From IMG/VR virus record IMGVR_UViG_3300044730_001270, positions 1-34,482 of that record: a stretch of 34,482 nt of DNA; one strand, 5' to 3'. This stretch comes from a virus. The notes under the pieces are model-generated. The model was not told the DNA's origin, searched no databases, and worked only from the letters and a program-made list of their open reading frames with translations. This document shows positions 1-34,482 of this stretch, in pieces. Within the stretch, counting starts at the first letter, position 1; the number at the start of each line of letters is the position of its first letter. A program made the position numbers and the translations under genes.

Positions 1-575
1 CCATTATGGGCTACGCAATGGGCCAGACTTCCGACGCTACCCGATCCGCCTACACACTGGCCTACAAGCAAATGCCGGGTGTTACGCCTGAAGATTTAAC
101 CACGCAACAGGTTATCAACATCCAGACCAATAACGGCAACGTGTACATCAACCGGGCCAATTTTTACGACGGGTTCGAGCGGGGCACGATGTTTAACGGG
201 GGCTGGTTCGACGAAATCATCTATCTGGACAAGCTGGTAAACGAAATGCGCCTGAACGTGGCGGATCTTCTGTTTCAGGTGTCCAAAGTGCCACAGACGG
301 ACGAGGGTGTAAGTCAAATCAAACAAACAGTCACACGGGCTTGTCAGAAGTTTGTGAGATTGGGCTTCATTGCGCCGGGCCGCTGGAATGGTCAGGATAT
401 TTTAGTGCTGAAGCAAGGGGATGTGTTATCCGCTGGCTATTTGGTGCAGTCGGATTCTATCGATTCTCAATCCCAAGCTGATCGGGATGCCCGGAAATCG
501 CCAAACATTTATGTGGCAATTAAATTGGCCGGAGCCATTCAGTCTGTATTCATCAGAATAAACGCCAACAGGTAA
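1..575 (+). CDS. Tail sheath protein, DUF3383 family, C-terminal part
   Basis: The reading frame is open from the left edge, so the true start lies outside the window; about 190 residues remain. The C-terminal pattern (SPNIYVAIKLAGAIQSV followed by a short beta strand ending in NR) is characteristic of the DUF3383 phage family, which forms the contractile sheath in simple myophages. The preceding region has the expected mixed alpha/beta make-up (FYDGFERGTMFNGGWFDEI). The sheath surrounds the tube and contracts to drive DNA delivery. The tail tube gene follows after 12 bases, the usual sheath-tube order. Family call from recalled motifs, not from a search. Confidence 0.85.
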   Translation, partial: IMGYAMGQTSDATRSAYTLAYKQMPGVTPEDLTTQQVINIQTNNGNVYINRANFYDGFERGTMFNGGWFDEIIYLDKLVNEMRLNVADLLFQVSKVPQTDEGVSQIKQTVTRACQKFVRLGFIAPGRWNGQDILVLKQGDVLSAGYLVQSDSIDSQSQADRDARKSPNIYVAIKLAGAIQSVFIRINANR

Positions 576-587
576 GGAGTTAAACGA

Positions 588-1094
588 ATGGCAACAACCA
601 CTTACAGCTTTGCTGACCATATTGTAACCATCAGCGCCAATTCTTATGCCGCATACACCATAACCGGGCAAGGATTGGGGGAGATCACCGTCTCTTACGC
701 CAACGACAACACCATGCATGACAATTCTTCGGATGGATCGGTAATGGTGTCTAAAATCATTGCCAACAATGGAACAGCGGCATTAACAGTACAACAAACC
801 TCAGAGCTAAACCCATGGCTGCTTGGTATGTTCAACAGTCTATATGCCGGTTCAACTAGTGTTTGGGCTTCAATCCAAATAGTCATTGAGCATGTCAATG
901 GGGGTTATCCAGTTTATCTGAATGGCGTTTCTTTTGCTAAACGGTCGGATAAAACCTTCCAAGCACAAGGGCAGATGTACAGCTGGAACTTCATGGCCGC
1001 TGACATCTTCCAGGATGGAAGTATTATTGCTGGCTTGGCGGCTGGGGTTCTTCCTTCATTGAACGTGCAAGCTCAGATATTGAATAACATTTAG
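588..1094 (+). CDS. Tail tube protein, DUF3277-like
   Basis: 168 residues, the usual size of a myophage tube subunit. The pattern TTYSFADHIVTI, GLGEITVSY, SSDGSVMVSK and a late SFAKRSDKTF/YSWNFMA block matches the DUF3277 tube family, which polymerises into the rigid inner tube. The ATG follows the RBS GTAAGGAGTTAAACG. It sits directly after the sheath and before the tail chaperone, the conserved order for such tails. Nothing appears broken or unusual in it. Confidence 0.85.
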   Translation: MATTTYSFADHIVTISANSYAAYTITGQGLGEITVSYANDNTMHDNSSDGSVMVSKIIANNGTAALTVQQTSELNPWLLGMFNSLYAGSTSVWASIQIVIEHVNGGYPVYLNGVSFAKRSDKTFQAQGQMYSWNFMAADIFQDGSIIAGLAAGVLPSLNVQAQILNNI

Positions 1095-1102
1095 AGGTGG
1101 TT

Positions 1103-1588
1103 ATGAGCGACAAAGAAAAACAGATTGAAATAAATGGGAAAAAATTTACCGTTAAAAAGTTTACACCGCAGCTAGGATGCTATTGGGTTTTTCAACTCTT
1201 GGGCTCCCTGGCTTCCGGTATGGATGGCAAGGGTATGATGAGCGCCGTTCAGTCGTTTATGCAAATGACACCAGACCGCTTTCAGCATTTTCAAGCTGAT
1301 TGCCTGAAAAGTTGTTATTTTCAAAATAGCAATGGGTTGTTTTCTTTGATGAACCAAAACGGTTCTATGGCTTATCCCGGTGAATTGACCGGGCCAGAGT
1401 TGTTCCAGTTGACCACTCACGCCTTTATGTACACGCTAATGGATTTTTTAGACCCCGCCCTGTTGGAGGGGCTGGGCAGCGAAATGTCTATGATATTCCC
1501 TCAAACTGGGAAAGAGACCTCCTCTACCTCCCAGTCGCCAAAGGGTACTGGAAACAAAAAGAACTCTGGGACGGCACCTACACCATAA
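1103..1588 (+). CDS. Tail assembly chaperone, unshifted form
   Basis: 161 residues starting at ATG 1103. GAGG at 1094-1097 gives a proper RBS spacing to this ATG, whereas the upstream in-frame GTG at 1097 lies inside the RBS itself. The protein is mostly helical with a basic N-terminal strand (KQIEINGKKFTVKKF) and ends in a Ser/Thr/Lys-rich tail typical of a frame that is read only by the unshifted fraction of ribosomes. Position between tube and tape measure is where lambda gpG-like chaperones lie; these coat the tape measure during tail assembly. A heptamer TTTTTTA at 1444-1450 lies in phase for a -1 shift. Confidence 0.75.
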   Translation: MSDKEKQIEINGKKFTVKKFTPQLGCYWVFQLLGSLASGMDGKGMMSAVQSFMQMTPDRFQHFQADCLKSCYFQNSNGLFSLMNQNGSMAYPGELTGPELFQLTTHAFMYTLMDFLDPALLEGLGSEMSMIFPQTGKETSSTSQSPKGTGNKKNSGTAPTP

Positions 1589-1683
1589 CGGACTTTTTCG
1601 ACATCGTGGAAGTGATAATTGCCGAGGAAACCCGCAAAGCCGAGATGATGAGCCAATTTAAAGAAATGGGGCCAATGCCGTGA
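1103..1683 (+). CDS. Tail assembly chaperone, -1 frameshift fusion (gpG-GT type)
   Basis: Ribosomes that slip back one base at TTTTTTA (1444-1450) leave the first frame after residue 116 and continue in a frame open to the TGA at 1681-1683, giving about 193 residues. The new part contains DLLYLPVAKGYWKQKELWDG and an acidic helix EVIIAEETRKAEMM, which look like a genuine conserved phage domain although this frame has no start codon or RBS of its own. The -1 frame has a TGA at 1381-1383, just upstream of the slip site. The fusion ends overlapping the GTG start of the tape measure gene. This is the lambda G/GT arrangement. Frameshifting is inferred, not measured. Confidence 0.75.
1444..1476 (+). 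promoter_or_regulatory. Programmed -1 frameshift site with downstream hairpin
   Basis: T TTT TTA in the zero frame (GAT TTT TTA GAC) is a canonical X XXY YYZ slippery heptamer, the same heptamer used by HIV-1 gag-pol. Two bases later a GC-rich region (CCCC at 1453-1456, CCC at 1458-1460, GGGG at 1468-1471, GGG at 1474-1476) can pair into a two-part hairpin that could pause the ribosome. The pairing was judged by eye. Confidence 0.7.
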
Positions 1684-3197
1684 TTGACATAATCAAAGAA
1701 TATTTGGTGGCCGTTGGCTTTGAAGTTGACAAAAAAGGCTTTTCCGAGGCTCAAAAGTCGTTTGATAAAATCGACAAGGCTATTAATAAGGTTATTAAGA
1801 CGATTGGGGAAACAGAGGCATTTCAAAAGACTGGAAAACGCATCGTTGAAGTTTTTGGGGAAGTTGAGAAAAAAATCATAAAAACCCCTGTCGTCGGTAA
1901 AGTCGTTGAATGGGGTACTAAATTAACTACAGGCATTGGCGCAATCAAGCTTGCCATTGCTGGGGCCATAGCCGCCCTAATTGTCGCAATCACAGCCGCT
2001 ACAGCTGTTTTCATGAGCAAGATGGCCGCTGTTGACATGCAGATCCAAAAGCTGGCCCTGTCCCTATTTACCACCACGCAGAACGCCCGTTCCCTCAAGG
2101 CTGTCATGGATTCCATGGGCGTTGGTTCAATCGACGAATTGCGGGCGGTAGCCTTAAACCCTGAACTTCGGGCGCAGTTTATGAGCCTTCGCCGAACTGC
2201 TGCCGGTCTGGAAGGTGGAGCCGATGTTCAGCAAGGCTTTCGCAATATCCGGGCCGCTGGGCTGGAAACAAACCGGCTGGGCGTGATTATGAATTACTTC
2301 TGGCAGAACCTGGGCGGCAAGCTTGGCCATGTGCTGGCCGGGCCATTGGCCTCTTTTGAAGAATTTATGAAGAACTTCAATCAATTGTTGATTGATAATA
2401 TGCCAGCAATTATGGATACGATTTCTGGGCTACTGGCTTTTGTCGGGGTAATTGTTGATTTATTTTTTAAGGGTTTAACAATCCTGACAAAAATACTCTC
2501 TCTTTTTACTTGGGTTGGAAAGTTGATTGCCCTTGGTGTTGAAATACTGTATGCCCCAATTAAACCAGCAGTTGACGCTGTTAAATGGGGTATGGACAGG
2601 GTTTCAAACGCTATAGCGCCTACACCGGAAACACCACAAGCCGGTAAGAATCCAGATGGAAAGGGTGACAGAAACAGTTTTAGCCGTTTACCCAGTGTGA
2701 AGAAGTTTGGGTTCACTGGTGAATTTTTAGATCGATTAGCAAAAATAATGTCAGACGAAAAGAAATGGTTTATCACAGCAGCACAAGAAGGTGGACATGC
2801 ACCTGGGAAATATTCGCATGGCACTGGATATAAGTTTGATCTTGGCTTAAATGGTAAATCTAAAGATGAAATAGTTAAGGTCATGCAAGCACTGGCAGCC
2901 ACTCCTGGGTTTGTTAAAGGTTTCCTAGAGAGCAAAAATGGGATGTTAGGAAATACCCGTTTTGCAGACATTCTTTCTAAATACAGAGAATTAGGAGGAA
3001 AGGGTAATTTTGAAGTCCTTAAAAATCGTGGCGCAACTGGCCCACATCTTGATGTGGAAACTCGGCCAACTTCCGTGACTGTCCATGTCCACGGTGACGT
3101 AAAAGACGAAAAAACAGCGGCTTATCTAGGCGATAGGATAGGCCAGTTCTTTAGGGACTCCCTGAACATCCGAAGTAACACGAGCCCTTGGGGATAA
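1680..3197 (+). CDS. Tail tape measure protein with C-terminal peptidase-like domain
   Basis: 505 residues from a GTG that overlaps the stop of the frameshifted chaperone (GTGA). The N-terminal 80 residues are charged and helical, residues about 85-115 are a long hydrophobic stretch (IKLAIAGAIAALIVAITAAT), and further hydrophobic segments occur near 240-300, as expected of a tape measure that sets tail length and later enters the membrane. From about residue 345 the protein changes character: SHGTGYKFDLG (H380, six residues, D387) and TGPHLDVE (H456) resemble the zinc-ligand spacing of M15/LAS D-alanyl peptidases. A muralytic tip is therefore possible. It is short for a tape measure, implying a short tail. 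Confidence 0.75.
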   Translation: MIDIIKEYLVAVGFEVDKKGFSEAQKSFDKIDKAINKVIKTIGETEAFQKTGKRIVEVFGEVEKKIIKTPVVGKVVEWGTKLTTGIGAIKLAIAGAIAALIVAITAATAVFMSKMAAVDMQIQKLALSLFTTTQNARSLKAVMDSMGVGSIDELRAVALNPELRAQFMSLRRTAAGLEGGADVQQGFRNIRAAGLETNRLGVIMNYFWQNLGGKLGHVLAGPLASFEEFMKNFNQLLIDNMPAIMDTISGLLAFVGVIVDLFFKGLTILTKILSLFTWVGKLIALGVEILYAPIKPAVDAVKWGMDRVSNAIAPTPETPQAGKNPDGKGDRNSFSRLPSVKKFGFTGEFLDRLAKIMSDEKKWFITAAQEGGHAPGKYSHGTGYKFDLGLNGKSKDEIVKVMQALAATPGFVKGFLESKNGMLGNTRFADILSKYRELGGKGNFEVLKNRGATGPHLDVETRPTSVTVHVHGDVKDEKTAAYLGDRIGQFFRDSLNIRSNTSPWG

Positions 3198-3889
3198 TGG
3201 GAATGACTTCAAGCATTCCACCTGCCGGGTTGGATTTGTCATTTCAGAGGGAATCCAGTATCCCGCCCGCAGGACTGGACCTATCCGAAACGCCCTCCTC
3301 CACGCTTATCACTGCAGGGGTAAAAAAGACCGCTCCCCCTACCGAATGGAGCCTTGTAGAACCTACGGCAGATGGGAAGCAGATTGTTTATACGTTTGAC
3401 GCTTGGCTACGTCTAAACCATGCTAACGCCATCACGGTCACTCAGCACCCGGTACAGTCCGGGGCCGACATCACCGATCATGCCTATGTGAACCCGAAGC
3501 GGTTTTCCTTTGACATCGGCGTAACGGATACCGTAGCCACTGGAAGGTTTTCAGCAAACCCCACCCGCTCCATTAACGCCTACAACACCATTCAGCAATT
3601 GCAGGCCCGCCGGGTACCGCTAACACTGGTGAGTAAGTACGGCGTTTATGAAAATATCCTGATTGAATCGCTGGAAGCATCGGACGATTACCAGACCAGC
3701 ACAGCACTAAAAGCGACAATCAACCTGATTGAAATCATCATTGCTGATGTGCAGGTTTACAAGCTGAGCGCCGCCCAGATGGCCACAGATATTACTAACC
3801 GGGGCAATGTGCCAGCGCTACCAGAATTTGGAACGATTCAGTCCATTAAGTTGAAGCTGGAAGCATTGTTTCCGTTTATCAAGCTATGA
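3197..3889 (+). CDS. Baseplate/tail hub-adaptor protein, Dit-like (DUF6046-like)
   Basis: 230 residues from ATG 3197, which overlaps the previous stop (TAATG) with GGGGA just upstream; ATG 3203 is an alternative. After a Pro-rich N-terminus comes a beta-rich body (GADITDHAYVNPKRFSFDIG, FSANPTRSINAYNTIQQL, RRVPLTLVSKYGVYENILIE) typical of phage proteins that join tube to baseplate. Odd: the N-terminus contains the 11-residue peptide SSIPPAGLDLS twice (codons at 3209-3241 and 3254-3286), and all 11 codon pairs are synonymous but different. Family placement is moderate. Confidence 0.65.
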   Translation: MGMTSSIPPAGLDLSFQRESSIPPAGLDLSETPSSTLITAGVKKTAPPTEWSLVEPTADGKQIVYTFDAWLRLNHANAITVTQHPVQSGADITDHAYVNPKRFSFDIGVTDTVATGRFSANPTRSINAYNTIQQLQARRVPLTLVSKYGVYENILIESLEASDDYQTSTALKATINLIEIIIADVQVYKLSAAQMATDITNRGNVPALPEFGTIQSIKLKLEALFPFIKL

Positions 3890-4203
3890 CACAAATTAAC
3901 ATCACCAACCAGCCTAACCAGCGGTTCACAAGCCGCATCCCCTTAATTGGCCGGAATATCACGTTTAGCCTGTTCGCCGTGTTCAACACCGTGGGCGGCT
4001 TCTGGCAACTGGATATTTCAGATGCCAATGGGAATTTACTATTGAAGGCGCTTCCACTGGTGGCCACCTACCCGGTGGATCTGCTGTCTCCCTATAGTTA
4101 CCTGAATATAGGCTCCCTGTATGTTTTACCGCTATCCAGCAATGCCCCTGATTATCCCGGCGCTAATGATTGGGGCAGTAACTTTACCCTTCTTTGGGAG
4201 TAG
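3886..4203 (+). CDS. Baseplate plug protein (cyanophage Pam3 gp18-like, DUF6983)
   Basis: 105 residues, ATGA overlap with the gene before. Small beta-barrel-like sequence with FTSRIPLIGRNITFSLFAVF, a WQLDISDANG turn and a C-terminal DWGSNFTLLWE, matching my recollection of small baseplate plug proteins of simple myophages. It would sit in the hub and close the tube before contraction. Flanked by tube-adaptor and hub genes, which fits. Confidence 0.65.
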   Translation: MTQINITNQPNQRFTSRIPLIGRNITFSLFAVFNTVGGFWQLDISDANGNLLLKALPLVATYPVDLLSPYSYLNIGSLYVLPLSSNAPDYPGANDWGSNFTLLWE

Positions 4204-4205
4204 CC

Positions 4206-5132
4206 ATGCTTTACGGGCGAAAATGGAAAGTGACCGTTACCACCTTCGGCGGGAACGTGATCACGCTACCAACGGACTTGCGGGTTGTGTTTTCTCTGGA
4301 TCGGACAATCGGGCGGGCTTATCAATTCGGCTCAATCACAATTTACAACCTTTCACCGGCGACAGAACAAGACATTCTCCAGAACGGTAAATCCGTAACG
4401 CTGGAAGCAGGCTATCAGGATGGCCCATACGGCCTGATTTTCGATGCCAAGATTGTTCAGCCAGTTCGGGGAAAAGAAGATCAGACTACCTATTACATCA
4501 AGCTACTTTGCATCGATGGCGACATTCTGAACCTGGGTTTCTGCAATTTCACCTTGCAAGCCGGGCAAACGTTACAGCAAATCGCCCAGCAAGTGGGCCG
4601 CTCCTCCACTGTTCCGTTTGATGTCCGGGTGGATGAATCGCTTAACCAACAAACAACACTCCGAGCCAAAACCGTTACCGGGAAGCCGGGGGATGCGCTC
4701 CGTAATCTGGCGGTCAATAACAACGCTTTGCTTTACGCCGATAACGGCACCGTCAACCTATCCGCCTTGAATCAAGGCCCGCCTGCCTCCGTTCCTGAAC
4801 TGGATGTCACCAACGGCCTGATCGGGATGCCGCAACAGGTGGATCAGGGTGTTGAAGTCACCTCTCTCATTAACCCGGATTTCAAGCTGAATAGCTGGTT
4901 CCATCTGGATAATAAGCGAGTCAATCAAGCAGAATTACCCATTGGTTCAGCCCTTGGGACGGCTTCCGCTTTGGTCCAACCACTGCTGGATCTGGATGGG
5001 TTATACCGAATCATCAGCATGACCATCGAGGGCGATACACGGGGCAACGACTGGTATTACAACATGCAGGGAATAGCGCAAACGGGGGTTCTGCCCGCTA
5101 TGCTGCTTGACCCGACACAGACAGGGCTTTGA
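4206..5132 (+). CDS. Baseplate hub protein, gp44/gpP-like
   Basis: 308 residues from ATG 4206 with GGGAG five bases upstream. The first 100 residues form a beta-barrel-like domain (WKVTVTTFGGNVITLPTDLR, SITIYNLSPATEQDIL), then a LysM-like/helical section (TLQQIAQQVGRSSTVPFDV, GKPGDALRNLAVNNNALLY) and a C-terminal beta domain ending YRIISMTIEGDTRGNDWYYN. This architecture is that of the trimeric hub under the tube (phage Mu gp44, T4 gp27 relatives), which holds the spike. The spike gene follows immediately. Confidence 0.75.
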   Translation: MLYGRKWKVTVTTFGGNVITLPTDLRVVFSLDRTIGRAYQFGSITIYNLSPATEQDILQNGKSVTLEAGYQDGPYGLIFDAKIVQPVRGKEDQTTYYIKLLCIDGDILNLGFCNFTLQAGQTLQQIAQQVGRSSTVPFDVRVDESLNQQTTLRAKTVTGKPGDALRNLAVNNNALLYADNGTVNLSALNQGPPASVPELDVTNGLIGMPQQVDQGVEVTSLINPDFKLNSWFHLDNKRVNQAELPIGSALGTASALVQPLLDLDGLYRIISMTIEGDTRGNDWYYNMQGIAQTGVLPAMLLDPTQTGL

Positions 5133-5133
5133 A

Positions 5134-5859
5134 ATGGCAACGATTGTAGGCCAAGTTTCAAACGAGGGTGAGCGTCCGTTAAATAACCTTGCTGAGCGCA
5201 TTGCCGACCCAAACGAGGCCATTAAACGGAACAATGATGCCCTGAGCGCCGCCATCCGGGTGAGCCTGCCCGCTATTGTGGTGAGCTTCAATGCCGTTAA
5301 ACAAACCATCAGCGCCCAGCCTGCCATCAAAGAAAAACGGGTAGACCGGGCCACGGGTTCTATTGAATGGGTGGCCTTGCCAGTACTGCAAGATATTCCG
5401 GTTCAATTCCCCCAAGGCGGCGGCGTGGCTTTAACGTTTCCCTTGGCTCCCGGTGATGAGGTGTTGCTGGTATTTGCGGATTCCTGCATTGACTCTTGGC
5501 ACCAGTTCGGAAATTTACAGCAATGGAATGACCGGCGCAGGCATGATTTATCCGATGCTTTTGCCATCCCTGGTATCAATAGCCAGCCAGCCGTTATAAC
5601 GGCATTTAACACCACCTCGGCAGAACTACGCACACTGGACGGGGTTTCTCGGGTTACGGTTGGCCCAAGTGGCGTAGGTGTTATAACGCCTGTTCTCAAT
5701 ATAGCGGCGGGGGCGATCAACATAGTGACCGGTGGCGTTACCATGACCGGCGAGAGTTCAGGAGACACCTCTTTGAGTATCAATGGCGCTGATTACTTCG
5801 ACCACAGACACACAGGCGTTACCAGCGGGCCAAGCATTACAGGGCCAATTGATTTATGA
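5134..5859 (+). CDS. Baseplate spike protein, Gp138/gpV-type OB-fold
   Basis: 241 residues from ATG 5134 directly after the hub stop. The N-terminal third carries the Gp138 OB-fold pattern (LPAIVVSFNAVKQTISAQPA, LQDIPVQFPQGGGVALTFPL, GDEVLLVFADSCIDSWH). The C-terminal half is a repetitive strand region (GVGVITPVLNIAAGAINIVTG) expected to form the trimeric beta-helix needle, ending in DHRHTGVTSGPSITGP. The HRH near the tip matches the metal-binding HxH of spike apices such as P2 gpV. It pierces the outer membrane. Confidence 0.85.
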   Translation: MATIVGQVSNEGERPLNNLAERIADPNEAIKRNNDALSAAIRVSLPAIVVSFNAVKQTISAQPAIKEKRVDRATGSIEWVALPVLQDIPVQFPQGGGVALTFPLAPGDEVLLVFADSCIDSWHQFGNLQQWNDRRRHDLSDAFAIPGINSQPAVITAFNTTSAELRTLDGVSRVTVGPSGVGVITPVLNIAAGAINIVTGGVTMTGESSGDTSLSINGADYFDHRHTGVTSGPSITGPIDL

Positions 5860-6221
5860 AATACAGACGGTTAAGCGATTCTGGCGATTACAGTTTTGGG
5901 CATGGAGATTCTGATTTTGCCTATGATCTGGAAGCCTCTGTTCAAGCGGTAAAAACCCGATTACAGCTTTATAAGGATTCATTCTGGCGGGATCTAAACG
6001 ATGGCCTGCCCATGTATCAAAGCATTCTGGCCAGCTCGGGCGCTGCGGACAACCTAACCGTTGTGGATTCTGTCCTGAAGAAACGGATTTTAGGCACCGA
6101 GGGTGTAAGTCGGATTGTCAACTTTGACAGCCAATTTGACCCAAACAGCCGCCGCTACAGTTTTACTTGCGTGATAGACACGATTTATACGCAAAATGTC
6201 GTCATTGAGGATTCGTTCTAA
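5856..6221 (+). CDS. Baseplate wedge protein, gp25/W-like
   Basis: 121 residues, ATGA overlap with the spike gene. The central part SVQAVKTRLQLYKDSFWRDL, then GLPMYQSILAS, DSVLKKRILGTEGVSRIV and a C-terminal beta strand RRYSFTCVIDTIY match small baseplate wedge proteins of the gp25 group, which connect the wedge to the first sheath ring and start sheath assembly. It lies directly upstream of the J-like gene, the usual pair. Confidence 0.75.
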   Translation: MKYRRLSDSGDYSFGHGDSDFAYDLEASVQAVKTRLQLYKDSFWRDLNDGLPMYQSILASSGAADNLTVVDSVLKKRILGTEGVSRIVNFDSQFDPNSRRYSFTCVIDTIYTQNVVIEDSF

Positions 6222-7418
6222 ATGCCATATTTTCCGCCAACCCTCGGGCCTTCAGGGCTGGAAATACCCACATATCAAGAAATCGAGGATTATTTGGTTG
6301 CTGAAGCCCGCCGGATATTTGGAGCGTCAACCTACCTCGAAAACGACAGCCAAGACTTCCAGCTGATCGCATCCTACGCTTTGACCGCCTATGAAACCAT
6401 GCTACTGGCCCAACAGGTATACAATGCCCGCTCCCCTGTGACTGCGATTTCTTCCGGTTTGGATGGCGTGGTCAGTGTCAACGGGTTACAGCGCAACCCG
6501 GTTTCCTTCTCCACCGCTCCATTGACCATTACCGGCACAGATTTTACCCTGATTCAAAACGGCATCGTGACAGACACCGCCGGGTTCAAATGGGCGCTTC
6601 CTGATTCTGTCACCATTGGCGATTCGGGATCTGTAACCGTAACTGGCACCTGTTTAACACCCGGCCCGGTTGCTGCTGGCCCTGGAACCATCACGCAGAT
6701 TACTACCCCGGTTTTTGGCTGGACAGGCGTAACCAACGCTTTCGCCGCCACTTTGGGACGGGCACAGGAAAGTGATACCCAGTTACGCTACCGGCAAGCG
6801 GTTTCAGTTTCAAACCCAAGCCAAGCCTTAAAAACTGGCATCCTTGGGGCGATTCTGGATATTCCCAACGTCATTGCCGCCCAAGTCTATGAAAATGACA
6901 CCAATGCGTCAGTAACCTCAATCAACGGCGTTAGTAACCCCGACGGCTTCCCTGCCCACTCCCTAACAGCCGTGGTAAACGGTGGCGACGGGCTGACCAT
7001 CGCCCAGGTGATTGATCTCCGCAAAACCCCAGGCTGCTACAGCAACGGCGATCAGGTTTTCATCGTGCCAGATAGCAACGGCGTAAACAACACCATCCGG
7101 TTCTTTCGACCCCAAACACGGGTCATTGACGTTGTGGTTACCCTGGATGCGCTGGCCGGTTACAACTCATCCATCGGCACCTTGATCCAACAGGCTATCA
7201 CAAGCTACCTAAACAGCCTGACCATTGGGCAAAGTGTTATTCGCTCCGAAGTAGAACGAGCCGCATTGAGTGTCAATAACGGGCTGCAATATCCCTTGTT
7301 TTCTTTGGACACCCTAACCATTGCCATAACAGGAAATGCTCAGGGAACGGCAAACTTGCCCATGACATTCAAACAACAGCCGGTTTCTGGTTCAGTTTCA
7401 ATCACGGTAAACCCATGA
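6222..7418 (+). CDS. Baseplate J-like wedge protein
   Basis: 398 residues starting right after the previous stop. Recognisable J-family features: an N-terminal helix with PTYQEIEDYLVAEARRIFG, a GLDGVVSVNGLQRNP segment, a beta region, then TLGRAQESDTQLRYRQAVS and GAILDIPNVIAAQVYEN, which are typical of P2 gpJ/Mu gp47 proteins. The C-terminus has a second domain with TLIQQAITSYLNSLTIGQSV. It forms the wedge arms of the baseplate. Ends with an ATGA overlap to the DUF2612 gene. Confidence 0.85.
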   Translation: MPYFPPTLGPSGLEIPTYQEIEDYLVAEARRIFGASTYLENDSQDFQLIASYALTAYETMLLAQQVYNARSPVTAISSGLDGVVSVNGLQRNPVSFSTAPLTITGTDFTLIQNGIVTDTAGFKWALPDSVTIGDSGSVTVTGTCLTPGPVAAGPGTITQITTPVFGWTGVTNAFAATLGRAQESDTQLRYRQAVSVSNPSQALKTGILGAILDIPNVIAAQVYENDTNASVTSINGVSNPDGFPAHSLTAVVNGGDGLTIAQVIDLRKTPGCYSNGDQVFIVPDSNGVNNTIRFFRPQTRVIDVVVTLDALAGYNSSIGTLIQQAITSYLNSLTIGQSVIRSEVERAALSVNNGLQYPLFSLDTLTIAITGNAQGTANLPMTFKQQPVSGSVSITVNP

Positions 7419-7951
7419 CATTCACCGATTACACCAAGCTAATCCCGCCGCCTAACTCCATCCAGCCTAAATTTATGGCTTGGCAGGCGGCTTTGCTCAA
7501 ACCTTTTCTGGACACTCAGACCGTTTTGAATCAGGTTTTGAACGGCTTCAATGTCAATGATGCCGTGGGCAACCAGTTGGATATTTTAGGGGAACTGTTA
7601 GGGCGAGGACGCATTACCAAGTTTTCTATCAGTTCCGATTTCAACGGCGCTTCCGCTATCCCGATTCGGATTATCTATGACACGCCGGGACAGGATTTAA
7701 TCATTGCAACCAGCCCGAGAGCCACTCTATTAGTAGGCTTGACGGTCGTTAATAACGCCCCGTTTCGTTTCACACTGAAAAGCAATACCACGGTGTTATT
7801 CACTCAGGAATATTCCTCATTCAATGGGCCAGTACATCCCTTTAGCCCAGTGAATCCAGAAGTCGTTTGCGGCACAGAGTCAGGCGAAGCCTTGATCATG
7901 AACTGCGATAGGGCGCTTCCTCCGTTTACCGTCTACATCATTGAGGTTTAG
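7415..7951 (+). CDS. DUF2612 baseplate protein, N-terminal half with appended beta-sandwich module
   Basis: 178 residues. The first 70 (PPNSIQPKFMAWQAALLKPF, NDAVGNQLDILGELLGRGR) match the N-terminal half of DUF2612 phage proteins. From about residue 88 (YDTPGQDLII) to the end (ALPPFTVYIIEV) it is instead related to the stand-alone 121-residue protein at 9318-9683: both share YDTPGxDLII, a KSxxTVL strand and ALPPFxxYxxEV. The rest of DUF2612 is encoded by the next gene, whose ATG follows the TAG directly. It looks like a beta-sandwich was inserted in the middle of an ancestral single gene. Likely links the wedge to fibres. Confidence 0.7.
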   Translation: MTFTDYTKLIPPPNSIQPKFMAWQAALLKPFLDTQTVLNQVLNGFNVNDAVGNQLDILGELLGRGRITKFSISSDFNGASAIPIRIIYDTPGQDLIIATSPRATLLVGLTVVNNAPFRFTLKSNTTVLFTQEYSSFNGPVHPFSPVNPEVVCGTESGEALIMNCDRALPPFTVYIIEV

Positions 7952-8455
7952 ATGGGCAATCAAGCTATCAGACAAACCGCTTTAGCTTTGCCGGTTGGGA
8001 ATTTCATCTCCTCCAAACTGGATGATGAGAATTACCGGACTGTTTTAAAAGCAAAAATCCTGCAAAACCAGTGGCGGGGAACTAAACAGGAAATCTATGA
8101 TTTCTGGAAGGAGCGCTTCCCACTAACGCCCATTCTGGTTATCGATAATCAGGATATGACTTATGATGTCCTGATTTCGGGCTATGAGCCGATTCCAACA
8201 ACCACCGTTAGTAATGTTGGGGTTCCCGTTGGGCTGCTGCTTCTGATTACCGGCATTGGCACAGAGACAACCACTTACAGCGAACTGAGCAATCAGGACA
8301 AGATCAACAAAGCGCTGATCGAAAATGAATACATTTTCCCTAAACCGGTGGGCGTGAAAGTCAACTACATTTACACGTCCAACCCGATATTTGCCTATGG
8401 CCCAGAGTCCGATTACCTGAAGGGTTACGGACAGGGTTACTGGCTGTCTGAATAG
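7952..8455 (+). CDS. DUF2612 baseplate protein, C-terminal half
   Basis: 167 residues with ATG directly after the stop of the preceding gene; no strong separate RBS is seen, so coupled translation is likely. KLDDENYRTVLKAKILQNQW, GTKQEIYDFWKERFP, VIDNQDMTYDV and a terminal PKPVGVKVNY then YLKGYGQGYW correspond to the C-terminal half of DUF2612 proteins, which are normally one chain. The two halves probably reassemble in the baseplate. The next gene is the first tail fibre. Confidence 0.7.
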   Translation: MGNQAIRQTALALPVGNFISSKLDDENYRTVLKAKILQNQWRGTKQEIYDFWKERFPLTPILVIDNQDMTYDVLISGYEPIPTTTVSNVGVPVGLLLLITGIGTETTTYSELSNQDKINKALIENEYIFPKPVGVKVNYIYTSNPIFAYGPESDYLKGYGQGYWLSE

Positions 8456-8463
8456 GAGTTCAA

Positions 8464-9309
8464 ATGCCATCAAATAATTTTCAACCGTTCGACTCTACCG
8501 GAGCTAACATGTTTTCGGATGCTGAGTATACAGCTTCATCGGATCGGGTCGATGGTGTAAAAGACGGAATTGCCATTCCCCGGCTGCATAATAAACTCTT
8601 TCGGCAAATCAGTTTTATGGCCGTTGCCGCTGCTAGATTTATCGAGAGCAAGGGCTTTGACGCAACTGACACCGATTTAAATACGTTGATTGGCAACTTT
8701 GCCGCCGCATTCGGGAGCCAGTCAACCCCATTTACCACTGGCGATTTAAAGCTAAATCCCTATTTACTGGCGCCAGAAACGGGATGGATCTATGCATCAG
8801 GCACCATCGGCAACGCCATTAGCGGAGCAAGCAACCGGGCCAATGCTGACACGCAAGCCCTGTTTATAGCCGCTTGGAACGCCACTACAGATAACCCGGA
8901 AAATGCACAGGTGTTTAACGAGTTGGGGGAAGTGGTCACCCGTGGGGCTTCAGGGCTGGCGGATTTTTCCGCAGGCCGTCAAATTGCGATTGTCGACGCA
9001 AGAGGACGCTTTCCATTAGGACGGGACAACATGAGCGGAGTCTCTGCTGGTAGCGTTACAGAGGCATCTCTAGATGGCGCAAGAGCAAGCCAATTCGGGG
9101 GGAAAGGTGGAGCGGAAACAGATCGCCTTACCATTGCGACTATGCCAGAACATGACCACGATACGACTACGCTGTTATACACTTCGGGGCCAGTGGATAA
9201 TGGATCTGGGAACGGACGCTATCCGACAAAAACCGGGAAAACTGGAGGCGGGCAACCACACAACAACATGCCGCCATACTTTGTGACTGATATTTTTATC
9301 AAATTGTAG
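8464..9309 (+). CDS. Tail fibre protein with tail-collar domain
   Basis: 281 residues with RBS AGGAG ahead of ATG. The N-terminal 70 residues are helical and probably attach to the baseplate. The C-terminal part holds the collar/MdpB pattern: IAIVDARGRFPLGRDNMSG, a GGKGGAETDRLTIATMPEHDHD segment in two parts with its HxH, and GGGQPHNNMPPYFVTDIFIK at the end. Such domains form fibre tips or chaperone-like collars of receptor-binding fibres. It opens the host-recognition region. Confidence 0.8.
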   Translation: MPSNNFQPFDSTGANMFSDAEYTASSDRVDGVKDGIAIPRLHNKLFRQISFMAVAAARFIESKGFDATDTDLNTLIGNFAAAFGSQSTPFTTGDLKLNPYLLAPETGWIYASGTIGNAISGASNRANADTQALFIAAWNATTDNPENAQVFNELGEVVTRGASGLADFSAGRQIAIVDARGRFPLGRDNMSGVSAGSVTEASLDGARASQFGGKGGAETDRLTIATMPEHDHDTTTLLYTSGPVDNGSGNGRYPTKTGKTGGGQPHNNMPPYFVTDIFIKL

Positions 9310-9317
9310 GAAGCATT

Positions 9318-9683
9318 ATGAACAATGTAACCCGACTAACGGCCCTGCCGTTTACTTTGCCTGCCGGTTTTGCCCCAGCTCAAGCGGTTCCTATCCTCGT
9401 AGAATATGATACACCTGGTGGTGATCTGATTATTTCGCAGATCAGCGGCAAAGTGGTTTATTTAATTGGTTTACAGCTGGTTAGTGATGCTGCCTATAAC
9501 CTCACGGTTAAAAGCGGCTCTACAGTTCTGACGGTTTTAAAATTTGGCGGCAACTCCGGGATCTCGACAGCGTTTGTTCCCAATTCGCCTAAAATTCTGG
9601 CCAATACCGAACTTGGGGCGGGCCTGATTTTTAACAGTTCAACGGCTTTACCGCCGTTTATCACTTATGTGGCGGAGGTGTAA
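9318..9683 (+). CDS. Small beta-sandwich tail protein, paralogue of the DUF2612-linked module
   Basis: 121 residues, RBS AGGAAG. After a short N-terminal lead (about 25 residues) it repeats the module seen at the C-terminus of the 7415-7951 product: EYDTPGGDLIISQ, VYLIGLQLVSDA, LTVKSGSTVLTVL, ALPPFITYVAEV. All-beta and without signal peptide, it probably adorns or links a fibre. Followed by ATG directly after the stop, so it is coupled to the next fibre gene. Exact role unknown. Confidence 0.6.
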   Translation: MNNVTRLTALPFTLPAGFAPAQAVPILVEYDTPGGDLIISQISGKVVYLIGLQLVSDAAYNLTVKSGSTVLTVLKFGGNSGISTAFVPNSPKILANTELGAGLIFNSSTALPPFITYVAEV

Positions 9684-10694
9684 ATGGGCCTGATTAATCC
9701 GGGTGGAAGTTTATCCAACACGTTTTCCAGCGGTGTCTTTACAGACGTTGTGGAAGAACGCACCGTGGGCAATGGTGTCGAGATTGAAGAAATCCTGCTA
9801 AAGGATGGAATCCTCAACTTAGCGGCTCCAACGCCTACTGTTGTCAATAATGGCGATTTGGTTTATGACAGCGCCACCGGACAATTCAAGGGACGAATTG
9901 CCGGTGTTACCCGAAACATGGCCAACAGTGCCAGCCCAGGCGTTAAGGGTGCAATAGGTGGGAAGCCCCCGGTTTACAATAACGCCGCCAGTATAATTCT
10001 GCCAGCGGGCATTCGGGCCCAAGATTCTACCGGTGTTGCGAATATAGAGCTTGCCTCTGACCTAACCGTTTCCCTTGCGGTTTCCGGGCTGGGCGGGCTG
10101 GATACTGGATCTGAAGCCTCAAACACTTGGTATTATTTGTACCTCCTCCGCCGAACCAGCACAGGGGCCACGTCTGCCGTTTTCTCCACAGTCAATGAAG
10201 CGGCGTCTGGTTCAATTAGTTTTCCCAGCAGTTATGATCAAAAGCGGCAATTACCGCTTGCCGTTCGGAATGACGGTTCAAGCAATATTATCCCGTTTTT
10301 TGTGGGTTATGGATGGCCCTATCGGCCTTATATCTGGTACGACGTAAGGCAATCCAGCAACGTAGACGGGACATTGGGGACTTGCAACGTATTGGATAAT
10401 GGCACCGCCAGCAGTTGGACAGCTATCAGCTTGGCCTCTTGTGTCCCCCCAATCTCAAGATTCGTAAAACTGAAAACTGAAATTACCGATAGTGGGAGCG
10501 CTACCGTTTCCATCAGGAAAACAGGATCCACCCATGAGGGAAATGCTATTGCCATCGCCACGGGCGCACAGCATGGTGACAATACGGACGATTGGGAAAC
10601 CAATAGTAGCCAGCAGGTGGACTATATCACCACGGGGACGCCAAACAACCTCGACATTAACGTGATCGGCTATACCGTAACGGAGGTGGTGTAA
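9684..10694 (+). CDS. Putative tail fibre/receptor-binding protein
   Basis: 336 residues starting right after the previous TAA, with GGAGGTG as RBS inside that gene. The N-terminal part (VEIEEILLKDGILNL, GDLVYDSATGQFKGRIAG) resembles fibre-attachment segments. The middle holds NTWYYLYLLRRTSTG and SSYDQKRQLPLAVRNDGSS, a beta module frequently met in phage fibres and spikes; the C-terminal part is a beta-sandwich with many Gly/Ser/Thr. No enzyme motif is visible, so binding rather than cleavage is likely. Confidence 0.6.
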   Translation: MGLINPGGSLSNTFSSGVFTDVVEERTVGNGVEIEEILLKDGILNLAAPTPTVVNNGDLVYDSATGQFKGRIAGVTRNMANSASPGVKGAIGGKPPVYNNAASIILPAGIRAQDSTGVANIELASDLTVSLAVSGLGGLDTGSEASNTWYYLYLLRRTSTGATSAVFSTVNEAASGSISFPSSYDQKRQLPLAVRNDGSSNIIPFFVGYGWPYRPYIWYDVRQSSNVDGTLGTCNVLDNGTASSWTAISLASCVPPISRFVKLKTEITDSGSATVSIRKTGSTHEGNAIAIATGAQHGDNTDDWETNSSQQVDYITTGTPNNLDINVIGYTVTEVV

Positions 10695-11035
10695 TGCCTA
10701 ATTTTTACCTACTGCGCCAAGACAACTCCTACAGTGACTTTGCCACCTATCCCATTCAACCTGCGGATCGTCCTGAAGGGGAGTGGGTTCAAGGGACACC
10801 AATAGCCCTAGAACCTTTTAAACCAATAACCTTGGCTGAACAGTTAAACGACTTTTTCACGGCCAATTTGCCGGATGAGGCGCAGGCTGACTTTGCACCG
10901 CTGAAAGTATCGGTAAGACAGGCTATGGAAGAAAACCGCCCCCATATCGCTAGACTCATCATCGAACGAGCCGATATTCCAACAGAACTGGAAGCATTGA
11001 GAACGCAGATTTTAACTCTATTTCCGGAGGCGTGA
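10694..11035 (+). CDS. Small tail-fibre-associated protein (possible fibre assembly factor)
   Basis: 113 residues, TAATG overlap with the fibre gene. The N-terminal half is a short mixed region (YLLRQDNSYSDFATYP), the C-terminal half helical and acidic (VRQAMEENRPHIARLIIERA). The size and position just after a fibre gene recall fibre assembly proteins, but I see no diagnostic motif. Function not recognised. Confidence 0.5.
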   Translation: MPNFYLLRQDNSYSDFATYPIQPADRPEGEWVQGTPIALEPFKPITLAEQLNDFFTANLPDEAQADFAPLKVSVRQAMEENRPHIARLIIERADIPTELEALRTQILTLFPEA

Positions 11036-11340
11036 TGGCTGAACAACATGACGTGATTACATGGGGAGCCGTTGGCGTTGCCGTTTTAAGTTGGGCACCT
11101 CGCTTCTTCAGTTGGACTGGAAGCTTAATTGAGGGAAATCGGACGGTCAAAGTCAAAGAGAATGAAAAATTCCAAGACTTTCTGATGAGCGAGTTTAACG
11201 GACTGAAAGCCGCTGTCTCTCAGCTTCGGTTGGAGCTGGATGATTGCCAGAACAAACATGCAGACGCTGAACGGCGTGTCATTGAGCTATCCGGGAAGCT
11301 GGATTTATTGGCCTCACAGCATGCCCAGTTGTTGAAATAA
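11035..11340 (+). CDS. Membrane-anchored coiled-coil protein, unknown (holin or XhlA-like candidate)
   Basis: 101 residues from ATG 11035, which overlaps the previous TGA and is preceded by GGAGG. One hydrophobic segment near the N-terminus (TWGAVGVAVLSWAPRFFSW, residues about 9-27) is followed by a charged coiled coil with heptads (LKAAVSQLRLELDDC, RRVIELSGKLDLLASQ). Such a layout occurs in phage haemolysin XhlA-like or other lysis accessory proteins, although the usual XhlA anchor is C-terminal. No other clear holin is seen in the late operon, so a lysis role is possible but unproven. Confidence 0.45.
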   Translation: MAEQHDVITWGAVGVAVLSWAPRFFSWTGSLIEGNRTVKVKENEKFQDFLMSEFNGLKAAVSQLRLELDDCQNKHADAERRVIELSGKLDLLASQHAQLLK

Positions 11341-11357
11341 AACGAAAAGGATTAACG

Positions 11358-11855
11358 ATGTCAACAAGCTTTCCCTTAACACCCGGTAGCGGTGGAGCTT
11401 TATCCGCCGTTATAGCCGATGGAACGAGCCGATTACACCAGCAAGTCGTTATGGAGTATCAGGAAGCGGGCGGGCTGCCTAGCACAGTGACTAAGACTAA
11501 TCCATTCCCGGTAAATAGTCGGAACGTTTCCCAGCCCAGAATCATCGGTGCGGCCAGCAATACAGCGGTAACAATTGCAAACGCTCCTGCTTTGCTGAGC
11601 CAGATTGATTATTTTAACAATTCAGGCACTGAAACGGCCTATGTCAAACTATATAACCAAGCTACGCCCAACTCGGCCAGTACGCCGGTGATCGTCTGGG
11701 AAGTTTTCCCATACGGCAATTTTAAACATGTTTTTCCAGAGCCGGTGGAATTTACCACCGCTATCGGGGTGAGGGTAACGACCGATCCAGCGAACAACAG
11801 CACGGCCAGCCCAACAGCGGGTAATATCGGCAACGCATTTTATAGATTGAGCTAA
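11358..11855 (+). CDS. Small beta-sandwich tail adaptor protein
   Basis: 165 residues, RBS AAAAGGA. The sequence ALLSQIDYFNNSGTETAYVK followed by YNQATPNSASTPVIVWEVFP and FTTAIGVRVTTDPA is a recurrent phage beta-sandwich that accompanies fibres and spikes. Asn/Ser/Thr-rich, no signal peptide and no catalytic motif. It lies two genes ahead of the beta-helix spike and likely joins spike or fibre to the baseplate. Confidence 0.5.
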   Translation: MSTSFPLTPGSGGALSAVIADGTSRLHQQVVMEYQEAGGLPSTVTKTNPFPVNSRNVSQPRIIGAASNTAVTIANAPALLSQIDYFNNSGTETAYVKLYNQATPNSASTPVIVWEVFPYGNFKHVFPEPVEFTTAIGVRVTTDPANNSTASPTAGNIGNAFYRLS

Positions 11856-11866
11856 GAGGGCAAAAA

Positions 11867-12280
11867 ATGAACTTTTTACTGTGGGGCAACCGAGCCGCCC
11901 CCCAATTTGTCACGGCTATAAATCCCTTACCCATCCTCGCTAATTTCGCCGCTGGCATGCTGGACGGAGCGGGCATCCTGAAGGTTAATCCAGGCATCTA
12001 CCGGATTGCGCCAACCCAGTCCGCTAAAACTGTAGGCACCGGTGCCGCCACGTTGCTGGCATCAAACGCCAATCGTTCTTATTTACTGATCCAGAGTCAG
12101 GACGACGCCAACCCCATTTACATCAATTTCGGTGGAACAGCTGGGGCAAACAATGGCAGCCTACGCTTGCCGCCACTGGGGAGCTATGAGCTGACAGGAA
12201 GTGGCACTGTGTTTACCTCGGCTATTTCGGCCATTGCCACGGGTGCGCCTGTATTATGCAACGTGATCGAGGGTAGCTAA
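11867..12280 (+). CDS. Small beta-sandwich tail adaptor, paralogue of the 17360-17773 product
   Basis: 137 residues, RBS GAGGGCAAAAA. The last 80 residues match the protein at 17360: both have TLL/TLI then N-NRSYLLIQSQD or NTNRTYLSIQNQD, a GTAGANNGSLRLPPLG or GTAAANGGSIRIGPLG strand pair and a VIEGS/VTEGI end. Each copy sits directly upstream of a spike gene (beta-helix here, SGNH esterase there), so this module probably attaches or loads the spike encoded next. TAATG overlap with that spike gene. Confidence 0.55.
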   Translation: MNFLLWGNRAAPQFVTAINPLPILANFAAGMLDGAGILKVNPGIYRIAPTQSAKTVGTGAATLLASNANRSYLLIQSQDDANPIYINFGGTAGANNGSLRLPPLGSYELTGSGTVFTSAISAIATGAPVLCNVIEGS

Positions 12281-13710
12281 TGCCATTGAATTTACCGGGC
12301 TTGTTACCGCAAGGCGGTTCCGGCTCGACCATTATCCAGATCCCCGAACTGTGGGAATTTACCGGGAAAAATGCCATTGACTTAACCACCGTGGTTCCAG
12401 GCCTACCCGCTATGGAAGGGAATCCTACCTCTGATAGCTTCGCAGCCATTAACAGCTACATTGCAGGGGCTGGGGATCGCAAGGTAAACCGAAACTATTA
12501 CTTGCCACCCGGCAACTGGTACCACCAGGCACACCTGTTTTTTGATGACGCTATGCAGATTCGGTTATTTGGCATCAAGGGGCAAACCAAGTGCATTAAA
12601 CAATCCACGGCCACCACAATAACCGCCACCACCAACGGGAGTGATAACTGGGTTACGTTTAGCACCATGACCGGATCGCCCGCCATCAGCGCCGGACTGT
12701 TGATCAAAATTGATGGCGTCCCTGATGTACGGCAAATCAGCTACAATTCCGTGGATATTGACGTGCCAAATAAGCGGGCCAAAGTGGACGGCGCTATTCC
12801 GCCAGCCGTAACTGCCGCCGATGTCTCCTATTACAAAAACGAATACTCGGTAAACTTCCGCTACGCTCAAGGCTTGCTGATAGAGTCCATTAGTTTTTAC
12901 GGAGCGACCACCAACACCGAGATTAACCGCTTCGGTGAACAGGGGATCATCTTCGGTTCCTGCATCGATGCGCACGTTAATAATATCGAGTGTTTCGATT
13001 ATGGCGATGCCGGGTTCAGGGCAACCGTTTCTGGTTCCCGTGGCGAGGTGGACGGGTCATTTTATAATTCCGTCCGAAATTCCACGTTCACAAATTGCAG
13101 CCAAGTAACCAATACGCCGGGCGGAGATAACAACTTGCGGGGCGGTTGTAATTACTTTTTGGCAGAAAACAACAAGGCTTTTAACCTCAAAGGCTCGTTC
13201 AAAATTTCCACCAGACGGCAAATCAAGGGCGGTATGGCAAGGCTGAACACCATTCAATGCAATAAAAACATGCCGTTTTCTTGTGGCTTTGAGGTGATTG
13301 GGCGTAACAACCTCAACATTACCGAGAACACAGTATCGAACGCCGGAAACCACGGCTTGCAGGCATACACGCCATCAGAAGGGAATGGGAATAGCTATTC
13401 TTACGGTAACTATTACATTGCTGACAATGATTTTATCAACTGCAACCGTGGGATCTTGATGCAAAACCGGCCATTCCCCGGTGATAACGTGCAGGTTAGT
13501 CCAGTAAACATCAAAATCCTGAACAATCGGTTTACAGGCGTTACTGATCCTGGCGGGCCCTCGGTCATCAACTTCAGCAATGGCGGCGCAGGTAGCACCA
13601 CCAGTTGGGGGACTGGTTGCGAATGCCGTGACAACATCGCCACCGGTGTAGTCAGCGGCAGCCGGTTTGCCTTCCAGAACGTATCGAACAGCGGCAATAC
13701 AGCCTCATAG
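12280..13710 (+). CDS. Tailspike with right-handed beta-helix (pectate lyase-like)
   Basis: 476 residues. The entry pattern SFAAINSYIAGAGDRKVN then YYLPPGNWYHQ is the usual start of a phage pectate-lyase-type beta-helix. The rest has short Asn-rich rungs such as SFYNSVRNSTFTNCSQVTNT, NLNITENTVSNAGNHGLQAY and VNIKILNNRFTGVTD. Trimeric spikes of this type bind and often cleave surface polysaccharide. The catalytic residues cannot be assigned by eye. Immediately preceded by its probable adaptor. Confidence 0.75.
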   Translation: MPLNLPGLLPQGGSGSTIIQIPELWEFTGKNAIDLTTVVPGLPAMEGNPTSDSFAAINSYIAGAGDRKVNRNYYLPPGNWYHQAHLFFDDAMQIRLFGIKGQTKCIKQSTATTITATTNGSDNWVTFSTMTGSPAISAGLLIKIDGVPDVRQISYNSVDIDVPNKRAKVDGAIPPAVTAADVSYYKNEYSVNFRYAQGLLIESISFYGATTNTEINRFGEQGIIFGSCIDAHVNNIECFDYGDAGFRATVSGSRGEVDGSFYNSVRNSTFTNCSQVTNTPGGDNNLRGGCNYFLAENNKAFNLKGSFKISTRRQIKGGMARLNTIQCNKNMPFSCGFEVIGRNNLNITENTVSNAGNHGLQAYTPSEGNGNSYSYGNYYIADNDFINCNRGILMQNRPFPGDNVQVSPVNIKILNNRFTGVTDPGGPSVINFSNGGAGSTTSWGTGCECRDNIATGVVSGSRFAFQNVSNSGNTAS

Positions 13711-13737
13711 AAGAGTGAGTTATCAAGAGGAGGTCGG

Positions 13738-14097
13738 ATGGCCTGTTTTCCAGATAAGGAAATAATTTTTCCGTGCATTGAGCAGGGGGCGGATTGGGTG
13801 CGTTTACTGACGGTCAAAGATGTGGATGAAAACCCCATCAACCTGACAGGCACCACCGCTAAAATGCAGTTCCGAAGGAATTATGAAAGCCCTCCTGTCA
13901 TCACCCTGACAAATTCAAGCGGTATCACGCTGGGCGGGGCTTTGGGAACGATCAAAATACAACTTGATAATTCGGTCACCGCATTGGTGGATGAAAGCAC
14001 CTTGCTTTTTGACCTGTTTATCACGTGGTCAACCGGGGCTGTCGACCGCTTGTTTTATGGCCAAGTCAACATTGATAAAAGCGTAACGAGGGATTAA
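13738..14097 (+). CDS. Phage BppU-N-like beta protein
   Basis: 119 residues, RBS AGGAGG six bases ahead of ATG. The order EQGADWVRLLTVKDVDENPI, LTGTTAKMQFRRNYESP, TLTNSSGITLGGALGTI and a final LFYGQVNIDKSVTRD is a widespread small phage tail protein resembling BppU N-terminal and immunoglobulin-like adaptors. It generally precedes a fibre gene, as here. Role: probably fibre attachment. Confidence 0.65.
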   Translation: MACFPDKEIIFPCIEQGADWVRLLTVKDVDENPINLTGTTAKMQFRRNYESPPVITLTNSSGITLGGALGTIKIQLDNSVTALVDESTLLFDLFITWSTGAVDRLFYGQVNIDKSVTRD

Positions 14098-14103
14098 ACC
14101 AAT

Positions 14104-15192
14104 ATGTCAACTCAGATTATTTATGTTGAGGGAAAACAGGGGCCACCGGGAGCCAAAGGAGATTCAGCCGGATTTTTGCCGATTCACACTGGCGGCACTG
14201 GCGCAATCAGCCCAATTGAAGCGCAAGTAAATTTAATGCCCATGTTCGCAGAGCCCGGAAACATGCCTGATTTCGGCTTCCCTTATTTCCAGTTTGGACG
14301 TTCGGTGCTATGCCTGGGTGATGGTGCGGTTTTCATTGGCCGGAACCAGATGACCCGAAGCCAAGCGTTTGTTTTTGGGAATTCCTTCGCAAGCGGCGAC
14401 AACTCGATCGCCATATGCAATATGGACAATTTCGGCGGCAAGGGGGCTAGAAACAACGATTCTATCGCTATAGGCCGGTCAGCATCAGTTTTCAGTGTCA
14501 ACAATTCAGCCGTGGGCGGTATTGCGTTCGGTTATTTAAACAGCATCACAAACAGCTTTCTGTTTTCCTCCGGCAACTTTGGGATCGCAATCGGCAACAG
14601 TAATACCGTAACCGCTCCAACTGTTGGGACAGGAAACCTCGGCACGGCGATTGGAGATACCAATACCGTAAGCGCCCTGCAAGGCTTTGCGTTGGGCAAG
14701 CAAGCGGCATCTCGGAACTATGGCGGTTATGCCTACGGATCCGGTCAATTTACGACTGCGGGAGACGCTCAGCATGGGCGCTATATACTCCGCAATAAAA
14801 CCACTGACGCCACTCAAGCCAGCCTGTTTTTGAATGGGTCTAGCGAAAAACTGGTGCTGCAAGATAACGAGGCCATGAAAATCCGGGGGCGTGTGATCGC
14901 TCAGGATTTAACACGGGCAAAATACGCAGCTTGGTCGTTCGAGGCCATGGTGACTCGTGGCACAGGAGTTGCAAGCGTTGTGGCTTATACGTCTACCGAT
15001 CCAAACCCTGCAACACTAACCGCTGGGGCTAAAAACGTGACCGCTCAGGTGACAGTCGGGAGCGCCTCGGCCTGGGTGTTGAACATTTCGGCAGATACCA
15101 CAAACGGCGCTTTGGACGTAAAAGTTACCGGCGAATCCGGCGTGACAATCGCATGGGTAGCCGATTTGGAAAGTATTGAGGTGATCCACTAA
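14104..15192 (+). CDS. Tail fibre with collagen-like start and trimeric-adhesin-like head repeats
   Basis: 362 residues. It opens with a short collagen-like stretch (GKQGPPGAKGDSAG). Residues about 80-215 repeat the AIG..N.V/S rung of YadA-type left-handed heads: DSIAIGRSASV, GIAFGYLNSI, GIAIGNSNTV, GTAIGDTNTV, GFALGKQAAS. The C-terminal part GDAQHGRYILRNKTTDATQA, FLNGSSEKLVL and WVLNISADTTNGALDVKVTG is a common phage receptor-binding end domain. A trimeric adhesive fibre without enzyme motif. Confidence 0.7.
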   Translation: MSTQIIYVEGKQGPPGAKGDSAGFLPIHTGGTGAISPIEAQVNLMPMFAEPGNMPDFGFPYFQFGRSVLCLGDGAVFIGRNQMTRSQAFVFGNSFASGDNSIAICNMDNFGGKGARNNDSIAIGRSASVFSVNNSAVGGIAFGYLNSITNSFLFSSGNFGIAIGNSNTVTAPTVGTGNLGTAIGDTNTVSALQGFALGKQAASRNYGGYAYGSGQFTTAGDAQHGRYILRNKTTDATQASLFLNGSSEKLVLQDNEAMKIRGRVIAQDLTRAKYAAWSFEAMVTRGTGVASVVAYTSTDPNPATLTAGAKNVTAQVTVGSASAWVLNISADTTNGALDVKVTGESGVTIAWVADLESIEVIH

Positions 15193-17315
15193 TGGTTGAC
15201 GCTCTGTTTGACGCTGATTTACAGCGCCGGGATGCCATGTTTGAACGCATTAACGGCATCGGAATAAACTTGTTTGATCATGTTTGGACGCCCACGCTTA
15301 CCAACCCGCCCACCGTTCCAGCGGAAAGCCTGATCGCTTTTAAGCCGTATCATGCCAATTACTTAAAAGCCGCTGGCGTTAAATTTATCAGGATTTTAAC
15401 GGATCCCACCTTTTACTGGATCGGCAACCAACCGGGTGTGGCTCCATATGCTTCAACACCCGGATTAAAAGCGTTATTCATGGAATGGGTGCAAACGTGC
15501 GTTACAGCTGGCTTACCTGTATTGGTCAGCTTTCGGGATCGCTCAGCTAGCACTATCCAGCCTAACGTGCCAGCGGCTCCATTTCACATGGCCGTTTCAA
15601 CCTCTGACGAAATGGTGGAGTCCTACGGTCAGTTTTTGCGGGGTTTTTGCACGGATTTGGCCGCCATCAGTCAGACCATGATTATGGTAAACCCCAACCA
15701 AGAGCCAAACGTCAGCCAGTACACCAGACAAGGCACGATTTGCGGGCAAGCCAGCCTTGTGAATCCTACCGTGGCAGCAGGCACACTCAGCATTAAACTA
15801 TTTGGGCTGGACAAGCTGGACATTGTGCTTGCCTCTGGGCGAACACCCGCACAAGTAGCCAGCGATATTAACGCTGCTATTGCTGCAAACGGAGATTATA
15901 CGGGCAAAGTAAACGCCTGTATCATGCTCAACCGCTTGCTGATTACCGGCACTAACACCGCCAACATGCTGGAATCAGTCAAAACCAGCTCTGTTAGTTT
16001 TGGGGCTAACTTAGGCCTGAAGCGCTTCACGGGAGAGGATGCCATCACTTACGTTCCGGGGGATGGTGTGAGTTTTCACAAAAAAGAGGCCACCCAACGC
16101 TGGAACAAGATCCAAACCCGGATGATTGAGTACATGCGGGAAGGTGCGCCGCTGATGACTTTTGTACCAATCGGTGCGGATTTTGGAACGCTTGAAGCAA
16201 GCTTGCGGGCTGGGATGCCTGGATGCGGTGATCGTAATGTCATTTATGATATTTGCCACTTGTACGAGCCAATCATCAGTCAACAGGGCCAGATCGGGGC
16301 GAATCAGTACCTTTATCAATCGCCCTACCCGGTCACACCGCCAACTATCACGAGCCGAACTACCACCGTCACCCGCTCCACAACAGGGCAAGTTGACCCG
16401 ATTGATCCGCAATACACCCCGCTATACTTGCCGGGAGCGGCTACGGTATCCATTCCCGGTTACACCTATACCACTGACTATACCGTGACCAATAATGCGG
16501 TTATTTGGGTTTCTGGCATGGGGCCAGCACTCGGCGCAACGTATCCACTCACCCACCAATACTATGATCAAGAATGGCTTAACGAAGTCATTGCCAAGCC
16601 GCCTGTCAGGGTTGTGGATACAACGATTGTGCGGGGCGCTGGAGCGACCGACACGCTCAATGCGGCTTACGGCGATCTGGTTCCGTCCACACCAAACCAA
16701 GCCGCTAACGGCATCAGAACCATCACGCAAGGCGCAACCAATTATGTCGAGGGTGTAAACTGGACGGTTTCCGGCAATATTATCACTTGGATCGGTGCAA
16801 AGCCTGAAACTGCATCCACTTACACCGGCACGTTTTTTGTTACTCGCTCGCTGGCCTTGCAAGCGTATGTAATCAACAACACCGGGATCACGGTTACGCC
16901 ATCGCTTACTCAGGTTGCCTATGCCTTAACTGTATCTCAAAACTACGCTTCAACCGGCTACGGTACAGCCAATCTCAGAGCCCGGATCAAACTGATTGCA
17001 GACGTGGCCAAGCGGAATAACCTAAAAGTTCTGATGGGTGAGTTTGGCATGCCAAAGCAATCGGATAACGCTACTCCGATCCGCACGTATGCCGATCAGG
17101 CAAGCAATACAGCTTATTATCAGGATTTTGTGGAGGCGCTTAACGACTTCGGCGTTCCTGGCTTGTTCTGGGAGCTTCGTTCAGGCTCTTGGGGCGCTTT
17201 CTCGCTATCCGGCAACGATAACGGATCAACTGTGAGCGGCATCAATAACAGTGACTTGCGGCAAACGTGGGTTGCGGATGCCCTTGGCTTCACTGGCGCA
17301 AATCCTATTTCTTAA
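15192..17315 (+). CDS. Tailspike glycoside hydrolase, GH5-like (clan GH-A) with large insertions
   Basis: 707 residues, TAATG overlap with the fibre before it. Barrel signatures appear in order: FERINGIGINLFDH, GVKFIRILTDPTF, GLPVLVSFRDR, VNPNQEPN (E171, likely acid/base; the residue before E is Q where GH5 normally has N), NVIYDICHLYEP (H356-Y358), VLMGEFG (E617, likely nucleophile) and VPGLFWELRSG (W660). The two glutamates are about 446 residues apart, far more than a normal GH5, because beta-rich insertions lie at roughly 180-275 and 380-560. The first insertion resembles hook/sheath-like domains (TPAQVASDINAAIAANGDY). Probably degrades a capsule or other glycan of the host. Confidence 0.7.
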   Translation: MVDALFDADLQRRDAMFERINGIGINLFDHVWTPTLTNPPTVPAESLIAFKPYHANYLKAAGVKFIRILTDPTFYWIGNQPGVAPYASTPGLKALFMEWVQTCVTAGLPVLVSFRDRSASTIQPNVPAAPFHMAVSTSDEMVESYGQFLRGFCTDLAAISQTMIMVNPNQEPNVSQYTRQGTICGQASLVNPTVAAGTLSIKLFGLDKLDIVLASGRTPAQVASDINAAIAANGDYTGKVNACIMLNRLLITGTNTANMLESVKTSSVSFGANLGLKRFTGEDAITYVPGDGVSFHKKEATQRWNKIQTRMIEYMREGAPLMTFVPIGADFGTLEASLRAGMPGCGDRNVIYDICHLYEPIISQQGQIGANQYLYQSPYPVTPPTITSRTTTVTRSTTGQVDPIDPQYTPLYLPGAATVSIPGYTYTTDYTVTNNAVIWVSGMGPALGATYPLTHQYYDQEWLNEVIAKPPVRVVDTTIVRGAGATDTLNAAYGDLVPSTPNQAANGIRTITQGATNYVEGVNWTVSGNIITWIGAKPETASTYTGTFFVTRSLALQAYVINNTGITVTPSLTQVAYALTVSQNYASTGYGTANLRARIKLIADVAKRNNLKVLMGEFGMPKQSDNATPIRTYADQASNTAYYQDFVEALNDFGVPGLFWELRSGSWGAFSLSGNDNGSTVSGINNSDLRQTWVADALGFTGANPIS

Positions 17316-17359
17316 TTCCAGCACAAGATTTATAAAAAAAATTAATAGGAGTAAAAAGA

Positions 17360-17773
17360 ATGAGTTCACAACCTCCGGTAACGCCTTTAGTAGTTGGGGC
17401 TAAATATAACGTCAACCGCCCTCTGGTTCCCAATGGCCAGACAGGAATCATTCAGGGTGACTCTCAAGGCGCTCAGTTGATCAATACAGGCTTTTATCTT
17501 GGTGATTTATTTTCCATAGCCAAAAGCGTAACCACAACAGCGTCCACTTTGATTGGCCCAAATACAAACCGAACCTATTTATCAATTCAAAATCAGGATG
17601 CCACTAACGCTATTTTTATCAAACCAGATGGAACCGCCGCCGCCAACGGAGGCTCTATCCGAATTGGCCCATTGGGGGAAAAAGTTTTTGAAAACGGATT
17701 TATCCCTCGCCAATGGTTTTCCGCTATTTCCAGCACTGGCACCGTTGTTGTTAACGTGACTGAAGGGATTTAA
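17360..17773 (+). CDS. Small beta-sandwich tail adaptor, paralogue of the 11867-12280 product
   Basis: 137 residues; RBS TAGGAG ahead of the ATG. Same length as its paralogue and the same C-terminal 80-residue module (NRTYLSIQNQD, ANGGSIRIGPLG, VVVNVTEGI), while the N-terminal 50 residues differ. It is placed directly before the SGNH esterase gene, two bases apart, supporting the idea that each copy serves the spike encoded next to it. Confidence 0.55.
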   Translation: MSSQPPVTPLVVGAKYNVNRPLVPNGQTGIIQGDSQGAQLINTGFYLGDLFSIAKSVTTTASTLIGPNTNRTYLSIQNQDATNAIFIKPDGTAAANGGSIRIGPLGEKVFENGFIPRQWFSAISSTGTVVVNVTEGI

Positions 17774-17775
17774 TC

Positions 17776-18996
17776 ATGCCAAGAATTTATAAAACCGGGA
17801 ACACGAATACCGTCTGGGCCAAGCACTGGTTAGCCGATGTTAAAGCGGGTGGGGTTCGTACCGATTACACCTCGACTCAATGCGGCTTTATGATCGCACC
17901 TCCTCCCTCTTTTAAGCGGGTTCGATTTTTGTTTAAAAACATTGAAGCGACCCCGCCCAATGTAAAAATGATTGTAGCCGTAACCAATACTTCGGCGAAC
18001 AAAATAGAACCGTCAGTAGGCAACACTAAAACCAACAATCCCACCACTGGCTGGGTAGACGTGAGGTTTAGCGGCGCTCTAACGGGCGCATTGCCTCCTT
18101 TTATCTCTGGGAATGTCAGGGTTCCGGCTACCATGTGGTCTGACTGGGTTGATCTGCCCTCTATTCCGCCTACTGATGGTGCTTCCACTACCCCATACCT
18201 GATGTGGCGGACTAAATTCGATAACCCATTTACCTTCTGGGCACAGGGTACAACCCGCACCACGATTGCTTACCCTGCAAACTTTTTTGATAATTACTTC
18301 AACTTTGGCAACGACCGCACCGTAAACCCGGAAAACGGAACAGCAGCCAACACCACAACCTATCAGGATTCCACCGGAATCCATGCTATTGAATTTGATA
18401 CCGGTATTGTAGTCCACCGGATACTATGCGTAGGTGACTCGATTACTCAAGGCGTTGGGGATAACACGCAAGGGAACTCAATGGGGTCATGGGTTCCAAA
18501 GGCTGAAACACTGGCCCGTGCTAGTGGTAGTTTATTGAATTTCATGAACTACGGCCAGGGAAGTTGTCCTTCTGATGCTTTTGCCGCTTTCGGTAGACAA
18601 GCCGTAACGGATCACTTGCCCACTGTGGCCATGTACAGCGTTTGGACTCCAAACGACTCGATTCCAGACGCTACCAATACATTGACGGCCTATAACCGTG
18701 CTATGGATTTTGCGGCGCATTGCAGGAGCTATGGAGTACAGCCTGTCTTTGCCTTTCTGGCTCCCAACGATGGCTATATTCTAGCGGCGGATAATTTCCG
18801 TAAAGCCTTGATTACCAAGTGCAAAGCAACCGATATTCCGGTTGTGGATATGACACCAGCCGTAGGGGATGGCGCAAGTCCTGAACGGTTTATTGCAGGC
18901 CGTAAAAATGACAATACCCACCCGAACGCAACGGGTTATCAGGCAATGGCGGAAATCGCTATTTCTCGACTGTCGCAGATATTGGCCATTGCTTGA
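17776..18996 (+). CDS. SGNH/GDSL-type hydrolase tailspike (esterase or deacetylase)
   Basis: 406 residues. The first 200 are a beta-rich N-terminal domain. Then the SGNH blocks follow: ILCVGDSITQG (S222 nucleophile), NYGQGSCPSD (block II Gly), YSVWTPNDS (block III Asn, with WTPND instead of the usual GxND) and DNTHPNATGY (D379 and H382 of block V). All four catalytic positions look intact. Such enzymes on tails remove acetyl groups from O-antigen or capsule. No signal peptide, which fits a virion protein. Confidence 0.8.
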   Translation: MPRIYKTGNTNTVWAKHWLADVKAGGVRTDYTSTQCGFMIAPPPSFKRVRFLFKNIEATPPNVKMIVAVTNTSANKIEPSVGNTKTNNPTTGWVDVRFSGALTGALPPFISGNVRVPATMWSDWVDLPSIPPTDGASTTPYLMWRTKFDNPFTFWAQGTTRTTIAYPANFFDNYFNFGNDRTVNPENGTAANTTTYQDSTGIHAIEFDTGIVVHRILCVGDSITQGVGDNTQGNSMGSWVPKAETLARASGSLLNFMNYGQGSCPSDAFAAFGRQAVTDHLPTVAMYSVWTPNDSIPDATNTLTAYNRAMDFAAHCRSYGVQPVFAFLAPNDGYILAADNFRKALITKCKATDIPVVDMTPAVGDGASPERFIAGRKNDNTHPNATGYQAMAEIAISRLSQILAIA

Positions 18997-19016
18997 CCAA
19001 GATGAAGGAGATCCTC

Positions 19017-19499
19017 ATGGCTGCCGAACAGTACAAGCTGTTTATCAAGCGTACCAAGGGCTCAGTCTATGGCGTAATGACCCTTCAGCGGGTGATTGAT
19101 GGCCAAGTGACCAAGATCTTTGACAAGCTCCCGATTGCTTCGGGGCAATATCCCTACGTCAACGGCGGCGCTGGTGACTGGGTGAAAGGCAAAGGCCCAA
19201 CGCCCATTGGCAAGCACTGGCTTTCCACTAAGCGGGATGCGCTGATAATGGAGCCTAAAGGCACCCCGTTTTACGTCATCGGCACCAAACCGGGGGAACG
19301 GGTGATTTATGGATCCGGGGGTAAAAGCCGCTCAGATTGTGGTGTTCACCTTGAAAACAGGCATCCCGGATCCGCTGGTTGTCCTGTGTTGCTGCATGAT
19401 ACTCCGAAGCGGAGCAAGACGGCTTGGCTATTCTTTGAGGAGCTGGACAGGCTTCATGCTGCGGGGGTAGATTATATCCCGCTGGAGGTGTTCTTTTGA
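19017..19499 (+). CDS. L,D-transpeptidase-fold protein, probable lysin
   Basis: 160 residues from ATG 19017; AAGGAG at 19005-19010 fixes this start over upstream TTG and ATG codons. The sequence GKGPTPIGKHWLST, FYVIGTKPGERVIYGSGG and especially GVHLENRHPGSAGC (H111, S119, C122) carries the YkuD-like catalytic His and Cys in the HxxNxxPGSAGC form seen in phage and toxin-related proteins. Location at the end of the late operon, where lysis genes are normal, suggests a peptidoglycan-cutting or trimming role. A structural role in the virion is the alternative. Confidence 0.65.
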   Translation: MAAEQYKLFIKRTKGSVYGVMTLQRVIDGQVTKIFDKLPIASGQYPYVNGGAGDWVKGKGPTPIGKHWLSTKRDALIMEPKGTPFYVIGTKPGERVIYGSGGKSRSDCGVHLENRHPGSAGCPVLLHDTPKRSKTAWLFFEELDRLHAAGVDYIPLEVFF

Positions 19500-19948
19500 C
19501 AGACGGAAACCTGAAAGACGGCCTATACCGCACATACACCCCCACCATCACCGTCTGGCAACACGGCGAGGTCAAAGAGCGCATCGTTGTCCCCGCTGGG
19601 CAGACCACGGACTATTCCAGCATACCCGACAAAGGCGTGACTGGCTGGCTGGCTCGGCGCTTGGGGCTGGTTAAGAGCGATCCTTGGTTTACTCGTTCCG
19701 GAAAAATCCATGATGAGCTTTACAACGCCTTAAAACGCCGCAAGGGCTATCTGCCAGAGGGCTGGTATCAGTTCTTCAACCCGCAAACGCTGAAATGGGA
19801 GCCGGTGCTGGATTACCAATGGAATCGTCAGCAGGCGGATGCTATTTGGCGGCGCATCAGCATCGAGGACGGTTGCCCGGTGAAAGTGGCTGAGCGTGGT
19901 TATATGGCGTTACGGGCTTTCGGTGGCTGGCATTTATTTTTAAGTTAA
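19496..19948 (+). CDS. DUF1353 phage protein
   Basis: 150 residues from TTG 19496 overlapping the previous stop; GGAGGTG six bases upstream supports the rare start. The pattern VVPAGQTTDYSSIPDK, SGKIHDELYNAL, QQADAIWRRISIEDG and a C-terminal AERGYMALRAFGGWH is DUF1353, a small family often next to lysis or tail genes whose conserved His-Asp could bind metal. Function not established. It is the last gene before the late terminator. Confidence 0.75.
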   Translation: MTDGNLKDGLYRTYTPTITVWQHGEVKERIVVPAGQTTDYSSIPDKGVTGWLARRLGLVKSDPWFTRSGKIHDELYNALKRRKGYLPEGWYQFFNPQTLKWEPVLDYQWNRQQADAIWRRISIEDGCPVKVAERGYMALRAFGGWHLFLS

Positions 19949-19973
19949 ATTCCCCCTCAACATACCGCCTCTT

Positions 19974-20004
19974 CCTCCCCCTGCTGAAAAGTGGGGGGCT
20001 TTTT
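19974..20004 (+). terminator. Rho-independent terminator of the late operon
   Basis: CCCCC at 19977-19981 pairs with GGGGG at 19993-19997 across an 11-base loop, followed by a C and five T (20000-20004). It lies 26 bases after the DUF1353 stop. Confidence 0.65.
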
Positions 20005-20012
20005 GCTATAAT
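19984..20012 (+). promoter_or_regulatory. Putative plus-strand promoter of the structured RNA region
   Basis: A perfect TATAAT occurs at 20007-20012. At 17 bases upstream stands CTGAAA (19984-19989), four of six matches to TTGACA. The box lies inside the end of the late terminator, so transcription here would restart after termination. Weak -35, moderate confidence. Confidence 0.4.
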
Positions 20013-20220
20013 AAGCTTACCCTCTCCAGTCGAAGGCTTACGTTTTTACGTGAGGCAGCGCAGCTTTTAGCTGACTAGGCTGGGGGGGGCACAGGCTCTT
20101 GACGGGGGAGCCTGCGTAAGCGAATCCCCTTTCATCATTTCCCCCATTCAGCCTCGCAATTGACCTGCTGAATGGTGCGGCCGGGGTGTCCGTTGGTCAG
20201 AAAAAGCCCCACCATTTCCA
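20013..20220 (+). ncRNA. Candidate structured non-coding RNA, no known family recognised
   Basis: No credible ORF. Perfect stems: CAGC/GCTG (20061-20064 with 20070-20073), CAGGCTC/GAGCCTG (20092-20098 with 20108-20114), GCTTACG/CGTAAGC (20036-20042 with 20115-20121) and CCATTCAGC/GCTGAATGG (20144-20152 with 20167-20175). A second GCTTAC at 20015-20020 could compete for CGTAAGC, giving two alternative folds. It is bracketed by TATAAT and a strong terminator. It might also be part of a long 3' region or a DNA-level site; strand is inferred from the promoter. Confidence 0.45.
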
Positions 20221-20222
20221 AC

Positions 20223-20259
20223 AAAAAAGCCCCGATGCCATCACAGCGCCGGGGCTTTT
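20223..20259. terminator. Bidirectional terminator between converging operons
   Basis: GCCCCG (20229-20234) pairs with CGGGGC (20250-20255), flanked by six A on the left and four T on the right, so it works in both directions. It sits six bases beyond the last stop of the minus-strand early operon and also ends plus-strand transcription. Confidence 0.8.
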
Positions 20260-20264
20260 GGTGT

Positions 20265-20486
20265 TTAACGTTTGATAAATTCTCTGCACTCTTGAAGGAC
20301 TACAGCTAATTCCTTGAATACTTTCTTTTGTTCCTTGTCTGCCTGGTTGCGCCCTGCCACAAAAGCTCTTTCTAGATGGTAATTAACGAAAGCCCCTCCA
20401 TGCAGTGGATCAGCAATAGTAATTCCGACTTGCTGACAATGGGTTTTGAAATTATTTTTAATCTCGTCTAATTCGCTAAGTTCCAC
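20265..20486 (-). CDS. Hypothetical protein, last gene of the early operon
   Basis: 73 residues from a GTG at 20486 that overlaps the previous stop region, with GAGGAGG a few bases upstream. A longer frame to 20606 exists but would run 130 bases into the ClpX-like gene. The protein is helical: [38 protein letters not shown] and [19 protein letters not shown]. No family recognised. Confidence 0.55.
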
Positions 20487-20778
20487 CGCTTGCTTCCTCC
20501 TCTTTTTCTTTCGCAACAAGCTCAACGCAAAGGTCAACGCACTCATTGCAAATGTAGACTTCAGGCCCGGCAATGAGTTTTTTAACCTGATCCTGACTTT
20601 TCCCACAAAATGAGCAGCTTAGTTTTTCCTTCTCTTTTTGCCATTCTTTATGGGCCACATTGAAGGCGTTTTGCATAATATGTAATTCGCAAAGCGCAAA
20701 GCCTGAATTGTTATTCCACCATTCCGCTTTACGATGGCAGTTCTCTTTTATGCATTTAGGGTTTGTCTTATCGCTCAC
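20476..20778 (-). CDS. Free-standing ClpX zinc-binding domain protein
   Basis: 100 residues from GTG 20778 (overlap GTGA with the previous stop; GGAGG upstream). The C-terminal 45 residues match the zf-C4 N-terminal domain of Clp[21 protein letters not shown] then [15 protein letters not shown], with CxxC...CxxC. In ClpX this domain dimerises and receives adaptors and substrates. The first 55 residues hold another Cys/His set ([25 protein letters not shown]) and a helix. There is no AAA+ module, so it cannot be an unfoldase; it might bind the host ClpX domain or its adaptors, or simply have reused the fold. Inference. Confidence 0.75.
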
Positions 20779-21011
20779 TTGCTGTCCTCCATCAAAAACC
20801 AATACGCATACTTTTCCTTCACCTCCACCGGCTTCTGCCACTTCTGCCAGTTGAGGCAAGAGGAGCAGGTGCTTTGCTCCCTGCCCACTAAAAAGCCCCT
20901 GCCGGTGCATTCAGGGGCTTGTTTAGCGGTACAGAGAAAGAAGTCAGTGTCGAGGCGTTTGAGGGCTTTTTCCTCCATCGCTTTATTTGCCTGGGTGACG
21001 GCTTTACTCAC
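20775..21011 (-). CDS. Small cysteine-containing hypothetical protein
   Basis: 78 residues, GTG start overlapping the previous stop (GTGA) and ending with the same overlap to the ClpX-like gene. Four cysteines ([20 protein letters not shown]) could bind one zinc ion. Charged N-terminus. No family recognised. Tight coupling suggests it works together with, or is co-regulated with, the ClpX-like protein. Confidence 0.6.
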
Positions 21012-21376
21012 TGCTTGGCCTCCATTTCGTTCAGGGCATAGACGGCTTCAATAAGCGTCCACTGCTTTTCAGCGTCATGGACATCTTTACCAGCCAGCTC
21101 TTTCGCCGCCTCCACCACCCGCAGCATGGCAGCGCCGAGGCTGGGGGTTGGTGGGTTTGGGTTAATTAAGGCATTAGCCCTGTCACACCAGTCCGATCCC
21201 TCTGCCCTAACTGGGTTTTTAGTAGTATAGACACCGCTTAAACCATATGCCTCAACCTCATCTGGTGCGTTTAGCATAAAGCAGTAAGCGGTATTGAGTA
21301 ATTTTACAACCTCGTCCAGCCTCGCATTCTCAACGGCCATCTGGGTGAGTTCGGCTTTTAGTTCGTCTGGGGTCAT
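21008..21376 (-). CDS. Hypothetical early protein
   Basis: 122 residues, ATGA overlap with the gene before it. N-terminal helix (TPDELKAELTQMAVENARLD) then LLNTAYCFMLNAPDE, a middle Pro-rich linker (NPNPPTPSLG) and a C-terminal helix (MLRVVEAAKELAGKDVHDAE). Soluble, acidic. Family not recognised; common look of small phage early proteins. Confidence 0.6.
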   Translation of the reverse strand: MTPDELKAELTQMAVENARLDEVVKLLNTAYCFMLNAPDEVEAYGLSGVYTTKNPVRAEGSDWCDRANALINPNPPTPSLGAAMLRVVEAAKELAGKDVHDAEKQWTLIEAVYALNEMEAKQ

Positions 21377-21627
21377 TTACTTAATAGCTCCTGTATTTGC
21401 TTTTCAACATTTTCAAGCCGTTTCTCAATCGTGAGTGGTGGTAAAATCCTTAACCAAGCAATGACTGTTTGCTCTAAACGCTTGTACTCTACGGCTTTGT
21501 AATACAGCCAGAATGTACCATTTTTATAAGTGACTTCCCTGGCACTTTCACCGGCGGGGTAAATACACCAGCCTATTACCGTTTCCCCATCTTCTGGGAC
21601 ACTGTTTTTTGAAAATACCCACTCCAT
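21373..21627 (-). CDS. DUF551-like small protein
   Basis: 84 residues from ATG 21627, chosen because GGAGG lies four bases upstream and because it shares a base with the previous TGA. The WVFSKNSVPEDGETVIGWCI start and TVIAWLRILPPL end resemble DUF551 proteins of phages (W...PEDG..VI.W ... W...P). C-terminal coiled helix RLENVEKQIQELLS is extra. Role unknown. Confidence 0.55.
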   Translation of the reverse strand: MEWVFSKNSVPEDGETVIGWCIYPAGESAREVTYKNGTFWLYYKAVEYKRLEQTVIAWLRILPPLTIEKRLENVEKQIQELLSK

Positions 21628-21782
21628 CACGCCTCCTCAATCATCTTCAGTGACTCGGGGGAGAGGTAGTAGACTGCCTGCCCTATTCCAGTCTCCAATG
21701 AGTTAATTCCTTGCGCTTTTAAGGCATCTCGCCACTCGATAGCCGCCTTAACCACGGCCTTGATGTCGTCTGGTAGGGTCAT
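21627..21782 (-). CDS. Small hypothetical protein
   Basis: 51 residues: MTLPDDIKAVVKAAIEWRDA, then a helix-turn region ending LSPESLKMIEEA. It fills what would otherwise be a gap and its TGA overlaps the next ATG (TGATG), while its own last codons supply the RBS (GAGGAGG) for that gene. Family not recognised. Confidence 0.6.
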   Translation of the reverse strand: MTLPDDIKAVVKAAIEWRDALKAQGINSLETGIGQAVYYLSPESLKMIEEA

Positions 21783-21784
21783 TA

Positions 21785-21934
21785 TCAACTCCAATCCTCA
21801 TCAATATATAGAGTGGTTCCTGACTTAAACTGATAACCTCTGCGTGTCAGAATGTTATATCCGCCCAGGTGAATCGGGTGATCGTCTCTTTCGGTAAATA
21901 ATTCGAGTAACCAGAAAATAAAGCGCTCAAGCAT
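21785..21934 (-). CDS. Small hypothetical protein with hydrophobic start
   Basis: 49 residues from ATG 21934, which overlaps the end of the preceding gene by 8 bases. MLERFIFWLLELFTERDD is an amphipathic or membrane-binding helix, followed by a beta-like part (GGYNILTRRGYQFKSGTTLY). A longer in-frame reading exists but would bury the upstream gene. No family recognised. Confidence 0.5.
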   Translation of the reverse strand: MLERFIFWLLELFTERDDHPIHLGGYNILTRRGYQFKSGTTLYIDEDWS

Positions 21935-22505
21935 CACACCCGCCTTTCTCGCCGTCTGGCTTGCTGATGAGGGCTTCAAGTGCCTGGACGCACCCGTATA
22001 TAGAGGAGTTGTATTCTATACCTCTAACATGCATCCTCGCTTCAATGACTGCAGCACACTCCAAAATAGCCGCCTCCCTCGCCTCTTGCCGCACCTTGGC
22101 CGTGTAAGCGTCTGCTATGGCTTGAGTGTCTTTGAGTAGTGCCTCAATCCGTTTAATATTTTCAGAATGGCCGTAGTCTTTCCATAAAATATCGTGAATT
22201 GTTTTTTTGTGGCCTTCCACCAACGCCGCCACTTGCGCTTGGGCTTGGTCACGCTCCGCCCGCAATTTGGCGGTAGCTTGGGTGATATAGTTCACAAATT
22301 CAGCTTTTAATACGTCAAAGTCAATATCGCCATAATGGACATCGATATATAGCCATTTGCCTTTTGCCTTGTTTATAAAATCTTGAGCCAGCTTCTCAGC
22401 TTGATCCAGACTGGCTGGATCTGTTTTGACTTTAGAAGTGGCGATTTCGCCAAGCTCGCTAAAACTCAGGTTGCAGTTTTTGATCTCAGCTTGATTTTCA
22501 GTCAT
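21927..22505 (-). CDS. Hypothetical coiled-coil early protein
   Basis: 192 residues from ATG 22505 (MTENQAEIKN), overlapping the previous stop; a longer frame exists but lacks a better RBS and overlaps a zinc-ribbon gene. The middle is a long helix rich in Ala/Gln/Glu (ATAKLRAERDQAQAQVAALV, EGHKKTIHDILW, IKRIEALLKDTQAIADAYTA) of coiled-coil type, with Cys in the tail (EKGGCDA). Such proteins are frequent in phage early regions; role unknown. Confidence 0.6.
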   Translation of the reverse strand: MTENQAEIKNCNLSFSELGEIATSKVKTDPASLDQAEKLAQDFINKAKGKWLYIDVHYGDIDFDVLKAEFVNYITQATAKLRAERDQAQAQVAALVEGHKKTIHDILWKDYGHSENIKRIEALLKDTQAIADAYTAKVRQEAREAAILECAAVIEARMHVRGIEYNSSIYGCVQALEALISKPDGEKGGCDA

Positions 22506-22731
22506 TTTGTCCTGCTTTCTTGTCTTTATAAAACGGCTCTTTAATACACCGGGCTTCCACGGTGCAAGTCTCATAACCGCCTTTATGGTGGTCAGTGAAA
22601 CAGTTGCCACAGAAATAAACCGTCCCGCCGCATCTGAAGCATTCATGGGGGATTCCTGAACCACAAAAGCCAATTTCATTTTCAGAATATTTAAAATTAC
22701 TGCATGGTTGCTTTCCTGTTTTTGGTGACAT
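22498..22731 (-). CDS. Small zinc-ribbon-like protein
   Basis: 77 residues, ATG 22731. Contains IGFCGSGIPHECFRCGG then VYFCGNCFTDHHKGGYETC, with two CxxC pairs plus extra Cys/His, suggesting one or two zinc sites. Basic C-terminus. One of several small Cys-rich proteins in this operon. Function not recognised. Confidence 0.6.
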   Translation of the reverse strand: MSPKTGKQPCSNFKYSENEIGFCGSGIPHECFRCGGTVYFCGNCFTDHHKGGYETCTVEARCIKEPFYKDKKAGQND

Positions 22732-22734
22732 CCC

Positions 22735-22971
22735 CTAGCCCTCCTTCACGCTTGGCGGGGTGGGGAGCAATTCCTCCAATCCGCAAGTGCATGGTTTATA
22801 GTCAAAATCCGCTTTTTTGCAATCGCCATGCCTGCCGTATCTGCCCAGCGCCTGCCTTGCCTCGGCGAGGGCTTGAACAATTCGTATAGCGTTTTGTTTG
22901 GTTATTTCTGGGTAGGCGTATAATACCCAAGCAAACTCAGGGCATAACCGTTTAATCTCTTCAATATTCAC
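22735..22971 (-). CDS. Small hypothetical protein with C-terminal cysteines
   Basis: 78 residues; GTG start overlapping the previous TGA. Helical N-terminus (IEEIKRLCPEFAWVLYAYPE, ITKQNAIRIVQALAEARQAL) and a C-terminal YKPCTCGLEELLPTPP. Unknown family. Confidence 0.55.
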   Translation of the reverse strand: MNIEEIKRLCPEFAWVLYAYPEITKQNAIRIVQALAEARQALGRYGRHGDCKKADFDYKPCTCGLEELLPTPPSVKEG

Positions 22972-23243
22972 GCTTCAACTCCTTCTGGTTTAAAATTCAG
23001 TGCTTCATTAACAATCTGAGGGATCACCGTGTCACGGTTGCGATAGCCAAACCGACTCTGGTCTTTACCTACGGTGTAAATCTGATTTATTGACTTCAAC
23101 GCCTCCCGCTGCTTTTCGACGAGCTGGAGAAGGGCGGAGATATCACAATGCTGTGGCCCTGGCTTTAATCGTGACACGGTGAAAAACCGATTCTCAAACA
23201 GAAACCGCTGCTTAATCGCTTCAAGCCATTCTGGTGTGTTCAT
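22968..23243 (-). CDS. Hypothetical early protein
   Basis: 91 residues from ATG 23243 (MNTPEWLEAIKQRF), with GAGGG upstream; overlaps the end of the preceding gene by 23 bases. DISALLQLVEKQREALKSIN is helical, with a basic central part (SRLKPGPQHC) and FGYRNRDTVIPQIVNEAL. No family recognised. Confidence 0.5.
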   Translation of the reverse strand: MNTPEWLEAIKQRFLFENRFFTVSRLKPGPQHCDISALLQLVEKQREALKSINQIYTVGKDQSRFGYRNRDTVIPQIVNEALNFKPEGVEA

Positions 23244-23544
23244 TACGCCCTCCCATGTCTGCACACTCACCAGCAATAGCGGCATAAGCGGCTAGATCTA
23301 AATAATTGTCGTGATGGTTAGGATTACCGGCAACACGGCTAATTTTCAACAAACAGCAGATAACAGAGGCATCAACTGCGGAGATTTCCACCGATAAATA
23401 AGCGCTAATCAGTTGAGCCAGCCGGGTCATGCCTTCGTATGGGTGTCCATATGCTTGATTTCTGTCGCCTTCCGTCAACGCTTTTGCGTCTTCCAGGATC
23501 GCGCCCCGAATAGTTAACTTGTTTATGTCATTTTGCATGTTCAT
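23221..23544 (-). CDS. DUF6378-like phage protein
   Basis: 107 residues with AGGA five bases before ATG. The order TEGDRNQAYGHPYEGMTRLA, ICCLLKISRVAGNP and HHDNYLDLAAYAAIAGECAD is the pattern of DUF6378-type phage proteins (R..YG.P, then K..R, then DN..D...Y). The conserved acidic and His residues suggest an all-alpha nucleotide-binding fold like MazG relatives; that is inference. It is the first gene after the terminator at 23576-23620. Confidence 0.65.
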   Translation of the reverse strand: MNMQNDINKLTIRGAILEDAKALTEGDRNQAYGHPYEGMTRLAQLISAYLSVEISAVDASVICCLLKISRVAGNPNHHDNYLDLAAYAAIAGECADMGGRNEHTRMA

Positions 23545-23575
23545 AGTTATCCTTTCTCATCGCCTCTAAAATCAA

Positions 23576-23620
23576 CGAAAAACCCCCGGCCCATAGTCAT
23601 ACACCTGAGCCGGGGTTTTC
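23576..23620 (-). terminator. Rho-independent terminator inside the early operon
   Basis: CCCCCGGCcc (from 23583) pairs with gaGCCGGGG (to 23615), flanked by A-tract on the left and T-tract on the right, so it could act in both directions. It overlaps the last codons of the 23597-23764 gene. Downstream genes (20265-23544) would need antitermination, read-through or a separate promoter. Confidence 0.65.
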
Positions 23621-23764
23621 GCTTAATGTTTCATTAATTCCGCCGGGCTGAGGCTGTGTTTTAAACGCCTCGTCCAGAAACCGATCCAGCTTTTCGTCAT
23701 CGATCCACTTGCCGGGTTCGACTAAAAACCAGTGGGAGGGGAAGAATGCGAGGAAGTTAAGCAT
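23597..23764 (-). CDS. Small hypothetical protein
   Basis: 55 residues from ATG 23764, overlapping the previous stop by 8 bases, with GGAGG upstream. MLNFLAFFPSHWFLVEPGKW is hydrophobic; then DDEKLDRFLDEAFKTQPQPG. Its last codons form the arm of a terminator hairpin. No family recognised. Confidence 0.5.
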   Translation of the reverse strand: MLNFLAFFPSHWFLVEPGKWIDDEKLDRFLDEAFKTQPQPGGINETLSENPGSGV

Positions 23765-24008
23765 TGGGGGCCTCCGGGGGTGCGGGTCTGGGCATCCAGT
23801 GGGTGATTTTAATCCCCCTGCCTTTAACTTTTTCAATCTCGCCATAGCCATCAGCCCTGAGCCAGGATTTTTCCTCTGGGCAGTACCAGCAATCCGGCAC
23901 TCTGAAGCCTGTTTGCAATTCCGGCTTATTTTTAAATGGGCTGCCGACAAGCCATAAATCAACTGTAGTTTCATCCTTCGGGGCTGTTTTAATCGCTTGC
24001 CAAGTCAT
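23757..24008 (-). CDS. DUF551-like phage protein
   Basis: 83 residues from ATG 24008; GGAGG eight bases upstream decides against the longer frame. TWQAIKTAPKDETTVDLWLV, DCWYCPEEKSWLR and IKITHWMPRPAPPEAPNA match small phage proteins of the DUF551 type (W..I.TAP.D ... THWMP.P.PP). Function unknown. Confidence 0.65.
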   Translation of the reverse strand: MTWQAIKTAPKDETTVDLWLVGSPFKNKPELQTGFRVPDCWYCPEEKSWLRADGYGEIEKVKGRGIKITHWMPRPAPPEAPNA

Positions 24009-24009
24009 T

Positions 24010-24207
24010 TCAATCTCCTCCCGGCACGTTGCTGGCCTCTTCCATCGGCTCAAAATGGCCGCAATAGCTGTCAGGGTTTATTTTTTCTGGAAAAAACTCT
24101 TTATACAGGAAGCTTTGTTTATTCCCACAAAGCCATGAATCCATTTCCAAACCGTTACGTGGAGCCTTGTAAACAACATGCTTGCAATCGCCGCATCTGC
24201 GATCCAT
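24010..24207 (-). CDS. Small zinc-finger-like protein
   Basis: 65 residues. MDRRCGDCKHVVYKAP, DSWLCGNKQ and PDSYCGHFEPM carry CxxC plus two more Cys and His, fitting one zinc site as seen in many small phage proteins. It ends in PGGD, exactly like the upstream lysozyme-like gene, because both ends overlap the same 14-base motif that supplies the RBS of the next gene. Confidence 0.6.
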   Translation of the reverse strand: MDRRCGDCKHVVYKAPRNGLEMDSWLCGNKQSFLYKEFFPEKINPDSYCGHFEPMEEASNVPGGD

Positions 24208-24209
24208 CT

Positions 24210-24728
24210 TTAATCTCCTCCCGGCGTAGGTGCCGTTGCTAACTGTGTTTTGGGTCTCTGCGTGATTGTGGGTTTCTTGGGTGGGATTGGCCTATAGCCC
24301 ATAATCAGCGGTATGTAGTGGTATGTTTGGCCCTTGGAATACCGTGGATTTAGGTATGCGTAGGGCTTTCCAGAGTTATACATGCTGAGCGCTTTCGCAT
24401 GGGCCACGTCATCGCTATCCCCTGCCCGCTTGAACGTCCGAACGTAGGAAGCCATGTTCCGGGCTGATGCGTTCAAGGCTGAATGGGGATCCCAAGGGTT
24501 AGCCTTCCATGCCTTTGCTGTGCTAGGGATTATCTGAGCAATCCCGATGGCATTGGCATTGCTAACCACGTTTTGCTGATACCCGCTTTCCTGGTTAATT
24601 TGTCGGTGGTAGAACTTGGGATTCAAGCCCCACTTTTCGGCGTAGTAGGTGACCATTGCTTTTAGCTCCGCTTGCGTGTATCGTTTTTTTCTAGGAACCT
24701 TCCTGATCGTTGGCTTCCTCGGCCCCAC
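24210..24728 (-). CDS. Lytic transglycosylase, SLT domain
   Basis: 172 residues if started at GTG 24728; ATG 24656 with GGAG upstream is an alternative giving a protein without the basic N-terminus. The catalytic block is FYHRQINQESGYQQNVVSNA then AIGIAQIIPSTAK (E is the catalytic residue in INQESG; GIAQIIP is the usual GxxQ motif), then NPWDPHSALNASARNMASYV. It cuts peptidoglycan glycan strands. Placement in the early operon rather than among tail or lysis genes is unusual. No signal peptide is seen. Confidence 0.8.
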   Translation of the reverse strand: MGPRKPTIRKVPRKKRYTQAELKAMVTYYAEKWGLNPKFYHRQINQESGYQQNVVSNANAIGIAQIIPSTAKAWKANPWDPHSALNASARNMASYVRTFKRAGDSDDVAHAKALSMYNSGKPYAYLNPRYSKGQTYHYIPLIMGYRPIPPKKPTITQRPKTQLATAPTPGGD

Positions 24729-24754
24729 TGAGCTAATTACTCGGTGGGGCTTTT
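24722..24754 (+). terminator. Plus-strand terminator-like hairpin at a minus-strand gene junction
   Basis: Bases 24722-24732 pair with 24740-24750 (11 bp, one wobble) and are followed by TTTT on the plus strand only. It covers the end of the 24737-25228 gene and the GTG start of the transglycosylase gene. It might stop antisense transcription or hide the start codon. Confidence 0.45.
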
Positions 24755-25228
24755 GGCGTTTCCCAGGTCATTGTCCGGTTTGTTCATAGCGTTATAAGCG
24801 TTTGTAGTGGTTTCCTCGTTGAACAGGTCGCCGTCACTGTATTTTTCCAAGCTTCGGTAATGCTTTAGCCAGACACGGCAGGTCGGGGCGTCTTTTTCCC
24901 AAGGCCAGCCGAAGCAGAATTTTCTAATCCGGTCTAAGTCACGTTCCTCGGCTTCATTGAAAAGCATCAAGCCTTGAGCGGCTTTTGCTCTGTCCTTCTG
25001 GATCTGATCCTCGGTTGGTTCAATGCCTCTAACCGTTGTATCTCTGTAAAGCTCAGTCGCCCATACAGTTCCACCGATTAGAACGCCAAAACCTAAAACG
25101 ATTCCGGTTGTTTTAAAGAATCCCATGTCCAAACTCCTCTTATTTTCTACTTTTACAGGTTTCACTTTCTCCGGCTCCCGCATGTCGATGGCTTGCGGGG
25201 CGCTTGGGTATAGAACGTCAAGGCTCAA
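24737..25228 (-). CDS. Single-pass membrane protein, unknown
   Basis: 163 residues from TTG 25228, supported by GGAGG six bases upstream and overlap with the preceding gene. After 35 polar residues comes one membrane span (TGIVLGFGVLIGGTVWATEL, about 40-60), then a charged domain with two Cys (IRKFCFGWPWEKDAPTC). The positive residues before the span suggest the C-terminal domain faces the periplasm. Upstream of a transglycosylase, so a role at the cell wall is possible. Confidence 0.55.
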   Translation of the reverse strand: MSLDVLYPSAPQAIDMREPEKVKPVKVENKRSLDMGFFKTTGIVLGFGVLIGGTVWATELYRDTTVRGIEPTEDQIQKDRAKAAQGLMLFNEAEERDLDRIRKFCFGWPWEKDAPTCRVWLKHYRSLEKYSDGDLFNEETTTNAYNAMNKPDNDLGNAKSPTE

Positions 25229-25661
25229 AATCAGCCTCCCATTTTTTGTAAGATGCTAGTTGAGTTGGTAGAGCCAGTGGAAACAGTTGTTCAAGCCTTA
25301 AATTGAAAAATTTTTTAACCTTCCTCACGACTGGATAGTTTTTTGGGCTTACAAACTTGCATTGCACAACCTGTCGCAAGTCTTGAGAAGCAACACCCAG
25401 AACAATTGACAGTTCTTTTCTGGTATTAATCCCCTTTGAATAGGCAAGTCTCATAATTAGGGTGTTGCTTGTGACTTCTGATTGAGGGGTTCCGCATTGG
25501 ATTGCAGTGTTATGCTCTCTGTTTCGGCACTCAGCACACCAAAATTGCTTTGGTAGTTTGGGCTTAAAGCGTTCACCGCAACCTTGGCAAACTCCAAAGG
25601 CCCAATGTTTAGGCGGGTTCCATCCGCAATCAATAACCGTTAGATCATCATGGTTTGACAT
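25218..25661 (-). CDS. Zinc-finger and HTH-like DNA-binding protein, unknown
   Basis: 147 residues from ATG 25661 (MSNHDDLTVI). The N-terminal half holds FGVCQGCGERF and FWCAECRNRE, a two-knuckle zinc ribbon. The middle TRKELSIVLGVASQDLRQVV looks like a helix-turn-helix, followed by a basic region (RKVKKFFNLRLEQLF). Probably a transcription or replication regulator of the early region. No family named. Confidence 0.55.
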   Translation of the reverse strand: MSNHDDLTVIDCGWNPPKHWAFGVCQGCGERFKPKLPKQFWCAECRNREHNTAIQCGTPQSEVTSNTLIMRLAYSKGINTRKELSIVLGVASQDLRQVVQCKFVSPKNYPVVRKVKKFFNLRLEQLFPLALPTQLASYKKWEADFEP

Positions 25662-25887
25662 TTCTCTCTCGTATCCTCCTGAAAAACTCGCTCTCACTGA
25701 ATTTCTGGCTTTCCGGCTTTTCATTTCTCGCTTTGAGCCGGTGCTTCTGGTAGTCCATCACCAGGTCAGTCGCCGCCTCTTGGCTGTAGCCTTGGGCCAT
25801 GGTGTAGGCAATGGCTTCTGGCGGTTCCAGATGGCGGATTTGCTTGATGATAGCCGTCCATGTCAGCGCTTGCCCATTAGGCTGCAT
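25648..25887 (-). CDS. Hypothetical early protein
   Basis: 79 residues, ATG 25887, overlapping both neighbours. Helical throughout (TWTAIIKQIRHLEPPEAIAY, GYSQEAATDLVMDYQKHRLK) with a very basic C-terminus (FFRRIRERNVKP). No family recognised. Confidence 0.55.
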   Translation of the reverse strand: MQPNGQALTWTAIIKQIRHLEPPEAIAYTMAQGYSQEAATDLVMDYQKHRLKARNEKPESQKFSESEFFRRIRERNVKP

Positions 25888-26132
25888 CGTGTGCCATCTC
25901 CTACGAGTCTCAAGAAAGGGACATGAACGGTTTCAGTTGTGCCGATAACCTGGAAGGTATCAACCATCTGGTCAAACTCTTTCCGGTAAACCGGCCTGAA
26001 CATACCCCGCCGGTAGCGCATCCCGGTTGAAAGGTCGTGTAATGCTGTATCTGCTGGCAAGCACATTATTTTTTCCCAGCGCTGAAGCTTTCTTTCGTCA
26101 TCAGTCCCATTCTGTTTAGGTGTCCAGTCCAT
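25863..26132 (-). CDS. Hypothetical early protein
   Basis: 89 residues; ATG follows directly after the stop of the replication gene. Contains RKLQRWEKIMCLP, GMRYRRGMFRPVYRKEFDQM and a C-terminal beta-like portion. Strongly basic in the middle. Position after an initiator-like gene recalls helicase loaders, but it is too short and lacks a P-loop, so no function is given. Confidence 0.5.
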   Translation of the reverse strand: MDWTPKQNGTDDERKLQRWEKIMCLPADTALHDLSTGMRYRRGMFRPVYRKEFDQMVDTFQVIGTTETVHVPFLRLVGDGTRCSLMGKR

Positions 26133-26936
26133 TTAGCTAATCCTCACTAGGTAATCTTTCGCTTCTACTTGCCTCTGAGCCTGATAGAGAAACTTCTCAA
26201 ACTCATCACCAGTCCCCTCCCTAGCCATTTTTAGGGCATATTTGAAATGGTTATCAGGGGTAACTTTAATCGCAGCAAAGGCATAAGCGGCGATTCGCTT
26301 AGCCATCGGCAAGGTAGCCCAGCTTTTAAACTGTTCAAGGTGATTAGGATACAAGCTGATTAAGGATTGAAGGTCTACCGCTCCCTGACTTTTCCAGCCT
26401 TTATTGCGGCGATGCTCCATGAGGTTCCTGTAAATCCACTCATCCTCGGTTAAGCGCTGGCCTTTATTCTCAATTTCAAAAAAAACACCACTACCACTAC
26501 CCAAGTTTTCCGTGGCGAGATTTTCACTTTCAGCAATTGGGGGTAGGGGGGTAGTAGTTTCTTCTCTACTCTGTTCTTCTCTTCTCTTCTCTAGGTCGTG
26601 CGTAGAGCCATGCGGGTTTGAGGGGGTCGATCTTTGAGGATACTTAGAAGATTCTGAAGGATACTTTGAAGATTTCTGAGGATTGTTGAAAGATAATCCA
26701 AGAATCTTGCAGGATTCTTCAAAGATTCTTGAAAGATTCTCAAAGATTCTTGCAACTTTTTGAGACTTCAAACCGCATTCACGGGCCACAAGTTGAGGGG
26801 TCAATTCAAATTTCCCGATCTCTTGAGCAAGATCCAGCAGGTCGGTCAAATATGTGAAACCCTCAGCCCCGTAAAGCTCCCGGATTTCAACAGACAGCGG
26901 ATGCCGCTTTGGCAGTGTTTTCGTGAATTGTTTCAC
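26133..26936 (-). CDS. Phage replication initiator-like protein carrying internal iterons
   Basis: 267 residues, GTG start with GAGGG upstream. The N-terminal 75 residues look like a winged helix (YGAEGFTYLTDLLDLAQEIG, LVARECGLKSQKVARIFENL). A polar linker rich in Ser/Pro/Glu follows (SSKYPSESSKYPQRS, EKRREEQSREE), then a C-terminal helical domain from about 155 (TEDEWIYRNLMEHRRNKGW). The linker-coding DNA holds clustered AAGATTCTT-type repeats, the same design as lambda O, where the origin lies inside the initiator gene. The iterons run into the end of the N-terminal domain and the start of the linker. Family assignment is inferred. Confidence 0.6.
   Translation of the reverse strand: MKQFTKTLPKRHPLSVEIRELYGAEGFTYLTDLLDLAQEIGKFELTPQLVARECGLKSQKVARIFENLSRIFEESCKILGLSFNNPQKSSKYPSESSKYPQRSTPSNPHGSTHDLEKRREEQSREETTTPLPPIAESENLATENLGSGSGVFFEIENKGQRLTEDEWIYRNLMEHRRNKGWKSQGAVDLQSLISLYPNHLEQFKSWATLPMAKRIAAYAFAAIKVTPDNHFKYALKMAREGTGDEFEKFLYQAQRQVEAKDYLVRIS
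26641..26755. repeat. Iteron-like cluster, probable replication origin
   Basis: Repeats of AGATTCT-type occur near 26648, 26668, 26711, 26721, 26732 and 26742, the last four spaced 10-11 bases (one helical turn), with an inverted copy AAGAATCTT at 26700-26708. An AT-rich/homopurine tract lies beside it at 26560-26595. Located within the initiator-like gene. Confidence 0.5.
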
Positions 26937-26970
26937 TTGAATTACCCTCTAACTTTGTGTCTCTAACCTT

Positions 26971-27483
26971 TCAAACCCTCGCAACCCAGCTCACGTTATA
27001 AATCACGTTTTTAATACAGGATTCTGTCACACCATAAATTTCAGACAGTTCCCTTTTACAAACACCGTGGCTATAAAGTTCGCGGATTTTATCGGCTTTG
27101 TACTGATCCAGCTTCACCCGATGCGGCGGCCTCTCCTCTACTTTCGGCTTTGGAGAGTCAGTATCGCCTAGCAGCTTTTTGTACTTCATCACAACGGCTA
27201 TGATCTCTTTCCTGAGTTCTTGAGACTGGCCATTGATAGCCTCAATCGGGGCGCTCTCTGATCTGGGGTTAGCGTAGTGCTTGTTTACTCCAAATTGAGA
27301 GCTTTTAACCTGAAGCGGCACATCAACCCGAACGCCTTTTAGCTTCAGGCTGATGTAGAAATCAATGCCGCAAAGGTCTTCAGAGCCGCCTTGATTGGTT
27401 TTTCTGTAGGAACAAATAACGCCCTGGTCTTTCAGTATTTTTAAAACCAGTCGTACATTGTCTTCAGACTGCTTTCCACGCAA
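26971..27483 (-). CDS. PD-(D/E)XK-like nuclease with C-terminal HTH
   Basis: 170 residues from TTG 27483, with GGAAGG eight bases upstream; no ATG is available because the frame continues directly from the RusA stop. The N-terminal domain has EDNVRLVLKILKDQGV, EDLCGIDFYISLK and VDVPLQVKSSQFG: acidic residue, then D, then QxK, as in resolvase/restriction-type folds. The last 40 residues (KADKIRELYSHGVCKRELSE, IYGVTESCIKNVIYN) are an HTH. It could be a recombination or origin nuclease. Adjacent to RusA. Confidence 0.6.
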   Translation of the reverse strand: MRGKQSEDNVRLVLKILKDQGVICSYRKTNQGGSEDLCGIDFYISLKLKGVRVDVPLQVKSSQFGVNKHYANPRSESAPIEAINGQSQELRKEIIAVVMKYKKLLGDTDSPKPKVEERPPHRVKLDQYKADKIRELYSHGVCKRELSEIYGVTESCIKNVIYNVSWVARV

Positions 27484-27546
27484 ATGATTCGCCTTCCAGC
27501 CAGTGGAGGGCGCTTGTTTTTTATTCCCATGGCTTTCCCTCAGTTG

Positions 27547-27975
27547 TTATTTTTCTAACAGATCCCAAAGCCCCACGCCTTGGGCATCGTAAATGCGGCA
27601 TTCAATATACTTATCCCGCCCCGGTTCTGGCCAGTCTTTCTGCTGCAAGGGCATGACGTTAAAGGCGTCATCGATGCCAATAGCTTTGAAAATGGAATCC
27701 TGAAGTCCTTTAAGCCGATTGTCGGTATCTCGGCCTTTGCGGATAGCGCCTGACTTGGTAAACCAGCCGCTCCAGCGATACACCACAGCCAGACAGAGCC
27801 GCTTGCCTTCGTGGGCCTTCAGGGGCTTCAGGCGATCCCCTACAAGCGCTGAAAACTTGGCTTTAAAAGCTTTGTATTCCGGCGTATCGTAGCGGCGGCC
27901 TGAGCGGGTGGATTGCTGGATGTGGTTGGCGGTGGGGGGGAAAACGTCAAGGTCGAATTGGGCGAGGAGGATCAT
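27547..27975 (-). CDS. rusA: RusA-family Holliday junction resolvase
   Basis: 142 residues, ATGA overlap with the preceding small membrane gene. The diagnostic motif is KGRDTDNRLKGLQDSIFKA followed by IGIDDAFN, containing the metal-binding aspartates (D..DN...D...DD) of RusA. Length is close to the family norm of about 120-140. It cuts four-way DNA junctions made during replication and recombination, fitting the ERF and SSB genes upstream. Confidence 0.85.
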   Translation of the reverse strand: MILLAQFDLDVFPPTANHIQQSTRSGRRYDTPEYKAFKAKFSALVGDRLKPLKAHEGKRLCLAVVYRWSGWFTKSGAIRKGRDTDNRLKGLQDSIFKAIGIDDAFNVMPLQQKDWPEPGRDKYIECRIYDAQGVGLWDLLEK

Positions 27976-28115
27976 CCTGCCACTATCCTTAAAAAGACTA
28001 GACCGACACTTAACAAAAGAAAATAAGTTGCTGCGGGCCAGTCCTTTTTAAACACTGCAATGGTATTAGCGGCAAGTGATACTGCCAGACTAATGTTTAA
28101 AAAAAGAATTCTCAC
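27972..28115 (-). CDS. Tiny membrane protein (47 aa)
   Basis: GTG start at 28115 with GGAGG upstream, overlapping the preceding TGA (GTGA). Two hydrophobic helices: ILFLNISLAVSLAANTIAVF and ATYFLLLSVGLVFLRIVA, separated by KKDWPA. The loop KKDWPAATYF resembles the loop NKDWPQAIFW of the protein two genes upstream (28264-28425), so the two are probably paralogues. Function unknown; holin-like size. Confidence 0.6.
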   Translation of the reverse strand: MRILFLNISLAVSLAANTIAVFKKDWPAATYFLLLSVGLVFLRIVAG

Positions 28116-28264
28116 CCTTCCCCCTCCTTCGGTGTCAACACCATAGCCAGCCCGACGAACAGCAAGCCAGTGCCAGCGAGCCAAGCGGCTACCCATTCAA
28201 AGCCGAAAGCAATCCAAATAGCGGCCCAGCAGAGCAAAGAACCACCAACAGCCATTAGGAGCAT
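28112..28264 (-). CDS. Tiny membrane protein (50 aa)
   Basis: ATG 28264 shares a base with the previous TGA and follows GAGGTG. Two hydrophobic stretches: LMAVGGSLLCWAAIWIAFGF and VAAWLAGTGLLFVGLAMVL, ending in TPKEGEG. Almost no charge before the tail. No family recognised. Confidence 0.6.
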   Translation of the reverse strand: MLLMAVGGSLLCWAAIWIAFGFEWVAAWLAGTGLLFVGLAMVLTPKEGEG

Positions 28265-28425
28265 CATTTCACCTCAATTTCCACTTCTTTACTCACGGTT
28301 ACCCCTCTTAAAACCAAAAGCCAGAATATGGCTTGGGGCCAATCTTTGTTTAAGGCGGCTAAACAGATGTTTATAAAACAGCTAATAGATATAATCACAC
28401 CGAGAACCACAAAAAAGATGGTCAT
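28264..28425 (-). CDS. Tiny membrane protein (53 aa)
   Basis: ATGA overlap with the preceding gene. MTIFFVVLGVIISISCFINI is one span, then LNKDWPQAIFWLLVLRGV, then a charged tail (SKEVEIEVK). The KDWP loop matches the 27972-28115 product, pointing to a duplication within the cassette. Confidence 0.6.
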   Translation of the reverse strand: MTIFFVVLGVIISISCFINICLAALNKDWPQAIFWLLVLRGVTVSKEVEIEVK

Positions 28426-28550
28426 CGCTTGCCCTCCAAGCGGTTCAGGCGCTTCTCAATTCGCTTGATGTTGATGCAATTTCCGGCAATAACGCTCAAA
28501 ACCAGAATGTCGGCGGTGAATTTTAGAATCTCAATCCAGTTAATGTCCAT
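28422..28550 (-). CDS. Tiny membrane protein (42 aa)
   Basis: ATG 28550 with AAGGAG six bases upstream. One span (ILKFTADILVLSVIAGNCI) followed by a basic helix KRIEKRLNRLEGK. First of four successive tiny membrane proteins encoded with 1-4 base overlaps. Confidence 0.6.
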   Translation of the reverse strand: MDINWIEILKFTADILVLSVIAGNCINIKRIEKRLNRLEGKR

Positions 28551-28668
28551 GTCTCTCTCCTTTGATTGATAGGCCTCCTGCCCGAATCGAACGAGCAAAC
28601 GCACCAGCGGAGGCAAGCGCCGGATAACGCCCCGGCTGGCGAAGTGGGGTTTTTAGCCCCTGATGCAT
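28540..28668 (-). CDS. Short basic ORF with strong RBS
   Basis: 42 residues from ATG 28668 behind a near-perfect RBS (AAGGAGG, five-base spacing). Arg/Gly/Ala-rich (LKTPLRQPGRYPALASAGAF), no family. Its TAA lies just inside the next start region, so it may exist mainly to couple translation. May not encode a functional protein. Confidence 0.35.
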   Translation of the reverse strand: MHQGLKTPLRQPGRYPALASAGAFARSIRAGGLSIKGERHGH

Positions 28669-28704
28669 ACAGACCTCCTTGTGAGCTAATGGCCTCATTT
28701 CTCC

Positions 28705-28716
28705 TTAGGGATCCAT
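28705..28716 (-). other. Three-codon minigene ATG-GAT-CCC-TAA with RBS
   Basis: GGAGG stands ten bases upstream of this ATG, and the stop runs straight into the next RBS (AAGGAGA). Phage minigenes of this size are known from lambda bar sites. Here it may be chance or a leader element. Confidence 0.25.
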
Positions 28717-28760
28717 TCCAGAAGCCTCCTGCTGAATTGCACAGCTTCTCTAGGGGAGGC

Positions 28761-28791
28761 AAAAAGACCCACGGCGTTCTGGCACCGTGGG
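28761..28791 (-). terminator. Minus-strand terminator after SSB
   Basis: Perfect CCCACGG/CCGTGGG stem (28768-28774 with 28785-28791), ten-base loop, followed on the minus strand by TCTTTTT. It separates the recombination genes from the small membrane gene cassette, so later genes need read-through, antitermination or a promoter here. Confidence 0.75.
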
Positions 28792-28829
28792 ATTCAAGTG
28801 GGTTTCATTAGGTGAGAGTGAGGGGTAAA

Positions 28830-29213
28830 TTAAAAAGGAATATCGCCTTCGGACAATATATCCTCAGAGCTTAAACTACCAGTAACAGGCCCGCCTGACT
28901 TGGCCGGGAGTTGAACGTCTCGAACAATCAGGACTGTTTTACTGCGCTTCTCACCGCTCTGGGTCGTCCATTCCTCAACGTCCAGTTGACCAGATACGGT
29001 TATGGTGTTGCCTTTTTTGACGTATTTGTTAATCACATCGGCGGGTTGATTAAACGCCTTGCAGTTAAACCAGAGTGTCTTCTTCTCTTTCTTTTTCCCG
29101 TCATAGCCCTCAACCGCAATGGTGAAAGTAGTTATGGCTGTGCTGGATGGTGTATAACGTGTTTCCGGGTCTTGCCCAACGTTCCCGGATAGAGTGGCGA
29201 TATTTATGCCCAT
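28830..29213 (-). CDS. ssb: Single-stranded DNA-binding protein
   Basis: 127 residues, TAATG overlap with the ERF gene. OB-fold signatures INIATLSGNVGQDPETRY, TTFTIAVEGYDGKKKEKKT, LWFNCKAFNQPADVINKYVK and GNTITVSGQLDVEEWTTQSG; the acidic tail ends in GDIPF, the partner-binding tip of bacterial SSB. Shorter than host SSB (about 170) because the linker is reduced. Protects single strands and loads the annealing protein. Confidence 0.92.
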   Translation of the reverse strand: MGINIATLSGNVGQDPETRYTPSSTAITTFTIAVEGYDGKKKEKKTLWFNCKAFNQPADVINKYVKKGNTITVSGQLDVEEWTTQSGEKRSKTVLIVRDVQLPAKSGGPVTGSLSSEDILSEGDIPF

Positions 29214-29827
29214 TATTTAGCCTCCTGCATGGAAAAGTGTATACAGTCGTAAACCTCTTGAAGCTGAGGCTCGCTTAACCCTTTCAGAGTCTTGATCTTG
29301 GCAATATCCATGATAGCCTCATTACTCAGATCATATTGTTTCTGAAGGTTCAGGATTGCTTTTAATGTCGGACTGGTGGCGGGCGCTGGTGTTTCCTTAA
29401 CCAGTTGGGGTTTTGACTGGGTTTTCTGTTTCGGTTGCTCATCGCTTCTTTCAGGGTCATCGCCAGTAGCGCACCCGGCAAACTTTAGGTAAAAGTATTT
29501 GTTTGCCCCTGTAGCGGCTTTGTATGACCCTTTATCGCCTTTATCCTCGCCTTGGCCCACCACTTTCACCTTGATAGATTCGCCAGTGTCAGCATCAACA
29601 ACGGTATATTCAACGTGTAAAAGCACTTGAATCTGATCGCCACGGGTAAGCGTTTCATAGCCTACCGTGTCAGGGAAAGCCACAAGCCCGTGCTTGTTCA
29701 TCAAGTCCTTGACGGCTAAAACATCAGCCTCGGTACTGTATTTATACTTGTTGAAAGCGTTATAGCCTGATTTAGGAATTGTTTCCGCCTCTTGTTGGAC
29801 GGCTAATATTTTTTTGTAGATGTTCAT
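29213..29827 (-). CDS. erf: ERF-family single-strand annealing protein
   Basis: 204 residues. ERF pattern: GYNAFNKYKYSTEADVLAVK near the N-terminus and VVGQGEDKGDKGSYKAATGA then NKYFYLKFAGCATGDDPE. The C-terminal third is a separate low-complexity linker (PKQKTQSKPQLVKETPAPAT) and a small helical domain. It anneals complementary strands for recombination and replication repair; SSB is encoded directly downstream, the usual pairing. Confidence 0.88.
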   Translation of the reverse strand: MNIYKKILAVQQEAETIPKSGYNAFNKYKYSTEADVLAVKDLMNKHGLVAFPDTVGYETLTRGDQIQVLLHVEYTVVDADTGESIKVKVVGQGEDKGDKGSYKAATGANKYFYLKFAGCATGDDPERSDEQPKQKTQSKPQLVKETPAPATSPTLKAILNLQKQYDLSNEAIMDIAKIKTLKGLSEPQLQEVYDCIHFSMQEAK

Positions 29828-30216
29828 AATCCAACCGCTTTCTTATCAACAACTTTCCGCAACGCATAAGGGCTTTGCTCAACAGTCATCCACTTTTCGA
29901 TCTCGGCCATATCCGCATAGCTCAAATCGCCATCCTTAATCAGGGCTTCAATCTTGGTCTTTGTGACTTTAGGGGCTGGGATGAAGTGGTCAATCAAACC
30001 CTTGGATTCCAGGTAAGTGATAGCGCCTGCCCCGAAGTCATAGCGGGTGGTGCTGGTGATACTGTACCCGATTCCTTGACTTCCAAAGCCTTGTTTTATG
30101 CCGTTTTGCAGCATTAAAGTTAATATCTCGCCGTCAAGCTCGGCTATTTCCCGTTCAATAGCTTCCTTGGCTTGGATTTTCTCATAGCGGGTATCAATTA
30201 ATTCAGTCAGTTCCAT
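29824..30216 (-). CDS. Hypothetical early protein with coiled-coil start
   Basis: 130 residues, ATGA overlap with ERF. N-terminal coiled coil (YEKIQAKEAIEREIAELDGE), middle beta-like GSQGIGYSITSTTRYDFGAG, then helical (PKVTKTKIEALIKDGDLSYA). Encoded right upstream of ERF, where phages often put nuclease inhibitors or annealing helpers; that link is only contextual. Confidence 0.55.
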   Translation of the reverse strand: MELTELIDTRYEKIQAKEAIEREIAELDGEILTLMLQNGIKQGFGSQGIGYSITSTTRYDFGAGAITYLESKGLIDHFIPAPKVTKTKIEALIKDGDLSYADMAEIEKWMTVEQSPYALRKVVDKKAVGL

Positions 30217-30381
30217 CTAAACAGCTCCCATCATCAAATCATTCACACGCTCATTCAGTTGATTAATCCGGTCTAAGTCCGGGTGGATTTTCTGCAAGAG
30301 CTTATTTCGCTCTTCCAGCAGCTTTGCGGCTTCTTTCTTTCTGGCTTGGCTCTTGGTTTGCTCAAACTTCAAAATGCTCAT
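30217..30381 (-). CDS. Small coiled-coil protein (54 aa)
   Basis: ATG 30381 with AGGAGA upstream, ATGA overlap with the preceding gene. Nearly all helix: SQARKKEAAKLLEERNKLLQ then DLDRINQLNERVNDLMMG. A dimeric coiled coil is likely. Unknown family. Confidence 0.55.
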   Translation of the reverse strand: MSILKFEQTKSQARKKEAAKLLEERNKLLQKIHPDLDRINQLNERVNDLMMGAV

Positions 30382-30554
30382 ACTTTCTCCTGAAATTGAA
30401 ACAGTGCATAAATTTGGGCATCCAGCAGGTTGCGCCTTGCTATCAGCGCTTGAATCCGGCTTGCCAGTGCTTCCCGCTCTTGACACAGGGCAATGTGCTT
30501 GTTCTCCCAGTGGGGGAGCTGTTGGGGTTGGCTTCCGAAGCTTAAAATATTCAC
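30378..30554 (-). CDS. Small coiled-coil protein (58 aa)
   Basis: GTG 30554 with GGAGGG eight bases upstream. HIALCQEREALASRIQALIA then RRNLLDAQIYALFQFQEKV forms an amphipathic helix similar in design to its neighbour. Could pair with that protein. Function not recognised. Confidence 0.5.
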   Translation of the reverse strand: MNILSFGSQPQQLPHWENKHIALCQEREALASRIQALIARRNLLDAQIYALFQFQEKV

Positions 30555-30555
30555 G

Positions 30556-30702
30556 TTAAAACCCTCCCACGCATTCGCAAGTAACTTGATCCCGCCCAAT
30601 CTCGGCAGACCAGACCCAACGTAACCCGCTGTCATTGCAGACCGGGCAGATAGGGCTGATGCTGCAAAACATCAGGTCGTATGCTAAACTAATATCCATC
30701 AT
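30556..30702 (-). CDS. Small zinc-ribbon-like protein (48 aa)
   Basis: ATG 30702 gives the best spacing to AAGGA. CPVCNDSG and CECVGGF supply the ligand pattern CxxC...CxC, flanked by LRWVWSAEIGRDQVT. Resembles small phage zinc ribbons. Follows the plus-oriented hairpin at 30721-30753. Confidence 0.5.
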   Translation of the reverse strand: MMDISLAYDLMFCSISPICPVCNDSGLRWVWSAEIGRDQVTCECVGGF

Positions 30703-30720
30703 TTTCATTTCCTTTCTTTG

Positions 30721-30753
30721 GCCCCGCTGAACTCGCAATTCAGCGGGGTTTTT
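30721..30753 (+). terminator. Plus-strand terminator-like hairpin in the early operon
   Basis: Ten-bp perfect stem CCCCGCTGAA/TTCAGCGGGG (30722-30731 with 30739-30748) followed by five T on the plus strand only; the minus strand has no T-tract after the stem. Probably blocks antisense transcription or acts as an RNA stabiliser. Confidence 0.55.
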
Positions 30754-30763
30754 GGGTTTTAAA

Positions 30764-31624
30764 TTAAACAGTTGCTTTTGAAGTAAACGCTTCAAACGCT
30801 TCCAGCCACTCCAGCGCAAGTTTGCTAAACTGGCTGGTTTCAGGAGTGTCGCCTTCTTTAATTGACAGGAAAAACCTCTCAATCGGGCGGTTATTGTCGG
30901 CGTATCCTAACTGGATATGAGTCACGCCCCTTGTCTTCGCAACCGTTCCAGCTAAACAGGCACACTCACCTGAGTAGGTTGAGCCGTCGATCCGGCCTTC
31001 TTTGATAGCAGCTTTGAGCGCTGGAATCTCAGGAATTGACTGAAGTAGCACGACCCACATATCATTTTTAATAGGCTCTAGGTCAGCGCCACTCAGGTCA
31101 GCGCCACTCAGGTTAGCGCCACTCAGGTCAGCGTCTCTCAGGTCAGCGTCTCTCAGGTTAGCGCCACTCAGGTCAGCGTCTCTCAGGTCAGCGTCTCTCA
31201 GGTCAGCGTCTCTCAGGTTAGCGCCACTCAGGTCAGCGTCTCTCAGGTCAGCGTCTCTCAGGTTAGCGCCACTCAGGTCAGCGTCTCTCAGGTCAGCGTC
31301 TCTCAGGTCAGCGTCTCTCAGGTCAGCGTCTCTCAGGTTAGCGCCACTCAGGTCAGCGTCTCTCAGGTCAGCGTCTCTCAGGTCAGCGTCTCTCAGGTAA
31401 GCGCCACTCAGGTTAGCGTCTCTCAGGTCAGCGCCACTCAGGTCAGCGTCTCTCAGGTAAGCGCCACTCAGGTTAGCGCCACTCAGGTCAGCGTCTCTCA
31501 GGTCAGCGTCTCTCAGGTTAGCGCCACTCAGGTCAGCGTCTCTCAGGTTAGCGTTTACAAGCGTTTCGGCATCAACAACCTTGATAACCTCGCCGCTCCA
31601 ACGATGTTTAATCTCTATAGTCAT
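30764..31624 (-). CDS. Pentapeptide-repeat protein
   Basis: 286 residues. N-terminal 27 residues ([20 protein letters not shown]) lead into 31 consecutive five-residue units of [20 protein letters not shown] or LRDAN, predicted to fold as a right-handed quadrilateral beta-helix with an acidic surface. The C-terminal 105 residues ([54 protein letters not shown]) are a conserved cap domain common in phage pentapeptide proteins. Acidic helices of this fold can mimic DNA (Qnr, MfpA); gyrase or nuclease binding is inference. Repeat number likely varies between strains. Confidence 0.85.
31082..31546. repeat. 31-unit 15-bp tandem repeat coding pentapeptides
   Basis: Plus-strand units alternate mainly between GTCAGCGTCTCTCAG and TTAGCGCCACTCAG-type forms. 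Units of the same kind are identical at the DNA level, including third codon positions, pointing to recent expansion or gene conversion. Confidence 0.95.
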
Positions 31625-31646
31625 TTATCTCTCTCCTATAAACTAA

Positions 31647-31766
31647 CTATCCTGCAATCGCAAAACCCGTCAGCACCGCCACTGCAACCATCAGCAGAGC
31701 CTGCACAAAGAACAGGCCTAGGCTTGGGGCTTGTGATATCTCCCGTAGTTCTTGATCGTGTTTCAT
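31647..31766 (-). CDS. Small membrane protein (39 aa)
   Basis: ATG 31766 with GGAGGA upstream. Charged start (KHDQELREIS) then one membrane span (LGLFFVQALLMVAVAVLTGF). No family recognised; size fits regulatory or holin-like miniproteins. Confidence 0.5.
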   Translation of the reverse strand: MKHDQELREISQAPSLGLFFVQALLMVAVAVLTGFAIAG

Positions 31767-31773
31767 GTTCGTT

Positions 31774-31923
31774 TTATCCTCCAGTTCCTCGTAAGCGTAA
31801 GAAAGCCTCGTATTCTTCAGGGTGCCACCGTTGCAGGTAGCGCTCGTAAAGATCGGGGTAGTCAATGTGGAGCCTCGATAAGATGCCACCCATGACCGTG
31901 TTGTAGATGTCGATTGTGTCCAC
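31774..31923 (-). CDS. Small hypothetical protein (49 aa)
   Basis: GTG 31923 with GAGGA six bases upstream. DIYNTVMGGILSRLHIDYPD then YERYLQRWHPEEYEAFLRLR; helical and Tyr/Arg-rich. Its end supplies the RBS of the next gene. Family not recognised. Confidence 0.5.
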   Translation of the reverse strand: MDTIDIYNTVMGGILSRLHIDYPDLYERYLQRWHPEEYEAFLRLRGTGG

Positions 31924-31958
31924 CGCTTGTCCTCGTATCGTTTTGGGGAAAAGAAAAA

Positions 31959-32234
31959 ATGAACCAATACCCTGAATGGTTTCAGGAGAATTGCGCGTTT
32001 ATCATGAAATGGGCAGCCATTACCGTCATTGGCGGCACAGCTGGTTTCATTTTGGTTGGCTTGTATTTACTGGCTTTTGGAGATACAGCCCATCTGGAGT
32101 TTGCTCAGTACGTTTTGCAGACTCTTGTCATTCCGGTTTCGGCTTATCTAGCTGGTTTTCTTTCAGAGTTTGCGTTTCGATTCACAAAAAGCGTCACATG
32201 GAATCGACAGCAGAAAAGCGACGACAAAGCTTAA
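31959..32234 (+). CDS. Two-span membrane protein on the plus strand, tentative
   Basis: 91 residues from ATG 31959; RBS is weak (GGGGAA far upstream). Two spans: WAAITVIGGTAGFILVGLYL and YVLQTLVIPVSAYLAGFLSE, then a basic/polar tail (TKSVTWNRQQKSDDKA). It opposes the surrounding minus-strand genes and its end overlaps the minus gene at 32163-32360 by 72 bases. Could be real or a coincidental open frame. Confidence 0.4.
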   Translation: MNQYPEWFQENCAFIMKWAAITVIGGTAGFILVGLYLLAFGDTAHLEFAQYVLQTLVIPVSAYLAGFLSEFAFRFTKSVTWNRQQKSDDKA

Positions 32235-32360
32235 AATCGCCACATGCCAAACTGTCTCTGCGATGTAAGGCCCCGGCAGGTTGAAAACCACCCAGATTGA
32301 AAAGTTAAGCCCTAAAATGTATAAGAAAGTTAATGGAAAAATAAATCTGAATGAACCCAT
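32163..32360 (-). CDS. Small membrane protein (65 aa)
   Basis: ATG 32360 with GAGGTG six bases upstream. Two hydrophobic spans (FIFPLTFLYILGLNFSIWVV and VWHVAILSFVVAFLLSIPC), basic C-terminus (CESKRKL). First gene after the early leader region. The overlap with the opposing frame leaves one or both in doubt; this one has the better RBS. Confidence 0.5.
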   Translation of the reverse strand: MGSFRFIFPLTFLYILGLNFSIWVVFNLPGPYIAETVWHVAILSFVVAFLLSIPCDAFCESKRKL

Positions 32361-32670
32361 TTAAAACACCTCGTTGTTAGACTCTCAATCCGGCCCACCT
32401 CTCATAACGATGAGCCGGGTGAAAATCTATCTCTCGTTGTTTGAAACTGCCTAAAAGCGCCTGCGGCCAACAGAGGATTTGATGCTCTGCGAACGAATTA
32501 CCCGAACAGGACAAACTGTCTCAGGTAGCCCGGCTGTTACAGCTCCCAGTTAAACTGGGTTGGGTGTTTGTCTCACCCTTCTTAGGTCTTCCTATGCATC
32601 CCGCTCGGGGAAGATGTCAAAGTTACGATAAAGTTAAGCCCCCATGGGCTGGAAAGGTTTGAAAGCTTGG
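32361..32670 (-). promoter_or_regulatory. Early operon leader/promoter region
   Basis: About 310 bases without a convincing gene. On the minus strand TTGACA (32620-32615) stands 17-18 bases from a poor -10 (GCATAG/CATAGG near 32592-32598). A perfect 15-base inverted repeat CCCAGTTAAACTGGG lies at 32545-32559, downstream of the promoter, and CCGGCC/GAGCCGGG-type stems occur near 32390-32418. It could hold an operator and an antitermination leader for the early genes; no N-like protein was recognised. Confidence 0.4.
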
Positions 32671-32859
32671 TTAGGCGGATTGCCCTTGAATCTTTTCGAT
32701 CTCAGACCCAAACATTTTCTTTAATCCCAAAAAATGCTTTAGGTCAGGCTTGGACTCTCCACGCTCCCACCGAGAAACGGTTCTGGCGGTTACACCCAAC
32801 TTCCTTGCTAATGATTCTTGAGTGAATCCCTTATTGGTTCTTAAATCTTTAAAGGTCAT
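32671..32859 (-). CDS. Xre/Cro-like HTH repressor
   Basis: 62 residues: TFKDLRTNKGFTQESLARKL, GVTARTVSRWERGESKPDL, a textbook HTH_3 domain with the recognition helix in TARTVSRWERG, and almost nothing else. Transcribed toward the early operon, like Cro in lambdoid phages, from a promoter at 32899-32927. Size rules out a LexA-type self-cleavage domain. Likely binds the CAAATYYGTCT repeats next to its own start. Confidence 0.85.
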   Translation of the reverse strand: MTFKDLRTNKGFTQESLARKLGVTARTVSRWERGESKPDLKHFLGLKKMFGSEIEKIQGQSA

Positions 32860-32864
32860 TTGTT

Positions 32865-32927
32865 CAAATCCGTCTGTTCAAATTTGTCTATAGTCAGTAT
32901 AATAACAAGACAAATTCGTCTAGTCAA
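32865..32927. promoter_or_regulatory. Switch region: divergent promoters and three operator copies
   Basis: CAAATYYGTCT occurs three times: 32865-32875, 32879-32889, 32911-32921. The third lies in the 14-base palindrome-like AGACAAATTCGTCT. On the minus strand TTGACT (32927-32922), 17-base spacer, TATTAT (32904-32899) is a near-consensus promoter for the Xre gene; the third operator fills its spacer. On the plus strand TATAAT at 32898-32903 with a weak -35 may serve the opposite gene. Confidence 0.65.
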
Positions 32928-32962
32928 GCTTGAATTTTACAATCTTGTTTTTATGGTCAAAA

Positions 32963-33277
32963 ATGACTACTATGTCGAGCTTTGAGAAAAAATTAGACTC
33001 GCTTTTTAACAACCTTGGCGTGTCTCTTTACCAAATAGGACTTAGCCTAGGCGAAGACAGTTCAAGGTTAGATAAAATCCTTTACAACAAGCGCCCCACC
33101 ACTTTTGACAAGCGGTTAGAGGCCATTGTTTTGATTTGCCAGTCCCCACTTTTGAAAGGAAAGGTAAAAGCCGGAACCCTTGCGCAATGGCTTTCAGAGG
33201 ACTATATAAGCGAAGAGGGGCTTGAGAAAGCTTTTGAAAGAGCGAACTCTCTTAAACTGAAACGCATGCCTCAGTAA
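32963..33277 (+). CDS. HTH-like regulator, divergent partner of the Xre repressor
   Basis: 104 residues from ATG 32963 (ATG 32972 possible; RBS weak for both). FNNLGVSLYQIGLSLGEDSS then RLDKILYNKRPTTFDKRLEA resembles an Xre-type HTH; the C-terminal part (AGTLAQWLSEDYISEEGLEK) is helical. Position divergent from the Cro-like gene suggests the lysogeny repressor. It has no Ser-Lys peptidase domain, so induction would not follow the cI/RecA route. Confidence 0.55.
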   Translation: MTTMSSFEKKLDSLFNNLGVSLYQIGLSLGEDSSRLDKILYNKRPTTFDKRLEAIVLICQSPLLKGKVKAGTLAQWLSEDYISEEGLEKAFERANSLKLKRMPQ

Positions 33278-33318
33278 ATGCGCAAAGATTCTCGTAGTCC
33301 ATTTCTTCAAGAAATTTA

Positions 33319-33340
33319 AAAAGAATGCCCAAATTCTTTT
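33319..33340 (+). terminator. AT-rich hairpin after the regulator gene
   Basis: AAAAGAAT/ATTCTTTT eight-bp stem with loop GCCCAA, last bases T. Weak because the stem has few G/C. It lies 42 bases after the stop at 33277. The rest of the gap to 33486 shows nothing else I can support. Confidence 0.35.
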
Positions 33341-33486
33341 CCACAAGCTAGCCCCTTACATTTACACTCTCAATTGGATAAAATTCCCATGAGCATGATA
33401 CACACTAAACCTCTTCTGTATAGCCATGGTGTAAAACATGCTTTCTGCTTTTATTTATTCTGCAATCGTATAGATGAGAGTTGGAC

Positions 33487-34032
33487 ATGACGATACCGAA
33501 CAAAAATTCGATAGTCAAGTTTGGAATTTTAGTTGTAGTAATCACGTTTTCGTTTTTGGCCTTTTCAGGTTATTTCAATCCAAAGACAGAAAATCAGTTA
33601 ATTGACGAGCAAAAAAATCTAGCTTTTGCAGAAAAAGACAGCCACTTACAGGAGCTCTATACTTATAAGGCTATAGATCCCAATTATGTTGAAAACATCT
33701 TTGCAATTATGGATAAACCCAGACCCAAGTCTGATCAATATCAGTATGAAGTAGAGCTTCCGGATCGAAAACTATACGTTGAGAATACTGAAAACCCACC
33801 TTATAGCATTGAGTTTAAAAATAACACCCATAGTTATTTGAACTATGACTATGACGGAAATTTAAAAGATATCACCTTTATAAATAAGGCTGCTTACCCT
33901 CATTATGAGGCAAATTATGATTTTCCGAATAAATCTTTAAACGTGGTCTACGTCCAGTTTAACGACAAGTGTAACTATGCCTTCGGTTCAGATGGCTTGA
34001 TGATCAAGGAACGATGCAATTGTGAACATTGA
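33487..34032 (+). CDS. Exported or membrane-anchored protein, unknown
   Basis: 181 residues from ATG 33487. A basic start (TIPNKNSIVK) and one hydrophobic stretch (FGILVVVITFSFLAFSGYF) act as signal anchor; the rest is polar, Tyr/Asp/Asn-rich beta sequence (YQYEVELPDRKLYVENTENP, YLNYDYDGNLKDITF) ending with three Cys (KCNYAF, RCNCEH). AT-richer than the phage genes. No family recognised. Candidate lysogenic-conversion gene or host flank. Confidence 0.55.
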   Translation: MTIPNKNSIVKFGILVVVITFSFLAFSGYFNPKTENQLIDEQKNLAFAEKDSHLQELYTYKAIDPNYVENIFAIMDKPRPKSDQYQYEVELPDRKLYVENTENPPYSIEFKNNTHSYLNYDYDGNLKDITFINKAAYPHYEANYDFPNKSLNVVYVQFNDKCNYAFGSDGLMIKERCNCEH

Positions 34033-34354
34033 GAAAAACATAAATTTAAAGTTAAAATTAAGCTCTTATAACGTGGCGCTTGCAGCTTTGATCGCTTGGA
34101 CGCTTTACTGTCTAATCCAAGGGCAAAAAACAGACCTTCCTCCTTCCGGGCTTGGTGCTTTTGATCAATATGCTCAAATGATTTTAGCCGCAATTTCATG
34201 GATTCGCTGGTTTATGGGGTTTACTGTTTTAGGCATTATTTCCTTGCTCTTAAAGCCCTGCGTACAGTCTGAAAGTTTTACTGCCCCGGATAAGACCCCA
34301 GTCACTCCACTAGAAGATGAGCCGCCCTTCACCAAGAGCATTTACAGCCGGTGA
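34022..34354 (+). CDS. Two-span membrane protein, unknown
   Basis: 110 residues from GTG 34022, overlapping the previous gene by 11 bases. Spans: YNVALAALIAWTLYCLI and MGFTVLGIISLLLKPCV with a second hydrophobic part ILAAISWIRWF. Polar tail rich in Pro/Glu (PLEDEPPFTKSIYSR). Coupled to the exported protein before it, so the two probably act together at the envelope. Confidence 0.5.
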   Translation: MNIEKNINLKLKLSSYNVALAALIAWTLYCLIQGQKTDLPPSGLGAFDQYAQMILAAISWIRWFMGFTVLGIISLLLKPCVQSESFTAPDKTPVTPLEDEPPFTKSIYSR

Positions 34355-34482
34355 CAGCTATAATCAGGGGCGCTGCTGGAACTGGGCTTGGCATACTTCA
34401 GATGTTGCCAGGGGTTAGGGGGTATTAAAGTCAGTGATTCATATTTATTGAGTGCATGGAGAAAATATAGTGTCCTCACAAG
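34355..34482. other. Right end of window, no feature seen
   Basis: 128 bases without a supported gene, tRNA or clear attachment site. A GGGGTTAGGGGG tract occurs near 34411-34422. Confidence 0.3.

Follow-up and report, generated by a model that had tools for sequence, protein, structure and literature searches.

A divergent DUF3800-VIII RNA between the late and early operons of a myophage genome fragment

The intergenic region and its carrier phage

The window, i.e., the whole stretch of viral DNA that was analyzed (34,482 nt), is a fragment of a myophage genome, as seen from its DUF3383, KPP10 Orf10, Dit-like, E217 gp41 and baseplate J proteins. Relatives of the baseplate J proteins share about 40% identity and are mostly found in phages of Proteobacteria. 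For the last late gene no relatives were found, and for an earlier late gene (17776-18996) a single relative with 70% identity. The record of that relative does not contain the RNA described below, and neither do the records of the nearest phage relatives found for the window, most of which are fragments. The RNA is located after the last late gene, between the late and the early operons. The leftward operon just past it encodes a protein that has a ClpX-type C4 zinc finger at its C-terminus (20476-20910, minus strand) and, near the operon start, a pentapeptide-repeat protein of 286 amino acids (30764-31624, minus strand).

An earlier note on this DNA had singled out positions 20007-20259 as a gene-free stretch with a TATAAT box, four perfect stems and a strong terminator. 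No open reading frame of more than 45 amino acids was found in this stretch. The TATAAT hexamer (20007-20012) is preceded by a TG, and a -35-like CTGAAA is located 17 nt away. The stems are real, but not all of them are perfect, as P1 and P2 contain G-U pairs. The terminator hairpin is also present (Table 1); it is flanked on either side by runs of A and of T and can thus terminate both converging operons. Weak Rfam matches over the terminator (asX2, rimP and others) were rejected as chance-level, and a tRNA or tmRNA was rejected because ARAGORN finds no such gene in the window.

Table 1. Features in and next to the intergenic region (positions in the window)
Feature	Position	Strand	Evidence or remark
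Hairpin resembling an intrinsic terminator, at the end of the upstream late operon	19977-20003	+	Shares positions with the -35-like hexamer of the promoter for the RNA
Putative sigma70-type promoter, CTGAAA, 17 nt, extended TG-n-TATAAT	19984-20012	+	Predicted start near A20019, adjacent to P1
P1, 5' strand	20020-20031	+	12 consecutive pairs with 20078-20089; covariation
Unpaired GAA between P1 and P2, invariant in the family	20032-20034	+	Alignment
P2 hairpin, CTTACGT-TTTT-ACGTGAG	20037-20054	+	Pair probabilities of 0.95 or more; covariation
P3, extra hairpin, CAGCT-TTT-AGCTG, 5 pairs	20061-20073	+	Insertion relative to the Rfam consensus
Invariant UAG (G paired), followed by the 3' strand of P1 with the conserved G run at its end	20076-20089	+	Alignment
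Second hairpin, CAGGCTC...GAGCCTG	20092-20114	+	Predicted fold; outside the RF03075 match, not a family part
CGTAAGC, supposed switching segment	20115-20121	+	Not conserved in relatives
Strong bidirectional terminator where the two operons converge	20224-20259		Fold and sequence

Match to RF03075 and conserved structure

In a permissive Rfam scan, positions 20016-20093 (plus strand) match the whole model of RF03075 (DUF3800-VIII RNA; model positions 1-64) with 39.1 bits. The curated gathering threshold of this family is 40.2 bits. The copy is 1.1 bits short of it, which is why the default Rfam scan of the window gave no match. The E-value of the match is 7.4e-6 in a search of 361 bases, 7e-4 for the whole window against 4227 Rfam families, and 1.7e-7 for the 34,482-nt record against RF03075 alone. 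The shortfall in score coincides with an insertion of 12-13 nt, which folds into P3. The gathering threshold is a curation convention, and the copy is therefore filed as a divergent homolog and not as an annotated member. A DNA search of phage records with the region returned nothing significant. The DUF3800 RNA motifs were reportedly first described by Weinberg and colleagues in 2017.

A degenerate pattern of the conserved bases of the family retrieved 18 stretches from bacterial genomes and 15 from viral contigs, all of which are DUF3800-VIII RNAs above the Rfam threshold. The pattern was built to fit the window too, and the letters fixed in it do not count as independent support; members found with the Rfam model were therefore added. 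Genomes were sampled in three phyla outside Pseudomonadota. With the Rfam model, and with the center genome of each sample counted, RF03075 members were found in 2 of 198 genomes of the Geobacter phylum, 12 of 398 of the Bacillus phylum and 7 of 296 of the Mucilaginibacter phylum.

An independent covariance model was made from 27 relatives, with the window left out. It again picks positions 20016-20093, with 30.2 bits and an E-value of 7e-6; the next match has an E-value of 1.1. Throughout 58 sources (378 kb), only family members reach an E-value of 10 or better with this model, and among them the window copy ranks lowest in score. Despite the sub-threshold Rfam score, the E-values obtained with RF03075 alone and with the independent model favor homology, and on these sequence comparisons the segment is almost certainly a DUF3800-VIII homolog. 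The earlier note had proposed a possibly undescribed phage RNA; the region belongs, below threshold, to a known family, of which the record of phage Goe14 already contains an annotated copy. Its view of a structured phage RNA between converging operons has gained strong support from homology and covariation.

Compensatory changes in relatives, which the earlier note had proposed to look for, are frequent. Changes on both sides occur at 20 of the 25 base pairs in an alignment of 49 members, and 89.9% of the cells pair. The covariation score of this alignment is 0.58, as compared to 0.26 in shuffled versions and at most 0.17 in slid ones; controls of this kind make related sequences look more significant than they are, but relatedness is preserved in the slid versions, which fall far below 0.58. 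The window copy forms 21 of the 25 aligned consensus pairs, with both P1 and P2 present, and keeps all ten invariant columns of the 49 rows, i.e., the GAA between the stems, a U in P2, the UAG and the G run. It thus shares with RF03075 the full length of the match, both stems and the invariant bases, and differs in its score, in the insertion, in the missing U-tract after P1 and in the missing DUF3800 gene.

The 253 nt from 20007 to 20259 fold at -99.5 kcal/mol (z = -3.1 against shuffles). The signal is concentrated in 20019-20093 (z = -4.3; none of 200 shuffles was as stable). The other 166 nt have a z of -2.3, to which the terminator contributes much, and the value of -2.2 for the reverse strand is expected from the nearby bidirectional terminator. 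In the predicted ensembles, P2 and most of P3 form with a probability near 1. P3 does not belong to the conserved stems of the family, but extra hairpins at its position are possible in two further members, one from Geobacter (L015) and one from the Mucilaginibacter phylum (L053), as read by eye from the alignment. L053 and two other members from the Mucilaginibacter phylum samples (L055 and L056; 1501-1574 for all three) have in common a junction segment that is longer by about 8 nt; these three might represent a subfamily with an extended third arm, as in the window.

With the lowest score of all members, a lost U-tract and no partner gene, the copy might be taken for a decaying, functionless relic that has survived by chance between genes, and in which P1 is only part of a terminator. 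This is unlikely, given that P1 retains its 12 consecutive pairs, P2 is intact and all invariant bases are kept at an identity of about 65% to the nearest member; the near-consensus promoter was kept as well.

Transcription and the proposed switch

The putative promoter matches the consensus at 10 of 12 positions and has a near-consensus extended -10 element; when the upstream segment is shuffled, none of 100 versions scores as high. It ends 3 nt ahead of the RF03075 match. With the extended -10 element directly upstream of the copy, the transcript would begin at the foot of P1. Promoter-like scores upstream of the family members are modestly raised (p of 0.05 or less in 11 of the 49, with about 2.5 expected), the window being among the best. 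Right after P1, T runs are strongly enriched in the members (7.2 per 12 nt, 3.7 expected), so that in most of them P1 could by itself terminate the RNA. The window copy has only 3 T in these 12 nt and no U-tract; its transcript would probably extend to 20259, with a length of about 240 nt. Judged from the promoter match, the RNA is likely to be transcribed on its own.

These features also bear on a reading at the DNA level, in which the folded single strand would be recognized by an RNase H-like DUF3800 protein, in the way a transposase recognizes the ends of its element. RNase H-like folds do occur in transposases, and the element is scattered sporadically across phyla. The promoters ahead of several members and the U-tract after P1 in most of them point to an RNA, however, as do the G-U pairs kept in one strand sense (alignment columns 8/73 and 21/43). 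Element ends or target duplications were not seen in a search that was not systematic. A DNA site is accordingly very improbable.

The earlier note had further suggested a switch, or a regulated RNA, based on alternative pairing. The segment CGTAAGC does have two possible partners, at 20036-20042 and at about 20015-20020. A cis-acting switch would move this segment between the 5' strand of P2 and the leader and thereby control termination downstream, and both the 7-base complementarities and a strong downstream terminator exist. Yet a downstream partner of at least 7 bases for the 5' strand of P2 is found in the window copy only (1 of 49 members), and the alternative pairing has a predicted probability of 0.0, as compared to 0.95 or more for P2. 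Most of the leader partner, AGCTTAC (20014-20020), precedes the predicted start near 20019. Moreover, the next downstream gene is on the opposite strand, which leaves a switch no target in cis. The switch is thus already largely refuted, and we give it hardly any weight. A riboswitch or other cis-regulatory class was rejected, as there are neither conserved, mutually exclusive pairings nor a downstream gene on the same strand.

DUF3800 neighbors, other phage copies and possible function

A DUF3800 reading frame is located near 21 of the 49 members, nearly always in convergent (tail-to-tail) orientation; in most of these 21 flanks the gene ends about 45-80 nt from the 3' end of the RNA. Neither a DUF3800 gene nor a hidden remnant was found in the window, which is a fragment, or in the flanks of its RNA. 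The remaining 28 members also lack such a neighbor, and the gene is thus not required for membership. DUF3800 is present in 3 of 15 viral records and in 19 of 35 cellular genomes (Fisher p 0.03), a comparison that includes one viral record absent from the 49-row alignment (L033). The sample contains prophages and short-flanked fragments, and its sequences are related to one another, which makes the p-value optimistic. The difference suggests that phage copies are mostly orphans and that cellular copies are often placed beside DUF3800.

Orphan copies recur at packaging or late-gene boundaries in several phages (L022, L016, L025, L026 and L066). The copy in L022 adjoins small-terminase genes, upstream of the small terminase; in L025 it is located between the large terminase and the portal, and in L026 its neighbors are a sigma-like regulator on one side and an HNH gene on the other. 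In SPbeta phages, the orphan RNA is located upstream of yonK. The SPbeta-group copies (Goe14, 50900-50965, which carries the DUF3800-VIII annotation; SPBc2, 59409-59474) resemble the window copy in being phage-borne orphans in an intergenic gap, but are placed where the late region begins, whereas the window copy follows the last late gene.

Other structured RNAs were observed near several of the phage copies. Goe14 has a second annotated ncRNA, 'skipping-rope' (L065:2691-2800), in the same gap, directly 3' of an HU gene which is itself next after yonO; it does not reach the threshold in SPBc2. RAGATH-5 RNAs are located a few kb from the DUF3800-VIII RNA in phage regions of the Oscillibacter type (L016:6763-7839; L022:6370-6422), and L016 contains a type II hammerhead ribozyme within a few kb as well.

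We consider it quite probable that the locus encodes an orphan, divergent DUF3800-VIII RNA of a tailed myophage, with its own promoter, a P1-P2 core plus P3, and probably an action in trans. Transcription would run rightward from the sigma70-type promoter and begin at the base of P1. In the folded RNA, with its P1-P2 core and the added P3, the junction would expose the invariant GAA and UA as unpaired bases. Most likely, the RNA would act in trans in a complex with protein. The natural candidate partner of the cellular copies is the DUF3800 protein encoded tail-to-tail beside the RNA; that of the phage copy would be supplied by the host or be another phage protein. Whether the window RNA acts in trans together with a protein at all is, in our view, evenly balanced. 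Other RNAs that are encoded beside the gene of an RNase H-fold protein, such as those associated with IscB/HEARO and IS605, offer an analogy only: the RNA is a different one, and DUF3800-VIII is convergent, small and has no recognized guide segment.

A phage orphan could alternatively be a decoy, mimicking the RNA component of a DUF3800 ribonucleoprotein in the host and titrating or blocking that complex, which would fit the lower frequency of DUF3800 beside phage copies (p 0.03, as above). However, orphan copies are numerous in cellular genomes too, fragments and prophages blur the phage and cellular groups while related members make that p-value optimistic, and we know of no role in defense for DUF3800-VIII loci. 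The DUF3800 protein has an RNase H-like, nuclease-like fold (PMC10910872), and a precedent for a decoy exists in the Racrs, RNA anti-CRISPRs that mimic CRISPR repeats (PMC10651486). Like those solitary repeat units, the window RNA is a lone phage copy of an RNA that is elsewhere found beside a nuclease-like gene, but it has no sequence relation to them, and the comparison is an analogy only. We regard a decoy as improbable, and use of the phage orphan with a host protein or another phage protein as more likely. As decoys or hijackers, orphan phage RNAs in general, with the window copy among them, might inhibit or redirect a nuclease-like DUF3800 ribonucleoprotein of the host, in which case DUF3800 loci would be an uncharacterized RNA-based conflict system; this, too, is improbable.

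Members with an extra hairpin can be overlooked by a default Rfam scan. The window copy adds a divergent orphan phage member to the DUF3800-VIII RNA class, in which the DUF3800 gene is mostly missing beside phage copies and often located tail-to-tail beside cellular ones. As copies also occur in SPbeta, the class could be tested in the standard laboratory strain Bacillus subtilis 168.
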